Assembly: GCF_019720895.1 (NCBI RefSeq)
Contig: NZ_JAHKSH010000004.1
Span: forward strand, 124,001-188,000
Origin: Microbacterium salitolerans
GTDB taxonomy: Bacteria > Actinomycetota > Actinomycetes > Actinomycetales > Microbacteriaceae
Length of the DNA stretch: 64,000 nt
Direction of reading: 5' to 3'
Under the pieces are notes generated by a model that was not told where the DNA came from, did no database searches, and saw only the letters and a program-made list of their open reading frames with translations. Within the stretch, counting starts at the first letter, position 1; each line of letters starts with the position of its first letter. Made by a program: the position numbers and the translations under genes. Shown here in pieces: positions 1 to 64,000 of this stretch.

Positions 1-14
1 TTGCGTCGCCGGAT

Positions 15-1310
15 CTATGCGCCGGGGTACTGGCGCTCGCCCGCGCCGAGGAACAGCTGCTGCGGGCGGCCGATCTTGCCCTGGCGATCGAGGTTGCTCT
101 CGCGCCAGTGAGCGAGCCAGCCCGGAAGGCGGCCGATCGCGAACAGCACCGTGAACACCCGCGTCGGGAAGCCCATGGCCTTGTAGATGACGCCCGTGTA
201 GAAGTCGACGTTCGGGTACAGGTTGCGCGACTGGAAGTACTCGTCACCGAGCGCGATCTCCTCGAGCTCCTTTGCGAGGTCGAGCAGCGGATCGCTGACG
301 CCGAGCGCCTCGAGCACCTCGTCGGCCGACTGCTTGACGATCGTGGCGCGCGGGTCGAAGTTCTTGTAGACGCGGTGCCCGAAGCCCATGAGCTTCACGC
401 CGTCTTCCTTGTTCTTGACACGCTCGACGAAGCGGCCGACGCCCTCGCCCGAGTCGCGGATCTGCGCGAGCATCTTGAGGACGGCCTCGTTGGCGCCGCC
501 GTGGAGCGGGCCGGAGAGGGCCTGGATGCCCGCCGAGATCGAGGCGAACTGGTCGGCGCCGGTCGAACCGACGAGACGCACGGTCGACGTCGACGCATTC
601 TGCTCGTGGTCCTCGTGGAGGATCAGGAGACGCTCGAGCGCACGGGCCATGACCGGGTCGACCTCGTAGGGCTCGGCCATGTTGCCGAAGTTGAGGCGCA
701 GGAAGTTCTCGACGTACCCGAGCGAGTTGTCAGGATAGAGGAACGCCTGTCCGTTCGACGTCTTGTGCGCGTACGCCGCGATGACGGGAAGCTTCGCGAG
801 CAGGCGGATGATGTTCATCTCGACGTGCTCGGGGTTGTTCGGGTCGGACTGGCCCTCGTAGTACGTCGACAGCGCCGACGTGGCCGAGGAGAGGACCGCC
901 ATGGGGTGCGCGCCGGACGGGAGCGCCGAGAAGAAGCGCTTGAGATCTTCGTGCAGCAGCGTGTGGTGCCGGATCTTTTCGTCGAACTCGGCGAGCTCGT
1001 CGGCCGTGGGGAGCTCGCCGTAGATGAGGAGCCAGGCGACCTCGAGGAAGCTCGCGTTCTCGGCGAGCTGGTCGATCGGATACCCGCGGTAGCGCAGGAT
1101 GCCCGCTTCGCCGTCGATGTAGGTGATCTCCGACTTCGTCGACGCGGTGTTCACGAAGCCGTAGTCGAGGGCGGTGTATCCGGTCTGCTTCGACAGGGTC
1201 GAGACGTCGATCGCGGACTTGCCGTCGACGGCCGGCAGAACGGGGAACTCAGCGGTCTTGTCGCCGACTGTCAGGGTGGCCTTCTCGGGCAGGTTTCCCG
1301 CGTCGCTCAC
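15..1310 (-). CDS. gltA: Citrate synthase
   Basis: This 431-residue protein is a type II (hexameric-type) citrate synthase, which condenses acetyl-CoA with oxaloacetate in the TCA cycle. The family signatures are present: GPLHGGANEA with His270, MGFGHRVYKNFDPRA with His312, and NVDFYTG with Asp369, matching the catalytic His-His-Asp triad. The start is a GTG preceded by GAGGAGG with good spacing. It lies downstream of dapC on the same strand but has its own promoter-like sequence in the gap. Length and motifs are normal for the family. Confidence 0.97.
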   Translation of the reverse strand: MSDAGNLPEKATLTVGDKTAEFPVLPAVDGKSAIDVSTLSKQTGYTALDYGFVNTASTKSEITYIDGEAGILRYRGYPIDQLAENASFLEVAWLLIYGELPTADELAEFDEKIRHHTLLHEDLKRFFSALPSGAHPMAVLSSATSALSTYYEGQSDPNNPEHVEMNIIRLLAKLPVIAAYAHKTSNGQAFLYPDNSLGYVENFLRLNFGNMAEPYEVDPVMARALERLLILHEDHEQNASTSTVRLVGSTGADQFASISAGIQALSGPLHGGANEAVLKMLAQIRDSGEGVGRFVERVKNKEDGVKLMGFGHRVYKNFDPRATIVKQSADEVLEALGVSDPLLDLAKELEEIALGDEYFQSRNLYPNVDFYTGVIYKAMGFPTRVFTVLFAIGRLPGWLAHWRESNLDRQGKIGRPQQLFLGAGERQYPGA

Positions 1311-1385
1311 GGCGCCTCCTCACGTGTTGTGCTTGCAGTGCAACAGGTCGGACTCGCCCGCGGGTTCTGCGGGATGTCCCGGACT

Positions 1386-1415
1386 ACCCTATCGGGCGAC
1401 AGGGGTCACTGTGAA
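1386..1415 (-). promoter_or_regulatory. Candidate sigma-70-type promoter of gltA
   Basis: On the minus strand TTCACA (1410-1415) is followed after 18 bases by TAGGGT (1386-1391), close to the -35/-10 consensus. Transcription would start near 1379, giving a leader of about 70 bases before the gltA GTG. This is read by eye. Confidence 0.5.
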
Positions 1416-1461
1416 AATCGGCAGGGTTGCCCCCGTTTCGATTGTGGATCTCCACGAACCG

Positions 1462-2574
1462 TCAGCGAGCGCTCGCGCGCAGCCGGTCGGCAGCGGCGGC
1501 CACGCGCTCATCCGACGCGGTGAGAGACAGTCGCACGTGCTGCGGGAAGAACCCGCCGTAGAACACACCGGGCCCGGCCAGGATTCCGAGCTCGGCGAGG
1601 CGTGCCATCGAATCCCAGGCATCGCGTTCCTCCGTAGCCCAGAGGTACAGGCCGGCCTCGCTCGCATCGATGCGGAAACCCGCCTGCTCGAGCGCGGGCT
1701 TCAGAGTGTCGCGGCGCGCGCGATAGATCTCCCTCTGCACGCGCACGTGCTCGTCGTCCCCCAGAGCCGCCGTCATCGCGTGCTGCACGGGAGCAGGCGG
1801 CATCAGACCGAGATGCTTCCGGTTCTTCAGGAGCTGCGCGACGATGCGGCCGCAGCCCGCGACGAACGCCGCGCGATAGCCCGCGAGGTTCGACTGCTTG
1901 CTGAGCGAGTACACGCTCAGGAGATTCTCGCGGGTGTCGCCCGCGACACGCGGGTCGAGCACGCTGGGGATCGGCTCGGCACCCCAGGGGGCGTCCCACC
2001 CGAGCTCGGCATAGCACTCGTCGCTGGCGAGGACGGCACCGATCTCGCGTGCGCGCTCGACGGCGGCGCGGAGCTCGTCCACGCTCCACACGCGACCATC
2101 GGGATTGCCGGGCGAGTTGATCCAGACGAGCTTGGTTCCCTCCGGCCATTCGGACGGGTCGTCAGCCGGAACCGGCGTCGCGCCGGCGACGCGCGCGCCG
2201 ACCTCGTACGTCGGATAGGCCGCGCGCGGATGCACGACGATGTCGCCGTCCCCCAGGCCGAGGAGCGTCGGCAGCAGCGCCACGAGCTCCTTCGATCCGA
2301 TGGTGGGGAGCACGTTGCGGCGCTCGAGACCCGGAACCCCGCGCCGACGCGCATACCAGGACGCGATCGCATCGCGGAGCTCTGCGGAACCGGTCGTCGC
2401 CGGATACGCATGTGCGTCGGTCGCCGACACGAGCGCATCGCGGATGACCTGCGGAGTCGGATCGATCGGAGAGCCGATCGACAGGTCGCAGAGTCCGCCG
2501 GGGTGCTGCGCCGCGCGCTCACGCAACGGCTCGACGGCGTCCCAGGGATAGTCGTCGAGGTCGTTGATCGACAT
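1462..2574 (-). CDS. dapC: Succinyldiaminopimelate aminotransferase (DapC-type)
   Basis: This 370-residue fold-type I PLP aminotransferase carries the motif SLSKQSNLAGYRAAF, in which the lysine binds PLP. NSPGNPDGRVW and SDECYAELGW are further family motifs. DapC transfers an amino group to N-succinyl-2-amino-6-ketopimelate in lysine and peptidoglycan (meso-DAP) synthesis. The reading frame continues upstream, but ATG 2574 is chosen because GGAGGAG sits 5-6 bases before it and the protein then begins at the family's usual MSINDLDDYPW. The ferredoxin gene just upstream is the usual actinobacterial partner. The exact substrate rests on this neighbourhood. Confidence 0.88.
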   Translation of the reverse strand: MSINDLDDYPWDAVEPLRERAAQHPGGLCDLSIGSPIDPTPQVIRDALVSATDAHAYPATTGSAELRDAIASWYARRRGVPGLERRNVLPTIGSKELVALLPTLLGLGDGDIVVHPRAAYPTYEVGARVAGATPVPADDPSEWPEGTKLVWINSPGNPDGRVWSVDELRAAVERAREIGAVLASDECYAELGWDAPWGAEPIPSVLDPRVAGDTRENLLSVYSLSKQSNLAGYRAAFVAGCGRIVAQLLKNRKHLGLMPPAPVQHAMTAALGDDEHVRVQREIYRARRDTLKPALEQAGFRIDASEAGLYLWATEERDAWDSMARLAELGILAGPGVFYGGFFPQHVRLSLTASDERVAAAADRLRASAR

Positions 2575-2670
2575 TCGGCTCCTCCAGAGCTCGATGCGCG
2601 GCCGTCGTGCGGTGGAGGACGATGTCCTGCTCCGCACGCCGCCGACGCCGGAGCTGTTCTCGTCGGTCGC

Positions 2671-2991
2671 TCAGTCGCCCTGCGGGGGAAGGGCGGAGAT
2701 GACGGGGTGGTCCTTGCTGATCACGCCGACCTTGGCGGCGCCTCCCGGCGATCCCACGTCCTCGAAGAACTCGACGTTGGCCTTGTAGTAGTCCTGCCAC
2801 TCGTCGGGGAGATCATCCTCGTAGTAGATCGCCTCGACGGGGCACACGGGCTCGCAGGCGCCGCAGTCGACGCACTCGTCGGGGTGGATGTAGAGGCTGC
2901 GTTCACCCTCGTAGATGCAGTCGACCGGACATTCATCGATGCAGGCGCGGTCTTTGACGTCCACGCAGGGAAGGGCGATCACGTAAGTCAC
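2671..2991 (-). CDS. fdxA: 7Fe ferredoxin (3Fe-4S/4Fe-4S)
   Basis: This 106-residue soluble electron carrier has two cysteine clusters: C9, C17, C21, C25 and C40, C43, C46, C50, each followed by proline at its end (CP). This is the layout of actinobacterial FdxA-type ferredoxins with one 3Fe-4S and one 4Fe-4S centre. The C-terminal tail is acidic. It is probably co-transcribed with dapC, with a gap of 96 bases. The redox partner cannot be read from the sequence. Confidence 0.95.
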
Positions 2992-3039
2992 GTGCCCGAT
3001 TCTACGCCCGCATCTGGGGCGACGCCCCGAAGGCGAGCC

Positions 3040-3444
3040 TTACTGTTTCGCCTCGTTACCGATCGCGCGGAGCCTCGTCATACTCGGCCACGCGACGACC
3101 ACCAGAACGATGCCCGCCAGCAGGATCGACCAGACGATGCCGAACGGGAACTCCCCCTCCGCGGCCTGCGGCACGACGACCGATCCGCCGGGGCCGCGGC
3201 CCGAGTACACGAGCAGCGCTGCGAGCATGCCGATGCCCGCGGCGAGCACCGCTCCCCGGTCGTCGATCAGCAGTCGGGTCGCGATGAGCAGTGCGAGGCA
3301 CCCGATTCCGCCCACGATCATCCCCACCGGAATCCACGTGGCGACGACGAGCGGATGCGAGATGGTGCCGGCGACGCCGAACACGGCACCCGCGACGAAC
3401 GCGAGGATCCACGACGCGATGCGGTGGGGCCAGGGAGTGCGCAT
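3040..3444 (-). CDS. Small four-helix membrane protein (DUF6113-like)
   Basis: The product is 134 residues with about four hydrophobic segments, near residues 9-27, 34-56, 63-81 and 101-119, and short charged loops. There are no catalytic motifs. Position between typA and fdxA and the overall pattern recall the DUF6113 membrane family of actinobacteria; that match is from memory and not verified. Function is unknown. The gene is separated from typA by a hairpin. Confidence 0.75.
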   Translation of the reverse strand: MRTPWPHRIASWILAFVAGAVFGVAGTISHPLVVATWIPVGMIVGGIGCLALLIATRLLIDDRGAVLAAGIGMLAALLVYSGRGPGGSVVVPQAAEGEFPFGIVWSILLAGIVLVVVAWPSMTRLRAIGNEAKQ

Positions 3445-3481
3445 GCTCTCCAGCGTACGTCCCGCCCTGAGACGACGAACA

Positions 3482-3504
3482 CGCGGGCTCCCAGGGAGCC
3501 CGCG
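3482..3504 (-). terminator. Hairpin downstream of typA
   Basis: CGCGGGCTC and GAGCCCGCG form a perfect 9-bp stem around a 5-base loop, 17 bases after the typA stop codon. The T-rich tail is weak, as is common for high-GC terminators. Confidence 0.55.
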
Positions 3505-3520
3505 CGTTCGAGGGGGCAGA

Positions 3521-5425
<1,905 letters not shown>

Positions 5426-5513
5426 GTAAGGGGTCCTTCGCAGGTAGGGAATCGCCCCAGAGTCAGGGCAGTTCATCCTACCGTGGCCGCCTGGGCTCGC
5501 GCCGACAGCGAAC

Positions 5514-6077
5514 TCAGCCGGGGAGGACGGGACCGCCGGTCACCGTGAGCGCGAACGCGATCCAGCAGACGATCAGCGCGCCCGCGGCGATCGCGCCCAC
5601 GTTCCACGACCGCTCGACCGGGCGGTCGTCGGCCTCGGCCTCCGCGTGCAGTCGCTCGAGCTGCGCGACCTCGTCCTCCGCTGGATCCGACGACGCGCGC
5701 TTCAGCTGGAGGTGCATGCGGCGCGAGTGGCCGCCCCACGCCGTGATCTTGCCGCCGGCGCGCAGGTCGAACTCGGCGCTGTACCGCAGACGCACGCCCG
5801 CCACTGCCGACCACGGCAGGTCGACGATGCGCAGCAGGTTATGCAGGCGCACGCCGCGCCCGTCGGCGACGATGCGCGGCACCACCTGGAACACCCACAC
5901 CAGCCAGCAGACCGCCAGCAGCCACGGCGCGACGAGGAACGCGTCCCATGCACCCCCGCGGACCGCCATGTCGCCGATGAGGAACAGGCTGACGCCGCCC
6001 GCGAGCGCGAGCCACACCCAGCCCATGACGGAGCGGAACACGACCTTCTCGGAGGAATCGGGCATGGTCCCCAGCAT
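5514..6077 (-). CDS. PH-domain-like membrane protein
   Basis: The product has 187 residues. Two hydrophobic segments at about residues 17-37 and 44-66 are followed by a bacterial PH-like stretch (RIVADGRGVRLHNLLRIVDL, then PWSAVAGVRLRYSAEF), an acidic linker with DPAEDE, and a last hydrophobic segment near 163-180. Such actinobacterial proteins are membrane proteins of unknown function. The start may instead be the in-frame ATG at 6065, which follows GGGGA but with very short spacing. No operon partner is evident. Confidence 0.75.
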   Translation of the reverse strand: MLGTMPDSSEKVVFRSVMGWVWLALAGGVSLFLIGDMAVRGGAWDAFLVAPWLLAVCWLVWVFQVVPRIVADGRGVRLHNLLRIVDLPWSAVAGVRLRYSAEFDLRAGGKITAWGGHSRRMHLQLKRASSDPAEDEVAQLERLHAEAEADDRPVERSWNVGAIAAGALIVCWIAFALTVTGGPVLPG

Positions 6078-6091
6078 ACGAAGACGACGCT

Positions 6092-6119
6092 GGGCGCCCT
6101 CCCCATCGGAAGGACGCCC
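6092..6119 (-). terminator. Hairpin terminator after the peptide-transporter operon
   Basis: GGGCG-CCT-CC and GG-AGG-CGCCC form an imperfect stem with an ATC loop, 17 bases beyond the stop of the last gene in the importer operon. Confidence 0.5.
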
Positions 6120-6135
6120 CGCGGATGAGGTTGCG

Positions 6136-7791
6136 TCAGGCGCCGAGCGTCACATCGCGGCCGGGAATCGCGTCGAGCAGGCGACGCGTGTACTCCTGGT
6201 CGGGATCCTGGAACACGCGGTCGACAGACCCCTGCTCGACGACACGTCCCTTCTCCATCACCGTGACCAGGTCGGCCGCGACGCGCACGACGGCGAGGTC
6301 GTGGGTGATGAACAGGTACGTCAGGTCGAGCTCCGACTGCAGATCGGCGAGCAGCTGCAGGATCTGGTCCTGCACGAGCACGTCGAGCGCCGACACCGCC
6401 TCGTCGAGGATGACGATCGACGGCTTGAGAGCGAGGGCGCGCGCGATCGCGATGCGCTGACGCTGGCCGCCCGAGAGCTCGTTCGGGTAGCGCCACGCCA
6501 GCTCTCGCGGGAGCGCGACCTGCTCGAGGAGCTCGAACACGCGCTCGCGACGCGACGAGCCGTCCCCCACGCCATGGATCTTGAGCGGCTCCGAGATGAG
6601 CGCGCCGATCGACCGCATGGGATCCAGAGAACCGTACGGATCCTGGAACACCGGCTGCATGCGGCCGCGGAGCGCGAACACGTCGCGACGCGACATCTGC
6701 GTGGTGTCGCGCCCCTCGATCTGCACGGATCCGCTCGTCGGCTTCTCGAGCTGCAGGAGCATCTTCGCGACGGTCGACTTGCCCGATCCCGACTCGCCCA
6801 CGAGAGCGAGCGTCTTGCCCTTCGGGATCTGGAACGACACGTTGTCGACGGCGCGGAACGGCACGCTGCGCATGCCGCCCGTGCGGATCTTGTAGTCCTT
6901 CACGAGATCCACGACCTCGACGACGGGCGGCGTCTCACGGATGGTGGACGTCGCGACCTGCGCGTCGCTCTCGACGATGCTCGCCTGGATCCGCTTCGAC
7001 GCCAGGCTCGGCGCCGCCGCGACGAGGCGCTGCGTGTACGGGTGCCGCGGATCCTCGAGGATGGCGCGACTCGGGCCCGACTCGACGATCTCGCCGCGGT
7101 TCATCACGATGATCCGGTCGGCGCGATCGGCCGCGAGGCCGAGGTCGTGCGTGATGAAGAGCACCGAGGTGCCCTTCTCACGCGTCAGCGATGCGAGGTG
7201 ATCGAGGATCACTCGCTGCACCGTGACGTCAAGCGCGCTCGTCGGCTCGTCGGCGATCAGCAGCTTCGGGTCGGCCGCGAGGCCGATGCTGATCAGCGCA
7301 CGCTGGCGCATGCCTCCCGAGAACTGGTGCGGGTACTGGTGCAGGCGACGCTCGGCGTCGTCGAGACCCGCCTGCTTCAGCACCTCGACCGTGCGGGCGT
7401 GCACGTCCTTGCGGCTCGAGGCGAGACCGTTCGCGCGCACCGTCTCCTTGACCTGGAAGCCGATCGACCACACGGGGTTGAGGTTCGACATCGGATCCTG
7501 CGGGACGTACCCGATCTCGCGACCGCGGATCTGCTCCATCCGCCCGCGCGAGACGGAGGTGAGCTCCGTGCCGTCGAGCGTCACGGATCCGCCGGTCACC
7601 TGACCGGTGCCGGGCAGGAGGTCGATGATCGCCGTGGCCGTCGTCGACTTGCCGGATCCCGACTCCCCGACGATCGCAACCGTCTCGCCTTCGAACACGT
7701 CGAGATCGATGCCGTGCACGACCTCCGTCTGCTTCTTTCCGCGCCCGAACGCGATGCGCAGGCCGCGGACGCTCAGAAGTGGCTCGCTCAT
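6136..7791 (-). CDS. Oligopeptide ABC transporter, fused double ATPase (DppD-DppF type)
   Basis: This 551-residue protein contains two complete ABC ATPase domains. The first (about residues 5-260) has Walker A GESGSGKST at 42-50, signature FSGGMRQR and Walker B LLIADEPTSALD. The second (about 290-545) has GESGSGKST, LSGGQRQR and VILDEAVSALD. It corresponds to DppD and DppF of the peptide/nickel importer family joined in one chain, a common actinobacterial form. It powers the two permeases encoded just upstream, and its start overlaps the preceding permease stop by four bases (ATGA). Confidence 0.95.
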   Translation of the reverse strand: MSEPLLSVRGLRIAFGRGKKQTEVVHGIDLDVFEGETVAIVGESGSGKSTTATAIIDLLPGTGQVTGGSVTLDGTELTSVSRGRMEQIRGREIGYVPQDPMSNLNPVWSIGFQVKETVRANGLASSRKDVHARTVEVLKQAGLDDAERRLHQYPHQFSGGMRQRALISIGLAADPKLLIADEPTSALDVTVQRVILDHLASLTREKGTSVLFITHDLGLAADRADRIIVMNRGEIVESGPSRAILEDPRHPYTQRLVAAAPSLASKRIQASIVESDAQVATSTIRETPPVVEVVDLVKDYKIRTGGMRSVPFRAVDNVSFQIPKGKTLALVGESGSGKSTVAKMLLQLEKPTSGSVQIEGRDTTQMSRRDVFALRGRMQPVFQDPYGSLDPMRSIGALISEPLKIHGVGDGSSRRERVFELLEQVALPRELAWRYPNELSGGQRQRIAIARALALKPSIVILDEAVSALDVLVQDQILQLLADLQSELDLTYLFITHDLAVVRVAADLVTVMEKGRVVEQGSVDRVFQDPDQEYTRRLLDAIPGRDVTLGA

Positions 7792-8726
7792 CGCTCAGCC
7801 CTCGCCTTCGGATCGAGGGCGTCTCGGAAGACTTCGCCCAGCGTGATGAATGCCAGCACCGTGCACGTGAGCGCGAGCGACGGCCAGAACAGCGCCATGG
7901 GCGCGGTGCGGATCGTCGTCTGCGCCTCGCCGATGTCGGCGCCCCACGAGATCGTGTCGTTGAGTCCGATACCGAGGAACGCGAGAGTCGACTCCGCCAC
8001 GATCGCGTGACCGAGGCTGATGGTCGCGACGACGATGACGGGTGCCATCGCGTTCGGCAGCACGTGGACGACGAGCGTCTTGAAGCGGTGCATCCCGAGG
8101 GCGATCGACGCCATGACGAAATCGAACTGCTTGACGCGCAGGATCTCCGCGCGCACGATGCGCGCCGTCGACGCCCAGGAGAACCCGCCGATCGCGAACG
8201 CGAGGACGAGCATCGTGCGCTGATCGGACGGCATGACCGTCATCACGACGATCGCGGCGATCACGTAGGGGATGGTGAAGAAGATATCGCCGACGCGCGA
8301 GAGCACGGAGTCGAGGAACCCACCGTAGAAGGCCGCAAGCGAGCCCATCACGAGTCCGATCGACGTGCCGATGAGCGTCGCGAGCAGGCCCACGACGATC
8401 GACGTGCGTGCGCCCCAGGCGATGCGCGTCCAGATGTCGCAGCCCTGACGGGTGAATCCGAGCGGATGCCCTCGCGACGGGCCGCCGTTGCTGTCGGCGA
8501 GGTTGCATGCTCCGCCCGAGGGCGAGATGTTCGTGAACAGCGACGGGAACGCGGCCATCACGACGACCAGCGCCGCGACGACGAGCGACACCCAGAACAG
8601 GGGGCGGCCGCGCATATCGCGCCAGGCGTCGAGCCAGAGGTTGCTGCGCTTCTCGTCGACACGCACCTGGTCGACGACGACATCCGCATCCTTCACGGGA
8701 GCGACGAAATGTGTGTGGTCAGACAT
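7788..8726 (-). CDS. Oligopeptide ABC transporter permease (OppC/DppC type)
   Basis: This 312-residue inner-membrane permease has a cytoplasmic N-terminal tail, a first transmembrane helix near residues 38-60, and five further helices. The family feature between them is a periplasmic loop ending in HPLGFTRQGCDIWTRIAWGA. The EAA-type cytoplasmic loop reads ALGMHRFKTLVVHVLPN. It forms the channel with the OppB-type permease. It overlaps both neighbours: eight bases with the upstream permease and four with the ATPase gene, indicating tight translational coupling. Confidence 0.94.
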   Translation of the reverse strand: MSDHTHFVAPVKDADVVVDQVRVDEKRSNLWLDAWRDMRGRPLFWVSLVVAALVVVMAAFPSLFTNISPSGGACNLADSNGGPSRGHPLGFTRQGCDIWTRIAWGARTSIVVGLLATLIGTSIGLVMGSLAAFYGGFLDSVLSRVGDIFFTIPYVIAAIVVMTVMPSDQRTMLVLAFAIGGFSWASTARIVRAEILRVKQFDFVMASIALGMHRFKTLVVHVLPNAMAPVIVVATISLGHAIVAESTLAFLGIGLNDTISWGADIGEAQTTIRTAPMALFWPSLALTCTVLAFITLGEVFRDALDPKARAER

Positions 8727-9645
8727 AGCGGATCCTCGGGTCGAGCAGACCGTAGAGCAGGTCGATCAGCAGGTTCAGCAGCACGTAGACGACCACGAAG
8801 ATCGTCACGAACGACACGATCGTCGGGGTCTCGTGGCGCAGGATCGCCTGATAGAGCGTGTTCCCCACACCGGGCACGTTGAAGATCGCCTCCGTGACGG
8901 TCGCGCCGACCATGAGGATGCCGAACTGCGTGCCGGTGTCGGTCACCATCGGGATCAGCGAGTTGCGGAGCACGTGAACCGGGATCACGCGACGGCGCGA
9001 CAGACCTTTTCCATAGGCGGTGCGCACCCAGTCCTGACCGAGCGTCTCGATCGTCGAGGCGCGCGTCAGCCGCATGCTCGAGGCGTAGATGCTGAGCGCG
9101 AGCGTGATCGCCGGAAGTATCAGTCCGCTCCAGCCGTTGTCCGACCCGACGGTCGGACTGAACCAGCCGAGCTGCACGCCGAAGAAGAACTGGAACGTGA
9201 AGCCGACGACGAACACGGGGACGGCCACGAACACCAGCGCGATGATGAGCATCGCGTGGTCGAACCAGGTGTTCTTGAAGATCGCCGACGCGACGCCGAT
9301 GATGATCGCGAGGCCGAAGGCCATCACGACCGCCTCGACCGCGAGTCGCAGCGTCACGGGGAACGTCCGGGCGAGCGTCTCGATGACGGGCTGCCCGTTG
9401 TAGCCGACGCCGAAGTCGAGCCGCAGGATCCCGCTGAGGTAGTTCAGATACTGCACGATGAACGGCTCGTCGAGCATGTATCGGTCTCGGATGATCTGCA
9501 GCTGCGCCTCGGGCGGCTGCTTGTCGCCGAACATCGCGGCGACCGGATCACCCGGCATGGCGAAGACCATGAAGTAGATCAGGAGGGTCGCCCCGAGGAA
9601 CACGGGGATCACCTGCAGGACCCGTCGGAGGATGTAATAGCCCAC
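8719..9645 (-). CDS. Oligopeptide ABC transporter permease (OppB/DppB type)
   Basis: This 308-residue permease has six transmembrane helices and the OppB-type N-terminus (YYILRRVLQVIPVFLGATLL). The conserved loop YGKGLSRRRVIPVHVLRNSL is the coupling helix that contacts the ATPase. Translation starts at GTG 9645, preceded by AAGGAGG. A strong stem-loop lies between this gene and the upstream receptor gene, which would let the receptor be made in excess over the membrane subunits. Confidence 0.94.
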   Translation of the reverse strand: MGYYILRRVLQVIPVFLGATLLIYFMVFAMPGDPVAAMFGDKQPPEAQLQIIRDRYMLDEPFIVQYLNYLSGILRLDFGVGYNGQPVIETLARTFPVTLRLAVEAVVMAFGLAIIIGVASAIFKNTWFDHAMLIIALVFVAVPVFVVGFTFQFFFGVQLGWFSPTVGSDNGWSGLILPAITLALSIYASSMRLTRASTIETLGQDWVRTAYGKGLSRRRVIPVHVLRNSLIPMVTDTGTQFGILMVGATVTEAIFNVPGVGNTLYQAILRHETPTIVSFVTIFVVVYVLLNLLIDLLYGLLDPRIRYV

Positions 9646-9682
9646 CCTCGCGCCTCCTTACTGAATCGTAGGATTCCGACAC

Positions 9683-9720
9683 GATACGAGGCGGTGGCAG
9701 ATGCGCCACCGCCTCGTATC
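9683..9720 (-). terminator. Stem-loop between receptor and permease genes
   Basis: Two perfectly complementary 16-base arms (GATACGAGGCGGTGGC and its complement) surround a 6-base loop. It sits 23 bases after the receptor stop and 37 bases before the permease start. A partial terminator or RNA 3'-end stabiliser is the likely role, by analogy with receptor-permease junctions of other ABC import operons. Confidence 0.7.
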
Positions 9721-9743
9721 AGCGGTCGGTCGTCGAGGTCAGA

Positions 9744-11396
9744 TCACTCCCAGGGGCTGATCTCGTTGGCCTCTTCCCACAGTTCCATGGCCTTCTCGGG
9801 GTCGTACTCGAGGACCTCGCCGCCCTCGAGGTCGTCGCTCCAGCCGTCGATGACCGGCGACGTGAAGTCGCTCGCGGGCGTGCGCGTGCCCTGGAAGATC
9901 ACGTCGGTGATCGACTCGCGGTCGATCGCCATCGAGATCGCCTGGCGGCGCAGCTTGCCCTCCTCGCCGGAGAAGTGCTCCATCTCCTGCGGGATCGTGA
10001 ACGACTGGAAGATCGCCGCGGGCTGGTTCACCGAACGATCGCCGAGCTCCTCCTCGTACTTCTCGAACGCCGAGTCCGGCAGCTGGTCGAGCACGTCGAG
10101 GTTGTTCGACAGAAGGTCCGCGTAGGCGGCGTCCTGCGACGCGTAGAACTTCACGAGGATGCCCTCGTTGTCGGGAGTGCGAACGCCGTCGTAGTCGGGG
10201 TTGGCGACGAGGTCCATCTGCTCGTCATGCGTCCAGGCGCCCTCGCCGTTCGGCATGTACGGACCGTTGCCGATCGGGTTCTCGCCGAAGGCCTCCATGT
10301 CCTCGAACGCGACATCGGGAAGCGGGTAGTACGCCGAGTAGCCGAGGCGCTGCGCGAAGTCGGAGGCCGGCTTGTTGAGCGTGATCTCGAACGTGTAGTC
10401 GTCGACCTGGTTCAGGCCGGAGAGTCCGTCGCCCTGCGCACCGTAGATCTCCTCCTCGGGGACGTTCTCGAAGCCCTCGATGTCCTCGAAGAAGTACTGG
10501 GACAGCTGCGCGTTCTCCTGCTCGGCGCCGTAGTTCCACGCCTTGATGAAGTTGTCGGCCGTGACCTCTTCGCCGTTCGTGAACATGAGGCCCTCGCGGA
10601 TCTTCACCGTGAGCTGCGTCGGCGAATCGACCGTGATCTCCTCGGCAACGTCGTTCTGCACGGATCCGTCTGCCTGGTAGGAGACGAGGCCGGCGAACAT
10701 CGCGTCGAGGATCTTGCCGCCGCCGACCTCGTTCGTGCTCGTCGGGATGAGCGGATTCTGCGGCTCCGAGCCGTTGACCGTGATCTGGCCGCCCTCGGCC
10801 TTCGTGATCTCGTGGAAGATCGGCACGGAGTGCCAGTCGATCTGCACGTTCTCGACGTTCTCGCTCCAGCCGGCGACGACGTTCTGGTACCACAGGGGGA
10901 TCGCCGGCAGGTCCTGCAGGAGGACCTCCTGCGCCTGCGTGTAGAACTCGTTCGCCGCCGCGGGATCCTCGGTTCCGATGCCCTCCGCGATGAGGGAGTC
11001 GAAATCCTCGGAGGAGTAGTCACCGTCGTTCGACCCGGCGTTCGTCGCATACAGCGGGCCGAGGAAGTTGTAGAGCCCCGGATAGTCTGCCTGCCATCCG
11101 GACCGGAACGCACCGTCGATCGTGCGGTTGGTGATCTCATCGCGCATGCTGGCGAAGTCGGGGAACGAGTTCGCCACCGCGTTGATCCCGAGCGTGCCCT
11201 CGAGGTTGTTGGTCACGGCGTCGACCCAGGCCTGGTGGCCGCCGTCGGCGTTGAAGGCGATGCCGAACTCGGGGCCGCTGCCCGAGCCCGCGTCGTCGTC
11301 GCCGCTGCCGCTGTCGCTCGAGCCGCAGCCGGCGAGGGCGATCGCCCCGACGCCGAGAACGGCCGCGCCCGTGAGGGTGAGCTTGTTGCGCTTCAC
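9744..11396 (-). CDS. Peptide-binding lipoprotein of ABC importer, lobes in circularly permuted order
   Basis: This is a 550-residue extracellular receptor of the SBP_bac_5 (OppA/DppA) family. A lipoprotein signal ends in LAGC (Cys24), followed by a Ser/Gly/Asp linker to about residue 42. Residues 43-200 (from EFGIAFNADGGHQAWVD to FHEITKA) correspond to the part that normally ends such proteins. Residues 203-550 (GQITVNGSEPQNPLIP onward, including LTVKIREGLMFTNGEEVTADNF and RRQAISMAIDRE) correspond to the normal N-terminal and middle part, and the chain stops at EANEISPWE, where the residue-43 segment would normally continue. The frame is intact, so this looks like a functional permuted receptor. 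Start is GTG with AAGGAG. It is the first gene of its operon. Confidence 0.9.
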   Translation of the reverse strand: MKRNKLTLTGAAVLGVGAIALAGCGSSDSGSGDDDAGSGSGPEFGIAFNADGGHQAWVDAVTNNLEGTLGINAVANSFPDFASMRDEITNRTIDGAFRSGWQADYPGLYNFLGPLYATNAGSNDGDYSSEDFDSLIAEGIGTEDPAAANEFYTQAQEVLLQDLPAIPLWYQNVVAGWSENVENVQIDWHSVPIFHEITKAEGGQITVNGSEPQNPLIPTSTNEVGGGKILDAMFAGLVSYQADGSVQNDVAEEITVDSPTQLTVKIREGLMFTNGEEVTADNFIKAWNYGAEQENAQLSQYFFEDIEGFENVPEEEIYGAQGDGLSGLNQVDDYTFEITLNKPASDFAQRLGYSAYYPLPDVAFEDMEAFGENPIGNGPYMPNGEGAWTHDEQMDLVANPDYDGVRTPDNEGILVKFYASQDAAYADLLSNNLDVLDQLPDSAFEKYEEELGDRSVNQPAAIFQSFTIPQEMEHFSGEEGKLRRQAISMAIDRESITDVIFQGTRTPASDFTSPVIDGWSDDLEGGEVLEYDPEKAMELWEEANEISPWE

Positions 11397-11468
11397 GTGT
11401 GCTCCTTGATCAAAGGGTATTTGTCGCGTCCGCGGTGTCGTGCTGTGACGGGTGCGGATTGGAGAGCG

Positions 11469-11497
11469 ACTTTAGGCGGTCGGACGGATTGCGACAA
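11469..11497 (-). promoter_or_regulatory. Candidate promoter of the peptide-importer operon
   Basis: On the minus strand TTGTCG (11492-11497) is followed after 17 bases by TAAAGT (11469-11474). The start would be near 11462, giving a leader of about 65 bases. An inverted repeat TTTGTCGC (11420-11427) / GCGACAAA (11491-11498) has one arm over the -35 and one downstream of the start, so it could serve a regulator. Confidence 0.5.
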
Positions 11498-11613
11498 ATG
11501 TTTTGGATAACCGTTACACAGGCTTTATCCAGCTTCCGTGCGACTGCGCAATCTGCTCATCATGTGTCTGGCGGATGACGGCTCCCCTCATCCGCTGTGG
11601 CACGCTGAAGCCC

Positions 11614-12363
11614 GTGACCATCTCGCCCTCGCGCACGCGCCTCGCCTGGGAGATCGGCATCGTCCTCGCGCTGTCGATCGGACAGTCGGCCCTGTACGCC
11701 GTGCTCTCGTACGTGCGCTCGCTCACGCGCGACGAGGCCATCGCCGATCAGACGACCGCGCTCAATCCCGCGCGCGCCGACGAGGCGATCTGGGACGCGA
11801 TCTACCGCGTAAGCGACGTCGTGTTCGATCTCGCTCTCGTGGCTCTCGTCATCTTCCTGCTGTGGGAGCCGGGACGGAGCGCGCTGCGGCGGATCGGGCT
11901 CGACTTCTCGCGATTCCGGCGCGATGTCGGAGTCGCCGTCGTTCTGCTCGCCGGCATCGGCATCCCCGGACTCGCGCTGTACGGGATCAGCCGCCTCGCC
12001 GGTCTCACCCTGCAGGTCGAGGCGGCGCCCCTCGACGCGGCGTGGTGGACTGTGCCGCTGCTGCTCTTCTCAGCGGTCCGTGCGGGGGTGCTCGAAGAGG
12101 TCATCCTGAACGGCTACCTCGTCGAGCGCCTGACGGATCTCGAATGGCGTCCCTGGCGGATCCTCGTCGCGATCGCCGTCCTCCGCGGGCTGTACCACCT
12201 GTACCAGGGCCCGGCCATGGCGCTCGGCAACCTCGTCATGGGCCTCGTGTTCGGCTGGGTGTACCTGCGCTGGCGCCGCGTCATGCCGCTCGTCATCGCG
12301 CACACCCTGCTCGACACGGTCGCGTTCGTCGGGTATCCCCTCGCGGCGCCGTTCCTGCCGTAG
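11614..12363 (+). CDS. CPBP (CAAX-like) intramembrane metalloprotease-family protein
   Basis: The product is 249 residues from GTG 11614, a polytopic membrane protein of the CPBP/Abi family. The conserved motifs lie in the second half: LEEVILNGYL (the EExxx glutamates, followed by N where the consensus has R), RGLYHLYQG with its histidine, and VIAHTLLDTVAF with the third-motif histidine. Family members include prenyl-protein proteases and bacteriocin-immunity proteins; the substrate is unknown. The frame is open back to 11503 and an ATG lies at 11575, so the start is uncertain. It faces away from the peptide-importer operon. Confidence 0.82.
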   Translation: MTISPSRTRLAWEIGIVLALSIGQSALYAVLSYVRSLTRDEAIADQTTALNPARADEAIWDAIYRVSDVVFDLALVALVIFLLWEPGRSALRRIGLDFSRFRRDVGVAVVLLAGIGIPGLALYGISRLAGLTLQVEAAPLDAAWWTVPLLLFSAVRAGVLEEVILNGYLVERLTDLEWRPWRILVAIAVLRGLYHLYQGPAMALGNLVMGLVFGWVYLRWRRVMPLVIAHTLLDTVAFVGYPLAAPFLP

Positions 12364-12366
12364 GGC

Positions 12367-12786
12367 CTACAGCCCCGCGGCACGAAGAGCCGGGAGGATC
12401 CGCGTCGTCATGAGCGGGGCGAACTCGTCGCCCAGCGGCTGCGCGTCGTCGGCCCACCGGATCTCCTCGATCTCGGCCGCGGGCGACGTGACGTCGACCG
12501 GCGGGTGCGTGAACACCGTGCCCCGCACCGCATAGCCGCCCTCATTCGCGGCGGGCGCCTCGAAGACGCCCAGCAGGCGCATCCGAGTCGGGTCCAGCTC
12601 GACGTCGAGTTCCTCGCGGATCTCCCGGATCGCCGCGTCGACGGCGCTCTCGCCGGGATCGGGCTTCCCGCCCGGCTGCATGAACCTGTGGGTCCCGCGC
12701 TTGCGCACCGTGAGCACGTGCCGCGTCGCGGGGTGGCGCAGAACGACCGCGCTCACGTGGATCTGCTTCGCCTCGTCGTCGATCAC
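12367..12786 (-). CDS. NUDIX hydrolase
   Basis: This 139-residue NUDIX protein hydrolyses a nucleoside diphosphate linked to some other group, X. The Nudix box is canonical, running from GKPDPGE through REIREELDV near residues 39-61. The N-terminal strand IHVSAVVLRHPATRHVL and the substrate hint QPGG are typical. The specific substrate is not deducible. It is translationally coupled to another NUDIX gene by an ATGA overlap, and the two make a short convergent unit against the CPBP gene. Confidence 0.9.
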   Translation of the reverse strand: MIDDEAKQIHVSAVVLRHPATRHVLTVRKRGTHRFMQPGGKPDPGESAVDAAIREIREELDVELDPTRMRLLGVFEAPAANEGGYAVRGTVFTHPPVDVTSPAAEIEEIRWADDAQPLGDEFAPLMTTRILPALRAAGL

Positions 12787-13256
12787 CGCTCGAACCTCGC
12801 CGTCCCGTCGTGCGCGAGCGCCTCGCGGATCCGCTCGCGCATGTCATCGTTCAGCCCCGCGTCGTCGAGCGCGCCGACCGGGCACCACCACGCCCGCGTG
12901 TTCTCGCCGTCGACGGGATGCGGATCGCCGCCGTGTGCCGCGCACCGCACGACGATGTCGAGGTACTGGGCACGGTCGCCGTTCACATGCGTCATGGGCG
13001 GCAGCGCGCGCACCCAGACGAGGGCCTCGGCGACCGCGTCGATGCCGGCCTCCTCGGCGACCTCGCGCACCGCGGCGACGGCCGGATCCTCCCCCGGATC
13101 CACGATCCCCGTGACCGGGGTCACCTTGCCGTTGTCTGCCCGTTCGACGAGGAGCACCTCGTCGCCCTTCACGACGACGGCCGTGACGCCGATGAGCCAG
13201 AGCAGCTCGGTCCCGACCTTCTCGCGCAGACGCAGGATGAAATCGGGAGTCGCCAT
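12783..13256 (-). CDS. NUDIX hydrolase
   Basis: This 157-residue NUDIX protein has a canonical box, GIVDPGEDPAVAAV followed by REVAEEAGI, near residues 50-72. It begins MATPDFILRLREKVG and has the strand VTAVVVKGDEVLLVERAD. It resembles actinobacterial MutT-like hydrolases that prefer small nucleotides, but this is not resolved. The downstream NUDIX gene overlaps its stop by four bases, so both are likely made together, perhaps with complementary substrates. Confidence 0.9.
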   Translation of the reverse strand: MATPDFILRLREKVGTELLWLIGVTAVVVKGDEVLLVERADNGKVTPVTGIVDPGEDPAVAAVREVAEEAGIDAVAEALVWVRALPPMTHVNGDRAQYLDIVVRCAAHGGDPHPVDGENTRAWWCPVGALDDAGLNDDMRERIREALAHDGTARFER

Positions 13257-13312
13257 GCGTCGAGCCTATGTCAGCGCGTCGACCGCGAACCGCCCGCCAC
13301 TACGCTCGTGGA

Positions 13313-13579
13313 GTGAGCTACGCATCGACACCCGTGCTGCAGAACGACCGCGTGCGCCTCGAGCCGCTCGCGCATGCCCACGCCCACGATCTCGCGGGCG
13401 TGGTCGCCGACGGCGAGCTGTGGCGCGCGGCGATCGAGCGTCTGGGCGCGAAGCAGGACGGCGTGCTGCGCAACCACCGGATCATGCCCGACGGGCACCT
13501 CCGTGACACCGTCGTGTACTCGATCATCGACGCCGAGTGGCCCGCCGTCCGCCGCGGTCTCGAGGCGCGGATCCGATGA
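13313..13579 (+). pseudogene. GNAT acetyltransferase (RimJ/RimL type) with its core deleted in frame
   Basis: The 88-residue product from GTG 13313 has the usual N-terminus of a RimJ/RimL-type GNAT (TPVLQNDRVRLEPLAHAHA, then ADGELWRA). It then jumps directly to the usual C-terminus (AIERLGAKQDGVLRNHRI, MPDGHLRDTVVYSI). About 90 residues that normally form the acetyl-CoA-binding core are missing, with the junction at about 13424-13431. The frame is kept, so a short protein could be made, but acetyltransferase activity is unlikely. Its TGA overlaps the ATG of the next GNAT gene. Confidence 0.75.
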
Positions 13580-14000
13580 CCCTCTCGATCCGCCCCTGAC
13601 CGACGCGGACGTCGAACCGGTCGTCGCTCTGTGGGAGGCCACGGGGCTCACCCGGCCGTGGAACGATCCGCGCGCCGACATCGCGCGGGCGCGCGCCGTC
13701 TGGCCCGACCTCCTTCTCGTCGCCGAGGCGGGCGAGGAGATCGTCGGGTCCGTCATGGCCGGCTACGACGGACATCGCGGCTGGCTGTACTACCTCGCGG
13801 CGGATCCGTCGCGGCGCGGCGAAGGCATCGGATCCGCGCTCGTCGCTGAGGCGGAGCGGCGGCTCGCGGCACTCGGCTGCCCGAAGGTGCAGCTGATGGT
13901 GCGCTCGGACAACGAGTCGGTCTTCGCGTTCTACGACGCCCGCGCCTATACGCGGGAGTCGGTGGGGGTGACCGGCAAGCGCCTCGTCGCGGACGTGTAG
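13576..14000 (+). pseudogene. GNAT acetyltransferase with a one-base frameshift near its start
   Basis: ATG 13576 overlaps the preceding stop (ATGA) and encodes MTLSIRP, then meets TGA at 13597. The rest of the gene, from 13596 onward (LTDADVEPVVALWEATGL to the end), is open one frame away and includes the GNAT acetyl-CoA motif RRGEGIGSALV and the C-terminal FYDARAY. Adding one C to the run at 13593-13596 restores the expected MTLSIRPLTDADVE. Either a true recent frameshift or a homopolymer sequencing error would explain this. Intact length would be about 141 residues. Confidence 0.75.
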
Positions 14001-14011
14001 CCGACGCGCTG

Positions 14012-14072
14012 GTCCACAGGTCTCCGCCGAGTCCGCGGCGAACAGCTGCCGAATCGGCGGAGACCTGTGGAC
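14012..14072. repeat. Perfect 19-bp inverted repeat between convergent genes
   Basis: GTCCACAGGTCTCCGCCGA at 14012-14030 is exactly complementary to 14054-14072, with a 23-base loop. It fills the gap between the convergent GNAT and gcvP genes. It could be a bidirectional terminator or a REP-like dispersed element; no T-tract follows either arm. Confidence 0.8.
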
Positions 14073-14084
14073 GTGGGCGATCGC

Positions 14085-16919
14085 CTACGCGAACGCCTCC
14101 GGAGGCGGGCAGGCGCAGACGAGGTTGCGGTCGCCGTAGGCCTGGTCGATGCGGCGCACCGGGGGCCAGTACTTGCCGGTCGGCCCCGTCGGGAACACCG
14201 CCTCCTCACGCGAGTACGGATGGGCCCAGTCGGCCGCGGCGATCGACGCGGCCGTGTGGGGGGCGTTCACGAGGGGGTTGTCCTCCGCCTGCCACTCCCC
14301 CGCCGCGACCTGCTGAGCCTCGGCGCGGATCCGGATCATCGCGTCGCAGAACCGGTCCAGCTCGGCACGGTCCTCGGACTCCGTCGGCTCGACCATGAGC
14401 GTTCCCGCGACAGGGAACGACATCGTCGGCGAGTGGAAGCCGTAGTCGACGAGGCGCTTCGCGATGTCGTCGACGGTGACGCCGGTCTCCGCTCTCAGCG
14501 GGCGCAGATCGATGATGCACTCGTGCGCGACGTGGCCGCCCTCGCCGGTGTACAGGATCGGGAAGGACTCCGCGAGCCGCGAGGCGACGTAGTTCGCGTT
14601 CAGCACGGCGCCGTCGGTCGCCGCCGTCAGCCCCTCGAGCCCGAGCATGCGGATGTACGCCCATGTGATCGGGAGGATGCTCGGCGAGCCGTACGGAGCC
14701 GCCGAGACCGGACCGATCCCGTCGCGGGGGATCTGCGCCTCGTCGTGCGAGGGCAGGAACTCCGCGAGGTGCCCCTTCGCCGCGACCGGGCCGACACCGG
14801 GCCCGCCGCCGCCGTGCGGGATCGCGAACGTCTTGTGCAGGTTGAGGTGGGAGACGTCGCCGCCGATGTCTCCGAAGCGCGCGTGGCCGAGGAGCGCGTT
14901 GAGGTTGGCGCCGTCGATGTAGACCTGTCCGCCCGCGTCGTGCACGGCGGCCGTGATGTCGAGGATGTCGTGCTCGAACACCCCGTGCGTCGACGGGTAC
15001 GTGATCATCAGCGCCGCGAGGTCCGCGGCGTGCTCGTCGATCTTGCTGCGCAGGTCGGCGAGGTCGACGTTGCCCGCGTCGTCGCAGGCGATGACCACGA
15101 CACGCAGGCCGGCGAGCACCGCCGACGAGGCGTTCGTGCCGTGCGCCGATGACGGGATGAGACAGACGTCGCGCCCGTCGTCGCGCCGCGACGCGTGGTA
15201 GCGGCGGATCGCCAGGAGGCCCGCGAGCTCGCCCTGGGACCCGGCGTTGGGCTGCAGCGACACGGCGTCGTAGCCCGTGAGATCGGCGAGCCAGGACTCG
15301 AGCTGGGCGATGAGCTCGAGGTACCCCTCGACGGTGTCCCGCGGCGCGAACGGGTGGATCCTGCTGAACTCGGGCCAGCTCGTCGCCTGCATGGCGGCGG
15401 CCGGATTGAGCTTCATCGTGCAGGAGCCGAGCGGGATCATGCCGCGATCGAGCGCGTAGTCCTTGTCGGCGAGGCGCTTGAGGTAGCGCATCATGGCCGT
15501 CTCGGAGCGGTGCTCGTGGAAGACGGGGTGCGTGAGGTAGTCGTCGGTGCGGCGAAGGCTCTTCGGGATCCGGAGCAGCGAATCGCCGGCGCTCCCTCCG
15601 GGCGTCGCTCCGAAGGCATCCGCGACCGCCGTGAGATCGGCGTCGGTCGTCGCCTCGCCGACCGAGATGCCGACCGTGTCGGGATCGACGAGGTGCAGGA
15701 GCACGCCCGCCTGGCGCGCCTTCTCGACGACGCCTTCTGCCTGGCCGGGAACCCGCACGCGGATCGTGTCGAAGAACGCGTCGTGCACGATGTCGTGACC
15801 GCCCGCGGCGAGCGCGTCGGCGAGATCCGACGCTCGCTCCGCGATCCGCTGCGCGCTCGATCGGATCCCGTCCGGGCCGTGGAAGACGGCGTACATGGCC
15901 GCCATGACGGCGAGCAGCACCTGCGCTGTGCAGATGTTGCTCGTCGCCCTCTCCCGACGGATGTGCTGCTCGCGCGTCTGGAGAGCGAGCCGGTAGGCGG
16001 GCTGGCCGTCGGCGTCCTTCGAGACGCCGACGAGACGGCCGGGAAGCTGTCGCTCGAGCCCCGGGCGAACCGCGATGTAGCCGGCGTGCGGCCCGCCGAA
16101 GCCGATCGGCACGCCGAAGCGCTGCGTCGATCCCACGACGATGTCCGCGCCCATCGCGCCCGGCGAGGTGAGGAGTGCCAGCGCCATGATGTCGGCGGCG
16201 ACGATCGCCTGTGCGCCCGCGCCGTGCGCCTGCGTGATCACGTGCGACGGATCCCACACTCGGCCGGACGCGCCCGGGTACTGGATGAACACTCCGAACG
16301 CCGCGTCGGGAAGCGCCTCTCCTGCGGCGACGTCGCACTCGACGAGCTCGATGCCGACGGCCGACGCGCGCGTCGCGAGGACGGCCTTCGTCTGCGGCAG
16401 CGCATCGGCGTCGACGACGAAGACACTCGACGTCTGATCGCGCACGGCGCGACGGGCGAGGAGCATGGCCTCGACCACGCTCGTCGCCTCGTCGAGCATC
16501 GACGCGTTCGCGACGGGAAGCCCCGTGAGGTCGCCGACCATCGTCTGGAAGTTCAGGAGCGCCTCGAGCCGCCCCTGCGAGATCTCGGGCTGATACGGCG
16601 TATAGGCGGTGTACCACGAGGGGTTCTCGAATACGTTCCGCTGGATCACGGCAGGGGTGACCGTGTCGCTGTAGCCGAGGCCGATCATCGGCGACAGCAC
16701 GCGGTTCCGCGCCGCGAGGGCGCGCAGCTCGGCGAGCGCTTCGCTCTCGCTGACGCCCACGGCGGGGACGGATCCGTCGGTCGCGCCGTCGGACCGGATG
16801 GCGGCAGGCAGCGCACTCGCCATGAGGGAGTCGGCGCCCTGCAGATCGAGCGCCGCCGTCATGCGCTTCTGTTCGTCGGGCGACGGCCCGACGTGGCGGC
16901 GGACGAACGCGGCCGTCAC
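14085..16919 (-). CDS. gcvP: Glycine dehydrogenase (decarboxylating), P-protein
   Basis: This 944-residue protein is the PLP-dependent P-protein of the glycine cleavage system. It releases CO2 from glycine and passes the aminomethyl group to lipoylated GcvH. The N-terminus [16 protein letters not shown] is typical, and the PLP lysine is in [18 protein letters not shown]. Other family motifs are [13 protein letters not shown] and [10 protein letters not shown]. The true start is GTG 16919, which overlaps the gcvH stop (GTGA), although the frame is open further upstream. It is the last gene of the gcvTHP operon. Confidence 0.97.
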
Positions 16920-17296
16920 GCCGCGCCGCCCGTGAGCGCGACGTACGCGTCGCGGTCGAGGAGTCCGGACACCTCGCCCGAGACGCGCACCTTGACCAGC
17001 CAGCCGGCGCCGAACGGGTCGTCGCCGACGATGCTCGGATCCGCATCGGCGTCGCCGTTGACCTCGACGACCTCGCCCGAGACGGGCGCGTAGAGCTCGG
17101 AGACCGACTTCGTCGACTCGATCTCGCCCATCACGTCGTTCGCGGAGAGGACGGTTCCGACGGTGGGCATGTCGACATACACGACGTCGCCCAGCTGCTC
17201 GGCGGCGTGGTCGGTGATCCCGATCGTCGCGGTGTCGCCGTCGACGGCGACCCACTCGTGCTCGGCGGTGTACTGGAGGGCGGTGAGGTCGGTCAT
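16916..17296 (-). CDS. gcvH: Glycine cleavage system H-protein
   Basis: This 126-residue lipoyl carrier protein shuttles the aminomethyl intermediate between GcvP and GcvT. The lipoylation lysine is Lys63 in [20 protein letters not shown]. The N-terminal [20 protein letters not shown] is standard for the family. Its start overlaps the gcvT stop and its stop overlaps the gcvP start, so all three proteins are translationally coupled. No lipoate ligase gene is seen in the window. Confidence 0.97.
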
Positions 17297-18408
17297 GTCT
17301 GGCTCCGGTAGAAGGGAAGGTCGGTGACGGTCGCGGCGATGCGGGTGCCGCGCACGTCGATGGTCAGGTCGTCGGCATCCGCCGCGTCGGGGTCGAGATA
17401 CGCCATCGCGATCGGGTGTCCGAGCGTGGGACTGAGGGCGCCGCTGGTGATCTCGCCGACGACGGCGTCGCCGCGGAGGACGGCGTAGCCCTCGCGCCCG
17501 GCGCGGCGTCCCTCGGTCGCGAGGCCGACGAGCACGCGCGCCCCCGGGCGAGGCTCTTTTGCGGCCTCGCCGACGAAATCCGTCTTGGTCGCGGGGATGA
17601 TGCGGCCGAGGCCGGCCTGCACGGGGGCGATGTCGCGCGACAGCTCGTGTCCGTAGAGGGGCATGCCCGCTTCGAGACGCAGTGTGTCGCGCGCGGCGAG
17701 GCCCGCGGGAACGAGGCCGTGCGGCGCCCCGGCGTCGAGGAGCGCCTGCCAGAGGGCGGGGGCGTGCGCGACGGGGACGTACAGCTCGAACCCGTCCTCG
17801 CCCGTGTACCCCGTACGGCCGATGAGGAGCAGGGAACCGGCGAAGGTCGCGTCGCTCCACGCGTAGTTGCGGAGGACGTCCAGGGGGACGCCCACGCCGG
17901 TGACGTCGCCGGTGGCCTCGAGGATCCGGCGCGACGCGGGCCCCTGGAGGGCGACGAGCGCATAGTCGTCGCTGACGTCGCGCACGGCGACGTCGAACCC
18001 ACGGGCGCGCTCGGCGAGCGCACGTGCGACAACCTCGCGGTTCGCGGCGTTCGGCACCACGAGGAACTCATCGCTCCCGAGCCGGTAGCTGACGAGGTCG
18101 TCGACGATGCCGCCGTCGCCGGCGAGCAGCATCGAATACTTCGCGCGCCCGACGTCAACCGCGGACAGACGGCCCGCGAGCGCGTAGTCGAGGAAGTCGC
18201 CCGCGTCGGTCCCGGTCACGAGGATCTCCCCCATGTGGGAGATGTCGAACAGACCGGCGGCCCGACGTACGGCGTGATGCTCGTCGAGATGCGACCCGTA
18301 GCGGACCGGCATGCGCCAGCCGCCGAAATCGGTGAAGACGGCGCCCGCTGACTCGTGTGCGGCCGCGAGGGGCGTCTCGCGCAGGGGGACGGATGGAGGG
18401 GATGACAT
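17293..18408 (-). CDS. gcvT: Aminomethyltransferase, glycine cleavage T-protein
   Basis: This 371-residue tetrahydrofolate-dependent T-protein takes the methylene group from H-protein and releases ammonia. Typical motifs are [24 protein letters not shown] and [15 protein letters not shown], plus the C-terminal [23 protein letters not shown] 18408 is preceded by GGGAGAA. The frame runs further upstream, but that sequence is the riboswitch leader. First gene of gcvTHP; expression is expected to rise with glycine through the tandem aptamer. Confidence 0.97.
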
Positions 18409-18455
18409 GGAGTTCTCCCGGATCGGCGGGCGCCTCGTGCGAGGCGATGAGAACT

Positions 18456-18645
18456 CCCCCTCTGTCATCTGCCTGAGAGTTTCGACGCGCACCACTGCGT
18501 CTTTCACCGTCGGCGGCAGCGCGGAACTGCATGCGCTGCTCTTTTCAGAGCGGCCTGACCCGACGCGGTATGTGCACCTGAGAGATTGGCGGGGAGGCTT
18601 GCTCCTTCGGTGATCGGGCACTGCCCGATGCTCTCCCGCGCGGGT
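18456..18645 (-). ncRNA. Tandem glycine riboswitch
   Basis: The gcvT leader shows two glycine aptamers in series. The first, read on the minus strand from about 18645, has GCGGGAGAGC, CACCGAAGGAGCAAGC and CAATCTCTCAGGTGCA. The second has CTCTGAAAAGAGC, CGCCGACGGTGAAAG and AACTCTCAGGCAGATGACAGAG. These are the hallmark conserved blocks. The second aptamer ends about 47 bases before the gcvT start. Known members turn on glycine cleavage when glycine is high. Confidence 0.93.
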
Positions 18646-18693
18646 CGTGAGGCCTGTGTTCAGTTGTCGTGACTCAGCGTACTCTGAGCCGCG

Positions 18694-19536
18694 TCACGCC
18701 ACACGATGTCGGCGCGTCCTCCCGCGGCGCAGGGCGTGGGCGTGGTCGAGGGGGCCGTGTCCTCCGGGGCGGCCGACGTCGAGCGCGGCCGCCCCCTCGA
18801 TCGCGCCGCGAACCCACTGACGAGCGAGCCGCGCGGACGATGCCCAGTCGCCCGTCTGCACCTGCAGAGACGCCAGTGCCGCGGACAGCGAGCAGCCCGT
18901 CCCGTGCGTGCTCGTCGAGCGGATCCGCGGTCCGTCGAACTCGGCGATGGCGCCCCGCGCGTCCACGAGCGCGTCGGGACACGCATCTCCCGGCAGGTGG
19001 CCGCCCTTCGCGAGCACGAGGACGTCGTGGTCCTCCGCGACGCGACGCGCCTGCGCGCAGGCCTCCGACCACGTGACGGCCTCATGCTCCCCCGCGAGGG
19101 CTGCGAGCTCGGGCAGATTCGGCGTGACGACGTCGCTGGCGTCGAGCAGGGCGGCGAGGGCGCGCTCGGCTGCGGCGTCGAGCAGGCGGTCGCCGCTGGT
19201 CGCGACCATGACCGGGTCGAGCACGATCACGGGCTGTGTCGGCAGGGATCCGATCCACTGCGTCACGACGTCGGTGACGTCGGCCGTCGCGAGCATCCCG
19301 ATCTTGACGGCGTCGATCTCGATGTCCTCGGATATCGCGTCGAGCTGATCGCGCAGGAAGGCCGGCGGCGGCACGTGGACACCGCGCACGCCGTGCGTGT
19401 TCTGTGCGGTCAGCGCGGTGAGTGCGGCCAGTCCGTACCCGCCGGTCGCCTGGATCGTCTTGAGGTCGGCCTGGATGCCCGCTCCGCCCGACGGATCGGA
19501 TCCTGCGATGGAGAGGATGTTCGGCACGTCCCTCAT
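18694..19536 (-). CDS. thiD: Hydroxymethylpyrimidine (phosphate) kinase
   Basis: This 280-residue ribokinase-like enzyme phosphorylates HMP and HMP-P to HMP-PP for thiamine synthesis. It begins [20 protein letters not shown], the conserved substrate-binding N-terminus. Further motifs are VLDPVMVATSGD and the C-terminal anion-hole sequence STSTHGTGCSLSAALAS. ATG 19536 overlaps the thiE stop (ATGA), which decides the start over the longer open frame. Last gene of thiMED and under the TPP riboswitch. Confidence 0.95.
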   Translation of the reverse strand: MRDVPNILSIAGSDPSGGAGIQADLKTIQATGGYGLAALTALTAQNTHGVRGVHVPPPAFLRDQLDAISEDIEIDAVKIGMLATADVTDVVTQWIGSLPTQPVIVLDPVMVATSGDRLLDAAAERALAALLDASDVVTPNLPELAALAGEHEAVTWSEACAQARRVAEDHDVLVLAKGGHLPGDACPDALVDARGAIAEFDGPRIRSTSTHGTGCSLSAALASLQVQTGDWASSARLARQWVRGAIEGAAALDVGRPGGHGPLDHAHALRRGRTRRHRVA

Positions 19537-20210
19537 GCGCGCACCTCGCTCCGCGCCGCGTCCGTCCATTCACGCTGCAGAGCACGGGCCGCCGCGGCGG
19601 GGTCGTCCGCGTGGCAGATCGCGCGCACGACGGCGAGGCCCGAGGCTCCCGCAGCGCGTGCGTGTGCGGCGTCTCCCGGCCCCAGGCCGCCGATCGCCAC
19701 GCACGGGAGACCGCCCGCGCGCTCGACCGCACGGCGCACGCCGTCCCAGCCGAGCGGTCGCGGATGATCCGGCTTCGTCGGAGTGGCGCGCACGGCGCCC
19801 ACGCCGAGATAGTCGACCGTCCTGGCTGGCAGGGCGCGCGCAGCGGCGATCTGGTCGGGCGTGCTCGCGCTGAGCCCGACGATCGCGTCGCGGCCGACGA
19901 CCTCCCGCACGCTCCTCGCGGGGATGTCGCTCTGCCCGACGTGCACGCCCGCGACGCGGAACCCGGCCGCGCGCGCGGCGAGGAACACGTCGACGCGGTC
20001 GTTGACGAGGAGGTCCGCGCGGTCACCCACCGCAACCGCGCAGGCCCGGACGAGATCGAGCAGACGCGACGCCGCAACGCTCTTGCCGCGCACCTGCACG
20101 GTCCGCACTCCGCCTCGGACGGCGCGAGCGACGACGTCCGCGACGTCGCGATCCGCGAGGGTGGCCGCGTCGGCGACCAGATACGTCGAGAGGTCTCCCA
20201 CGCGCGTCAC
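19533..20210 (-). CDS. thiE: Thiamine-phosphate synthase
   Basis: This 225-residue TIM-barrel enzyme joins HMP-PP and thiazole phosphate to make thiamine phosphate. Recognisable motifs are [49 protein letters not shown] and the C-terminal [15 protein letters not shown] 20210 overlaps the thiM stop (GTGA). The usual QxRxK substrate lysine is present as QVRGK. Middle gene of the salvage operon thiMED; no thiC or thiG lies nearby. Confidence 0.95.
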
Positions 20211-21031
20211 GCGACGACCGTCCGATCGCCCGTCGCGAGCTCGTCGGGCGTCACCTCGGCGAGCGCATCCAGGAACGCGACGGCGAAGCTTCCCGGCCCC
20301 TGCGCGACGTCCTCCGCGCGCTCCGATGCCGCGGCGTAGAGGGCATGGGCTGCCGCTGTCCCCTCGAACGCTCGCCCCGGATCGTCCGCCGCGGCGATGC
20401 ATGCGGCCGCCACCGCGCCGAGGGAGCATCCGCCGCCCGTCACGCGCGTGAGGAGGGCGCTTCCGCCCGCGATGCGGACGGCCCGGCCGGCGCCGACGAT
20501 GAGATCCTTCCGCCCCGACACGGCGACGACGGCCCCGGTCTCCCCCGCGAGCCGCTCGGCGGCGGGGCCCGCGGCTTCGACGTCGTCGACGGATTCGACA
20601 CCGCGACCGGATGTCTCCTCTCCGGCGAGCGCACGCACCTCGGAGGCATTGCCGCGGATCGCGGCGGGCTCGAGAGCCAGCAGGTCGCGGGCGAAGCGCG
20701 TGCGCAGGCCGAGCGCGCCCACACCGACGGGGTCTAGCACCCACGGGGTGCCCGCCGCGCGCGCAGCCTCCGCGGCTTCCCGCATCGCCCGCCGCTGCGT
20801 CTCGTGCGGCGTCCCGAGGTTCACGAGAACCGCGCTTGCGACGCGCGCGCACTCCCCCGCCTCCCCCGGCACGTCGGCCATCACGGGTGCCGCGCCCACG
20901 GCCAGCAGCGCGTTGGCGGAGAAGTTCGTCACCACCGTGTTCGTGAGGCACTGCACGAGGGGAACGCTCTCGCGCAGCGCCTCGAGGATCCGCCCGTGCA
21001 CGTGATCGCGGCGCACAGCATGCATCGTCAT
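20207..21031 (-). CDS. thiM: Hydroxyethylthiazole kinase
   Basis: This 274-residue ribokinase-like enzyme phosphorylates hydroxyethylthiazole for thiamine salvage. It shows [21 protein letters not shown], the conserved N-terminal substrate motif, then [15 protein letters not shown] and the C-terminal [14 protein letters not shown] with the catalytic Cys-containing loop. Several in-frame ATGs are possible; 21031 is chosen because GGAGG lies seven bases upstream, whereas ATG 21037 would be too close. That same GGAGG closes the TPP riboswitch, which suggests control at translation. Confidence 0.94.
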
Positions 21032-21035
21032 CGAC

Positions 21036-21110
21036 ATCCCTCCGCTCGTGTGAACGAGATCAGGTTCATCGGGTGTGTTCTCAGTCCCCTGTGGGGACAC
21101 CCCGCGTCTG
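21036..21110 (-). ncRNA. TPP riboswitch (THI box)
   Basis: On the minus strand CGCGGGGTGTCCCC leads to GGGACTGAGAACACACCC, then GATGAACCTGATCTCGTTCA and CACGAGCGGAGGGATG. These are the conserved blocks of the TPP aptamer (CTGAGA, ACCC, GAACCTGATC). A -10-like TAGAGT lies at 21116-21121, so the transcript would begin right at the aptamer. The thiM ribosome-binding site is inside the 3' end of the aptamer. Confidence 0.95.
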
Positions 21111-21144
21111 CCGCGACTCTATCCGATCCGAAGGGAGGTCGCAC

Positions 21145-21183
21145 TTGCCCTTATGGTCGTTCGCACCTAACCTGAGCACGACC
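21145..21183 (+). promoter_or_regulatory. Candidate promoter and operator of the NAD synthesis operon
   Basis: TTGCCC (21145-21150) and TAACCT (21168-21173) are separated by exactly 17 bases. A short inverted repeat GGTCGT (21155-21160) / ACGACC (21178-21183) brackets the -10 and start site. The last gene of the operon encodes an NrtR-type regulator, so this may be its operator; that link is inference. Confidence 0.4.
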
Positions 21184-21223
21184 TTCCGGTCACTCTGACC
21201 TTTCCACGACACGAGGACACCAC

Positions 21224-22513
21224 ATGGCCGCCACGCCCGTCACGATCGCCGCGCCGACCGCGTCCGTCGCCCAGGTCCTCGACCGGGCGGAGTCGTGCTC
21301 CTCCGACCTGCGCCAGGCGCCGTGGTCGTTCGATGACGCCCCTGGCTACGGTCCCGGCGCTTCGATCGACGATGTGCTCCCCACCGGATCCCCACAGCAG
21401 GGCGAGCTGCCAGCCGAATACCGCAACGCGACCGACGCCGACCTGCACGAGCGGATCCGCGCCGCGAAGGAGACCCTCGCGGACCGCGTCGTCGTGCTCG
21501 GGCACTTCTACCAGCGCGACGAGGTCGTGCGACACGCCGACTACGTGGGCGACTCGTTCCAGCTCGCGCGAGCGGCGACCGAGCACCCCGAGGCCGAGGC
21601 GATCGTATTCTGCGGCGTGCACTTCATGGCCGAGACGGCGGACCTGCTCTCGGGCGCCGATCAGAGTGTGATCCTGCCGCACCTGGCCGCGGGGTGCTCC
21701 ATGGCCGACATGGCGGACATCGACCAGGTCGAGGAGTGCTGGGAGCAGCTCGAGGACGTGCTCGGACCGCTCGACCAGAAGGACGCCGACGGTCTCGTCC
21801 CGGTTGTTCCCGTCACCTACATGAACTCGTCGGCTGCGATCAAGGCATTCGTCGGCCGGAACGGCGGAATCGTCTGCACCTCGTCGAACGCACGGGTCGT
21901 GCTCGAGTGGGCGTTCGAGCGCGGGCGCCGCGTGGTGTTCTTCCCCGACCAGCACCTCGGGCGCAACACCGCGAAGGCGATGGGGGTGCCGCTCGCGCAG
22001 ATGCCGATGTGGAACCCCGCTCGCGCGCTCGGCGGATCCGCTCCCGACGAGATCGTCGACAGTCGGGTGATCCTGTGGCACGGATTCTGCTCCGTGCACC
22101 GCCGGTTCACGACCGACCAGATCGCCAAGGCGCGCGCGGAGCATCCCGGCGTGCGCGTGATCGTGCACCCCGAGTGCCCCATGCCGGTCGTCGACGCAGC
22201 CGACGAGTCGGGCTCGACCGACGTCATCCGCCGGGCGATCGAGAGCGCCGAGGAGCCGACGACGTTCGCGATCGGCACCGAGATCAACCTCGTGCAGCGC
22301 CTCGCGGCCCAGCACCCGCAGCACACGATCTTCTGTCTCGACCCCGTGGTGTGCCCGTGCTCGACGATGTATCGGATCCACCCCGGATATCTCGCGTGGG
22401 TCCTCGAGCGGCTCGTCGCCGGCGAGGTCGTCAACCGCATCGCCGTGACCGCCGAGGTCGCGGATCCGGCGCGTGTCGCGCTCGACCGCATGCTCGCGGC
22501 GAAGCCCGCATGA
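21224..22513 (+). CDS. nadA: Quinolinate synthase
   Basis: This 429-residue 4Fe-4S enzyme condenses iminoaspartate with dihydroxyacetone phosphate to quinolinate in de novo NAD synthesis. Characteristic motifs are VLGHFYQRDEVVRHADYVGDS, AIVFCGVHFMAETA, LPHLAAGCSMADMA, HPECPMPV and the C-terminal CLDPVVCPCSTMYRIHP, which supply the cluster cysteines. A GAGGAC precedes the ATG. It is the first gene of a tightly coupled operon, and its stop overlaps the nadB start. Confidence 0.97.
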   Translation: MAATPVTIAAPTASVAQVLDRAESCSSDLRQAPWSFDDAPGYGPGASIDDVLPTGSPQQGELPAEYRNATDADLHERIRAAKETLADRVVVLGHFYQRDEVVRHADYVGDSFQLARAATEHPEAEAIVFCGVHFMAETADLLSGADQSVILPHLAAGCSMADMADIDQVEECWEQLEDVLGPLDQKDADGLVPVVPVTYMNSSAAIKAFVGRNGGIVCTSSNARVVLEWAFERGRRVVFFPDQHLGRNTAKAMGVPLAQMPMWNPARALGGSAPDEIVDSRVILWHGFCSVHRRFTTDQIAKARAEHPGVRVIVHPECPMPVVDAADESGSTDVIRRAIESAEEPTTFAIGTEINLVQRLAAQHPQHTIFCLDPVVCPCSTMYRIHPGYLAWVLERLVAGEVVNRIAVTAEVADPARVALDRMLAAKPA

Positions 22514-24015
22514 TCCGCGTCATCGTCGTCGGGAGCGGCATCGCCGGGCTCACCGCCGCCCTCCACGCGCGGGAGTCCGGCGCCGACGTGACGGTCATCA
22601 CCAAGGATCGCGCCGCCTGCTCGAACACGGCCGTCGCACAGGGCGGGATCGCCGGGGTCGTCTTCCCCGACGACGCGCACGAGCTGCACGCGCGCGACAC
22701 GATCCGGGCCGGCGGAGGCCTCGGAGACCCCGCCGCCGTCCACGCGCTCGTCACCGACGGCACCGCCCGCATCGCCGAACTGATCGACCGAGGCGTGCAC
22801 TTCGATCGGACCGAGACGGGAGAGCTGGCGCGCGGCCTCGAAGGGGCGCACTCCGTCTCCCGCGTCCTGCACGCCGGAGGGGATGCGACGGGTGCCGAGA
22901 TCCAGCGAGCCCTGCTGCAGGCGGTCCGAGCGGCCGGCGTGCCCCTGCTCGAGCAGACGATGCTCGCCGACCTCGTCGCGGACGCGCACGGCGGCGTCGT
23001 CGGCGTCGCGACGATCGGGCACGCGGGCGCACGTGCGGTCCTCCCCGCCGACGCCGTCGTGATCGCCACCGGCGGCGCCGGGCGCGTCTTCGCCCGCACG
23101 ACGAACCCTCCCATCGCGACAGGCGACGGCATCGCGGCCGCGATCCGCGTCGGCGCCCGCGTCCGCGACATGGAGTTCGTGCAGTTCCATCCGACGGTTC
23201 TCGCCGCCGGCGAGCCGTTCCTCGTCTCGGAGGCGGTGCGCGGAGAGGGCGCGGTGCTGCTCGACGAGTCGGGGCACGCGTTCCTGCGACACCGGCATCC
23301 CGACGGCGATCTCGCCCCGCGCGATGTCGTGGCGAGCGAGATCGCCGACGTCGTCATGCGCCAGGACGGCCGGCCCGTCCTGCTCGACGCGACCCGCCTC
23401 GGCGCCGCCTTCCTCGCGCGGCGATTCCCCACGATCGACCGCGCCGTCCGCGATCGCGGTCTCGACTGGGCGTGCGCCCCGATCCCCGTGCACCCGGCCG
23501 CGCACTATCTCATGGGCGGCATCGCCGCAGACCTCGACGGCCGCACGAGCGTCCCCGGCCTCCTCGCCGCCGGCGAAGCCGCGTGCACCGGCGTGCACGG
23601 CGCCAACCGGCTCGCCTCGAACTCGCTCCTCGAAGGCGTCGTGTTCGGCGCGCGGGCCGGACGCGCGGCCGCGGCCTCCCCGCGTGCCTCACTGCGCAGC
23701 GTCGCGCGCGCACCGGCTCCGGACACGGCGACCATCTCATCGACGTTCTCCCGCGACCGGCTCGCGCAGCTCATGTGGACGCACGCGGGCCTCCGCCGAG
23801 ACGCCGACGGACTGCGCCGCGCGACGCACCAGCTCGCCGAGTGGCGGCGCACGCTGCCCGCCCCGCACTCGCGGACGTCCGCCGAGGACGCGAATCTCGT
23901 CGCCGTCGCGAGCGCGATCGTCGAGGCCGCCGGCAGACGCCGCTCCTCGGTCGGCGCACACGTACGCGATGACGCCCGCTCCTCGCCCCGTTCCCTCGCC
24001 CTGGAGACCGTATGA
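22510..24015 (+). CDS. nadB: L-aspartate oxidase
   Basis: This 501-residue FAD enzyme oxidises L-aspartate to iminoaspartate, the substrate of NadA. The N-terminal dinucleotide-binding fold is VIVVGSGIAGLTAALHARES. Family motifs follow: TKDRAACSNTAVAQGGIAGV, MEFVQFHPTVL, HPAAHYLMGGI and GVHGANRLASNSLLEGVVFG. ATG 22510 overlaps the nadA stop, which sets the start although the frame is open further back. The C-terminal helical domain is somewhat short compared with enterobacterial NadB. Confidence 0.96.
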   Translation: MIRVIVVGSGIAGLTAALHARESGADVTVITKDRAACSNTAVAQGGIAGVVFPDDAHELHARDTIRAGGGLGDPAAVHALVTDGTARIAELIDRGVHFDRTETGELARGLEGAHSVSRVLHAGGDATGAEIQRALLQAVRAAGVPLLEQTMLADLVADAHGGVVGVATIGHAGARAVLPADAVVIATGGAGRVFARTTNPPIATGDGIAAAIRVGARVRDMEFVQFHPTVLAAGEPFLVSEAVRGEGAVLLDESGHAFLRHRHPDGDLAPRDVVASEIADVVMRQDGRPVLLDATRLGAAFLARRFPTIDRAVRDRGLDWACAPIPVHPAAHYLMGGIAADLDGRTSVPGLLAAGEAACTGVHGANRLASNSLLEGVVFGARAGRAAAASPRASLRSVARAPAPDTATISSTFSRDRLAQLMWTHAGLRRDADGLRRATHQLAEWRRTLPAPHSRTSAEDANLVAVASAIVEAAGRRRSSVGAHVRDDARSSPRSLALETV

Positions 24016-24854
24016 CCGAGCCCGCCGTCGCCCGCATCGTCCGCAACGCGCTCGCCGAGGACGCCCCCTGGGGCGACGTGACGAGCGACGCCCTCATCCC
24101 ACCGGGCACGAGGGCACGCGCTCGACTCGTCGCGCGCGACGGCGGCGTGCTCAGCGGGCTCGACGCGTTCCGCGAAGCCTTCGCGCAGACGGATCCCCGC
24201 ATCGACGTCCACCTGCGGGCCCAGGAGGGCGACTCCTTCTCACCCGGCGACGAGCTCGCACGCGTCGACGGGCCGGCACGCGGCGTCCTCACGGCCGAGC
24301 GCGTCGCGCTCAATCTCGTGCAGCGCATGTCCGGCATCGCCGCCCTCACGTCGCGGTACGTCGACGCCGTCTCGGGCACGCCGGCGCGCATCGCCGACAC
24401 GCGCAAGACGACGCCCGGGCTGAGGGTGCTCGAACGGCAGGCTGTGCGGGCGGGCGGCGGGCGCAATCACCGATTCTCCCTGTCGGATGCCGTCATGGCG
24501 AAGGACAACCACCTCGCCGTCCTGGCCGGGCGCGACCTCACGGCCGCGCTCCGCACCGCGTTCCGCCCTCTTCCCCACACGATGCACGTCGAGGTCGAGG
24601 TCGACCGCCTCGACCAGATCGAGCCCGTGCTCGCCGCGGGCGTCGACACGATCATGCTCGACAACTTCTCACTCGACGACCTCGAGGCGGGCGTCCGGCA
24701 GATCGCGGGACGCGCCACGGTCGAGGCGTCGGGCGGCGTCTCCCTCGACATGGTCGCCGCGATCGCCCGCACCGGCGTCGACGTCATCTCGGTCGGCGCG
24801 CTCACGCATCAGGCCCAGTCGATCGACCTGGGGCTCGACATCGAGGTGGGGTAG
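24012..24854 (+). CDS. nadC: Nicotinate-nucleotide pyrophosphorylase (carboxylating)
   Basis: This 280-residue enzyme converts quinolinate and PRPP to nicotinate mononucleotide, CO2 and pyrophosphate. Recognised motifs are EDAPWGDVTSDALIP, ALNLVQRMSGIAALT, IADTRKTTPGLRVLER, GGGRNHRFSLSDAVMAKDNH and the C-terminal VEASGGVSLDMV. The start overlaps the nadB stop by four bases. With NadA and NadB it completes the aspartate route to NaMN. Confidence 0.97.
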   Translation: MTEPAVARIVRNALAEDAPWGDVTSDALIPPGTRARARLVARDGGVLSGLDAFREAFAQTDPRIDVHLRAQEGDSFSPGDELARVDGPARGVLTAERVALNLVQRMSGIAALTSRYVDAVSGTPARIADTRKTTPGLRVLERQAVRAGGGRNHRFSLSDAVMAKDNHLAVLAGRDLTAALRTAFRPLPHTMHVEVEVDRLDQIEPVLAAGVDTIMLDNFSLDDLEAGVRQIAGRATVEASGGVSLDMVAAIARTGVDVISVGALTHQAQSIDLGLDIEVG

Positions 24855-24857
24855 ACG

Positions 24858-25988
24858 GTGTACCTCGACAACGCGGCGACCACCTCGGTCCGGCGCGAGG
24901 TCCTCGACGCCATGGCGCCGTTCCTCACGACCGAGTTCGGCAATCCCTCGAGCGCGCACGAGCTCGGGCGCGCCGCGCGAGATGCGCTCGAACGCGCACG
25001 CGGATCCGTCGCGGCGCGCCTCGGCATGCGTCGCGGCGACGTCGTGTTCACGTCGGGCGGCACGGAGGCGAACAACCTCGCGGTCAAGGGCATCGCCCTC
25101 GCGGCGCTCGCCGATCGCGGCGCGAAGCACCTCGTCACGACGCCGATCGAGCACTCGTCGGTCCTCGCGTCCGTGCGCTTCCTCGAGCGCGTGCACGGCT
25201 TCTCCGTGAGCCTGCTCCCGGTCGACGCCCACGGGTCCGTGCGCCCCGAGGACCTCTCCCGCGCGCTGCGCGACGACACGGCTCTCGCGTCGGTGCAGCT
25301 CGCGAACAACGAGATCGGCACCGTGCAGGACACCAGGGCGCTCGCCGACGTGTGCCGCGCGCGACGCGTGCCGCTCCACGTCGACGCCGTGCAGGCGGCA
25401 GGCTGGCTGCCTCTCGACGATCTCGGAGCCGACGCCGTCTCGATCTCGGGTCACAAGATCGGCGCGCCGACGGGCATGGGGGCGCTCGCGGTGCGCGGGC
25501 GGATCCCTCTCGAGCCCCTGCTCCACGGCGGCGGTCAGGAGCGCGGGCGACGCTCCGGTACCGAGTCGGTCGCGGGTGCGGTCGCCGTCGCGACGGCTCT
25601 CGCTCTCGCGGAGCGCGCGCGAGAGGCGGACGTCGCCCGCGTGTCCCGGCTCCGCGACGCGTTCGTCGCCGACGTCCTGCGCCTCGTGCCCGGTGCGCGC
25701 GTGACGGGGCACCCCCGCTCGCGCCTCCCCCACATCGCGAGCTTCGTCGTCCCCGGGGTGAACGGCGAGGCCCTCCTCGTCGAGCTGGAGCGCGCCGGCG
25801 TCGTCGCCTCGAGCGGATCCGCGTGCGCGGCCGGTCGCACCGATCCGTCGCACGTGCTCCTCGCCACGCACGAAGACGCCGACACCGCCCGCACGGCGCT
25901 CCGCTTCTCGCTCGCACACGACCACGACGCGGATCTCGCGGGCGTCGCGAGCGTTCTCGCCGAGGCGGTCGATAGGGTCGGTATGTGA
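24858..25988 (+). CDS. Cysteine desulfurase (IscS/NifS-like)
   Basis: This 376-residue PLP enzyme takes sulfur from cysteine. It begins YLDNAATTSVRREVLDAM, has PLP-binding lysine in SISGHKIGAPTGMGAL, and carries the sulfur-accepting cysteine in SSGSACAAGRTDPSHV. Only three bases separate it from nadC, and GTG is the start. Its place in the NAD operon fits a role in building the 4Fe-4S cluster of NadA, as with the nadB-linked desulfurase of Bacillus. A general desulfurase role is possible too. Confidence 0.92.
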   Translation: MYLDNAATTSVRREVLDAMAPFLTTEFGNPSSAHELGRAARDALERARGSVAARLGMRRGDVVFTSGGTEANNLAVKGIALAALADRGAKHLVTTPIEHSSVLASVRFLERVHGFSVSLLPVDAHGSVRPEDLSRALRDDTALASVQLANNEIGTVQDTRALADVCRARRVPLHVDAVQAAGWLPLDDLGADAVSISGHKIGAPTGMGALAVRGRIPLEPLLHGGGQERGRRSGTESVAGAVAVATALALAERAREADVARVSRLRDAFVADVLRLVPGARVTGHPRSRLPHIASFVVPGVNGEALLVELERAGVVASSGSACAAGRTDPSHVLLATHEDADTARTALRFSLAHDHDADLAGVASVLAEAVDRVGM

Positions 25989-26680
25989 CTCCCGCCGCCG
26001 ACGATCCCATCCGCGTCGCCGTCTCGACCGCGATCTTCTCGCTCCGCGCACGCGAGAGCGGCGACGTCCTGATGATCCCCCTGGTGCGCCGCATCCGCGA
26101 TCCCCACCTCGGACAGTGGGCGCTGCCCGGCGGCTGGCTCGACGCCGCGGAAGGCCTCGAGGCCTCCGCAGGCCGCACCCTCGCGGAGACGACCGGACTC
26201 GCGCCGAGCTGGCTCGAGCAGCTGTACGCCTTCGGCGCGGTCGACCGCACGCCCTCGTCGCGCGTCGTGTCGATCGTCTACTGGGCCCTGCTGCGCACCG
26301 ATCTCGTCGAGCAGCAGCTGCGGGCTGCCGAGACGCCGCGCAACGTGCAATGGTTCGACGTCGACGATCTGCCCGAGCTGGCGTTCGACCACAACCGCAT
26401 CGTCGACTACGCCGTGTGGCGGCTGCGCAACAAGGTCTCCTACAGCCGCATCGCGGCGGCCCTGCTGCCCGATGAGTTCACCCTCGCCGAGCTCCGCGCG
26501 GTCTACGAGACCGTGCTCGGACGCCGCCTCGACCCGTCGAACTTCCGCCGGCTGCTCGAGGGATCCGAGGCGCTCGTTCCCACCGATGGCGTGCGCACGG
26601 GCTCACACCGCCCCGCGCGCCTCTACCGGTACGACCGCGACGCCGACGTCGCGACGCACGGACCGCTCGCGGGCGGCTGA
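25985..26680 (+). CDS. nrtR: NrtR-type NUDIX-related transcriptional regulator of NAD synthesis
   Basis: The 231-residue protein has an N-terminal NUDIX fold (about residues 10-140) with a degenerate Nudix box, GGWLDAAEGLEASAGRTLAE, lacking the catalytic REUXEE glutamates. It is followed by a winged-helix region with ALLPDEFTLAELRAVYETVL and DPSNFRRLLEGSEALVP. This is the NrtR layout, in which ADP-ribose or a related NAD metabolite controls DNA binding. GTG 25985 overlaps the desulfurase stop. Being last in the NAD operon, it probably controls that operon. Confidence 0.88.
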   Translation: MTPAADDPIRVAVSTAIFSLRARESGDVLMIPLVRRIRDPHLGQWALPGGWLDAAEGLEASAGRTLAETTGLAPSWLEQLYAFGAVDRTPSSRVVSIVYWALLRTDLVEQQLRAAETPRNVQWFDVDDLPELAFDHNRIVDYAVWRLRNKVSYSRIAAALLPDEFTLAELRAVYETVLGRRLDPSNFRRLLEGSEALVPTDGVRTGSHRPARLYRYDRDADVATHGPLAGG

Positions 26681-26718
26681 TCACACGGCCGCGGGTCGCG
26701 CCCTGCGACCACGGACGC

Positions 26719-28599
26719 TCACTCCTCGATCGTGCGCGTGGCGGCCAGCTGCTCCGCGGCGAGCGCGGCGTAGAGACCGCCGCGGGCGATGAGCTCGTCG
26801 TGAGAGCCGGACTCGGCGATGCGCCCCTCGTCGAGCACGTGGATGACGTCGGCGTCGATCACGGTCGACAGACGGTGCGCGATCGTCACCGTCGTGCGAC
26901 CACGCTGCGCCTCGTCGATCGCCTCCTGTACGACGCGCTCGCTCACGGTGTCGAGCGCGCTCGTCGCCTCGTCGAGGAGCAGAATCGGCGGATCCTTCAG
27001 CAGGACGCGAGCGATCGCGATCCGCTGCTTCTCACCGCCGGACAGACGGTACCCGCGCTCGCCGGCGATCGTGTCGTAGCCCCTGTCGAAGCTCACGATC
27101 TTGTCGTGGATGTTCGCCTGGCGGCAGGCGCGCTCGATCTGCTCGTCGGTCGCGTCGGGCTTCGCGTACCGCAGGTTCTCGCGGATCGAGGCGTGGAAGA
27201 GATACGTCTCCTGACTGACGAGCCCGACGTGATCGATGATCGACTCCGCCGTGAGGTCGCGCACGTCGGCCCCGGCGAACAGCACCGCTCCGCCCGACGC
27301 CTCGTACATGCGCGGAGTCAGGTAGAGCACGGTGGTCTTTCCGGCGCCCGACGGGCCGACGAACGCGATCTGCTGGCCGGGCTCCGCCGTGAAGGAGACC
27401 CGATCGAGCGTCGGGTGGGAGTCCGGCGTCTGATCGGGGTATCGGAAGGTGACGTCGCGGAACTCGATGCGCCCCATCGGGCCCGGAGCCTCGTCCGCCG
27501 AGATCGCTCCCTCCCTGTCGGAGATCGCCGGCTTCAGGTCGAGGTACTCGAAGATGCGGGCGAAGAGCGCCGCCGACGTCTGCACTTCGAGCGCGACGCG
27601 CATGAGACTCGTGAGCGGCATGAGAAGCCGCGCCTGCACCGTCGTGAAGGCGACGATCGCGCCGGCCGTGATGTCGCCGACATCGCCCACGATGAGGACG
27701 CCGGCCGCGAGGTAGATGAGCGCGGGGACCGACGACATGAGCACGTGCACGACGGCGAAGAAGCCCTGCCCGCTCATGGTCTGCCGCACCTGAAGGGCGA
27801 TCTGATTCGCATTCTCGTCGGCGTAGCGCCCCGACTCGGTGCGCTGCCGGTTGAACGCCTTCGACAGCAGGATCCCCGACACGCTCAGGGTCTCCTGCGT
27901 GATCGCGGTCAGCTCGGATAGCGACTGCTGGGTCTGCGACGCGATCCGCGCGCGCACCTGCCCGACGCGGCGCTGCACGAAGATCAGCGGCGGCATGATC
28001 GCGAGCGCGATGAGGGTGAGCCGCCAGTCGATGAGCGCCATCGCCACGACGGAGGCGATGACCGTCACGGTGTTGCCGAGAATCGACGTGACGGTGCTCG
28101 TGAGGACCCCGGAGACACCGCCGACATCGTTCTGCAGGCGCGACTGGATCACGCCGGTCTTCGTGCGGGTGAAGAACCCGAGCTCCATCGACTGCAGGTG
28201 CTCGAACATCCGGATCCGGAGGTCGCCCGTGACCCGGTTGCCGACGCTCGCGGTGAGCCAGGTCTGCAGGATCCCGACGAGCGCGCTGCCGACGTACAGC
28301 CCGATCATGAGCGCGACGAGCCAGGAGAGGAGCGACAGCTGCACGCCCCCCGATGCCGGAAACAGCGCGTCGTCGAAGACTCTCTGGATGATGAGGGGCG
28401 GGATCACTCCGAGCGCGGCTCCGAGCATGACGAGGACGGCGGTCACGCCGATCCGCGCGCGGTACGGCCGGAACAGGGCCACAACGCGGCGACCGAGGTT
28501 CTCGACGCGGGGCGCCTGGGCGTTCTGCTCGCGCTGGGCTCGCTCGTCGATCGGACGCATGCCGCGACCACCTCCGCCCGTTCCACGCCCCATGCTCAT
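26719..28599 (-). CDS. ABC exporter, fused transmembrane and ATPase domains
   Basis: This 626-residue half-transporter of the multidrug/lipid exporter type has six transmembrane helices (about residues 48-345). The ATPase domain has Walker A GPSGAGKT (415-422), signature LSGGE (519-523), Walker B LLLDEAT (540-546) and H-loop IAHRLS. The Gly/Arg-rich N-terminus is variable in the family. A homodimer is expected, since no partner half-transporter is adjacent. The substrate is unknown. It is divergent from the MFS transporter gene at 28796, which may be a further efflux component. Confidence 0.93.
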   Translation of the reverse strand: MSMGRGTGGGGRGMRPIDERAQREQNAQAPRVENLGRRVVALFRPYRARIGVTAVLVMLGAALGVIPPLIIQRVFDDALFPASGGVQLSLLSWLVALMIGLYVGSALVGILQTWLTASVGNRVTGDLRIRMFEHLQSMELGFFTRTKTGVIQSRLQNDVGGVSGVLTSTVTSILGNTVTVIASVVAMALIDWRLTLIALAIMPPLIFVQRRVGQVRARIASQTQQSLSELTAITQETLSVSGILLSKAFNRQRTESGRYADENANQIALQVRQTMSGQGFFAVVHVLMSSVPALIYLAAGVLIVGDVGDITAGAIVAFTTVQARLLMPLTSLMRVALEVQTSAALFARIFEYLDLKPAISDREGAISADEAPGPMGRIEFRDVTFRYPDQTPDSHPTLDRVSFTAEPGQQIAFVGPSGAGKTTVLYLTPRMYEASGGAVLFAGADVRDLTAESIIDHVGLVSQETYLFHASIRENLRYAKPDATDEQIERACRQANIHDKIVSFDRGYDTIAGERGYRLSGGEKQRIAIARVLLKDPPILLLDEATSALDTVSERVVQEAIDEAQRGRTTVTIAHRLSTVIDADVIHVLDEGRIAESGSHDELIARGGLYAALAAEQLAATRTIEE

Positions 28600-28795
28600 C
28601 CGACGAGCTTATTCGTGCATGGACCTCCGGGCTCCCAGGTCCGAGATGACGGCATTCCTGTGACTCGCAGGTGAATTCCTCCCCCATCGGGGAATAGGCG
28701 CCGCACTCCGGCAGTTAGGCTGAAACGTCTGCCTGCACGGGACGAACTGGGTGTCCCGGTCCTGGCGGATCCGCCTCTTTCTGCACGGAGTGCTC

Positions 28796-30280
28796 TTGAC
28801 GACTGATACCGGAAGCGTGCGCCAGACCGCACCTCACAACGACACGATCGACCCCGCGGGCATGCGGGTGATCTGGCTGATGCTGGTGGCGGCCTTCGTC
28901 GCCATCCTCAACGAGACGACGATGGCGATCGCCATCCCCGAACTCAACGCCGTCCTGGGCATCCCTCCCGAGCAGGGGCAGTGGCTCACGAGCGCCTTCA
29001 TGCTCACGATGGCCGTCGTCATCCCGACGACGGGGTACCTGCTGCTGCGCTTCACGACCAGGCAGGTGTTCCTCGCGGCGATGATCTCGTTCGCGATCGG
29101 CACGGCGATCTGCCTCGTCGCGCCGGGCTTCCTCACCCTCCTCGTCGGCCGCATCGTGCAGGCCGCGGGCACGGGAATCATGATGCCGCTGCTCATGACG
29201 ACGATCATGAACGTCGTGCCGGCGCACTCGCGCGGCCGCATGATGGGCCGTGTCGGCCTCGTCATGTCGCTCGCCCCGGCGATCGGCCCGACGATGTCGG
29301 GCATCGTGCTCGACAGCCTCGGCTGGCGCTGGCTCTTCGGCATCGTCCTGCCCATCGCACTGGTCGCGCTGGCCCTCGGCGCGAAGTGGATGACGAACCT
29401 CGGCGAGACGACGCGCGCTCCCATCGACGTGCTGTCGATCATCCTGTCCGCCCTGGCGTTCGGCGGCATCGTATTCGGCCTCAGCCAGTTCGGCGGCGCG
29501 CACGGCGGCGAGGCATCGTCGTCTGGCGCGGGTGCGACGCCGTGGGTCGCGATCGTCGGCGGCGCCATCTTCCTGGCACTGTTCGTCTGGCGTCAGATCG
29601 CGCTGCAGCGCAAGGACGACGCTCTCCTCGACCTGCGAGTGTTCCGCTCGCGCAACTTCACGCTCTCGGTCATCATCATGGCTGTCGTCGCGCTGTCGAT
29701 GTTCGGAACGTTCTCGCTGCTCCCGCAGTATCTGCAGAACGTCGCGCAGCTCTCCGCTACGGCATCGGGGCTCGTGCTGCTTCCCGGATCGATCCTCATG
29801 GGCCTGCTCGGCCCCGTGATGGGACGCATCTACGATGCCCGTGGCCCGCGCACGCTGCTGATCCCCGGCTCGATCATGATCGCCACGGCGATGTTCGTCT
29901 ACTCGACGACCGGGGTCGATACGCCGGTCGCGTTCCTCGTCGTGACGCAGATCGTGATGTCGCTCGGGCTCGCGAGCTCCTTCACCCCGCTGTTCTCCGC
30001 GTCGCTCGGATCCCTCGATCGTCATCTCTACTCGCATGGTTCTGCGGCCCTCAACACGCTGCAGCAGGTGGCGGGAGCCGCCGGAACGGCGTTGCTGATC
30101 TCGGTGTACTCCTCGTATCTGCACGCAGGTGAGGCCGCGGGGCTCTCGACTCCCGAGGCGGGCGCCCCGGGCGCGCAGTCGGCGTTCCTCATCGCCGGGT
30201 TCATCGCGCTCGTGCCCGTCGCGCTGTCCTTCTTCATCAAGAAGCCGGAGGAATCCGCAGCCGCGCCCACCGGGCACTGA
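28796..30280 (+). CDS. MFS multidrug efflux transporter (DHA2, EmrB/QacA type)
   Basis: The product is about 494 residues with 14 predicted transmembrane helices, typical of the DHA2 proton-driven drug exporters. The first-helix motif NETTMAIAIPELNAVLGIP and the antiporter motif C region SLAPAIGPTMSGIVLDSLGWRWLFG are clear. TTG 28796 is the best start because GGAG sits five bases before it; the frame is also open from GTG 28751. A strong hairpin ends the unit. The drug is unknown. Confidence 0.9.
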   Translation: MTTDTGSVRQTAPHNDTIDPAGMRVIWLMLVAAFVAILNETTMAIAIPELNAVLGIPPEQGQWLTSAFMLTMAVVIPTTGYLLLRFTTRQVFLAAMISFAIGTAICLVAPGFLTLLVGRIVQAAGTGIMMPLLMTTIMNVVPAHSRGRMMGRVGLVMSLAPAIGPTMSGIVLDSLGWRWLFGIVLPIALVALALGAKWMTNLGETTRAPIDVLSIILSALAFGGIVFGLSQFGGAHGGEASSSGAGATPWVAIVGGAIFLALFVWRQIALQRKDDALLDLRVFRSRNFTLSVIIMAVVALSMFGTFSLLPQYLQNVAQLSATASGLVLLPGSILMGLLGPVMGRIYDARGPRTLLIPGSIMIATAMFVYSTTGVDTPVAFLVVTQIVMSLGLASSFTPLFSASLGSLDRHLYSHGSAALNTLQQVAGAAGTALLISVYSSYLHAGEAAGLSTPEAGAPGAQSAFLIAGFIALVPVALSFFIKKPEESAAAPTGH

Positions 30281-30296
30281 CACCACGGCTCATCGA

Positions 30297-30328
30297 GGGG
30301 CGTGACGGTCTTCGGACTGTCACGCCCC
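30297..30328 (+). terminator. Strong hairpin terminator after the MFS gene
   Basis: GGGGCGTGACGGTC and GACTGTCACGCCCC form a 14-bp stem (one G-T pair) around a TTCG tetraloop, 16 bases after the stop. The TTCG loop makes it very stable. Confidence 0.85.
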
Positions 30329-30377
30329 TTCGCGTGCGCGTCGCCGAACGTCACCCTCTGGTGACGCGCTCGCGGCT

Positions 30378-30407
30378 TATGATACGTTTCACCGGAAAAC
30401 GCTTGCC
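30378..30407 (+). promoter_or_regulatory. -10 element with two LacI-type operator-like palindromes
   Basis: TATGAT (30378-30383) is a perfect -10-like hexamer, though no convincing -35 was found. Overlapping and following it are TGATACGTTTCA (30380-30391) and GGAAAACGCTTGCC (30394-30407), both imperfect palindromes around a central CG as in LacI-family operators. Repression of the pectin-importer operon by a sugar-responsive LacI protein encoded elsewhere is likely. Confidence 0.55.
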
Positions 30408-30477
30408 GGATAACCGACGAGGGTGATCACGAGGCGAAGGAGCCCCGGGATCTCCGGCACGGAACGATGGAGATCCC

Positions 30478-31110
30478 ATGGGCGATGGCTCCCACACGGG
30501 GTGGGCTCTGCGCGCGCAGGCCGCGTGCGACTGGGTGCTCTGGGTGCTCACGATGAATGCTCTGTGGTGGCTGTTCACGCTCGGGGGTGCCGTCGTGTTC
30601 GGGGCCGCCCCGGCGACGGTCGCCGCTGCCGCGCTCACCCGGCGTCAGCTGCGGGGAGAGAAGATCCATGCGCTGCGCGACTTCGCGCGGATCTGGCGTG
30701 CGGAGCTTCTGACCGCGAACGCCGTCCTGCTTCCCCTGTACGTCGCCGGGGCGCTGCTCGGCGCCGCCCTCGTGAGCTCGTTCGCCGCGGGCACCATCTC
30801 CTCGCCTCTGGGCGCTCTCCAGATCGCCGCGGCGATCGTCGTCATCGCGATCGCGCACGTCGTCGCGCCGATGTACGCGCACTACGATCTCCCGCTCGGG
30901 CAGTACGTGACGACGGCGATGCGCTGGGCAGGCGGCAACCTCGCCCACATCCTCGTCCTGCTGGCCGGAGCGGCGCTCGTCGTCGGCGCAACCCTCGCCC
31001 TCCCCGGCCTCCTCCCGTTCCTCACCGTCGGCGCCCTCATCGTGATCGACACCGCACTCGGCATCGCCTTCTTCCGCGCGAACGACCGGGTGCTCGCCGA
31101 GCAGACCTGA
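30478..31110 (+). CDS. DUF624 (YesL-like) membrane protein
   Basis: This 210-residue protein has about five transmembrane segments and the DUF624 N-terminal pattern (CDWVLWVLTMNALWWLFTL, then GAAPATVAAAALTRRQLRGE). Such proteins accompany Lpl/Yte-type oligosaccharide importers in Firmicutes and actinobacteria, for example YesL in the Bacillus rhamnogalacturonan cluster, but their role is not known. It is the first gene after the operator-like sites and lies 38 bases before the receptor gene. Confidence 0.85.
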   Translation: MGDGSHTGWALRAQAACDWVLWVLTMNALWWLFTLGGAVVFGAAPATVAAAALTRRQLRGEKIHALRDFARIWRAELLTANAVLLPLYVAGALLGAALVSSFAAGTISSPLGALQIAAAIVVIAIAHVVAPMYAHYDLPLGQYVTTAMRWAGGNLAHILVLLAGAALVVGATLALPGLLPFLTVGALIVIDTALGIAFFRANDRVLAEQT

Positions 31111-31148
31111 CCCTCCACCCCACACCGCACATGAACAAGGGAGTTCGC

Positions 31149-32678
31149 ATGAAGAGACTGACTCGATTCGGCGCCGTCGCCGGAATCACCGCGGGGGCCG
31201 TCGCGCTCGCCGGCTGCGGCGGAAGCGCCGGATCCGCGTCGGCCGATGGGCCGCTCGAGACCCTCACGATCCAGGCGCCGTTCCTCTCCACGAACGCCCC
31301 GGCCGAGGACAACGAGATCGAGACGGCTCTCGAAGACGAGATCGGCGTCGACATCGACATCAGCTGGGTGCCGAACTCGTCCTACGAGGACCGCACGAAC
31401 ATCACGCTCGCAGGCGACGACGTCCCCCACGTGATGGTGATCCAGGGCAAGACGCCCGGCTTCGTCCGGAACGCGGAGGCCGGCGCCTTCTGGGATCTCA
31501 CCGACCACCTTGACGAGTACGAGAACCTCGCGACCACGTTCCCGGAGGTGCAGGAGGCATCGAGCGTCAACGGCACCGTGTACGGCATCTTCCGCCAGCG
31601 GGATCTGATGCGGGCGACGGCGATCGTGCGGAAGGACTGGCTCGACAACCTCGGACTCGATGTGCCGACGTCGGTGGACGATCTCGCCGAGGTGGCCCGA
31701 GCCTTCACCGACGACGACCCCGACGGCAACGGCGAGGACGACACGTACGGCCTCATCATCCCCCAGTGGCCCGGAGCCATCGGCTCGAACAGCCCCTACG
31801 ACGTGATCGAGACCTGGTTCGGGGCGGGGAACCGCTGGACCGAGCGCGACGGCGAGCTGGTGCCGAGCTTCACGACGCCGGAATGGCTCGAGGCCGTCGA
31901 GTACGAGAAGCAGCTCGTCGACGACGGCGTCGTCAACGCCGACTTCGCGACCTTCGACTCCGCGAAGTGGAACGAGCCGTTCCTCAACGGAGAGGGCGGC
32001 ATCATCGTCGACGTGCACTCGCGTGCCGGCCAGCTCATCGGCCTCCTCAAGCAGCAGGATCCGGATTCCTTCGATCAGTACGTCGAGATCACGGGGAACC
32101 TCACCGGTCCCGACGGCGAACTGCACGCGCACCCGACCGACGGCTACAGCGGCTTCCTCGCGATCCCCCGCGACAAGGTGCGCACGGAGGATCAGCTGCA
32201 CCAGGTGCTCGCGGTGCTGAACGACATGAACACCCCCGAAGCAGGGAAGATCCTCAACAACGGCATCGAGGGACTCACCTACGAGCTCGAGGGCGACCTC
32301 GCCGCCGTCATCGAGGACGCGCCGACGGAGATCACGGACGCCGTGGGGGCCTACGCCCAGCTCGGCACCAACGTCACCGGCTTCCAGGGCTACCGGCCCG
32401 CGCAGCCGACGGAGTACGAGCAGGAGATGTACGACAAGCGCCTCGAGGTCGAGGCCGCCGACACCGAGAGCGCCGTGTTCAACCCCGCTGCGCCGTACGT
32501 CTCGCCGACGTACGTCTCGAAGGGGGCGCAGCTCGACGTCATCGTGTCGGATGCGCGTCTGAAGTACATCGCGGGGCAGCTCTCGCAGGACCAGCTGCTG
32601 GCGGAGGTCGATCGCTGGCGCGCCGAGGGCGGCGACCTGGTCATCGAGGAGATCAACGACCTCGCCGGCGGCGAGTGA
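31149..32678 (+). CDS. Extracellular oligosaccharide-binding lipoprotein (LplA/YtcQ type)
   Basis: This 509-residue receptor has a lipoprotein signal ending in LAGC (Cys23). It belongs to the large type of family-1 solute-binding proteins paired with LplB/LplC-type permeases. Visible features are a DDDPDGNGEDDTYGL loop, resembling a calcium-binding DxDxNxDD loop, then GAGNRWTERDGELVPSF and a C-terminal WRAEGGDLVIEEIN. ATG 31149 has AAGGGAG upstream and is preferred to ATG 31131. It is expected to bind pectic (rhamnogalacturonan-derived) oligosaccharides, judged from neighbouring genes. Confidence 0.9.
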   Translation: MKRLTRFGAVAGITAGAVALAGCGGSAGSASADGPLETLTIQAPFLSTNAPAEDNEIETALEDEIGVDIDISWVPNSSYEDRTNITLAGDDVPHVMVIQGKTPGFVRNAEAGAFWDLTDHLDEYENLATTFPEVQEASSVNGTVYGIFRQRDLMRATAIVRKDWLDNLGLDVPTSVDDLAEVARAFTDDDPDGNGEDDTYGLIIPQWPGAIGSNSPYDVIETWFGAGNRWTERDGELVPSFTTPEWLEAVEYEKQLVDDGVVNADFATFDSAKWNEPFLNGEGGIIVDVHSRAGQLIGLLKQQDPDSFDQYVEITGNLTGPDGELHAHPTDGYSGFLAIPRDKVRTEDQLHQVLAVLNDMNTPEAGKILNNGIEGLTYELEGDLAAVIEDAPTEITDAVGAYAQLGTNVTGFQGYRPAQPTEYEQEMYDKRLEVEAADTESAVFNPAAPYVSPTYVSKGAQLDVIVSDARLKYIAGQLSQDQLLAEVDRWRAEGGDLVIEEINDLAGGE

Positions 32679-32693
32679 TCCGATCCCGCTGAT

Positions 32694-32724
32694 CCGGGGT
32701 GGGCGGTCGCACCGCCCGCCCCGG
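32694..32724 (+). terminator. Stem-loop between receptor and permease genes
   Basis: CCGGGGTGGGCGGT and ACCGCCCGCCCCGG pair over 14 positions (one T-G) with a 3-base loop, 15 bases after the receptor stop. It likely limits transcription into the permeases or protects the receptor mRNA. Confidence 0.65.
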
Positions 32725-32745
32725 CCTCATCGACAGGACTCCCCT

Positions 32746-33726
32746 ATGGCGACCATCCTCCAAGTCCCGGCGCCGCAGACCGATCACACCGAAGCACTCA
32801 CCGTACCGAGGAGCCGACGCGCGAGCGGGTTCCGCGTGCACGTGTCGCGCTTCAAGTGGCTCTACCTGCTTCTGCTGCCCGGGCTCATCTATTTCGCGGT
32901 CTTCCGATACGCACCGATGTTCGGCGCCGTCATCGCGTTCAAGGACTTCGTGCCGTTCCTCGGGATCTGGGACAGCCCGTGGGTCGGCGGCGCGCACTTC
33001 GTCGACTTCTTCCAGAGCCCCGACTTCCCCCGGCTCCTCGCGAACACGCTGATCCTCGCGCTGCTCAACCTGACGATCGCCTTCCCGTTGACGATCGTCA
33101 TCGCGCTGCTCCTCAACGAGCTCCGACTCAACCTGCTGAAGCGCACCGTCCAGACGCTGATCTACGTTCCGCACTTCCTGTCGTGGACGGTCGTCGCGTC
33201 GCTGACGTACCTGCTCTTCGCGCTCGACACCGGCCCGCTGTTCCACTTCATCAACGGGATCCTCGGGACCGACATCGATTTCCTCGCGAGCGCCGACTGG
33301 TTCCGCCCGATCATCGTCCTCCAGGAGATCTGGAAGAACACGGGCTGGGGAACGATCATCTTCCTCGCCGCTCTCGCCTCCGTCGACCAGGAGCAGTACG
33401 AGGCGGCCATCATCGACGGAGCGGGGCGCTTCCGCCGCGTCTGGCACATCACCCTGCCGTCGATCCGGCCGACCATCGTCGTCATGCTCATCCTCCAGAT
33501 GGGTCAGATCCTCAACACCGGATTCGAGCAGATCTATCTCATGACGAACTCGCTCAACCGCGAGGTCGCGGATGTGTTCGACACCTTCGTCTACTTCATG
33601 GGCATCACCCAGGGCTCGTACTCGTACAGCACGGCCGTCGGTCTGTTCAAGGCGGTGATCGGTGTCGTCCTCATCTTCGGCGCCAACTGGCTGTCCCGCC
33701 GCTTCAACCAGGAGGGGATCTTCTGA
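32746..33726 (+). CDS. Oligosaccharide ABC permease (LplB/YteP type)
   Basis: This 326-residue CUT1-type sugar permease has a long cytoplasmic N-terminus, then six transmembrane helices starting near residue 42 (WLYLLLLPGLIYFAVFRY). The conserved coupling loop is EQYEAAIIDGAGRFRRVWHITLPSI. The family motif FKDFVPFLGIW is also present. Its stop shares one base with the start of the second permease (TGATG). No nucleotide-binding subunit is encoded in the cluster, so a shared MsmX/MsiK-like ATPase must be supplied from elsewhere. Confidence 0.93.
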   Translation: MATILQVPAPQTDHTEALTVPRSRRASGFRVHVSRFKWLYLLLLPGLIYFAVFRYAPMFGAVIAFKDFVPFLGIWDSPWVGGAHFVDFFQSPDFPRLLANTLILALLNLTIAFPLTIVIALLLNELRLNLLKRTVQTLIYVPHFLSWTVVASLTYLLFALDTGPLFHFINGILGTDIDFLASADWFRPIIVLQEIWKNTGWGTIIFLAALASVDQEQYEAAIIDGAGRFRRVWHITLPSIRPTIVVMLILQMGQILNTGFEQIYLMTNSLNREVADVFDTFVYFMGITQGSYSYSTAVGLFKAVIGVVLIFGANWLSRRFNQEGIF

Positions 33727-34607
33727 TGGCCCGCGAGAGGTACCGCTTCAACACCAAGCCGGGCAAGGTCTTCGACGTCGTGAACGTCGTCCTCCTGATC
33801 GCCGTCGGTGTGATCGCGCTCGTCCCGTTCCTCTACGTGCTGGCAGGGTCCTTCGCCACGGAGGCCGAGATCGCGACGCGCCCGTTCTTCATCTGGCCGG
33901 AGACGTGGAGCCTGCGTGCCTACGAGTCGATTCTCACGAGCCCCGCCTTCCTTCGCGCTCTCGTCACGACGATCGCGGTCACGGCGGTCGGCACGGCCGT
34001 GCAGCTGCTCCTGACGGCGTCGATGGCCTACCCGCTGTCGAAGAAGAACCTGCCCGGGCGTCGCCTGATCATGTCGCTCGTCGTCTTCACGATGGTGTTC
34101 TCAGGGGGAATGATCCCCACGTTCCTCGTCGTGAAGGATCTGGGCCTGCTCAACAGCTACTGGGCGCTCATCCTGCCGATGGCGATCAATCCGTTCAGCC
34201 TCATCATCATCAAGAACTTCTTCCAGCAGCTCCCGAACGAGCTGGAGGAGTCCGCGATGATCGACGGCGCGAACGAGATGCGCACGCTCTGGAGTGTCAT
34301 CCTCCCGCTGTCGAAGCCCGTGCTCGCCACGTTCGCGCTCTTCTACGCCGTCGGCATCTGGAACGACTTCATGTCGCCCCTGCTGTACCTCACCGACAAT
34401 TCCATGTGGACGCTGCAGATGTTCCTGCGCCAGGTGACCGCGGCCACCGACCTGTCGGTGCTCGAGAACAACCCGGGCGAGCTGCCGCCCGCCGAAGGCA
34501 TCAAGTTCGCCGTGATCATCGTGGCGACCCTGCCGATCCTGCTGTTCTATCCGTTCCTGCAGAAGCACTTCGCCAAGGGGATGCTGATCGGATCCGTGAA
34601 GGGATGA
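33726..34607 (+). CDS. Oligosaccharide ABC permease (LplC/YtcP type)
   Basis: This 293-residue partner permease has six transmembrane helices. The coupling loop reads ELEESAMIDGANEMRTLWSV and leads into ILPLSKPVLATFALFYAVG. FSGGMIPTFLVVKDLGLLNS is characteristic of the LplC/YtcP group. The C-terminus HFAKGMLIGSVKG is the usual family ending. ATG 33726 overlaps the previous stop, so the frame's upstream extension is not used. Confidence 0.93.
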   Translation: MARERYRFNTKPGKVFDVVNVVLLIAVGVIALVPFLYVLAGSFATEAEIATRPFFIWPETWSLRAYESILTSPAFLRALVTTIAVTAVGTAVQLLLTASMAYPLSKKNLPGRRLIMSLVVFTMVFSGGMIPTFLVVKDLGLLNSYWALILPMAINPFSLIIIKNFFQQLPNELEESAMIDGANEMRTLWSVILPLSKPVLATFALFYAVGIWNDFMSPLLYLTDNSMWTLQMFLRQVTAATDLSVLENNPGELPPAEGIKFAVIIVATLPILLFYPFLQKHFAKGMLIGSVKG

Positions 34608-34609
34608 CA

Positions 34610-35266
34610 ATGACGACCGAGACCCTCGTGTATCGCAACCCGCTCCTCAGCGCCGCCGACGTGGCGGACTGGATCGCCGAAGGCCCCGTCCAGGCGGCAG
34701 ACGCCGAAGGAGCCGTCGAGCTGCGCTCCGCCGGCGGGCCTGACGACCACTTCACGTTCTGGTGCCCGGAGGAGTTCGGCGATCGCATCCGCGTGTCGTG
34801 GGACTTCTCCCCGACCTCGGAGCCCGGCCTCGCGATGCTGTTCTTCGGCGCCTCCTCCGTCGCCGGCGGCGGCATCTTCGAAGACGGTCTCGCACCGCGA
34901 GACGGCGCATACCCGCAGTACCACTCCGGCGACATCCGCACGCTGCACGTGTCGTACTTCCGCCGCAGATGGGAAGACGAGCGCGCGTTCCATACGTGCA
35001 ATCTGCGGAAGTCCCCGGGCTTCCATCTCGTCGCCCAGGGCGCGGATCCGCTTCCTCCCGTGGTCGACGCGCGCGGAACGTTCTACCGGATCGACCTCGT
35101 GAAGGACGGTGCCGACGTGCGCTTCGCGATCGACGGCCTGCCCCTGTTCGCCTGGACGGACGACGAGACCACCGGCCCGCGTGCGACGAGCGGCCGGATC
35201 GGATTCCGCCAGATGGCGCCCCTCGTCGCTCGCTACCGCAACCTGGAGGTGCACGCCCTCTCATGA
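34610..35266 (+). CDS. DUF1961 family protein (YesU-like)
   Basis: This 218-residue soluble protein is related to DUF1961/YesU of Bacillus, a concanavalin-like beta-sandwich family found in rhamnogalacturonan clusters. Visible features are YPQYHSGDIRTLHVSYFRRR, HTCNLRKSPGFHLVAQGADP and the C-terminal sandwich strand SGRIGFRQMAPLVARYRNLEV. No signal peptide is present, so it acts in the cytoplasm. ATG 34610 has AAGGG at good spacing; ATG 34604 in the same frame is too close. Its stop overlaps the next start (ATGA). Activity is unknown. Confidence 0.85.
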   Translation: MTTETLVYRNPLLSAADVADWIAEGPVQAADAEGAVELRSAGGPDDHFTFWCPEEFGDRIRVSWDFSPTSEPGLAMLFFGASSVAGGGIFEDGLAPRDGAYPQYHSGDIRTLHVSYFRRRWEDERAFHTCNLRKSPGFHLVAQGADPLPPVVDARGTFYRIDLVKDGADVRFAIDGLPLFAWTDDETTGPRATSGRIGFRQMAPLVARYRNLEVHALS

Positions 35267-37881
35267 CCGAGACCTTCTCTCACTCCCTGCGCTGGCTCGC
35301 CGACACCCCGCCGAGTGCGCCCTTCGAGGGCTGCACGTGGGGCGTCCCCCTTCCCCGCGGCGCGGTCGGATCGGTGTCGCAGCTGCGGATGCGGGACGAC
35401 GATCGCGACGTGCCCGCGCAGTTCTGGCCGCTCGCGACCTGGCCGGATGGATCCGTCAAGTGGTCGGGCGTCGCGATCGGCGCCGGCGCCGCCCCGCAAC
35501 GCCCGTGCCTGGCCGTGGGCGAGCGCGATGCGCCCGTCGCCGCCGCGGTCATCGTCGACGACGAACCCGACCGCGTGATGGTCGACAACGGCGAGCTGCG
35601 CATCACGTTCGACCGCACGGGTGACACGGTCTTCCGTGAGATCGCGCGCGGATCGGTCGCCGTCGCCGAAGACGGCCATCTCGTGAGCCTGGTCGCCGGG
35701 CCCGCCGAGGATGATCAGCCCGCACCCCGGACGCGCTGTCGCTCGCACACGATCTCCACGTCGGTCGAGCAGTCAGGTCCGGTGCGCGTGGTCGTGCGCG
35801 TCGACGGCGTCCACCGCGCGGAGGACGGATCGCGAGAATGGCTCCCCTTCACCGTGCGCTTCGTCGTCCTGGCGGGAGCCGAGAGCGTGCGCATCGTGCA
35901 CACGTTCATCTGGGATGGCGACGCCGACCGCGACTTCCTCGCCGGACTCGGCCTCACGGCTCGTGTCCCGCTGCGCGCCGCGTCACATGATCGGCACGTG
36001 CGCTTCGCCGGCGCCGACGGTGGGGTGTTCGCCGAGGCCGTGCGCGGCATCACCGGCCTGCGCCGGGACCCCGGCGGCGACGTGCGCGAGAGACAGGTCG
36101 CCGGGCTCTCGACACCGCCCGTCGACACGTGGGCGCCGCAGGTCGCGGATCGGATCGGCCTCGTTCCCGAGTGGAGCGACTTCTCGCTGGCGCAGCCGAA
36201 CGCTGATGGGTACGCCCTGCGCAAGCGCACGCGGGCGGGACACGCTTGGATCGATGCGGCCGCCGGCACGCGCGCCGGCGGCGTCGTGTCCCTCAGCGAT
36301 CCGGAGGGCGGTCTCGGCATCGGCGTGCGCGCGTTCTGGCAGTCGCACCCGGGTCGTCTCGACATCCGCGACGCGGCGGGAAGAGCCCCGACCGTGACCG
36401 CGTGGCTGCATGCCCCGGACCAGCCGCCGATGGACATGCGGTTCTATCACGACGGGCTCGGCCAGGACGGCTACGCCGATCAGCTCGAGGCACTCGAGAT
36501 CACCTACGAGGACTACGAACCGGGGTTCGGGGACGCGCACGGCATCGCCCGCACCCATGAGCTCACCCTGTTCGCGTGGGACCGCACGCCATCCGCGGAG
36601 CGCTTCGCCGCGCACGTGGAGCACCTGCAGGATCCCCCGTTGCTCCAGCCGACGCCGGAGGCCCTCCGCGACGCGGGCGTGTTCGGCGACTTCTCTCCGG
36701 TCGACCGCTCGACTCCGCTGAGGCGCGAGATCGAGGACAGCGTCGACCTGCTGCTCGATTTCTACCTCGAGCAGCCGGAGCAGCGTCGCTGGTACGGCTT
36801 CTGGGACTACGGCGACGTCATGCACGCCTACGACGCGGATCGGCACACGTGGCGCTACGACGTCGGCGGCTACGCATGGGACAACTCGGAGCTCTCCCCC
36901 GACCTCTGGCTCTGGTACTCCTATCTCCGCACGGGCCGATCCGATGTGTTCCGGATGGCGGAGGCGATGACGCGCCACACCGGCGAAGTCGACGTCTACC
37001 ATCTCGGCCGCTTCCGCGGTCTCGGCTCCCGCCACAACGTGCAGCACTGGGGATGCTCGGCGAAGCAGCTGCGCATCAGCAGCCCGATCTACCGACGGTT
37101 CCTGTACTACCTCACGGCCGACGAGCGCACGGGCGACCTGCTCGCGGAGCTCACCGACAGCGATGAGACCTTCCTCGCGCTCGACCCAACCCGAAAGGTG
37201 CGCGCAGATGCGGCGACGTACCGCCCCGAGCGATCCGCGCTGGCCGTCGGGCTCGGCACGGACTGGGGGGCTCTCGCGGCCACCTGGCTCACGGCGTGGG
37301 AGCGCACGGGCGACGAACGCAGCCGCGATCGTCTGCTCGGCACGATGGCCGATATCGGCTCGCTCCCGCAGGGATTCCTGACGGGCGAGGCGCGGTACGA
37401 CCTCGACACGGGACGGTTCGAGACCGCACGCGACCGCATCTCCGTGTCGCATCTCAGCGCGGTGTTCGGGCTGGTCGAGATCTGCAGCGAGCTCATCGAT
37501 CTCGTGGACATGCCGGCGTTCCGCGATGCGTGGCTGCGCTACTGCCGGCTCTACCTCGCCTCGCCCGACGAGCAGGAGCGCGAGCTGGGGGCGCCGATCG
37601 CGGGGGTCCACCTCGAGCAGGCGCACAGCCGTCTCGCCGCGTACGCCGCCGCGCAGACCGGAGACGAGGCGCTGACGGATCTCGCCTGGCGTGCGTTCGA
37701 TGGCATCGGCGAGTGGCTCGTGCATCGACGCGAGCTGCAGGTGCGCCGCATCCTCCCTCCCGCCGTGCCCGCGCCCGTCGACGAGCTGCCGAGCGTCTCC
37801 ACCAACGACGCCGCGCAGTACGGGCTCGCTGCGATCCAGGTCCTCGCGCTCATCGGCGACCGCCTGCCCGACCGAGCCTGA
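35263..37881 (+). CDS. Exo-rhamnogalacturonan lyase-family protein (YetA/PcRGLX, PL26-like)
   Basis: This 872-residue protein has the PcRGLX/YetA arrangement: an N-terminal RIFT-barrel-like domain (about residues 10-120), a central sandwich region (about 120-450), and an alpha/alpha-toroid domain (about 480-870) with RRWYGFWDYGDVMHAYDAD, RYDVGGYAWDNSELSPDLW and RHNVQHWGCSAK. The family includes polysaccharide lyase family 26, which removes unsaturated disaccharides from rhamnogalacturonan I. There is no signal peptide, so imported oligosaccharides are the probable substrate. It overlaps the DUF1961 gene by four bases and ends the importer operon. Confidence 0.87.
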   Translation: MTETFSHSLRWLADTPPSAPFEGCTWGVPLPRGAVGSVSQLRMRDDDRDVPAQFWPLATWPDGSVKWSGVAIGAGAAPQRPCLAVGERDAPVAAAVIVDDEPDRVMVDNGELRITFDRTGDTVFREIARGSVAVAEDGHLVSLVAGPAEDDQPAPRTRCRSHTISTSVEQSGPVRVVVRVDGVHRAEDGSREWLPFTVRFVVLAGAESVRIVHTFIWDGDADRDFLAGLGLTARVPLRAASHDRHVRFAGADGGVFAEAVRGITGLRRDPGGDVRERQVAGLSTPPVDTWAPQVADRIGLVPEWSDFSLAQPNADGYALRKRTRAGHAWIDAAAGTRAGGVVSLSDPEGGLGIGVRAFWQSHPGRLDIRDAAGRAPTVTAWLHAPDQPPMDMRFYHDGLGQDGYADQLEALEITYEDYEPGFGDAHGIARTHELTLFAWDRTPSAERFAAHVEHLQDPPLLQPTPEALRDAGVFGDFSPVDRSTPLRREIEDSVDLLLDFYLEQPEQRRWYGFWDYGDVMHAYDADRHTWRYDVGGYAWDNSELSPDLWLWYSYLRTGRSDVFRMAEAMTRHTGEVDVYHLGRFRGLGSRHNVQHWGCSAKQLRISSPIYRRFLYYLTADERTGDLLAELTDSDETFLALDPTRKVRADAATYRPERSALAVGLGTDWGALAATWLTAWERTGDERSRDRLLGTMADIGSLPQGFLTGEARYDLDTGRFETARDRISVSHLSAVFGLVEICSELIDLVDMPAFRDAWLRYCRLYLASPDEQERELGAPIAGVHLEQAHSRLAAYAAAQTGDEALTDLAWRAFDGIGEWLVHRRELQVRRILPPAVPAPVDELPSVSTNDAAQYGLAAIQVLALIGDRLPDRA

Positions 37882-37921
37882 GCGTCATCGTCGCCGCACG
37901 CGCGTGCGGCGACGATGACGC
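37882..37921 (+). terminator. Perfect 40-base palindrome after the lyase gene
   Basis: GCGTCATCGTCGCCGCACGC is followed immediately by its exact complement, giving a 20-bp stem with no spare loop bases. It begins directly after the lyase TGA. A terminator role is likely, although no T-tract follows. Confidence 0.75.
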
Positions 37922-37928
37922 CATCGGA

Positions 37929-37964
37929 TACAACGTTGTAGAACTCTCTACAACGTTGTAACCT
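37929..37964 (+). promoter_or_regulatory. Twin LacI-type operators over the arabinanase promoter
   Basis: The perfect 12-bp palindrome TACAACGTTGTA occurs twice, at 37929-37940 and 37949-37960, with centres 20 bp apart. TTGTAG (37936-37941) and TAACCT (37959-37964) lie 17 bp apart as a possible promoter, so the two operators cover its -35 and -10. The central CG and length fit LacI-family repressors. Confidence 0.7.
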
Positions 37965-38032
37965 GGCGCCGCATCGATGACGATGCGTGGAGCATGTCCC
38001 AGTTGTTCACCGCCGAACATTGAGGAGCCGGC

Positions 38033-40438
38033 ATGACGAGCCGCCCGATCCGTCCCCCCGCACTGCTCGCGCTCGCCCTGACGGGCGTCCTCGCGCTGAC
38101 CGGTGCGCCTGCCGCGGCAGCGCCCGCCGTGTCAGCGCCCGCTGCGAAGCCCGCCGCGCCCGATCCCGCGCCGCCCGAATGGAGCGACGTCGAAGTGCAC
38201 GATCCGTCCCTCGTATCCGTGGGAGACGAGCACTATCTCTTCGGTTCGCATCTCGCCGCCGCGAAGACCGAGGACTTCGTCTCGTTCGAGCAGGTGGCGA
38301 ACCACGTCACGCCCGAGAACCCGCTCTTCGACGACGTCCGGACAGAGCTCGCGGAGACCTTCAAATGGGCGGAAACCGAGACGCTCTGGGCGCCCGACGT
38401 GATCCAGCTCGAGCACGACGGTCGCTATTACATGTACTACGACGCGTGCCGAGGAGACTCACCCCGCAGCGCGCTCGGCGTCGCGGTCGCCGACGACGTC
38501 GACGGCCCGTACACCGACCTCGGCATCATCCTGAAGTCGGGCCACCGCGACGGCGAGGGCCCCAGCGAGGACGGCACGCCCTACGACGCGCTCGTGCACC
38601 CGAACGCGGTCGACCCCGATGTGTTCTACGACGCCGACGGACGTCTCTGGATGGTGTACGGCTCGTTCTCCGGCGGCATGTTCATCCTCGAGCTCGACCC
38701 GACGACGGGCCTTCCGTTCCCCGACCAGGGCTACGGCACCCACCTGACGGGCGGCAATCACAGCCGCATCGAGGGGCCGAGCATGATGTACGACCCCGAG
38801 ACGGAGCACTATTACCTGTTCACCTCGTTCGGCGGCCTCGACGCCGACGCCGGGTACAACATGCGCGTGATGCGCTCGACGAACCCCGACGGCCCCTTCG
38901 TCGACGCGGAGGGGAACGACATGCGCGAGGTCCGCTCCGATCCCGACCTTCCCGTCTTCGACGACGTCACGATCGAGCCGTTCGGCGTGAAGCTCATGGG
39001 CAACTATCTGTTCCCCCGCGAGGTGGGCGCACCCGGCGAGGGCATCGGCGCGGGAAAGGTCTCGCCCGGCCACAACACGACCTACACGGACCCCGAGACG
39101 GGCGAGCAGCTGCTCATCTTCCACAGTCGCTTCCCCGACAGGGGTGAGTTCCACCAGGTGCGCGTACACGAGATGACGATGAACGCCGACGGCTGGCCCA
39201 TCGTCTCCCCGCACCGCTACGCCGGCGGACACGAGAAGTCGCGCTTCTTCCGCAGCGACATCCCCGGGGACTACCAGGTCATCGTCCACGACAAGACGAT
39301 CTCTCCGGATATCCGCACGGCGGAGACCGTCACGCTCAGTCGCAACGGCCGCATCTCAGGAGCGCACGACGGGCGCTGGCGCGCAGGCTCCGGCGACCGC
39401 CTCACCCTGACGATCGACGGCTCCACCTACCGAGGCGTGATCTCCCGCGAGTGGGACCCCACATCGGAGCGGTGGGTCGATGCGTTCTCCGCCGTGTCCG
39501 AGGCCGGCGTCGCGGTCTGGGGCACCCCGCTGCCGGCGATGACGGACGCCGAGGTCGTCGACGCGGTCCTCTCGGACCTGGAGGTGCCCGGCTCCGCCAT
39601 CGCCGACCTCGACCTGCCGACGACCGGCACGCACGGATCCGAGATCTCATGGACCTCGTCGGCCCCCGAGGTCGTCGACGCGGACGGCTCCGTCACGCGC
39701 GACGTCGAGAACGACGCGTCCGCCACGCTCACTGCGACGATCACGAAGGGCGACGCCCGCCGCCAGGCGAGCTTCACGGTCGCGGTGCCCGCCCAGCCGG
39801 CACCCGGCCTCGTCGCCCGCTATCGCTTCGACGGCGATCTCGCGGCCGACGACGACCGCGCGGAGGCGGGACGACCGACCGGTGACCGCATCGGCGCGCT
39901 GGGAGGCGAGGTCGCCTTCGACACGGGTGTGCACGGATCCGCCGTCGCGCTCGACGGAACGTCAGGGGTCCGGCTGCCGGATGGTCTCATCGACGGGACG
40001 AGCTACTCCGTCGCATTGTGGCTCCGCCCCGACGCACTCACCCCGTTCTCCACGACGTTCTTCGGCGCGCGCAACGACACCAACTGGGTGAGTCTCGTGC
40101 CGGAGATCGGATTCGGCGAGGGCCACACGATGCTGTGGGCCGGGTCGACCGCGCCGTACGACGGCGATGCGGGCGCCACGATCCCGGCAGACGAGTGGAC
40201 GCACGTCGCGTTCACCGTCGACGACGACGACGTCACCCTGCTCCTCGACGGCGAGGTCGCCCATTCGGGAGCCGGCTTCCCCGACGTGTTCACGACTGCC
40301 GACAGCGTCTTCGCGCTCGGCGTCAACTGGTGGGACGCTCCCTACGAGGGCGCCATCGACGACCTGCAGGTGTATCGGGGCACCCTGACACCCGCGCAGG
40401 TCGCCGAGATCGCCGACGGCGAGGTCGCCGACCTCTGA
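38033..40438 (+). CDS. Secreted GH43 endo-arabinanase with Ig-like and LamG domains
   Basis: This 801-residue secreted enzyme has a signal peptide (about residues 1-31, ending near APAAAA). The GH43 five-blade propeller spans about 48-390, with catalytic base Asp57 (VHDPSL), Asp194 (NAVDPDVF) and general acid Glu247 (RIEGPSMMY). A C-terminal domain typical of Abn2-type arabinanases (about 395-500), an Ig-like domain (about 505-590) and a LamG/concanavalin-like carbohydrate-binding domain (about 600-795) follow. It would cut alpha-1,5-arabinan side chains of pectin outside the cell. No sortase or anchor motif is visible. It is transcribed alone behind twin LacI-type operators. Confidence 0.92.
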   Translation: MTSRPIRPPALLALALTGVLALTGAPAAAAPAVSAPAAKPAAPDPAPPEWSDVEVHDPSLVSVGDEHYLFGSHLAAAKTEDFVSFEQVANHVTPENPLFDDVRTELAETFKWAETETLWAPDVIQLEHDGRYYMYYDACRGDSPRSALGVAVADDVDGPYTDLGIILKSGHRDGEGPSEDGTPYDALVHPNAVDPDVFYDADGRLWMVYGSFSGGMFILELDPTTGLPFPDQGYGTHLTGGNHSRIEGPSMMYDPETEHYYLFTSFGGLDADAGYNMRVMRSTNPDGPFVDAEGNDMREVRSDPDLPVFDDVTIEPFGVKLMGNYLFPREVGAPGEGIGAGKVSPGHNTTYTDPETGEQLLIFHSRFPDRGEFHQVRVHEMTMNADGWPIVSPHRYAGGHEKSRFFRSDIPGDYQVIVHDKTISPDIRTAETVTLSRNGRISGAHDGRWRAGSGDRLTLTIDGSTYRGVISREWDPTSERWVDAFSAVSEAGVAVWGTPLPAMTDAEVVDAVLSDLEVPGSAIADLDLPTTGTHGSEISWTSSAPEVVDADGSVTRDVENDASATLTATITKGDARRQASFTVAVPAQPAPGLVARYRFDGDLAADDDRAEAGRPTGDRIGALGGEVAFDTGVHGSAVALDGTSGVRLPDGLIDGTSYSVALWLRPDALTPFSTTFFGARNDTNWVSLVPEIGFGEGHTMLWAGSTAPYDGDAGATIPADEWTHVAFTVDDDDVTLLLDGEVAHSGAGFPDVFTTADSVFALGVNWWDAPYEGAIDDLQVYRGTLTPAQVAEIADGEVADL

Positions 40439-40480
40439 CGCCCCGCTCCTGAGCCCGCCCATGCAACCGCGCGGGCGGGC

Positions 40481-41500
40481 TCAGCTCGCCGCAGGGTCCA
40501 GGCTCATGCGCGTCATGAACGCACGGGTCTCCCCCGTGAACGGATCCTCGAACTCGAGGTGCTCGGCCAGGAGCTGGAGCGCGTGCGAGAAGTCGTAGGG
40601 ATCCGGATCCACGTCGACCGGATAGACCGGGTCGCCCAGCAGCGGCATGCCGAGCCCGTTCATGTGCACGCGCAGCTGGTGTGTCTTGCCCGTATGCGGC
40701 ACGAGGGCGAACTCCCCCGCACCGCGGCCGTCGTGGCGAAACGTGCGAACGAGGCGCACGCCGGTGTGGCTGTTGGGCTCTCCGGGGACCTCCCGCACGG
40801 CGCGCTCGCCGTCGACCTTGAGAAGACGCGAGCGGACGTCGCGCTCCTCGCCCGACTCGAGACCGAGCGGCAGCGGATCGCCGTCTCGCCACCCCTCCGG
40901 CAGCCACGCGAGCGCCCGGTACGACTTGCGGATCCCGCGCGTCTGGAACAGCACCTGGTACGCCCCCCGCGTCTCGGGGCGTCGCGAGACCGCGAGCAGG
41001 CCGCCCGTGACGCGGTCGAGACGGTGCATCGCGACGATGTCGTCCTCGCCGCGCTCGACGCGCAGTCGGGTCACGACGCACTCGCGCACGAACACGCCGT
41101 TCGGCGTCGAGGCCAGGAAGTGCGGCTTGTCGACGATCAGCAGATCGTCGTCTTCGTGAACGATGCCGATCTCGAACGGCACGCGATCCTCGGGCGGTGC
41201 GGGCTTGTGGAAGAAGTAGAACCCTCCGGGGATCACCTCGTCGTCGAGCGCCACGCGCCCGCCGTGCTGGTCCGTCAGCTCCCCGCCCTCCGTGAAGAAC
41301 GCGGGCGTCAGCTCCTCGGCTCCGAGGGCCTGCTCGCGCCCGAGCGTCGTCGGGATGATGACGTCGTCGAGCCACGCGCGGATCGACGTGGGAACGGGGA
41401 GGTCGCGACCGGCGTGGGTCTGAGTGCCGCCGGGAGCGCGCAGGCGCGCGGCCGTGACCCCCTCACGGGGAGGAAGGATACGTTTTCCGAAGCGCGCCAC
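40481..41500 (-). CDS. RluA-family pseudouridine synthase
   Basis: This 339-residue RNA-modifying enzyme has the catalytic aspartate in MHRLDRVTGGLLAVS and the family motifs LLIVDKPHFLASTPNG and PHTGKTHQLRVHMNGLGMPLLGDPVY. The N-terminal region is a variable extension without a clear S4 domain. Actinobacterial members of this type are predicted rRNA or tRNA pseudouridine synthases; the target base cannot be deduced. It stands convergent to the arabinanase gene. Confidence 0.93.
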   Translation of the reverse strand: MARFGKRILPPREGVTAARLRAPGGTQTHAGRDLPVPTSIRAWLDDVIIPTTLGREQALGAEELTPAFFTEGGELTDQHGGRVALDDEVIPGGFYFFHKPAPPEDRVPFEIGIVHEDDDLLIVDKPHFLASTPNGVFVRECVVTRLRVERGEDDIVAMHRLDRVTGGLLAVSRRPETRGAYQVLFQTRGIRKSYRALAWLPEGWRDGDPLPLGLESGEERDVRSRLLKVDGERAVREVPGEPNSHTGVRLVRTFRHDGRGAGEFALVPHTGKTHQLRVHMNGLGMPLLGDPVYPVDVDPDPYDFSHALQLLAEHLEFEDPFTGETRAFMTRMSLDPAAS

Positions 41501-41537
41501 GAGTACGGGAGTCTACGCGGCGTCACCGGATTCCACC

Positions 41538-42104
41538 TCAGCGGTCGGAGCCGGACGGAACCGCGTATCTGAGCAGCACCCCGCCCGTGTCGATCGCGCG
41601 AGCGTCGAGGAGGTCGAGCGCACGCGGCTCCGGAGTCGGCTTGAACAGCGGCGTCCCCTCACCGAGCAGCACAGGCGCGACGCCGACGAGCAGCTCGTCG
41701 ACGAGCCCTGCCTGCAGGAGCGCGTCGGTCAGCTCGGCGCTGCCGAAGACGTAGATGGCGCCGTCGACGGACTGCTTGCGACTCGTGAGTTCGCCGATGA
41801 TGTCGGAGCACACCTCGGTGTTGTTCCAACTCGCCGACTCGAGCGTATGCGAAGCGACGAGCTTCGGCACGGCGTTCATGTACACCGCGATGTCGGACTC
41901 ATCATCGGTGCTCGCCCAGTGCGCGGCCATCCCCTCATACGTGACGCGACCGAAGACGACGAGCCCCAGTTCCTCACCGAACCCCAGGCTCAGCTGACGA
42001 AGGTCTTCGCCCCAGATGTGCTCATGGAGACGGAGATCCCATTTCTCGGCTCCTTCGAAGAACCCGTCGAGCGAGATGATGTTCCAGACGATCAGCCTGC
42101 CCAC
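41538..42104 (-). CDS. Dihydrofolate reductase-like (RibD C-terminal domain) protein
   Basis: This 188-residue protein has the RibD-C/DHFR fold pattern: LIVWNIISLDGFFEG at the N-terminus, VVFGRVTYEGMAAHW, and GAIYVFGSAELTDALLQAGLVDEL near the C-terminus. Such stand-alone YyaP/YwjB-like proteins are putative NADPH-dependent reductases with unknown substrates. It marks the last normal chromosomal gene before the less GC-rich island. Confidence 0.87.
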   Translation of the reverse strand: MGRLIVWNIISLDGFFEGAEKWDLRLHEHIWGEDLRQLSLGFGEELGLVVFGRVTYEGMAAHWASTDDESDIAVYMNAVPKLVASHTLESASWNNTEVCSDIIGELTSRKQSVDGAIYVFGSAELTDALLQAGLVDELLVGVAPVLLGEGTPLFKPTPEPRALDLLDARAIDTGGVLLRYAVPSGSDR

Positions 42105-42199
42105 GCCCCGACCTCCCGATGACTCGGCACCCCTGTGGGTGCGACCCTAGTTGTTGCGGGGCAGGACGTTCGTGACGGTCGCAAAGGACGTCCGCGCGG

Positions 42200-42781
42200 T
42201 CATGGGGATAGTTGTGGTCCGAGCCGTTCGAGGTAGTTCTTGATCAGCGTCTGGGCGTCGGTCTCGGAAAGCTGTCCTGTCATGACCAGTGTCCCGACCC
42301 CGTGGGCCAATGCCATCACTTCCAGGGCCAGGCAGCGTGCGGCTGTCGTGCTAAGACCACTGGACTTCAGGACGCCGGAAAGGTGGTCTTCAAGGCCGCT
42401 CAGCTGTCTCTGATAGGCCTGCCCTGCCATGTCGGGGCCGGTAATCGCCAGACCCTCCATGCAGACGCCGACGCGGTGGAAATCTTGGCTCGCCCGATCT
42501 GTTGGTAGTGCCTCGTCGTAGAAGGCTTTGATGACCTCGAGCGGCGACTCGTCTCCCTGCCGTCGGGTACGAGCCTGCCATCGTTCGACGCTCTTGTCGG
42601 CAAGGCGGTCGAGCGTGGCGCTGAGGAGTTCGTCCTTGGTGCTGCCGTAGTACTGGACGAGTCGGAGGGACACGTCTGCTTCGGTGGCGACGGCTCTCAT
42701 GGTGACGGCGTTAAGTCCGCCGCGGGCCAGGAGGCGCTCGACGGCCTCCATGATCGCGGTTCTGCGCGTCGACTCCGTCAT
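42200..42781 (-). CDS. TetR-family transcriptional repressor
   Basis: This 193-residue regulator has an N-terminal helix-turn-helix, from RRTAIMEAVERLLARGGLNAV to ADVSLRLVQYYGSTKDELL (about residues 6-55), and a variable ligand domain. ATG 42781 is preceded by AGGAG at five bases. It is divergent from the MFS efflux gene, a typical regulator-pump pair, and a palindrome lies in the shared gap. Its third codon positions are less GC-rich than in neighbouring chromosomal genes, suggesting acquisition. Confidence 0.92.
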   Translation of the reverse strand: MTESTRRTAIMEAVERLLARGGLNAVTMRAVATEADVSLRLVQYYGSTKDELLSATLDRLADKSVERWQARTRRQGDESPLEVIKAFYDEALPTDRASQDFHRVGVCMEGLAITGPDMAGQAYQRQLSGLEDHLSGVLKSSGLSTTAARCLALEVMALAHGVGTLVMTGQLSETDAQTLIKNYLERLGPQLSP

Positions 42782-42806
42782 CAAGACTCCTCACTATCTC
42801 CGCCGA

Positions 42807-42840
42807 TGATACGCTCGCACCACATGGTACAAGCGTATCA
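42807..42840. promoter_or_regulatory. Candidate TetR operator in the divergent gap
   Basis: TGATACGCT (42807-42815) and AGCGTATCA (42832-42840) form a perfect 9-bp inverted repeat with a 16-base spacer; ACCA-CA-TGGT is nested at its centre. It ends at the MFS ribosome-binding site (AAGGAGG) and lies 25 bases before the tetR start, so binding could silence both genes. Confidence 0.6.
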
Positions 42841-42849
42841 AGGAGGGGT

Positions 42850-44230
42850 ATGTCTACAAGGTTGCAACGGCTCGGGCTCTGGACGTCCTGTCTGGCTCAG
42901 CTGATCGTCGTGCTGGATGTCTCGGTGGTGAATGTCGCCTTGCCTTCGATCCAGGCCGACCTCGGACTGTCCGAGGTTGCCGCGTCGTGGGTGGCATTGG
43001 CCTACGGTCTTGGCTTCGCTGGATTGCTCCTGGTCGGCGCGAGGTTGGCCGATGTCGTGGGCACCGCGAGGCTGCTCGCCTGGAGCGTGGCGGCCTTCAC
43101 CCTGGCGAGCCTCATCGGAGGTCTCGCGACGGAAGGCTGGGTGCTCATCGCCGCCCGTGCGGCACAGGGCGTCTCTGCCGCTGCGGCGTCTCCGGCGACG
43201 TTCACCTTGCTGACGACCACCCATGCCGAGGGCCCGGAACGAACGCGAGCTATCGCTGTCTGGACCGCAGTAAGCCTGGCTGGGGGCGGGTTGGGCAACA
43301 TCGCGAGCGGGTTGCTCACCGACCTGATCTCCTGGCGAGCCACCTTGTTGATCAACCTTCCCATCGGGGCCGGTGTCGTCATCGCGGCCCTCGTTCTCCA
43401 CCGACGAACCACTGAACAGTGCAGCACGGGACGCATCGACTTCATCGGCGCAGGGCTCGCAACAGCCGCATTCACGTGCGCCATATACGGCTCTGTCCGT
43501 CGCAGGTGAGGGAGCCCTGGGTGGCCTTCTGGCCGTAATGGGTTCGCTCGCGGTCGCGTTGTTCGTCCTGCTCTTCCTGCAGCAGCGCCGCACGTCCCAC
43601 AGACTCGTGCCGAGCGATCTTGCACGAGACCGGCTGATCGTCCTCGGCAATATCGCGACCGTGTTGACCGGGGCATGCTTCCAAGTCGGACTGTGGTACT
43701 TCCTGACGTACCGGATGCAGACTCAGTTTGGCTATTCGCCGATCCAGGCCGGTCTGGCGTTCCTCCCTCTCACCGCCAGCATGCTGGTCGTGAACCTTTG
43801 GTTCACGCCGCGCCTGATGAAGCGTCGCGCGCCCCGGGCACTGATCGTGGCCGGTGTCGTCGTCGCCGTTCCCGGACTACTCTGGCTGACAGTCGTCGAC
43901 GGCGGCTCCTTCGCTGTCGCAGTCCTGGTTCCGACCGTCATGATTGGGATCGGCGGTGGCCTGATGAACACACCGCTCGCCACGCTCGTCACCACGGGCG
44001 TCCGTCCTGAACATGCTGGCGCAGCCTCTGGCCTGATGAACACGGCGAAGCAGTTCGGCGGTGCGATCGGCCTCGCAGCCGCGACCGCCGCCGCCGCTAT
44101 CGCGGGCACCGATAGAGCCGCCTTCGTCTTCATGTCAGTAGCGCTCCTCGCTGTGATCGCCACTGCGGCCGCAATCCCCGCCCAGCGCAGCGAGCCGCAG
44201 CCCGCCACGACGACAAGGAGAGCGTTGTGA
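42850..44230 (+). pseudogene. MFS drug efflux transporter (DHA2), frameshifted
   Basis: The first part (42850 to about 43490) encodes a normal DHA2 N-terminus, with LVVLDVSVVNVALPSIQADLG-type motif A and motif C near LAGGGLGNIASGLLTD, then runs into TGA at 43507-43509. The remaining helices continue in another frame from SVAGEGALGGLLAVMGSLA to the end at 44230. Removing one base (the T in GGCTCTGTCC near 43490-43493) restores about 459 residues with 14 helices. It is a recently broken gene or a sequencing error. Its end overlaps the transposase start. Confidence 0.82.
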
Positions 44231-45231
44231 CTCACGCCAACGCGCCATTGAGTATCGAAGGCCGCCGCCGGCTGGTTGAGCGATGCAAGACCCGGCCGAC
44301 CACCCATGTGTCGGCCGAGATGGGAATCTCGCGGGCGTGCGCGTCGAAGTGGGTCAACCGGTGGCGATGTCACGGCGACGCCGGACTTCAAGACCGCTCG
44401 TCGACTCCGCATCGGAGTCCGCGCGCGACACCCACCTGGGTCCTCGAGCGCATCGAGACCTGGCGGCGTGAACACAAATGGTCGGCCAGTCGAATCACCT
44501 ACGAACTCGTCGAGCTCGGATTCTCGATCAACCGCCGCACCGTCACCCGCCACCTGACCCAACTCGGTCTCGGCAGACGGAGGTTCATCGACCCCGGCGG
44601 AGATAGCAACCGCAAGCCCGGGAAGATCAATGCACGCTGGCCCGGTTACATGGTGCACCTGGACGTGAAGAAGGTCGGCCGGATCCCCGATGGCGGCGGC
44701 TGGCGCACCCATGGCCGCGACAGCGATCAGGCCAAGACCGTCGAGCGCGCCAAGTCAGCTGGCGCGAAGCGTGGCTACGCCTACCTGCATTCGGCCGTCG
44801 ACGGATTCTCTCGGCTCTCCTACACCGAGCCGTTGCCCGACGAGACGGGAGCCACCGCTGCTGCGTTCCTGACCCGAGCCAAGGTCTGGTTCGCAGCGCA
44901 CGGCATCACGCACATCCACCGGGTCGTCACCGACAACGGGGCCTGCTACCGCTCTGGTGACTTCGCCCGGATCGTCGGACGACGCACGCGACATCAGAAG
45001 ACGAAGCCGTACACCCCGCGCCACAACGGCAAGGTTGAGCGCTACCAGCGAATCCTGGCCGAGGAGCTGCTCTACGCCCGCGAGTTCAATAGCGAGGATG
45101 CCCGCAATTCCGCGATCGCCGTCTGGAACATCCACTACAACTACCACCGCCCGCACAGCGGAGCCGGTGGGCGGCCGCCAGCATCTCGACTTCGGGGCGG
45201 CGTCACTAACGTTCAGCCCTCATACACCTAG
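44227..45231 (+). mobile_element. IS481-family transposase gene
   Basis: This 334-residue transposase appears complete. An N-terminal helix-turn-helix (SAEMGISRACASKWVNRWR) is followed by an RNase-H-like core with the DDE triad Asp146 (YMVHLDVKKVG), Asp236 (RVVTDNGACYRSG) and Glu271 (HNGKVERYQRIL). GTG 44227 is preceded by AAGGAG and overlaps the MFS stop (GTGA). I could not identify terminal inverted repeats or a target duplication with confidence, so the element's ends are undefined; the span given is the coding region. Confidence 0.93.
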
Positions 45232-45330
45232 TGCGCCGACTCGACGTCCACAACGGCTGGTCATGGCTCGCGGCCTTCTCGGCCGCATCGGGCCGGCCGG
45301 GAGGCACCGTCGTGGTCATCATCGTGTCGG

Positions 45331-45404
45331 TGCCCCCGGTGGGACTCGAACCCACACTGCGCGAAGTTTAAGTTCGCTGCCTCTGCCGATTGGGCTACGG
45401 GGGC
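45331..45404 (-). tRNA. tRNA with UAA anticodon (Leu by codon), short variable loop
   Basis: A full 74-base cloverleaf can be folded on the minus strand: acceptor GCCCCCG/CGGGGGC, D-arm starting GCC, anticodon stem GCGAA/TTCGC around CTTAAAC (anticodon TAA), variable loop GCAGT, T-arm GTGGG-TTCGAGT-CCCAC, discriminator A. CCA is not encoded. UAA reads UUA leucine codons, yet bacterial leucine tRNAs normally carry a long variable arm, which is absent here. Its 3' end faces the island to the left. Confidence 0.85.
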
Positions 45405-45413
45405 GGAAAAGCG

Positions 45414-45455
45414 AAAGGCGCCCCTCCACGGTATTGCACCGGGAGAGACGCCCTT
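45414..45455 (-). terminator. Terminator after ndh
   Basis: An imperfect stem pairs the 45415-45430 side (AAGGCGCCCCTCCACGG) with the 45440-45455 side (CCGGGAGAGACGCCCTT). Read on the minus strand it is followed by TTTCGCTTTT, a relatively T-rich tail, 15 bases after the ndh stop. Confidence 0.55.
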
Positions 45456-45469
45456 CGGCGGGAGACGGG

Positions 45470-46831
45470 TCAGGCGACCTTCTGCTCCTCGACCTGCTCG
45501 ACCTTCGGCTTCGGGCGCGAGGCGAACGCGTCGAAGAAGTCACGCGGCCTCTGCGTCGCGGAGATCTGCACCTGATCGCGGCCGAGGAAGAAGTTGTGGT
45601 ACCAGCCCCACAGCACGCGCCACTTTCGCTCCCACGTCGGCATCGCGAGCCCGTGATATCCGCGGTGCGCGACCCAGGCGAGGAAGCCCGTGAGGGCGAT
45701 CTTGCCCGACTGGAATGCACCGTTGTACAGGCCCAGACCCGCGACGGCGCCCAGGTTCTTGTGGATGTAGTCGACGGGCTCCTCGCCGCGGAGCGTCGCG
45801 ACGATGTTCTTCGCGATGCGCTTCGCCTGGCGCACGGCGTGCTGCGCGTTCGGCACGCACATGCCGCCGACGCCGCCGCCCGTGAGGTCGGGAACCGCCG
45901 CGACATCGCCGGCCGCCCAGGCGCCCTCGATGATGTCGCCGTTCTCGTCGATCACACGCAGGTCGGCCTGCGTGGAGATGCGGCCGCGGGCCTCGCGGGG
46001 CAGGTCGCTGCCGTTGACGACCTGCGGGTTCGCCATGACGCCCGCCGTCCAGATGATCAGGTCGGAGGGGTACTCCTCGCCCGTGTTCGTCTTGACGACG
46101 CCGTCGGTGGCGTCAGAGACCTGCGTGTCGAGGTGCACGTAGGCACCGCGCTTCGCGAGATCCTTCAGCACGTGCTCCGCGGTCTGGAGCGAGACCTCGG
46201 GCATGATGCGCCCCATCGCCTCGATGAGGTGGAACTGCGTCTCGTCGAACGAGATCTCGGGGAACTTCTCGAGCAGCGCGTTCGCGGCAGAGCGGAGCTC
46301 GGCGAACGTCTCGATGCCCGCGAACCCGCCGCCGACGACGACCGTCGTCAGCAGGCGCCGGCGCAGCTCGCTGTCCTTCGGGAGCGCCGCGGCCTTCTCG
46401 AAGTTGGAGATGAGGGTGTCGCGTGCGTAGACGGCCTCCTCGATCGACTTCATGCCGACCGCGTTCTCGGCGATGCCGGGAATCGGGAAGGTGCGCGACA
46501 CGGATCCGGCGGTGACGACGACCTGGTCGTAGTCGTACTGCCAGCTCTCGCCGCCCTCGGGCGTGATGGTCGCGGTCTTGTTCGCGTGGTCGATGTTCGT
46601 GACCTTCGCCTGGATCACCTTCGTCTTCTTGAGGTGACGACGGTGCGAGACGACGGCGTGACGAGGCTCGATGGACCCGGCGGCGACCTCCGGCAGGAAC
46701 GGGAGGTAGGCCATGTACGGGAGCGGGTCGACCATGACGACCTCGGCTTCGCCCGCTCGCAGGTGCTTCTCGAGCTTCCACGCGGTGTAGAAACCCGCGT
46801 ATCCGCCGCCGACGATGAGGATCTTGGGCAC
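45470..46831 (-). CDS. ndh: Type II NADH dehydrogenase
   Basis: This 453-residue membrane-associated flavoprotein passes electrons from NADH to menaquinone without pumping protons. The FAD-binding site is ILIVGGGYAGFYTAWKLEKHL, the NAD site is TTVVVGGGFAGIETFAELRS, and the second FAD motif is GAWAAGDVAAVPDLTGGGVG. The C-terminal amphipathic region (LTGFLAWVAHRGYHGLAMPTWERKWR region) would hold it on the membrane. Length is typical. Confidence 0.95.
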   Translation of the reverse strand: MPKILIVGGGYAGFYTAWKLEKHLRAGEAEVVMVDPLPYMAYLPFLPEVAAGSIEPRHAVVSHRRHLKKTKVIQAKVTNIDHANKTATITPEGGESWQYDYDQVVVTAGSVSRTFPIPGIAENAVGMKSIEEAVYARDTLISNFEKAAALPKDSELRRRLLTTVVVGGGFAGIETFAELRSAANALLEKFPEISFDETQFHLIEAMGRIMPEVSLQTAEHVLKDLAKRGAYVHLDTQVSDATDGVVKTNTGEEYPSDLIIWTAGVMANPQVVNGSDLPREARGRISTQADLRVIDENGDIIEGAWAAGDVAAVPDLTGGGVGGMCVPNAQHAVRQAKRIAKNIVATLRGEEPVDYIHKNLGAVAGLGLYNGAFQSGKIALTGFLAWVAHRGYHGLAMPTWERKWRVLWGWYHNFFLGRDQVQISATQRPRDFFDAFASRPKPKVEQVEEQKVA

Positions 46832-46854
46832 GGAAGAATATCTCCTTGGAATTG

Positions 46855-48207
46855 TCAGGAGCCCGAATCGCGAGATTCGCGAGCCGAGCGGATGCGCCGA
46901 GACACAGCGACGACGCCGAGCAGGATAAGGATACCAGCGGCGCTGACTGCGACGAGCGGCAGGGTGACTTCCCTCAGGCTATCGGGCGACGGCGCCAGCG
47001 GGTTGCTCGCTTCCGCCGGCGGGTCGGGTGGGGGCAGCGCGGGGAGCTCGATCGGCTCGGGGGTCGGCGATGCGCCGGTGTCGACCTGTGACGGATCGTC
47101 GGATCCGCGATTGAGTCGGATCCACTCCTTCAGATCGCCCATGGGGTTCTCGGCGACCAGCCCGACGTCGCCCGTGACCGCCTCGTCGGCGTCGATGATG
47201 CCGAAGCCGAAGATCGGGTCTCTGTCTCCCTGCTGCGAAGGAGCGGGGTCAGCCGTCTGCACGATGCGATTGATGACGTTGTTCGCGTCGAGTCCGGGGT
47301 GCGCCGACCGCACGAGCGCCGCGACGCCCGCCACGATGGGCGCCGCGCCGCTCGTGCCGCGCCATTCCTCGACGGCTCCCGTCGGCCCGATCCCGAGGAG
47401 CTGCTCGCTGGGAGCCGAGACGCCGATCGTCACGCCCTGCGTCGAGGCGTCATGGCTCGCCGAGCCCGACGGATGGACTCCGCCCACCACGAGGACGCCG
47501 GGGATCGTCGCCGGCGCGCCCACCATCGTCGTGCCGCTCGCGCGATTCCCCGCCGCGACGATCACGACGACGTCGTGTTCGAAGGCGTAGAGGAAGGCCT
47601 CGTCCCAGTTCTCGTCCCATGCCGTCTGATTGGTCGTGAACGAGAGGTTGATGATGTCGGCGCCGTTGTCGACCGACCACTTCATCGCATCGGCGACCTG
47701 CTCAGAGAACGGCACTTCGCTGACGGCGCCGAAGCCGAGCGACACCGACAGGAGATTCGCCCGGGGCGCGACACCGATCATGCCCTCGTCGGCACCGAGC
47801 CCGCGTGCCGCGGCGAGCGACGCGACCCAGGTGCCGTGGCTGCGCGTGTGGACGTCGCTGCCGAGCGGCGTGCGCCCGTCGGGGGTGCCGACGCCCGAGA
47901 CATCGGTGCCGTTCGCGACGGCGCCCTCGAGCTCCTCGATGTCGGCTGCGACTCCGCTGTCGATCACCGCGATCGTCGCCCCCTTGCCGCGCGTCTCGTC
48001 CCACGCATCGGTGATGCCGTACTGCTCGAGCCAGTACTCGGCCGCGCGGGTCGGGTCCTCCGGCTCGGGGGTCGGCGTCGTCGACGGGGTCGGCGACTCG
48101 CTCGGCCCCGTCGCGGCCGTTGCCGAGAGCGGCATCGCGATGAGCGCGCACACGACCGCCAGCGCGGCGAGCACCACGCGGGTCGGTCGACGTGCGGCGG
48201 TTGTCAT
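46855..48207 (-). CDS. Secreted, membrane-anchored subtilisin-like (S8) serine protease
   Basis: This 450-residue protease has a signal peptide (about residues 1-32), a Pro/Thr-rich linker, and a subtilase domain with Asp83 (AVIDSGVA), His124 (TRSHGTWVAS), oxyanion Asn221 (VAAGNRASG) and Ser286 (RGTSGAAP). A Pro-rich linker leads to a C-terminal transmembrane helix (about 414-437) and an Arg-rich tail. The layout recalls mycosins, but no type VII secretion genes lie nearby. It overlaps the DUF501 gene by four bases. Confidence 0.92.
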   Translation of the reverse strand: MTTAARRPTRVVLAALAVVCALIAMPLSATAATGPSESPTPSTTPTPEPEDPTRAAEYWLEQYGITDAWDETRGKGATIAVIDSGVAADIEELEGAVANGTDVSGVGTPDGRTPLGSDVHTRSHGTWVASLAAARGLGADEGMIGVAPRANLLSVSLGFGAVSEVPFSEQVADAMKWSVDNGADIINLSFTTNQTAWDENWDEAFLYAFEHDVVVIVAAGNRASGTTMVGAPATIPGVLVVGGVHPSGSASHDASTQGVTIGVSAPSEQLLGIGPTGAVEEWRGTSGAAPIVAGVAALVRSAHPGLDANNVINRIVQTADPAPSQQGDRDPIFGFGIIDADEAVTGDVGLVAENPMGDLKEWIRLNRGSDDPSQVDTGASPTPEPIELPALPPPDPPAEASNPLAPSPDSLREVTLPLVAVSAAGILILLGVVAVSRRIRSARESRDSGS

Positions 48208-48746
48208 TCGGCGGTGGGCTCATCCCGGCGCAGCGCCGCGCCCGGGTCGTCGCATGCGCAGCGCTCGGGCGACCACTGCGACCGCTTGAGGGCGAGATCG
48301 CCGATCGGGTTGACACCGGGGCCCGCCGCGAGGGCGTGACCGGCGAGTGCGTGCAGGCATTTGATGCGCGTCGGCATACCGCCAGCCGAGATGCCCTCGA
48401 CCTCGGTGACCTCGCCGTACTGCGCGCGATCGGACAGGTAGGCCTCGTGCGCCCGCAGGTAGTCGGCGCGCACGCCGTCATCGGAGTCGAGGAGCTCGGT
48501 GAACTCGACCATGAGCTGGCCGGCCTCGAGGCGCGACATCTCGGCCGTCGCCGCAGGGTGGGTGAGGTAATAGAACGTGGGGAACGGCGTGCCCTGCGGG
48601 AGGCGCGGCGCGGTCGAGACGACCGTGGGATTGCCGCACGCGCAGCGCGCGGCGATTCCGACGACGCCGCGCACCTCGCGACCGAGCTGCGCGCTGAGCA
48701 CGCGGAGTTCGGCAGGGCGGACGGGGTCGAAGGGAGGAGTGGTCAC
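48204..48746 (-). CDS. DUF501 domain protein
   Basis: This 180-residue protein belongs to the actinobacterial DUF501 family, seen in the motifs QLGREVRGVVGIAARCACGNP, FPTFYYLTHPAATAEMSRLEA and GGMPTRIKCLHALAGHALAAG. Conserved Cys and His residues suggest a metal site, which is inference. No signal peptide. The gene sits in the conserved eno-divIC-DUF501 order, and its product has no established role. Confidence 0.92.
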   Translation of the reverse strand: MTTPPFDPVRPAELRVLSAQLGREVRGVVGIAARCACGNPTVVSTAPRLPQGTPFPTFYYLTHPAATAEMSRLEAGQLMVEFTELLDSDDGVRADYLRAHEAYLSDRAQYGEVTEVEGISAGGMPTRIKCLHALAGHALAAGPGVNPIGDLALKRSQWSPERCACDDPGAALRRDEPTAE

Positions 48747-48819
48747 GCGATGAGGCTACCGACGACCCCTGACAAACCAGCGCACGAAGCGGCCGCATCC
48801 AGCGACTCGTGAGGAATCG

Positions 48820-49368
48820 TTATTCTGCGTCGCCGTCTGCGGGCGTCGGCGTGGGCTGGAACACGTCTCCGCCGGCACCTGACGTCGCCTGCTCCGCGAG
48901 GCCCGCGCTCACGACCGAACGCAGCATCACGCCCATCCAGTCGTGGTCTCGCTCGGACACCTCGGCCTCGACCGGCGCGGGCTCCGTCTCGACCTCGTCG
49001 CGCGCCACATCGTCATCGATCAGGAAGACGACCTCGCCGGGCTTGACGTAGTACAGGCGCTCCCGCGCCTGGCTCATGATGAACGCGGGATCCTGCCATC
49101 GGTCGCGCTCGCGCTCGAGCTCGGTGATCTCGGCCTCGGTCATCTGCACGCCCGACTCCGCCTGCGCGATCTGCTGGCGCATGTCGATGTAGCTGGACGC
49201 CGACGGCACGAGGACGAACGCCGCGAGCACGACGAGGCCGAGCATGATCACAGCGAAACCGGACAGTCGGATCCCGCCCAGCCAGTCGCGCACGTCGACG
49301 CCGCTTCCGGGATCCGCCTCACCCGGAGGGCGCCGGGAACGCGGAGAGGGAGCCGCCGATCGTGCCAT
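48820..49368 (-). CDS. Septum formation initiator (FtsB/DivIC family)
   Basis: This 182-residue cell-division protein has a cytoplasmic N-terminus rich in Arg/Pro, one transmembrane helix (about residues 36-57), and a periplasmic coiled coil (SSYIDMRQQIAQAESGVQM and the following Glu/Arg-rich part) ending in the family motif ARERLYYVKPGEVVFLIDD. The C-terminal acidic tail is long and variable. FtsB/DivIC proteins link FtsL to the divisome. It follows eno with a 32-base gap. Confidence 0.93.
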   Translation of the reverse strand: MARSAAPSPRSRRPPGEADPGSGVDVRDWLGGIRLSGFAVIMLGLVVLAAFVLVPSASSYIDMRQQIAQAESGVQMTEAEITELERERDRWQDPAFIMSQARERLYYVKPGEVVFLIDDDVARDEVETEPAPVEAEVSERDHDWMGVMLRSVVSAGLAEQATSGAGGDVFQPTPTPADGDAE

Positions 49369-49400
49369 GCGACTCCCTCTCTCGTGACGTGTCTGCGGGC

Positions 49401-50735
<1,335 letters not shown>

Positions 50736-50845
50736 CTATGGGGAACGCCACGGCGGGCGACACCTGCGCCCGCGCCGGCTCCCCCTGTCGGGGGCGTCTC
50801 CGCTGGGGCAGGATGGCCCACAACGCATCGAGGACAGGAGCGAGC

Positions 50846-51517
50846 ATGACAGGCAGGGAGGCGACGACGGGACGTCATGTGCTGCTCGCCGGCGGCACGT
50901 CGGACATCGGCTGGGCGACGGCGCGAGCGCTTCGTACGACCGGAGCGCGGGTCACCGTTGCGGGGCGGAGCGCGACGAAGCTCGAGCCGTTCGGCGCCGA
51001 GGGATTCGAGACGATGTGCGTCGACCTCGCCGATGCGCGAGCGGTGGACCATGCGTTCGAGCGCATCGGCCGACTCGACGGGCTCATCCCGCTCGTCGGC
51101 GGGTGGCGCGGCGGGGGCGGGATCCCCGGCCAGTCCGACGACGACTGGGCCGCGCTCGAGGTCGCTCTCACCGCCGTGCGGCACACCTGTCGCGCCGCGT
51201 GGCCGCTGCTCGATGCGTCGCCGAGTGCACGCGTCGCCGTCGTCTCCTCGACTGCCGTGGCCCACCCCCTCGCCGGAGGCGCGAACTACGCGGCGATGAA
51301 GGCCGCGACGGAGACCTGGATCCACGCCGTCGCGCACGGGTTCTCGAAGTCCGCCCGCGACGCGAGCCGCGAGCAGACGGGCGCGTGCACCATCTTTCGA
51401 GTGCGCGCCCTGTCCGGCCTCGAGGAGACCGTCGCCGCGCACGTCGCGGCCCTGTGGGACGCGGATCCTTCCGGCACGTCGGCCGACGTCGTCACGGTCG
51501 ACACGCCGAACGACTGA
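50846..51517 (+). CDS. Short-chain dehydrogenase/reductase
   Basis: This 223-residue SDR has a Rossmann-fold start HVLLAGGTSDIGWATARALR, in which GGTSDIG replaces the usual TGxxxGIG, and the catalytic pair Tyr-x-x-x-Lys in ANYAAMKAATETW. A serine two strands earlier (VAVVSSTAV) completes the triad. ATG 50846 is favoured because GGAG precedes it and the fold begins right after; the frame is open to 50738. The substrate is unknown. It is divergent from eno. Confidence 0.9.
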   Translation: MTGREATTGRHVLLAGGTSDIGWATARALRTTGARVTVAGRSATKLEPFGAEGFETMCVDLADARAVDHAFERIGRLDGLIPLVGGWRGGGGIPGQSDDDWAALEVALTAVRHTCRAAWPLLDASPSARVAVVSSTAVAHPLAGGANYAAMKAATETWIHAVAHGFSKSARDASREQTGACTIFRVRALSGLEETVAAHVAALWDADPSGTSADVVTVDTPND

Positions 51518-51541
51518 TCCCGGCCCGGGAGGGGCTGATCG

Positions 51542-52702
51542 TCAGCCGCGTGCGTGCGACGCGAGCGGCTCTCCGGCTCCCCACACGCCGACCACCTCGT
51601 ACGCGTGCGTCAGCAGCACGGCATCGGCCGCGTACCCGGCCTCGAGCACGCCCAGATCGCCGCCGCGCCCGATCGCGCGGGCAGGGACGCGCGTGAGAGC
51701 GTCGACCGCGGCCGCGAGGGGCACGCCGTCGTCGACGACCGCGCGCCGCAGCGCGTGATCGAGCGTGAGCGTCGACCCGGCGATCGCGCCGTCGCCCGCG
51801 AGGCGCGCGACGCCGCCCGCGACCGTCACGGCGAGCGATCCGAGCACGTAGTCTCCGTCGGGCGCTGCAGCGGCGCCCATGGCGTCGGACACGAGCGCGA
51901 CGCGCCCCGGAGCCGCGTCGAAGGCCATCCGCGCGACCGCAGAGTGCACGTGCACGCCGTCGTCGATGAGCTCGAGCGTGACGCCGCCGGCTCGCAGCGC
52001 GGCGCCGACGGGGCCGGGCGCGCGATGGTGGATCCCGTCCATCGCGTTGAATGCGTGCGTGAGGATCGATGCGCCGCGGTCGAAGGCGTCGCGCGTCTGC
52101 GCGTAGTCGGCCGCCGTGTGCCCGACGGCCACACGCACGCCGGCCGCCACGAGCCGGTCGATCGCGTCGAGGGCGCCCGGCCGCTCGGGCGCGAGCGTGA
52201 TCTGCACGAGACGTCCGCGCGCGGCGTCGACGAGCGCATCGACGTCGTGACGCGCCGGGTCGCGCAGGAGGGCGGCGTCATGCGCCCCCTTGTGTGCGAC
52301 GTCGAGGAAGGGACCCTCGAGATGAGCGCCGAGGACGAGCGGATCCGTCTCCGCGATCGTCGCGATCGTGTCGAGCTGACGCGAGAGGTCGGTGACGGCG
52401 GCTGTGACGAGCGACAGCACGCTGCGCGTCGTTCCGTGCGCGCGGTGCGCGGCGAGGGCCGTGCGGATCGCGCCGGATCCGCCGTCGAAGGACGCTCCGC
52501 CGCCGCCATGGCAGTGGAGATCGATGAATCCCGGCGCGAGGATCCGCCCCGCCGCGTCGACGATCTCGTCAGCCGGCGAGGTGCATTCGCGCCATGAGCT
52601 CCCCACGCCGGTGGCCGCGACGCGACCGCCCTCGAAGCGCACCCACGCATCGTGCGTCGTCTCTCCGCCGCTCACGAGCTGCGCGGAATGGATCACCGTC
52701 AT
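51542..52702 (-). CDS. nagA: N-acetylglucosamine-6-phosphate deacetylase
   Basis: This 386-residue amidohydrolase removes acetate from GlcNAc-6-P in amino-sugar use and cell-wall recycling. Motifs: FIDLHCHGGGG (HxH), LGAHLEGPFLD with the metal-binding Glu, VGHTAADYAQ, THAFNAMDGIHHR and LVSDAMGAAAAPDG with the catalytic Asp. No nagB is adjacent. It lies 18 bases downstream of an amino-acid permease on the same strand, which may be chance co-transcription. Confidence 0.95.
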   Translation of the reverse strand: MTVIHSAQLVSGGETTHDAWVRFEGGRVAATGVGSSWRECTSPADEIVDAAGRILAPGFIDLHCHGGGGASFDGGSGAIRTALAAHRAHGTTRSVLSLVTAAVTDLSRQLDTIATIAETDPLVLGAHLEGPFLDVAHKGAHDAALLRDPARHDVDALVDAARGRLVQITLAPERPGALDAIDRLVAAGVRVAVGHTAADYAQTRDAFDRGASILTHAFNAMDGIHHRAPGPVGAALRAGGVTLELIDDGVHVHSAVARMAFDAAPGRVALVSDAMGAAAAPDGDYVLGSLAVTVAGGVARLAGDGAIAGSTLTLDHALRRAVVDDGVPLAAAVDALTRVPARAIGRGGDLGVLEAGYAADAVLLTHAYEVVGVWGAGEPLASHARG

Positions 52703-52720
52703 GGAATCGATCCTGCCAGG

Positions 52721-53977
52721 TCACACCGACCGCCGTTCGAGCACGAGGCGAATGCTCCGCGCCCCGACCCCGAGAGCGACGACGATGACGCCGCCGACGA
52801 CCGCCGGCCACGGCAGCGTCGCAACGAGGGCGACGCACCCGATCGCGCCCGCGACCTGCAGCCAACGCGGGTAGCGCCGGACGGCGGCGCCCTGACGAAG
52901 GGCCGAGACATTCGCGACGAAGTAGTACAGCAGCACGCCGAACGACGAGAACCCGATCGCCCCGCGCAGGTCGACGATGGCGATCACCGCGATGATCGCC
53001 AGGGCGACGGCGATCTCGGCGCGATGCGGCACCTGCGTGCGGGGGTGGATCCGCGTGAAGAACCGGGGCAGGTCGTCCTCGCGCGCCATCGCGAGGCTCG
53101 TGCGGCCGATCCCCGCGATCAGGGCGAGGAGTGCGCCGAGGGCGGCGCACGCGGCGCCCACGCGCACGATCGGCTCTCCCCATCCCCATCCCGCAGCGAC
53201 CACGACGTCGGCGAGCGGCGCCGCCGAGGCGGCCGTCGCCGTGGGCCCGAGCACGTGGAGCGTCGTCAGGGCGATGACGCCGTAGACGACGACGGCGCCC
53301 GCGAACGCAAGGACGATCGCGCGCGGGATCGTGCGCGACGACTCCCGGACCTCCTCGCCCATCGTCGCGATGCGCGCGTAGCCCGCGAAGGCGAAGAACA
53401 GCAGACCGGCCGACTGCAGGATCCCGTACCAGCCGTGGACGAGGACCCCCTCGCCGAGGATCCCCTCCCCCGCGGGCGCCGCCACCGCTCCCGACGCCGC
53501 GACGAAAACCAGCGAGAGCAGCACGAGGACGACGATGATCTTGGTCGCCAGGGCCGTGCGCGTGACCCCCAGCAGGTTGACGATCGTGAGCGCGGCGACC
53601 GCCGCGATCGCGACCGGACGTTCGAAGCCCGGGGCGGCGTAGGCCGCGAAGACGAGCGCCATGGCCGCGCAGCTCGCGGTCTTGCCGATGAGGAAGCACC
53701 AGCCCGCGACGTAGCCCCACCACGCGCCCAGCTCTGCGCGCCCGTACGCATACGTGCCGCCCGCGACAGGATGCACGGCCGCGAGCTGCGCCGAGCTCGT
53801 CGCGTTGCAGAACGCGATGAACGCGGCGAGGACGAGACCCACGAGAAGCCCGGACCCGGCCGCGGCCGCGGCCGGCGCGAAGGCGGCGAACACGCCCGCG
53901 CCGATCATCGATCCGAGTCCGATCGCGACCGCGTCGACGAGCCCGAGACGGCGGGCGAGCCCCGCGGAGGACGACAT
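52721..53977 (-). CDS. APC-family amino acid permease
   Basis: This 418-residue transporter of the amino acid-polyamine-organocation family has about 12 transmembrane helices. The substrate-binding first helix reads VDAVAIGLGSMIGAGVFAAF, and the sixth-helix motif LLFFAFAGYARIATMGEEVR is typical of APC transporters. ATG 53977 starts the recognisable protein; the longer open frame upstream is low-complexity Arg-rich. No clear ribosome-binding site precedes it, so a leaderless mRNA is possible. Substrate unknown. Confidence 0.88.
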   Translation of the reverse strand: MSSSAGLARRLGLVDAVAIGLGSMIGAGVFAAFAPAAAAAGSGLLVGLVLAAFIAFCNATSSAQLAAVHPVAGGTYAYGRAELGAWWGYVAGWCFLIGKTASCAAMALVFAAYAAPGFERPVAIAAVAALTIVNLLGVTRTALATKIIVVLVLLSLVFVAASGAVAAPAGEGILGEGVLVHGWYGILQSAGLLFFAFAGYARIATMGEEVRESSRTIPRAIVLAFAGAVVVYGVIALTTLHVLGPTATAASAAPLADVVVAAGWGWGEPIVRVGAACAALGALLALIAGIGRTSLAMAREDDLPRFFTRIHPRTQVPHRAEIAVALAIIAVIAIVDLRGAIGFSSFGVLLYYFVANVSALRQGAAVRRYPRWLQVAGAIGCVALVATLPWPAVVGGVIVVALGVGARSIRLVLERRSV

Positions 53978-54089
53978 GCTGCGAGCGTATCGACTCGGCT
54001 GAGATCGGCCCCCCGCGCCACGCGCCGCGGCCGCGACGTTCACCCAGCGTTCGCCGAGAGCGCTCCCCGTGCGCGGAACCGCGAGCCCG

Positions 54090-55364
54090 TCAGCCGAGCG
54101 GCTTGAGCTCGAGCTCCGCCTGGCCTGCCGCGACCGTCGCGAACGACGCGTACCCATCGGCCTCAGCCTGGGCCAGCAGGTTCTTGAAGTTCTTGGTGCG
54201 CGTCGAGAGACGCACGCGCGCACCGTCCGCGACGAGCGCCGCCTTGTGAGCGAGAAGCTCCGCGAGCGGCACGTCCTTGTCGTGCACCAGCACGACGGAG
54301 CGCGCCGCGTCCTCCTCGGCGACCTCGACGAGATCCACGATGCGCTCGAAGCCGATCGAGAACCCGACCGCGGGGACGTCCTGGCCGAGGAGGCGCCCGA
54401 TCATGCCGTCGTAGCGCCCACCGCCGCCGAGCGAGTACGACACCGACGGGTGGGCGATCTCGAAGATCGTGCCGGTGTAATAGCCCATGCCGCGCACGAG
54501 GAACGGATCGAACTGCAGCGGCGTCTCGGCTCCGCCGCGCGCCGCCTGCACGGCGTCGCCGATGCCGACGAGGTGCTCGACGATCTCATCGGGGACGCCG
54601 GCCGGGAGCTGCGAGCGGACCTGCGCGGATCCGAACGGCTCGGACGACTCCGAGAGGCCGCCGAGGAAGGTCTCGAAGGCGGCGACGGCCCGCTCCTCCG
54701 CCCCCCGTTCACGCAGCTCGGCGGCGACGCCCGCCGCGCCGATCTTGTCGAGCTTGTCGATCGTGATGAGGACGCCGGCGCGCTCGTCCTCGGCGAATCC
54801 GAAGGCGTCGAGCATCGCGACGAGCGCGCGGCGATCGTTGATCCGCACGCTCGCGCCGGCGAGCCCCAGCGCGTCGAGCACGTCGAGCGTCGCCGTGATG
54901 AGCTCGGACTCCGCCCGGCTCGTCGCATCGCCCATGATGTCGATGTCGCACTGCATGAACTGGCGGTAGCGCCCCTTCTGGGGGCGCTCGGCGCGCCACA
55001 CGGGCGCGATCTGCACGGAGCGGAAGACCGCGGGCAGCTCGCCGCGGTGACTCGCGTAGAAGCGCGACAGCGGCACGGTGAGGTCGTAGCGGAGGCCGAG
55101 GTCGGCGAGGCCGGCGGGATCGTCGGCGCTGTCGCGCACCTGCTCGGGGTCGAGGCCCCGCTTCATGACGTTGAAGGCGAGCTTCTCGTTGTCGCCTCCC
55201 ACGCCCGCGTGCAGTCGCGCATACTCCTCCATGACCGGCGTCTCGATCTCGTCGAAGCCGTGCGCGCGGTAGCGCTCGCGGATGACGGCGAGCACACGCT
55301 CGCGGCGGGACTTGTCAGCGGGGAGGAAGTCGCGCATTCCGCGCGGCGGGTTCACGGTTGCCAT
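54090..55364 (-). CDS. hisS: Histidyl-tRNA synthetase
   Basis: This 424-residue class II aminoacyl-tRNA synthetase has motif 1 around HGFDEIETPVMEEYARL, motif 2 in FRSVQIAPVWRAERPQKGRYRQF, and the histidine-binding HisA loop RGMGYYTGTIFEI. Motif 3 is VPAVGFSIGFERIVDL, and the C-terminal anticodon-binding domain begins near residue 325. The start is ATG 55364, seven bases after the mazG stop, so translation may be coupled to mazG. Confidence 0.97.
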   Translation of the reverse strand: MATVNPPRGMRDFLPADKSRRERVLAVIRERYRAHGFDEIETPVMEEYARLHAGVGGDNEKLAFNVMKRGLDPEQVRDSADDPAGLADLGLRYDLTVPLSRFYASHRGELPAVFRSVQIAPVWRAERPQKGRYRQFMQCDIDIMGDATSRAESELITATLDVLDALGLAGASVRINDRRALVAMLDAFGFAEDERAGVLITIDKLDKIGAAGVAAELRERGAEERAVAAFETFLGGLSESSEPFGSAQVRSQLPAGVPDEIVEHLVGIGDAVQAARGGAETPLQFDPFLVRGMGYYTGTIFEIAHPSVSYSLGGGGRYDGMIGRLLGQDVPAVGFSIGFERIVDLVEVAEEDAARSVVLVHDKDVPLAELLAHKAALVADGARVRLSTRTKNFKNLLAQAEADGYASFATVAAGQAELELKPLG

Positions 55365-55371
55365 AGGGATT

Positions 55372-56058
55372 CTATTCTTCCACTTCGCTCGCGTGGATCT
55401 CTTCGGAGAGGGAGCGGATCCGCGTGCGCAGGGCGCGCTCGGCATCCCATCCCTTCGCGCGCGCCACGGCGACGAGCCCGAGAATCGTGTCGCCGAGCTC
55501 CTCCTCGCTCTGCGGCGTCGCGTCGAATCCCTCAGCCTGCGCGATCGCCTCGGCGGCGGCGATCGCCTCGATGAACTCCTCGCCGACGCCGACCGCCTCT
55601 CCCTTCGCGAGCACCTTCTGCGCAAGCGCGAGCGACGGCATTCCTGAGGGCACCCCGTCGAGCACCGACCGCCGTTCGCGCTTCTCCTCCGCCTTCGCCG
55701 CGTTCCACAGCTCGAGCACGCGCTCGGGCGTCTCCGCAGTCTCGCCCGCGAACACGTGCGGATGACGTCGGACCATCTTGTCCGAGAGCACGCGCGCGAC
55801 ATCGTCGAGGTCGAACGGGTCGTCGGGGTGCGTCGACGCGATCTGGGCATGGAACAGCACCTGCCAGAGGAGGTCTCCGAGCTCCTCGCGGAGATGCGCT
55901 CGGCTGCCCGTCTCGACGGCGTCGACCACCTCCGCCGCCTCCTCGACGAGATACGGCACGAGCGCCTCGTGCGTCATCTGCTGCGACCACACGCACGTGT
56001 CGTGGGCCCTGTGCATCACCTCGGCTGCGCGCAGCAGCTCGTCTCCTCGATCCGTCAC
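55372..56058 (-). CDS. mazG: Nucleoside triphosphate pyrophosphohydrolase MazG
   Basis: This 228-residue enzyme clears non-canonical or excess nucleoside triphosphates. Two MazG-type motifs are seen: EEAAEVVDAVETGSRAHLREELGDLL in the N-terminal half and SEEELGDTILGLVAVARAKG in the C-terminal half. MVRRHPHVFAGE lies between them. GTG 56058 is the start consistent with the family (TDRGDELLRAAEVMHRA). It forms an operon with hisS and is insulated from nhaA by a hairpin. Confidence 0.94.
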   Translation of the reverse strand: MTDRGDELLRAAEVMHRAHDTCVWSQQMTHEALVPYLVEEAAEVVDAVETGSRAHLREELGDLLWQVLFHAQIASTHPDDPFDLDDVARVLSDKMVRRHPHVFAGETAETPERVLELWNAAKAEEKRERRSVLDGVPSGMPSLALAQKVLAKGEAVGVGEEFIEAIAAAEAIAQAEGFDATPQSEEELGDTILGLVAVARAKGWDAERALRTRIRSLSEEIHASEVEE

Positions 56059-56082
56059 GGATCCATTCTGCCCGCATACGCA

Positions 56083-56122
56083 GAAGGGGCCGCCCGCGGA
56101 CGAATCCGCGGACGGCCCCTTC
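56083..56122 (-). terminator. Hairpin terminator after nhaA
   Basis: GAAGGGGCCG-C-CCGCGGA and TCCGCGG-A-CGGCCCCTTC form a 17-bp stem with one mismatch and a 4-base loop, 10 bases after the nhaA stop. Confidence 0.8.
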
Positions 56123-56132
56123 GCGGACCGCG

Positions 56133-57305
56133 TCAGTGCTGCGACGGGTCCGGCTCGACCGGCGTGCCCAGCTTGCGGTAGTGCGCAGCGCGCCGCGACA
56201 GCAGCACGGCGGACACCACGAGCGAGATCAGCGAGCCGATGAGCACGCCGAGGACCGCTTCGTCGGCTACGACGTTGTCGGAGAACGCGAGGCGCGACAG
56301 CAGCAGCGACACCGTGAAGCCGATGCCGCCGAGCGCGGCCGCCGGCAGGATGTCTGCCACGCTCATCTGCGGCTTCTCGCCCTTCTTCCGGCCGATGAAC
56401 ATCGACAGCCAGCCGAACAGCGTGATGCCGATGATCTTGCCGACTGGGAGGGCGACGACGATGCCCCAGAGCGCGGGCGACAGCTCGTCGAGGGCGACCT
56501 GCGGGATCGCGACCAGCGCGGAGAAGAAGGCGAAGATCGGCAGGATGAGACCGTTGATCCACGGCTCGAGTGCGTGGCGCGCGTGCATGCCCTCGTCCTG
56601 ACGGATGACGAGGCCGAGCATGACACCGGCGAGGGTCGCGTGGATCCCCGCGAGGAAGATGAACGCCCACGCCACGAGCGCGATGACGATCATGAGGGGC
56701 ACGACGACCGCCGTGTTGCTGCGGCTGCGGAACCGACTCAGCACGCCGAAGGCCGCAACGAGGGCGAGCCCGATGAAGAGGCTGACCAGGTCGAGATCGC
56801 TGGTGAACAGGAACGCGATGAAGAGGATCCCGACGATGTCGTCGATGATCGCAAGCGCGAGGAGGAACACGCGGACCTTCGTAGGGAGGCCCTTGCCGAA
56901 CATCGCGAGAACGCCGAGCGCGAACGCGATGTCGGTCGCGGTGGGGATGGGCCAGCCGTCCGCCGTCTCAGGGCCGCCGGCGATGAGGAGGTACGCGATG
57001 ATCGGCACGATCACGCCGCCCGCCGCCGCGATCGCGGGGCGCATCGCCTTCGAGATGCTGTTCAGCTGCCCGCGCGTGAGCTCGAACTGGAGCTCCACGG
57101 CGACGCCGAAGAAGAAGATCGCGAGCAGGAAGTCGGCGACCCAGTGCGAGATCGACAGATCGAGGCCGATCGCCGCGGGGCCGATGTGCAGGTGGCTCCA
57201 GTCGATGACGTCGTGCCCGAAGGGCAGGTTCGCGACGACGAGGCCCAATGCGGCGGCGCCCAGCAGGAGGAAGGCGGGGAATCGCTCGGAGCGGAGGAGT
57301 TTCAT
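56133..57305 (-). CDS. nhaA: Na+/H+ antiporter NhaA
   Basis: This 390-residue membrane protein exchanges protons for sodium. NhaA hallmarks are present: FFFGVAVELQFELTRG, PIPTATDIAFALGVLAMFG with the TD pair of helix IV, and ALAIIDDIVGILFIA with the twin aspartates of the ion site in helix V. ATG 57305 has AAAGGA just upstream and gives the usual start; the frame's extension lies in the leader RNA. It follows mfd after 83 bases. Confidence 0.95.
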   Translation of the reverse strand: MKLLRSERFPAFLLLGAAALGLVVANLPFGHDVIDWSHLHIGPAAIGLDLSISHWVADFLLAIFFFGVAVELQFELTRGQLNSISKAMRPAIAAAGGVIVPIIAYLLIAGGPETADGWPIPTATDIAFALGVLAMFGKGLPTKVRVFLLALAIIDDIVGILFIAFLFTSDLDLVSLFIGLALVAAFGVLSRFRSRSNTAVVVPLMIVIALVAWAFIFLAGIHATLAGVMLGLVIRQDEGMHARHALEPWINGLILPIFAFFSALVAIPQVALDELSPALWGIVVALPVGKIIGITLFGWLSMFIGRKKGEKPQMSVADILPAAALGGIGFTVSLLLSRLAFSDNVVADEAVLGVLIGSLISLVVSAVLLSRRAAHYRKLGTPVEPDPSQH

Positions 57306-57388
57306 CGAATCCTTTCCGGTCGGAAATGGTCCGCGTGCCAGGGAGCACGCGACGCCGACCAGACTTCCCGGCACACCAGTCATCCAGC
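57306..57388 (-). ncRNA. Structured leader RNA of nhaA (possible nhaA-I motif)
   Basis: The leader reads GGATGACTGGTGTGCCGGG, then AAGTCTGGTCGGCGTC, a perfect GCGTGC/GCACGC hairpin (57333-57350), GGACC, and a TTTCC-GACC-GGAAA hairpin (57313-57326) that overlaps the AAAGGA ribosome-binding site. It resembles, from memory, the actinobacterial nhaA-I RNA motif upstream of this antiporter. The layout fits control of translation start. A covariance-model hit would be needed to confirm it. Confidence 0.55.
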
Positions 57389-60300
57389 CTATCGCGTCGC
57401 GTCTGACGACCCGCCGTCAGACGGGGGCGCCGTGTCGGTGGCCTTCGGGAGGGGGAAGATCGCGTCGAGCAGCTGACGCACCCACGCCAGCAGCCCCTCG
57501 TCGTCGATCGCGTCTCCCCCGGCCTGCGGGAGGGGCACGACGAGCGCGTCTGCGCCGCCGATCACCTTCGCCCCCGGGTAGAGACGCTTCAGGCGCACGC
57601 CGATCGAATCCGGCAGCCGCGCCGGTGCGACGCGCAGGTTCCTGCCCATCGCGACGATGTCGGAGAGGTTCGACTGCGCGGCCCGGCGCCGCAGCCTGGC
57701 GACCGACACGAGCCCCGTGACCTCCTCCGGCAGCTCGCCGTATCGGTCGACCAGCTCCTCGACGACGCGGTCGATCGCGTCGCCCTCCGCGTGCGCTGTC
57801 GCAGCCGCCGACAGCTTCTGATACGCCTCGAGGCGCAGCCGCTCGCTGTCGATGTAGTGATCGGGGATCCGCGCCTCGATCGGCAGCTCGAGGCGCAGCT
57901 CGACGGGTCCGTCGCTCTGCTCTCCCCGGAACTCGCTGACGGCCTCGCCGATCATGCGCAGGTACAGGTCGAAGCCGACGCCCGCGATGTGGCCCGCCTG
58001 CTCGGCGCCCAGGAGGTTGCCGGCGCCGCGGAGCTCGAGGTCCTTCATCGCGACCTGGGTGCCGCTGCCGAGGTCGTTGTGGACGGCGATCGTCTCGAGG
58101 CGGTCCGCCGCCGTCTCGCTGAGCGGCTTGTTCTCGTCGTAGACGAAGTAGGCGTAGGCGCGCTCGCGACCGCGACCGACGCGACCGCGCAGCTGATGCA
58201 GCTGGGCCAGGCCGTACTTGTCGGCGCGATCGATGATGATCGTGTTCGCGTTCTGGATGTCGATGCCCGTCTCGATGATCGTCGTCGACACGAGCACGTC
58301 GAACTTGCGCTCCCAGAAGTCGTCGACGACCTGCTCGAGCTGGTTCTCGCCCATCTTCCCGTGCGCGACGGCGATGCGCGCATCGGGAACGAGGTCGGAG
58401 AGGTGCTTCGCGACGCGCTGAATGCTGGTGACGCGGTTGTGCACGAAGAAGACCTGCCCCTCGCGCAGCATCTCGCGCCGGATGGCGGCGGCGATCTGCT
58501 TGTCGTTCGAGGGCCCGACATACGACAGAATCGGGTGGCGCTCCTCGGGCGGCGTCGCGAGCGTCGACATCTCGCGAATCCCCGTCACCGCCATCTCGAG
58601 CGTGCGCGGGATGGGCGTGGCGCTCATCGCGAGGATGTCCACGTTCGTCTTGAGCTTCTTGAGCGCATCCTTGTGCTCGACGCCGAAGCGCTGCTCCTCG
58701 TCGATGATCATGAGCCCGAGATTCTTGAACACGACCGACTCGGTGAGGATCCGGTGCGTTCCGATGACCATGTCGACCGTGCCGTCCGCGAGACCCGCGA
58801 TCGTGTCCCGCGCCTGCTTGTCCGTCTGGAAGCGGCTGAGCGCCCGCACCTGGACGGGGAACCCGGCGAACCGCTCCGCGAACGTGTCGAGGTGCTGCTT
58901 CACGAGCAGCGTCGTCGGCACGAGCATCGCCACCTGGGTGCCGTCCTGGATCGCCTTGAAGGCCGCGCGCACGGCGACCTCGGTCTTGCCGAAGCCGACA
59001 TCGCCCGACAGGAGCCGGTCCATCGGGACGGGGCTCTCCATGTCCCGCTTGATCTCGTCGATCGTCTGGAGCTGGTCGGGCGTCTCCGCGAACGGGAACG
59101 CCTCCTCGAGCTCGCGCTGCCAGGGTGTGTCCGGCCCGAACGCATGGCCCTTCGACGCCATGCGGGCCGAGTAGAGCTTCACGAGCTCGACCGCGATGTC
59201 GCGGACCGCCCGGCGCGCCTTCGACTTGGCCTGCGACCAGTCGGACCCGCCCATCTTCGACAGCTGCGGATTCTCGCCCCCGACGTACTTCGACAGGAGA
59301 TCGAGCTGATCGGTGGGGACGTGCAGCTTGTCGCCGGGGTAGCCGCGCTTCGAGGGCGCGTATTCGAGCACGACGTAGTCGCGCTCCGTCTTCTGCGCGT
59401 TGCGGCCGCCGGTCGACACCTCGCGCTTGAGCATCTCGACGAACCGGCCGATGCCGTGCGTCGCGTGCACCACGGGATCACCGGGCTTCAGCTGCAGTGG
59501 ATCCACGACGTTGCGCCGCCGAGAGGCGAGCTTCTTGACGACCTGGGCGTCGCCGCCGATCGTGCGGCCATAGAACTCGGAGTCGGTGAGGACCGCGAGC
59601 CGTGCGGCCGGGATGCTGAACCCGCGCTCGATGGGCGCCTGCACGAGCGTCGCCACACCGTGCTCCGGAGCCTCCTCGAGGGTTTCGACGACGCGGGCCG
59701 CGAGCCCCCGGTCGCTCAGGACGTCGCGTGCCCGGTCGACGAGACCGATCCCCGTCGCCGCGAGCACGACCGCCCAGCCGTCCTTCATCAGCCGCTCCAC
59801 GTGCTCGACAGCGCCGTCGACGCTGCCCTGGAAGGACGGGATGCCGTCGCCGGCGATGCGCGTCGACGCGTCGCCGTCCGACACCAGCTCCTCCCCGGCC
59901 TCGGCGAGCTCGGCGTCGATCTCGCCGAGCCCCGAATCGAACGGACTCAGCGTCCACCACACGCCGCGGCTGTCGTGCACACGCGCCCGCAGCTCGGAGA
60001 GGGCGAAGAACCCGCTCGACGTGAGGTCGACGGGCGCGTCTCCCCCTGCCGTCGCGGCATTCCACGCGGCCTCGAGGAATTCCGCGTTCGTCTCCGAGAG
60101 GCTGATCGCGCGGGACACGGCGCGCTCCGGGTCGACGAGCGCGACCGTGGATCCCTCCGGCAGGTAGTCGACGAACGACACGAGGGGGCCCGCGACGAGG
60201 TTCGAGAGCGACTCCATACCCTCGGCCGGGATCCCCTCTGCCATCTTCTCGAGCATCTGGCCGAGCCCGGGATACTCCCCCTGCAGCTCACGGGCGCGCT

Positions 60301-61030
60301 GGCGCACGGCGGGCGTGAGCAGCAGCTCGCGACTCGGCATGAGCTCGATGACGTCGATCTCGCCGGGGACGGAGCGCTGGTCAGCGACCGAGAACTGCCG
60401 GATCTGGTCGACCTCGTCGCCGAAGAACTCGACGCGATACGGGTGATCCGCCGTCGGGGGGAAGACATCGAGGATGCCGCCTCGCACCGCGAACTCGCCG
60501 CGGCGCGAGACCATGTCGACCCGGTGGTACGCGAGCTCGACGAGCCGCTCGACGACCTCCTCGAGCCAGTGCGTGCGCCCGCCGACGCGCAGCGTCACGG
60601 GATCCGCTGCGGCCAGACCCGACACGATCGGCTGGATCGCCGCGCGGATCGAGGCCGTCACGATCAGCGGCGTCTCGCCCTGCCACGTGGACATCGCACG
60701 CAGCGTCTCAAGGCGGCGGCCGACCGTCTCGGGGCTCGGGCTGAGCCGCTCGTGCGGCAGCGTCTCCCACGCGGGCAGGTCGCGCACGTCGGCGTCGGGA
60801 GCGAACGACCGCAGCGCGGCCGCCAGCGCCTCGGCACGTCGCCCGGTCGGCGCGACCGCGACGAGCACGGCGGGGCGGCCCGCCGCCCGACGGCGATCGA
60901 GGAGCGCCGCGAGGGCGGGCGCGTCCAGGCCGTCGACGAGCGAGAGGTCGGCATCGACCGACGACGCCTGCAGTGCCTCCCGGAACGACTCGGACGTGTC
61001 GAGGGCGCGGACGATCCCGGAAACTGTCAC
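57389..61030 (-). CDS. mfd: Transcription-repair coupling factor
   Basis: This 1213-residue ATP-dependent translocase removes stalled RNA polymerase and recruits UvrA. Domains in order: UvrB-like N-terminal modules (about 1-350), RNA-polymerase-interaction domain near residue 485 (GDPVVHATHGIGRFVEM), a RecG-like motor with Walker A GDVGFGKTEVAVRAAFKA, DEEQ box (IIDEEQRFGVEHK), motif III SATPIPRTLEM and motif VI QLRGRVGRGRERAYAY, and the C-terminal domain after about 1000. GTG 61030 is taken as start because it opens the family N-terminus VSGIVRAL. Confidence 0.96.
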   Translation of the reverse strand: MTVSGIVRALDTSESFREALQASSVDADLSLVDGLDAPALAALLDRRRAAGRPAVLVAVAPTGRRAEALAAALRSFAPDADVRDLPAWETLPHERLSPSPETVGRRLETLRAMSTWQGETPLIVTASIRAAIQPIVSGLAAADPVTLRVGGRTHWLEEVVERLVELAYHRVDMVSRRGEFAVRGGILDVFPPTADHPYRVEFFGDEVDQIRQFSVADQRSVPGEIDVIELMPSRELLLTPAVRQRARELQGEYPGLGQMLEKMAEGIPAEGMESLSNLVAGPLVSFVDYLPEGSTVALVDPERAVSRAISLSETNAEFLEAAWNAATAGGDAPVDLTSSGFFALSELRARVHDSRGVWWTLSPFDSGLGEIDAELAEAGEELVSDGDASTRIAGDGIPSFQGSVDGAVEHVERLMKDGWAVVLAATGIGLVDRARDVLSDRGLAARVVETLEEAPEHGVATLVQAPIERGFSIPAARLAVLTDSEFYGRTIGGDAQVVKKLASRRRNVVDPLQLKPGDPVVHATHGIGRFVEMLKREVSTGGRNAQKTERDYVVLEYAPSKRGYPGDKLHVPTDQLDLLSKYVGGENPQLSKMGGSDWSQAKSKARRAVRDIAVELVKLYSARMASKGHAFGPDTPWQRELEEAFPFAETPDQLQTIDEIKRDMESPVPMDRLLSGDVGFGKTEVAVRAAFKAIQDGTQVAMLVPTTLLVKQHLDTFAERFAGFPVQVRALSRFQTDKQARDTIAGLADGTVDMVIGTHRILTESVVFKNLGLMIIDEEQRFGVEHKDALKKLKTNVDILAMSATPIPRTLEMAVTGIREMSTLATPPEERHPILSYVGPSNDKQIAAAIRREMLREGQVFFVHNRVTSIQRVAKHLSDLVPDARIAVAHGKMGENQLEQVVDDFWERKFDVLVSTTIIETGIDIQNANTIIIDRADKYGLAQLHQLRGRVGRGRERAYAYFVYDENKPLSETAADRLETIAVHNDLGSGTQVAMKDLELRGAGNLLGAEQAGHIAGVGFDLYLRMIGEAVSEFRGEQSDGPVELRLELPIEARIPDHYIDSERLRLEAYQKLSAAATAHAEGDAIDRVVEELVDRYGELPEEVTGLVSVARLRRRAAQSNLSDIVAMGRNLRVAPARLPDSIGVRLKRLYPGAKVIGGADALVVPLPQAGGDAIDDEGLLAWVRQLLDAIFPLPKATDTAPPSDGGSSDATR

Positions 61031-61081
61031 CGCACCAGTGTACGAGGGCACGCCTGAGGGCGCGTCTCGTAGTCTGTCGTC

Positions 61082-61510
61082 GTGACCGTCGCCCCCGTTC
61101 CGCCGTCCGCTGCCTCCCGACGACGCGGCGTGGGCCTCGTCGCCTTCATCGCATCGATCGCGTCACTCGTCCTCGGTGGCATCGCGATCTGGGTCGCGGG
61201 ACTGTCGATCGCGCGCGCCCTGCGCCTGACCGACTACCCGGATCTCATCCGCGAGACCGAGGCGCAGGTCTGGGAGAGCGTGTGGTCGGTCGCCTTCTCG
61301 GGCATCTGGCTGCTCGCCGCGTGGCTCATCCACGCCCTGCTCGCTCTGTGGGCGCTCGTCCAGGGCATCGTCGCCGTGGCCATCGATCGCGGGCGCCTCT
61401 GGGGCGCGATCGCGATCGGCATCGCGTGCATCGCCTGGATGCCGCTGACGTGGGTCACGCAGGAGGCCCTCGTCGCCGGACTGCTCGGGCTCGTGCCCTT
61501 CTTCGGCTGA
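61082..61510 (+). CDS. Small membrane protein, unknown
   Basis: This 142-residue protein begins at GTG 61082. Hydrophobic segments lie at about residues 18-42, 70-98 and 105-140, separated by a short loop with DYPDLIRETEAQVWESVW. No known motif was recognised. It is divergent from mfd (a 51-base gap) and convergent with pth. Base composition is like the neighbours, so it appears to be a resident gene. Confidence 0.7.
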   Translation: MTVAPVPPSAASRRRGVGLVAFIASIASLVLGGIAIWVAGLSIARALRLTDYPDLIRETEAQVWESVWSVAFSGIWLLAAWLIHALLALWALVQGIVAVAIDRGRLWGAIAIGIACIAWMPLTWVTQEALVAGLLGLVPFFG

Positions 61511-61516
61511 CGCTGG

Positions 61517-62101
61517 TCACGCGCGCGGCGCGTGCACCCTCTGCTGGGCGGCCACGAGGCCGTCGTCGGCGATCATCTCGACGGCATCGGCCGCGTCCGC
61601 AAGGAGGATCGGAAGGTTCTTCCGCTCCGCGGAGCCGAACTCGCTCAGCACCCAGTCGGCCGGATCCTGCCGGCCGGGAGGACGCCCGATGCCGACGCGC
61701 ACGCGCACGAAATCCGGGGTGTCGAGCGCCTTGGCGATGTCGCGGATCCCGTTGTGCCCGCCGTGTCCGCCGCCGGTCTTGAGCTTCAGGGCATCGAACG
61801 GGATGTCGAGCTCGTCGTGCACGACGATGACGCGTTCCGGCGCCGTCGAATAGTACGACGCGAGCCCCGCCGCGGGGCCGCCCGAGGTGTTCATGTAGCC
61901 GTTCGACTTCGCAAGCACGAGCTTCGGGCCGCCGGGGCGCAGCCACGTCTCGACGACGCGCGCCCCTGCCCGGTGCTGCTTCCACGAGTCGCCGCGGCGG
62001 TGCGCGATCTCGTCGACGACCATCTGGCCGACGTTGTGACGCGTCTTCTCGTATCGCGGACCCGGATTGCCGAGTCCCATCACGAGCCAGGTGTCGGCCA
62101 T
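61517..62101 (-). CDS. pth: Peptidyl-tRNA hydrolase
   Basis: This 194-residue enzyme frees tRNA from peptidyl-tRNA dropped by ribosomes. The N-terminal motif [18 protein letters not shown] includes the catalytic His20 and substrate-binding Asn10; [15 protein letters not shown] and [20 protein letters not shown] are the other family blocks. It pairs with rplY as in most actinobacteria, but a hairpin between them suggests partial uncoupling. Confidence 0.96.
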
Positions 62102-62128
62102 GCCTCTGCTCCTTGGGTGAACACACGA

Positions 62129-62158
62129 CGAAGGGGCGCGGTCTCCCGCGCCCCTTCG
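62129..62158 (-). terminator. Hairpin terminator between rplY and pth
   Basis: CGAAGGGGCGCGG and CCGCGCCCCTTCG form a perfect 13-bp stem with a TCTC loop, 16 bases after the rplY stop. It would end or reduce transcription into pth. Confidence 0.8.
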
Positions 62159-62174
62159 AACGATATCCGAGTGA

Positions 62175-62786
62175 TTACTCGGCCGCCTCCGCGGCGTTCG
62201 CCTCAGCTGCGGCCTCAGCGGTCTCGGCGTCTTCGGCGTCAGTCGACTGGTTCGGCGTCGAGATGCCGACCACGAGCAGGTCGGGGTCGTCGGCGAGCGT
62301 GACGCCGGCGGGGAGCTTGACGTCCTTCGCGAAGACGAGGTCGCCGTCCTCGAGACCCGTGATGTCGATCACGATGTGCTCGGGGATGTTCATCGCCTCA
62401 GCCTCGACGGTGATCGCCGTCGCGCTGAGCGTCGAGATCGTGCCGGGGAACGACTCGCCCTCGGTGACGTACGGCACGTCGATCGTCATCTTCTCGCCGC
62501 GCTTGACGGCGATGAGGTCGATGTGCTCGATGATCTGGCGGACCGGGTCGCGCTGCACGTCCTTGACGAGCGCGAGCTGCTTCTGGCCCTCGATGTCGAG
62601 GTCGATGATGGCGTTCGCGTGACGGACGATGAGGCTCGTCTCGTGACCCGGCAGCGCGAGGTGCTGCACGTCGGCACCGTGGCCGTAGAGGACGGCGGGG
62701 ATCTTGCCGGCGGCGCGCAGACGGCGGGCGAAGCCCTTGCCGAACTCGGTGCGCGTCTCGACGGCCAGCGTGTTCTGGTCGCTCAT
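62175..62786 (-). CDS. rplY: Ribosomal protein bL25 (general stress protein CTC type)
   Basis: This 203-residue protein has the long bL25/CTC form. The L25 domain (about residues 5-93) includes [20 protein letters not shown], and the TL5-type beta domain runs to about 180 ([21 protein letters not shown], then [16 protein letters not shown]). An Ala/Glu-rich tail ends it. bL25 binds 5S rRNA. ATG 62786 is preceded by AGGAG and sets the start, since the open frame upstream is noncoding in style. Confidence 0.96.
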
Positions 62787-63037
62787 GGTGACTCCTGTCG
62801 GGGTACACACGGCGATGAGGTGAGCCGTGTGGATGGATGTGTGTTCTCGACTCGAACGCATCGCGTGAGGAGAGCTCCGAAACCGGGTCACTTCACCGCG
62901 TCGATAACGGAGGCGCGTGACGCCCCTCCCTCGCCGAGGTCGCGGTCCATCGTACCTGATCACTCGGATAGAGTGGAATCTCGTGCGCGAATGACGCGCG
63001 GACCCCCATTTCCTCCCTCTGCAAGGAGCCCTCGCGC

Positions 63038-63151
63038 ATGGACGCATCGCACATCGTCGGACTCGTCATCGCCGCCCTCGCCGCCGTCACCACCGTGAGC
63101 TTCGTCGGTGCGATGTTCACGATGGGCCGTCAGGCGTCCTACGACGACTGA
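63038..63151 (+). CDS. 37-residue single-helix membrane protein
   Basis: ATG 63038 follows AAGGAG at ideal spacing and encodes 37 residues: MDASHIVG, then a hydrophobic helix with LVIAALAAVTTVSFVGAM, then FTMGRQASYDD. The hydrophobic core, positive residue after it and acidic end suggest a small membrane protein with its C-terminus in the cytoplasm. No family is recognised. It stands alone between divergent rplY and the 6-phosphogluconate dehydrogenase gene. Confidence 0.6.
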   Translation: MDASHIVGLVIAALAAVTTVSFVGAMFTMGRQASYDD

Positions 63152-63251
63152 CTCCGGCGTTTCCGACTCCTCACGTCACGCGCGACATCGGCGTGACCGC
63201 GAACGGGCTAGCCTGGGGGAAATCCTGATCCCCCTCTTGAAGGAGTCGTGC

Positions 63252-64000
63252 GTGAACGCTGCCGCAGCCAACATCGGGGTCGTCGGCCTCGCCGTGATGG
63301 GCTCGAACCTGGCCCGCAACCTGGCCAGCCGCGAGGGCAACACGGTCGCGGTCTACAACCGCAGCCGCGAGAAGACCGACGCCCTCGTCGCTGAGCACCC
63401 CGAAGCGGGCTTCCTCCCCGCCTTCTCGTATGAGGAGTTCGCGGCGACGCTCTCGAAGCCCCGCACCGCGATCATCATGGTCAAAGCGGGCCGCGGCACC
63501 GACGCCGTCATCGACGAGCTGGTCAAGGTGTTCGAGCCCGGCGACATCATCGTCGACGGCGGCAACGCCTACTTCCCCGACACGATCCGACGCGAGAAGG
63601 CGGTCCGCGACACGGGGATCAACTTCGTCGGCGCCGGCATCTCCGGCGGCGAGGAGGGCGCGCTCAACGGCCCCTCGATCATGCCCGGGGGATCCGACGA
63701 GTCGTGGGTCACCCTCGGACCGATCCTGAAGTCGATCGCGGCGATCGCGGAGGACGGCGAGCCCTGCGTGACGCACGTCGGACACGACGGTGCGGGGCAC
63801 TTCGTCAAGATGGTGCACAACGGCATCGAGTACGCGGACATGCAGCTCATCGCCGAGGCCTACGACCTCATCCGCCGCGGCACCGGCAAGACCCCCGCTC
63901 AGATCGCCGACGTCTTCGCCGAGTGGAATGCGGGCGAGCTCGAGTCGTACCTGATCGAGATCACGGCCGAGGTGCTCCGCCAGGTCGATGCCGAGACCGG
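63252..64000 (+). CDS. 6-phosphogluconate dehydrogenase (decarboxylating), 5' part
   Basis: The first 249 residues are inside the window and the gene runs off the right edge. GTG 63252 is preceded by AAGGAG. The NADP-binding fold is NIGVVGLAVMGSNLARNLA with NRSREKTD after the second strand, and the substrate signatures are VDGGNAYFPDT, GAGISGGEEGALNGPSIMPGG and GHFVKMVHNGIEYADMQLIAE with the catalytic lysine. It oxidises 6-phosphogluconate to ribulose 5-phosphate in the pentose phosphate pathway. The N-terminus fits the gnd/gndA type of about 470-480 residues. Confidence 0.96.
   Translation, partial: MNAAAANIGVVGLAVMGSNLARNLASREGNTVAVYNRSREKTDALVAEHPEAGFLPAFSYEEFAATLSKPRTAIIMVKAGRGTDAVIDELVKVFEPGDIIVDGGNAYFPDTIRREKAVRDTGINFVGAGISGGEEGALNGPSIMPGGSDESWVTLGPILKSIAAIAEDGEPCVTHVGHDGAGHFVKMVHNGIEYADMQLIAEAYDLIRRGTGKTPAQIADVFAEWNAGELESYLIEITAEVLRQVDAET

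Follow-up and report, generated by a model that had tools for sequence, protein, structure and literature searches.

How did a peptide-receptor gene come to be read with its last quarter first, and does such a gene still encode a working receptor? The question arises at a locus in the window (the whole stretch of DNA analysed, 64,000 nucleotides from Microbacterium salitolerans), where a reading made from the letters alone, hereafter the sequence-only reading, had placed the last quarter of a binding protein (residues 43-200) before the rest (residues 203-550, up to SPWE). We find that the gene very probably encodes a circularly permuted DppA-type peptide-binding lipoprotein that originated in place, and that DppA-like genes of other Actinomycetota underwent similar events several times over, two or more of these events at the same cut.

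The open reading frame (9744-11396, minus strand) begins with a GTG start and encodes 550 amino acids with zero internal stops. By homology, its predicted product is a DppA-type lipoprotein in circularly permuted order (Table 1). Searched with phmmer against PDB sequences, residues 205-549 fall on 4-350 of 6e3d (371 bits) and residues 43-200 on 353-510 (149 bits), and against 7jls residues 175-549 and 43-202 fall on 2-377 and 380-539, respectively. Compared with the normal-order sister L016, residues 196-550 correspond to 34-384 (75%) and residues 43-201 to 386-544 (71%), while the signal region 1-46 aligns to 1-46 of the same sister with 52% identity. Hence, through both segments, the whole mature chain is homologous to one DppA chain, and the segments are complementary without large loss or overlap, the cut lying at 350|353 of 6e3d (cut A) and the old ends being joined. 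These alignments confirm the swap proposed in the sequence-only reading, whose junctions agree with the PDB and L016 boundaries to a few residues; both segments, for which it had recommended separate searches, fall on one DppA chain with swapped target coordinates, and its clean frame with retained signal and lipobox was borne out by the lack of an internal stop and the motif LAGC at Cys24.

Table 1. Features of the permuted dppA gene and its operon (positions in the window; residues of the window protein)
Feature	Positions	Strand	Basis
Fused double ATPase, dppDF-like	6136..7791	-	Pfam ABC_tran twice, oligo_HPY
dppC-like permease	7788..8726	-	Pfam BPD_transp_1, OppC_N
dppB-like permease	8719..9645	-	Pfam BPD_transp_1; conserved position
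GC-rich palindrome (gatacgaggcggtggc...gccaccgcctcgtatc) between dppA and dppB	9683..9720	.	Sequence
DppA first three quarters (ordinary N-terminal part), residues 203-550, now C-terminal, end ISPWE	9747..10790	-	Homology
New joining stretch from old C-terminus to old N-terminus, residues 200-207 (AEGGQITV)	10776..10799	-	Clade alignment
Peptide-site motif W101-Q-A-D104	11085..11096	-	Alignment to M. tuberculosis DppA W442/D445
DppA last quarter (ordinary C-terminal part), residues 43-202, now N-terminal	10791..11270	-	Homology
Cys24 and Gly/Ser/Asp-rich tether, residues 24-42	11271..11327	-	Lipobox-type motif LAGC; predicted lipidation
Lipoprotein signal peptide, residues 1-23	11328..11396	-	Resembles signal of normal-order sisters

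Profile searches give the same picture. The Pfam family SBP_bac_5 (PF00496) matches with 187.1 bits against a curated cut-off of 32.4, in two stretches, the best of which takes residues 246-544 to profile positions 2-277. Among the 16 PF00496 matches of the window genome, the other 15 start at profile positions 1-10 and end at 326-367, and the window gene alone stops at 277. With the NCBIfam OppA and DppA models, the normal-order sister L071 is covered in one stretch over most of the model and the window protein in two, neither of them reaching the cut-off. A homology search of the window genome yielded no second strong DppA match.

The permuted order is encoded in the DNA and inherited across a clade. 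In the genus Microbacterium, 175 of the 296 genomes examined match at E 1e-50; at least seven of these matches, counting the window's own, extend over residues 1-550 or 2-550, with 65-80% identity in the other six, and the remaining genus rows among the matches listed are split. At the family level, 198 of 398 genomes examined match at 1e-90; among the matches listed, which reach down to about 4e-126, those of G000, G043 and both members of genus g73 are permuted over the full length, and G313 is cut at another point. A junction-pattern scan of named genomes returned nine stretches, eight with a permuted gene (Microbacterium suaedae, M. halotolerans, M. halophytorum, M. nanhaiense, 'Frigoribacterium' sp. 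JB110, a Microbacterium MAG, Arenivirga flava and Microbacteriaceae PS02343), and in the ninth (L051) a motif search detected none. Together with the window genome and G218, the order is carried by ten genomes of two genera, namely Microbacterium on the one side and Arenivirga and PS02343 on the other, which answers the search for orthologues suggested by the sequence-only reading. The M. halophytorum gene, incomplete in the stretch examined, reads C-part then N-part and was left out of the trees; in each of the nine complete clade proteins the signal has a lipobox-type Cys and the chain ends in I[SN]PWE or ISAWE. The idea of a natural circular permutation that retains its export signal is supported by the order of homology, by these ten genomes and by the signal aligned to that of a sister. 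Its being unusual in the family holds insofar as the swapped order is not the ordinary one, as the genus counts attest, but it is not isolated, since it recurs elsewhere in Actinomycetota.

What was rearranged was apparently the resident gene itself. With blastn, the flanks of the window locus are collinear with those of the normal-order loci L070, L071 and L073, and only the two gene parts are exchanged. At the cut site the normal sisters read ISPWDGEF, ISPWSGTF, ISPYEGTF or MNPWSGSF, whereas the window protein ends with ISPWE and restarts with GPEF; hence little or nothing was lost or duplicated at the cut. The best explanation of the origin is that the resident dppA was permuted in place, in the ancestor of the window clade. 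The operon had been described as intact, and indeed dppB, dppC and dppDF (by Pfam) lie beside the window gene, which also holds for 20 of 22 permuted loci inspected; of the exceptions, L062 is on a contig that ends before dppDF and L161, from another lineage, is without any operon gene. Furthermore, typA and a CAAX-protease-like gene recur beside both permuted and normal operons of the family.

Outside this clade, permutation of DppA-like genes, as judged from the order of their homologous parts, is a recurrent feature of Actinomycetota. A junction-spanning profile (A1) was searched at three levels in overlapping samples whose counts are lower bounds: spanning matches were obtained in at least 11 of 396 genomes at the order level (221 with any match), at least 3 of 396 at the phylum level (44 with any match) and at least 3 of 394 at the class level (53 with any match). 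Segment order was then read with N-part and C-part profiles. Genus g154 carries a permuted gene in five of six genomes and genus g193 in four of 41; family f32 has a match in 6 of 35 genomes examined. In total, at least 36 DppA-like genes from 32 genomes are permuted, and they represent no fewer than four distinct cut points. Cut A, that of the window, is found in the ten clade genomes, g154 (5), g193 (4), g104 of family f3 (6 genomes) and family f20 (G916, and three genes in G815). A fourth G815 gene (L225; contig 25, 12444-13919), a divergent SBP_bac_5 protein, is cut slightly upstream of the window's (PF00496 263-365 then 2-257), so that four of the seven matched PF00496 genes of G815 are permuted. 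Cut B, within the last quarter, belongs to G313, whose single congener keeps the normal order. Cut C, in G1142, precedes VRRRQAVSMAIN (PF00496 213-366 then 6-207), and cut D was seen in G1771 (61-364 then 7-61), in G1391 and in a second G1142 gene (61-365 then 2-51). G1767 encodes a divergent protein with A-like order. Of the 34 loci listed, 33 have a loose lipobox pattern ahead of their permuted domain and L157 has none (the row for L160 shows the earlier-cut paralogue of L160). Among plasmids, 1749 records match, and those listed (20) align in two pieces with 24-55% identity; the viral contigs searched contained no relative. By eye, the lipobox of the permuted DppA proteins in g104 (L158, L162, L163) is preceded by a twin-arginine-like signal (SRRSFGLG or SRRGFGLG), a hint that they may fold before export.

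Does this recurrence reflect several events, or did cut A have a single origin, from which horizontal transfer distributed the permuted gene so that it only seems to recur? Trees were built by FastTree and quick IQ-TREE searches, with the cut D genes and G1767 not among the rows. In FastTree with 81 rows, the nine complete members form an exact clade inside the Microbacterium sequences (support 0.997 for the concatenated parts and 0.824 for the N-part). The C-part tree does not unite them, their common ancestor holding 18 rows, which counts against the permuted-receptor reading, as does L161 without its operon. Segment order changes at least six times on 60 rows and seven times on 63 rows. Uniting the sampled cut-A genes costs 246 log-likelihood units on 15 rows (p 1.3e-5) and 318 units on 22 rows and is rejected, and the 22-row test likewise rejects window plus g154, window plus g193 and g154 plus g193 as single clades. 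For the smaller set, p was 0.0115 for window plus L155 (g154) and 0.0247 for window plus f20/f3; with more rows, the values were 2e-16 for window plus g154 and 0.0012 for window plus f20 plus f3. Grouping of f20/f3 with the cut B gene L059 is rejected (p 5e-4), with p 0.030 for L166, and cut B itself groups with its normal-order congener at full support.

A single origin of cut A was rejected by the constraint tests on 15 and 22 rows, and we consider it unlikely, even though several lineages have similar junctions (TK-A-D/E-G), the window clade spans two genera, and a clade of L155 (the single row from g154) and f20/f3 withstands the test (p 0.504). The tests are weakened, moreover, by the fact that their groups were named with a first tree already in view. 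However, normal C-termini can already read ITKAE or similar, and like junctions are therefore to be expected, while the permuted genes of g193, confined to four of 41 genomes, fall among normal-order genes of their own family. Since the cut-A genes sampled do not form one clade, cut A arose at least three times, and cuts B, C and D raise the number to six or more events.

A different objection concerns the protein rather than its history: once exported, the chain might be cleaved in the region of residues 200-207 and its two halves come together again, in which case the permutation would merely reorder fragments. Few parts of the mature chain are less conserved than the joining stretch, as such cleavage would allow, yet in the aligned clade members only the sequence of this stretch varies, with 7-8 residues separating K199 from N208 throughout, and we hold a two-chain protein to be very improbable. 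Slightly less credit still is due to the notion of a decaying or non-functional gene, for which the unusual order itself and the permuted L157 of another lineage, without an in-frame lipobox, might be adduced. In all nine complete clade members the frame is open; the operon is kept in the permuted loci as described above, and the six clade pairs computed, out of 36 possible, have dN/dS values of 0.13-0.44 over both parts, consistent with the earlier claim that selection had kept a permuted receptor. Cys24, W101 and D104 are invariant in the nine aligned permuted sequences. By alignment to 6e3d and a counted offset of 31, W101 and D104 equal W442 and D445 of M. tuberculosis DppA, which PMC6751184 describes as highly conserved peptide-pocket residues. 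A pseudogene was rejected on account of dN/dS and these conserved ligand residues. Finally, there is practically no chance that the order is an assembly or annotation artefact: although the window genome is a 21-contig draft and one clade member is a MAG whose contig measures 6.4 kb, the order is common to ten genomes from two genera, in four of which (G043, G142, G218, G429) the contig exceeds 1 Mb, and other lineages with the same cut include single-contig genomes (G826, G734, G868, G1640); assembly error was therefore rejected.

How would a circularly permuted receptor operate? With the offset of 31 from 6e3d, cut A maps to about 381|384 of M. tuberculosis DppA, a position within the C-terminal half as delimited in PMC6751184 (267-541), and the lipid tether would therefore no longer enter at the N-terminal end. 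Cuts B and C are also in the C-terminal half and cut D in the N-terminal half, as hand-counted in alignments. Most likely, the product of the window gene works as a peptide receptor, with a tether that leads into the C-terminal half rather than the N-terminal end. From sequence and gene context, we infer that it folds, is exported and lipidated, binds peptide and delivers it. Following removal of the signal peptide and lipidation of Cys24, the tether would enter the fold at the strand after the ISPW helix; the ordinary N- and C-termini, presumably close together in the fold, would be joined by about eight residues, and the chain would end at ISPWE. Considering the kept ligand residues, the receptor would close on a peptide via W101 and D104 and, considering the operon, pass it to the DppB/DppC permease with the fused ATPase as power source. 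An AlphaFold model computed with the nine-sequence alignment of the clade (mean pLDDT 39.7, pTM 0.29) places residues 533-546 in a helix (block means 78 and 77) and, with a poor score (47), residues 44-48 in a strand; this would fit a cut in the helix-strand loop but says no more than that.

As to the genetic route, duplication or fusion followed by trimming would be the likeliest, and the clean complementarity of the cuts might, as a guess, reflect trimming under structural selection. Duplication and fission-fusion are the standard models of permutation (PMC3320104). Among the matches read, fused duplicate intermediates (C-N-C or N-C-N-C) were not seen; the long open frames of L036 and L115-L117 contain one normal copy each and no fused duplicate, and around L047, the one locus inspected, no remnant of a second copy was found. 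Genus g79 has two tandem normal-order dppA genes about 1.7 kb apart (L113 1822-5020; L114 1717-4915), which are the kind of substrate that duplication-based permutation requires. A more far-reaching proposal is that Actinomycetota DppA-like lipoproteins were repeatedly and adaptively re-anchored in six or more independent events, each permutation behind a kept signal peptide moving the tether to a different place on the fold and so changing the presentation to the permease, with the ligand site intact. This we put forward tentatively, as somewhat doubtful; if true, the three or more events at cut A and those at cuts B, C and D would mark a naturally permutable receptor family.

Both segments of the window protein are homologous to M. 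tuberculosis DppA (PDB 6e3d, 7jls, 8wd9) and Gram-negative OppA/DppA (PF00496), with which it shares a lipoprotein-type receptor beside permease and ATPase genes and the peptide-site Trp and Asp. In contrast to these, its segments are swapped, and its tether enters after the equivalent of W381 (6e3d 350 plus 31) and not at the N-terminal end as in M. tuberculosis DppA. Natural circular permutations are known mostly as old differences between protein families. Among periplasmic binding proteins, domain dislocation is an ancient, fold-level change separating topological classes, and circularly permuted sensor proteins are laboratory designs. Both show that two-lobe binding proteins tolerate changes of connectivity, as our case would too, but here close sister species differ in segment order. 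Like the natural permutants named in PMC3320104 (swaposin/saposin, favin/concanavalin A and transhydrogenases), the window protein has two segments of one parent swapped and the old termini joined. Unlike them, it is a large, predictedly exported lipoprotein receptor with the signal kept before the permuted domain, and its family combines several independent events and cut points with replacement of a resident operon gene. Searches of the literature on circular permutation together with solute-, substrate- or oligopeptide-binding proteins, DppA and periplasmic binding proteins yielded no natural permutation of this kind in the titles and abstract beginnings among the matches listed, which is weak evidence; these matches mainly concern biosensor engineering or are unrelated.

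Within one genus and at the same locus, close relatives thus differ in segment order, and the rearrangement recurs elsewhere at the same or other cuts. Since relatives were rearranged alike more than once and some were cut elsewhere, this looks like a repeated natural experiment in protein rewiring. It offers matched natural pairs for testing the effects of segment order on folding, tethering and delivery in ABC importers, and such permuted and normal pairs also bear on the genetic route by which proteins become permuted. The finding further matters for annotation, because order-dependent profile searches split permuted genes, and the cut positions may serve as ready-made permutation sites for binding-protein sensors.

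Some minor observations concern the surroundings of the operon and its hosts. In seven permuted and six normal-order genes inspected, dppA is followed by a hairpin of the same kind as the palindrome between dppA and dppB of the window, which suggests an intra-operon attenuator raising receptor over permease. Two adjacent, slightly overlapping NUDIX genes (by Pfam; window 12367-13256) lie by the operon, and both are near it in several relatives. Lastly, the species names of L049, L050, L052 and L053 (halotolerans, halophytorum, suaedae and nanhaiense), taken as names alone, point to saline or halophyte habitats.
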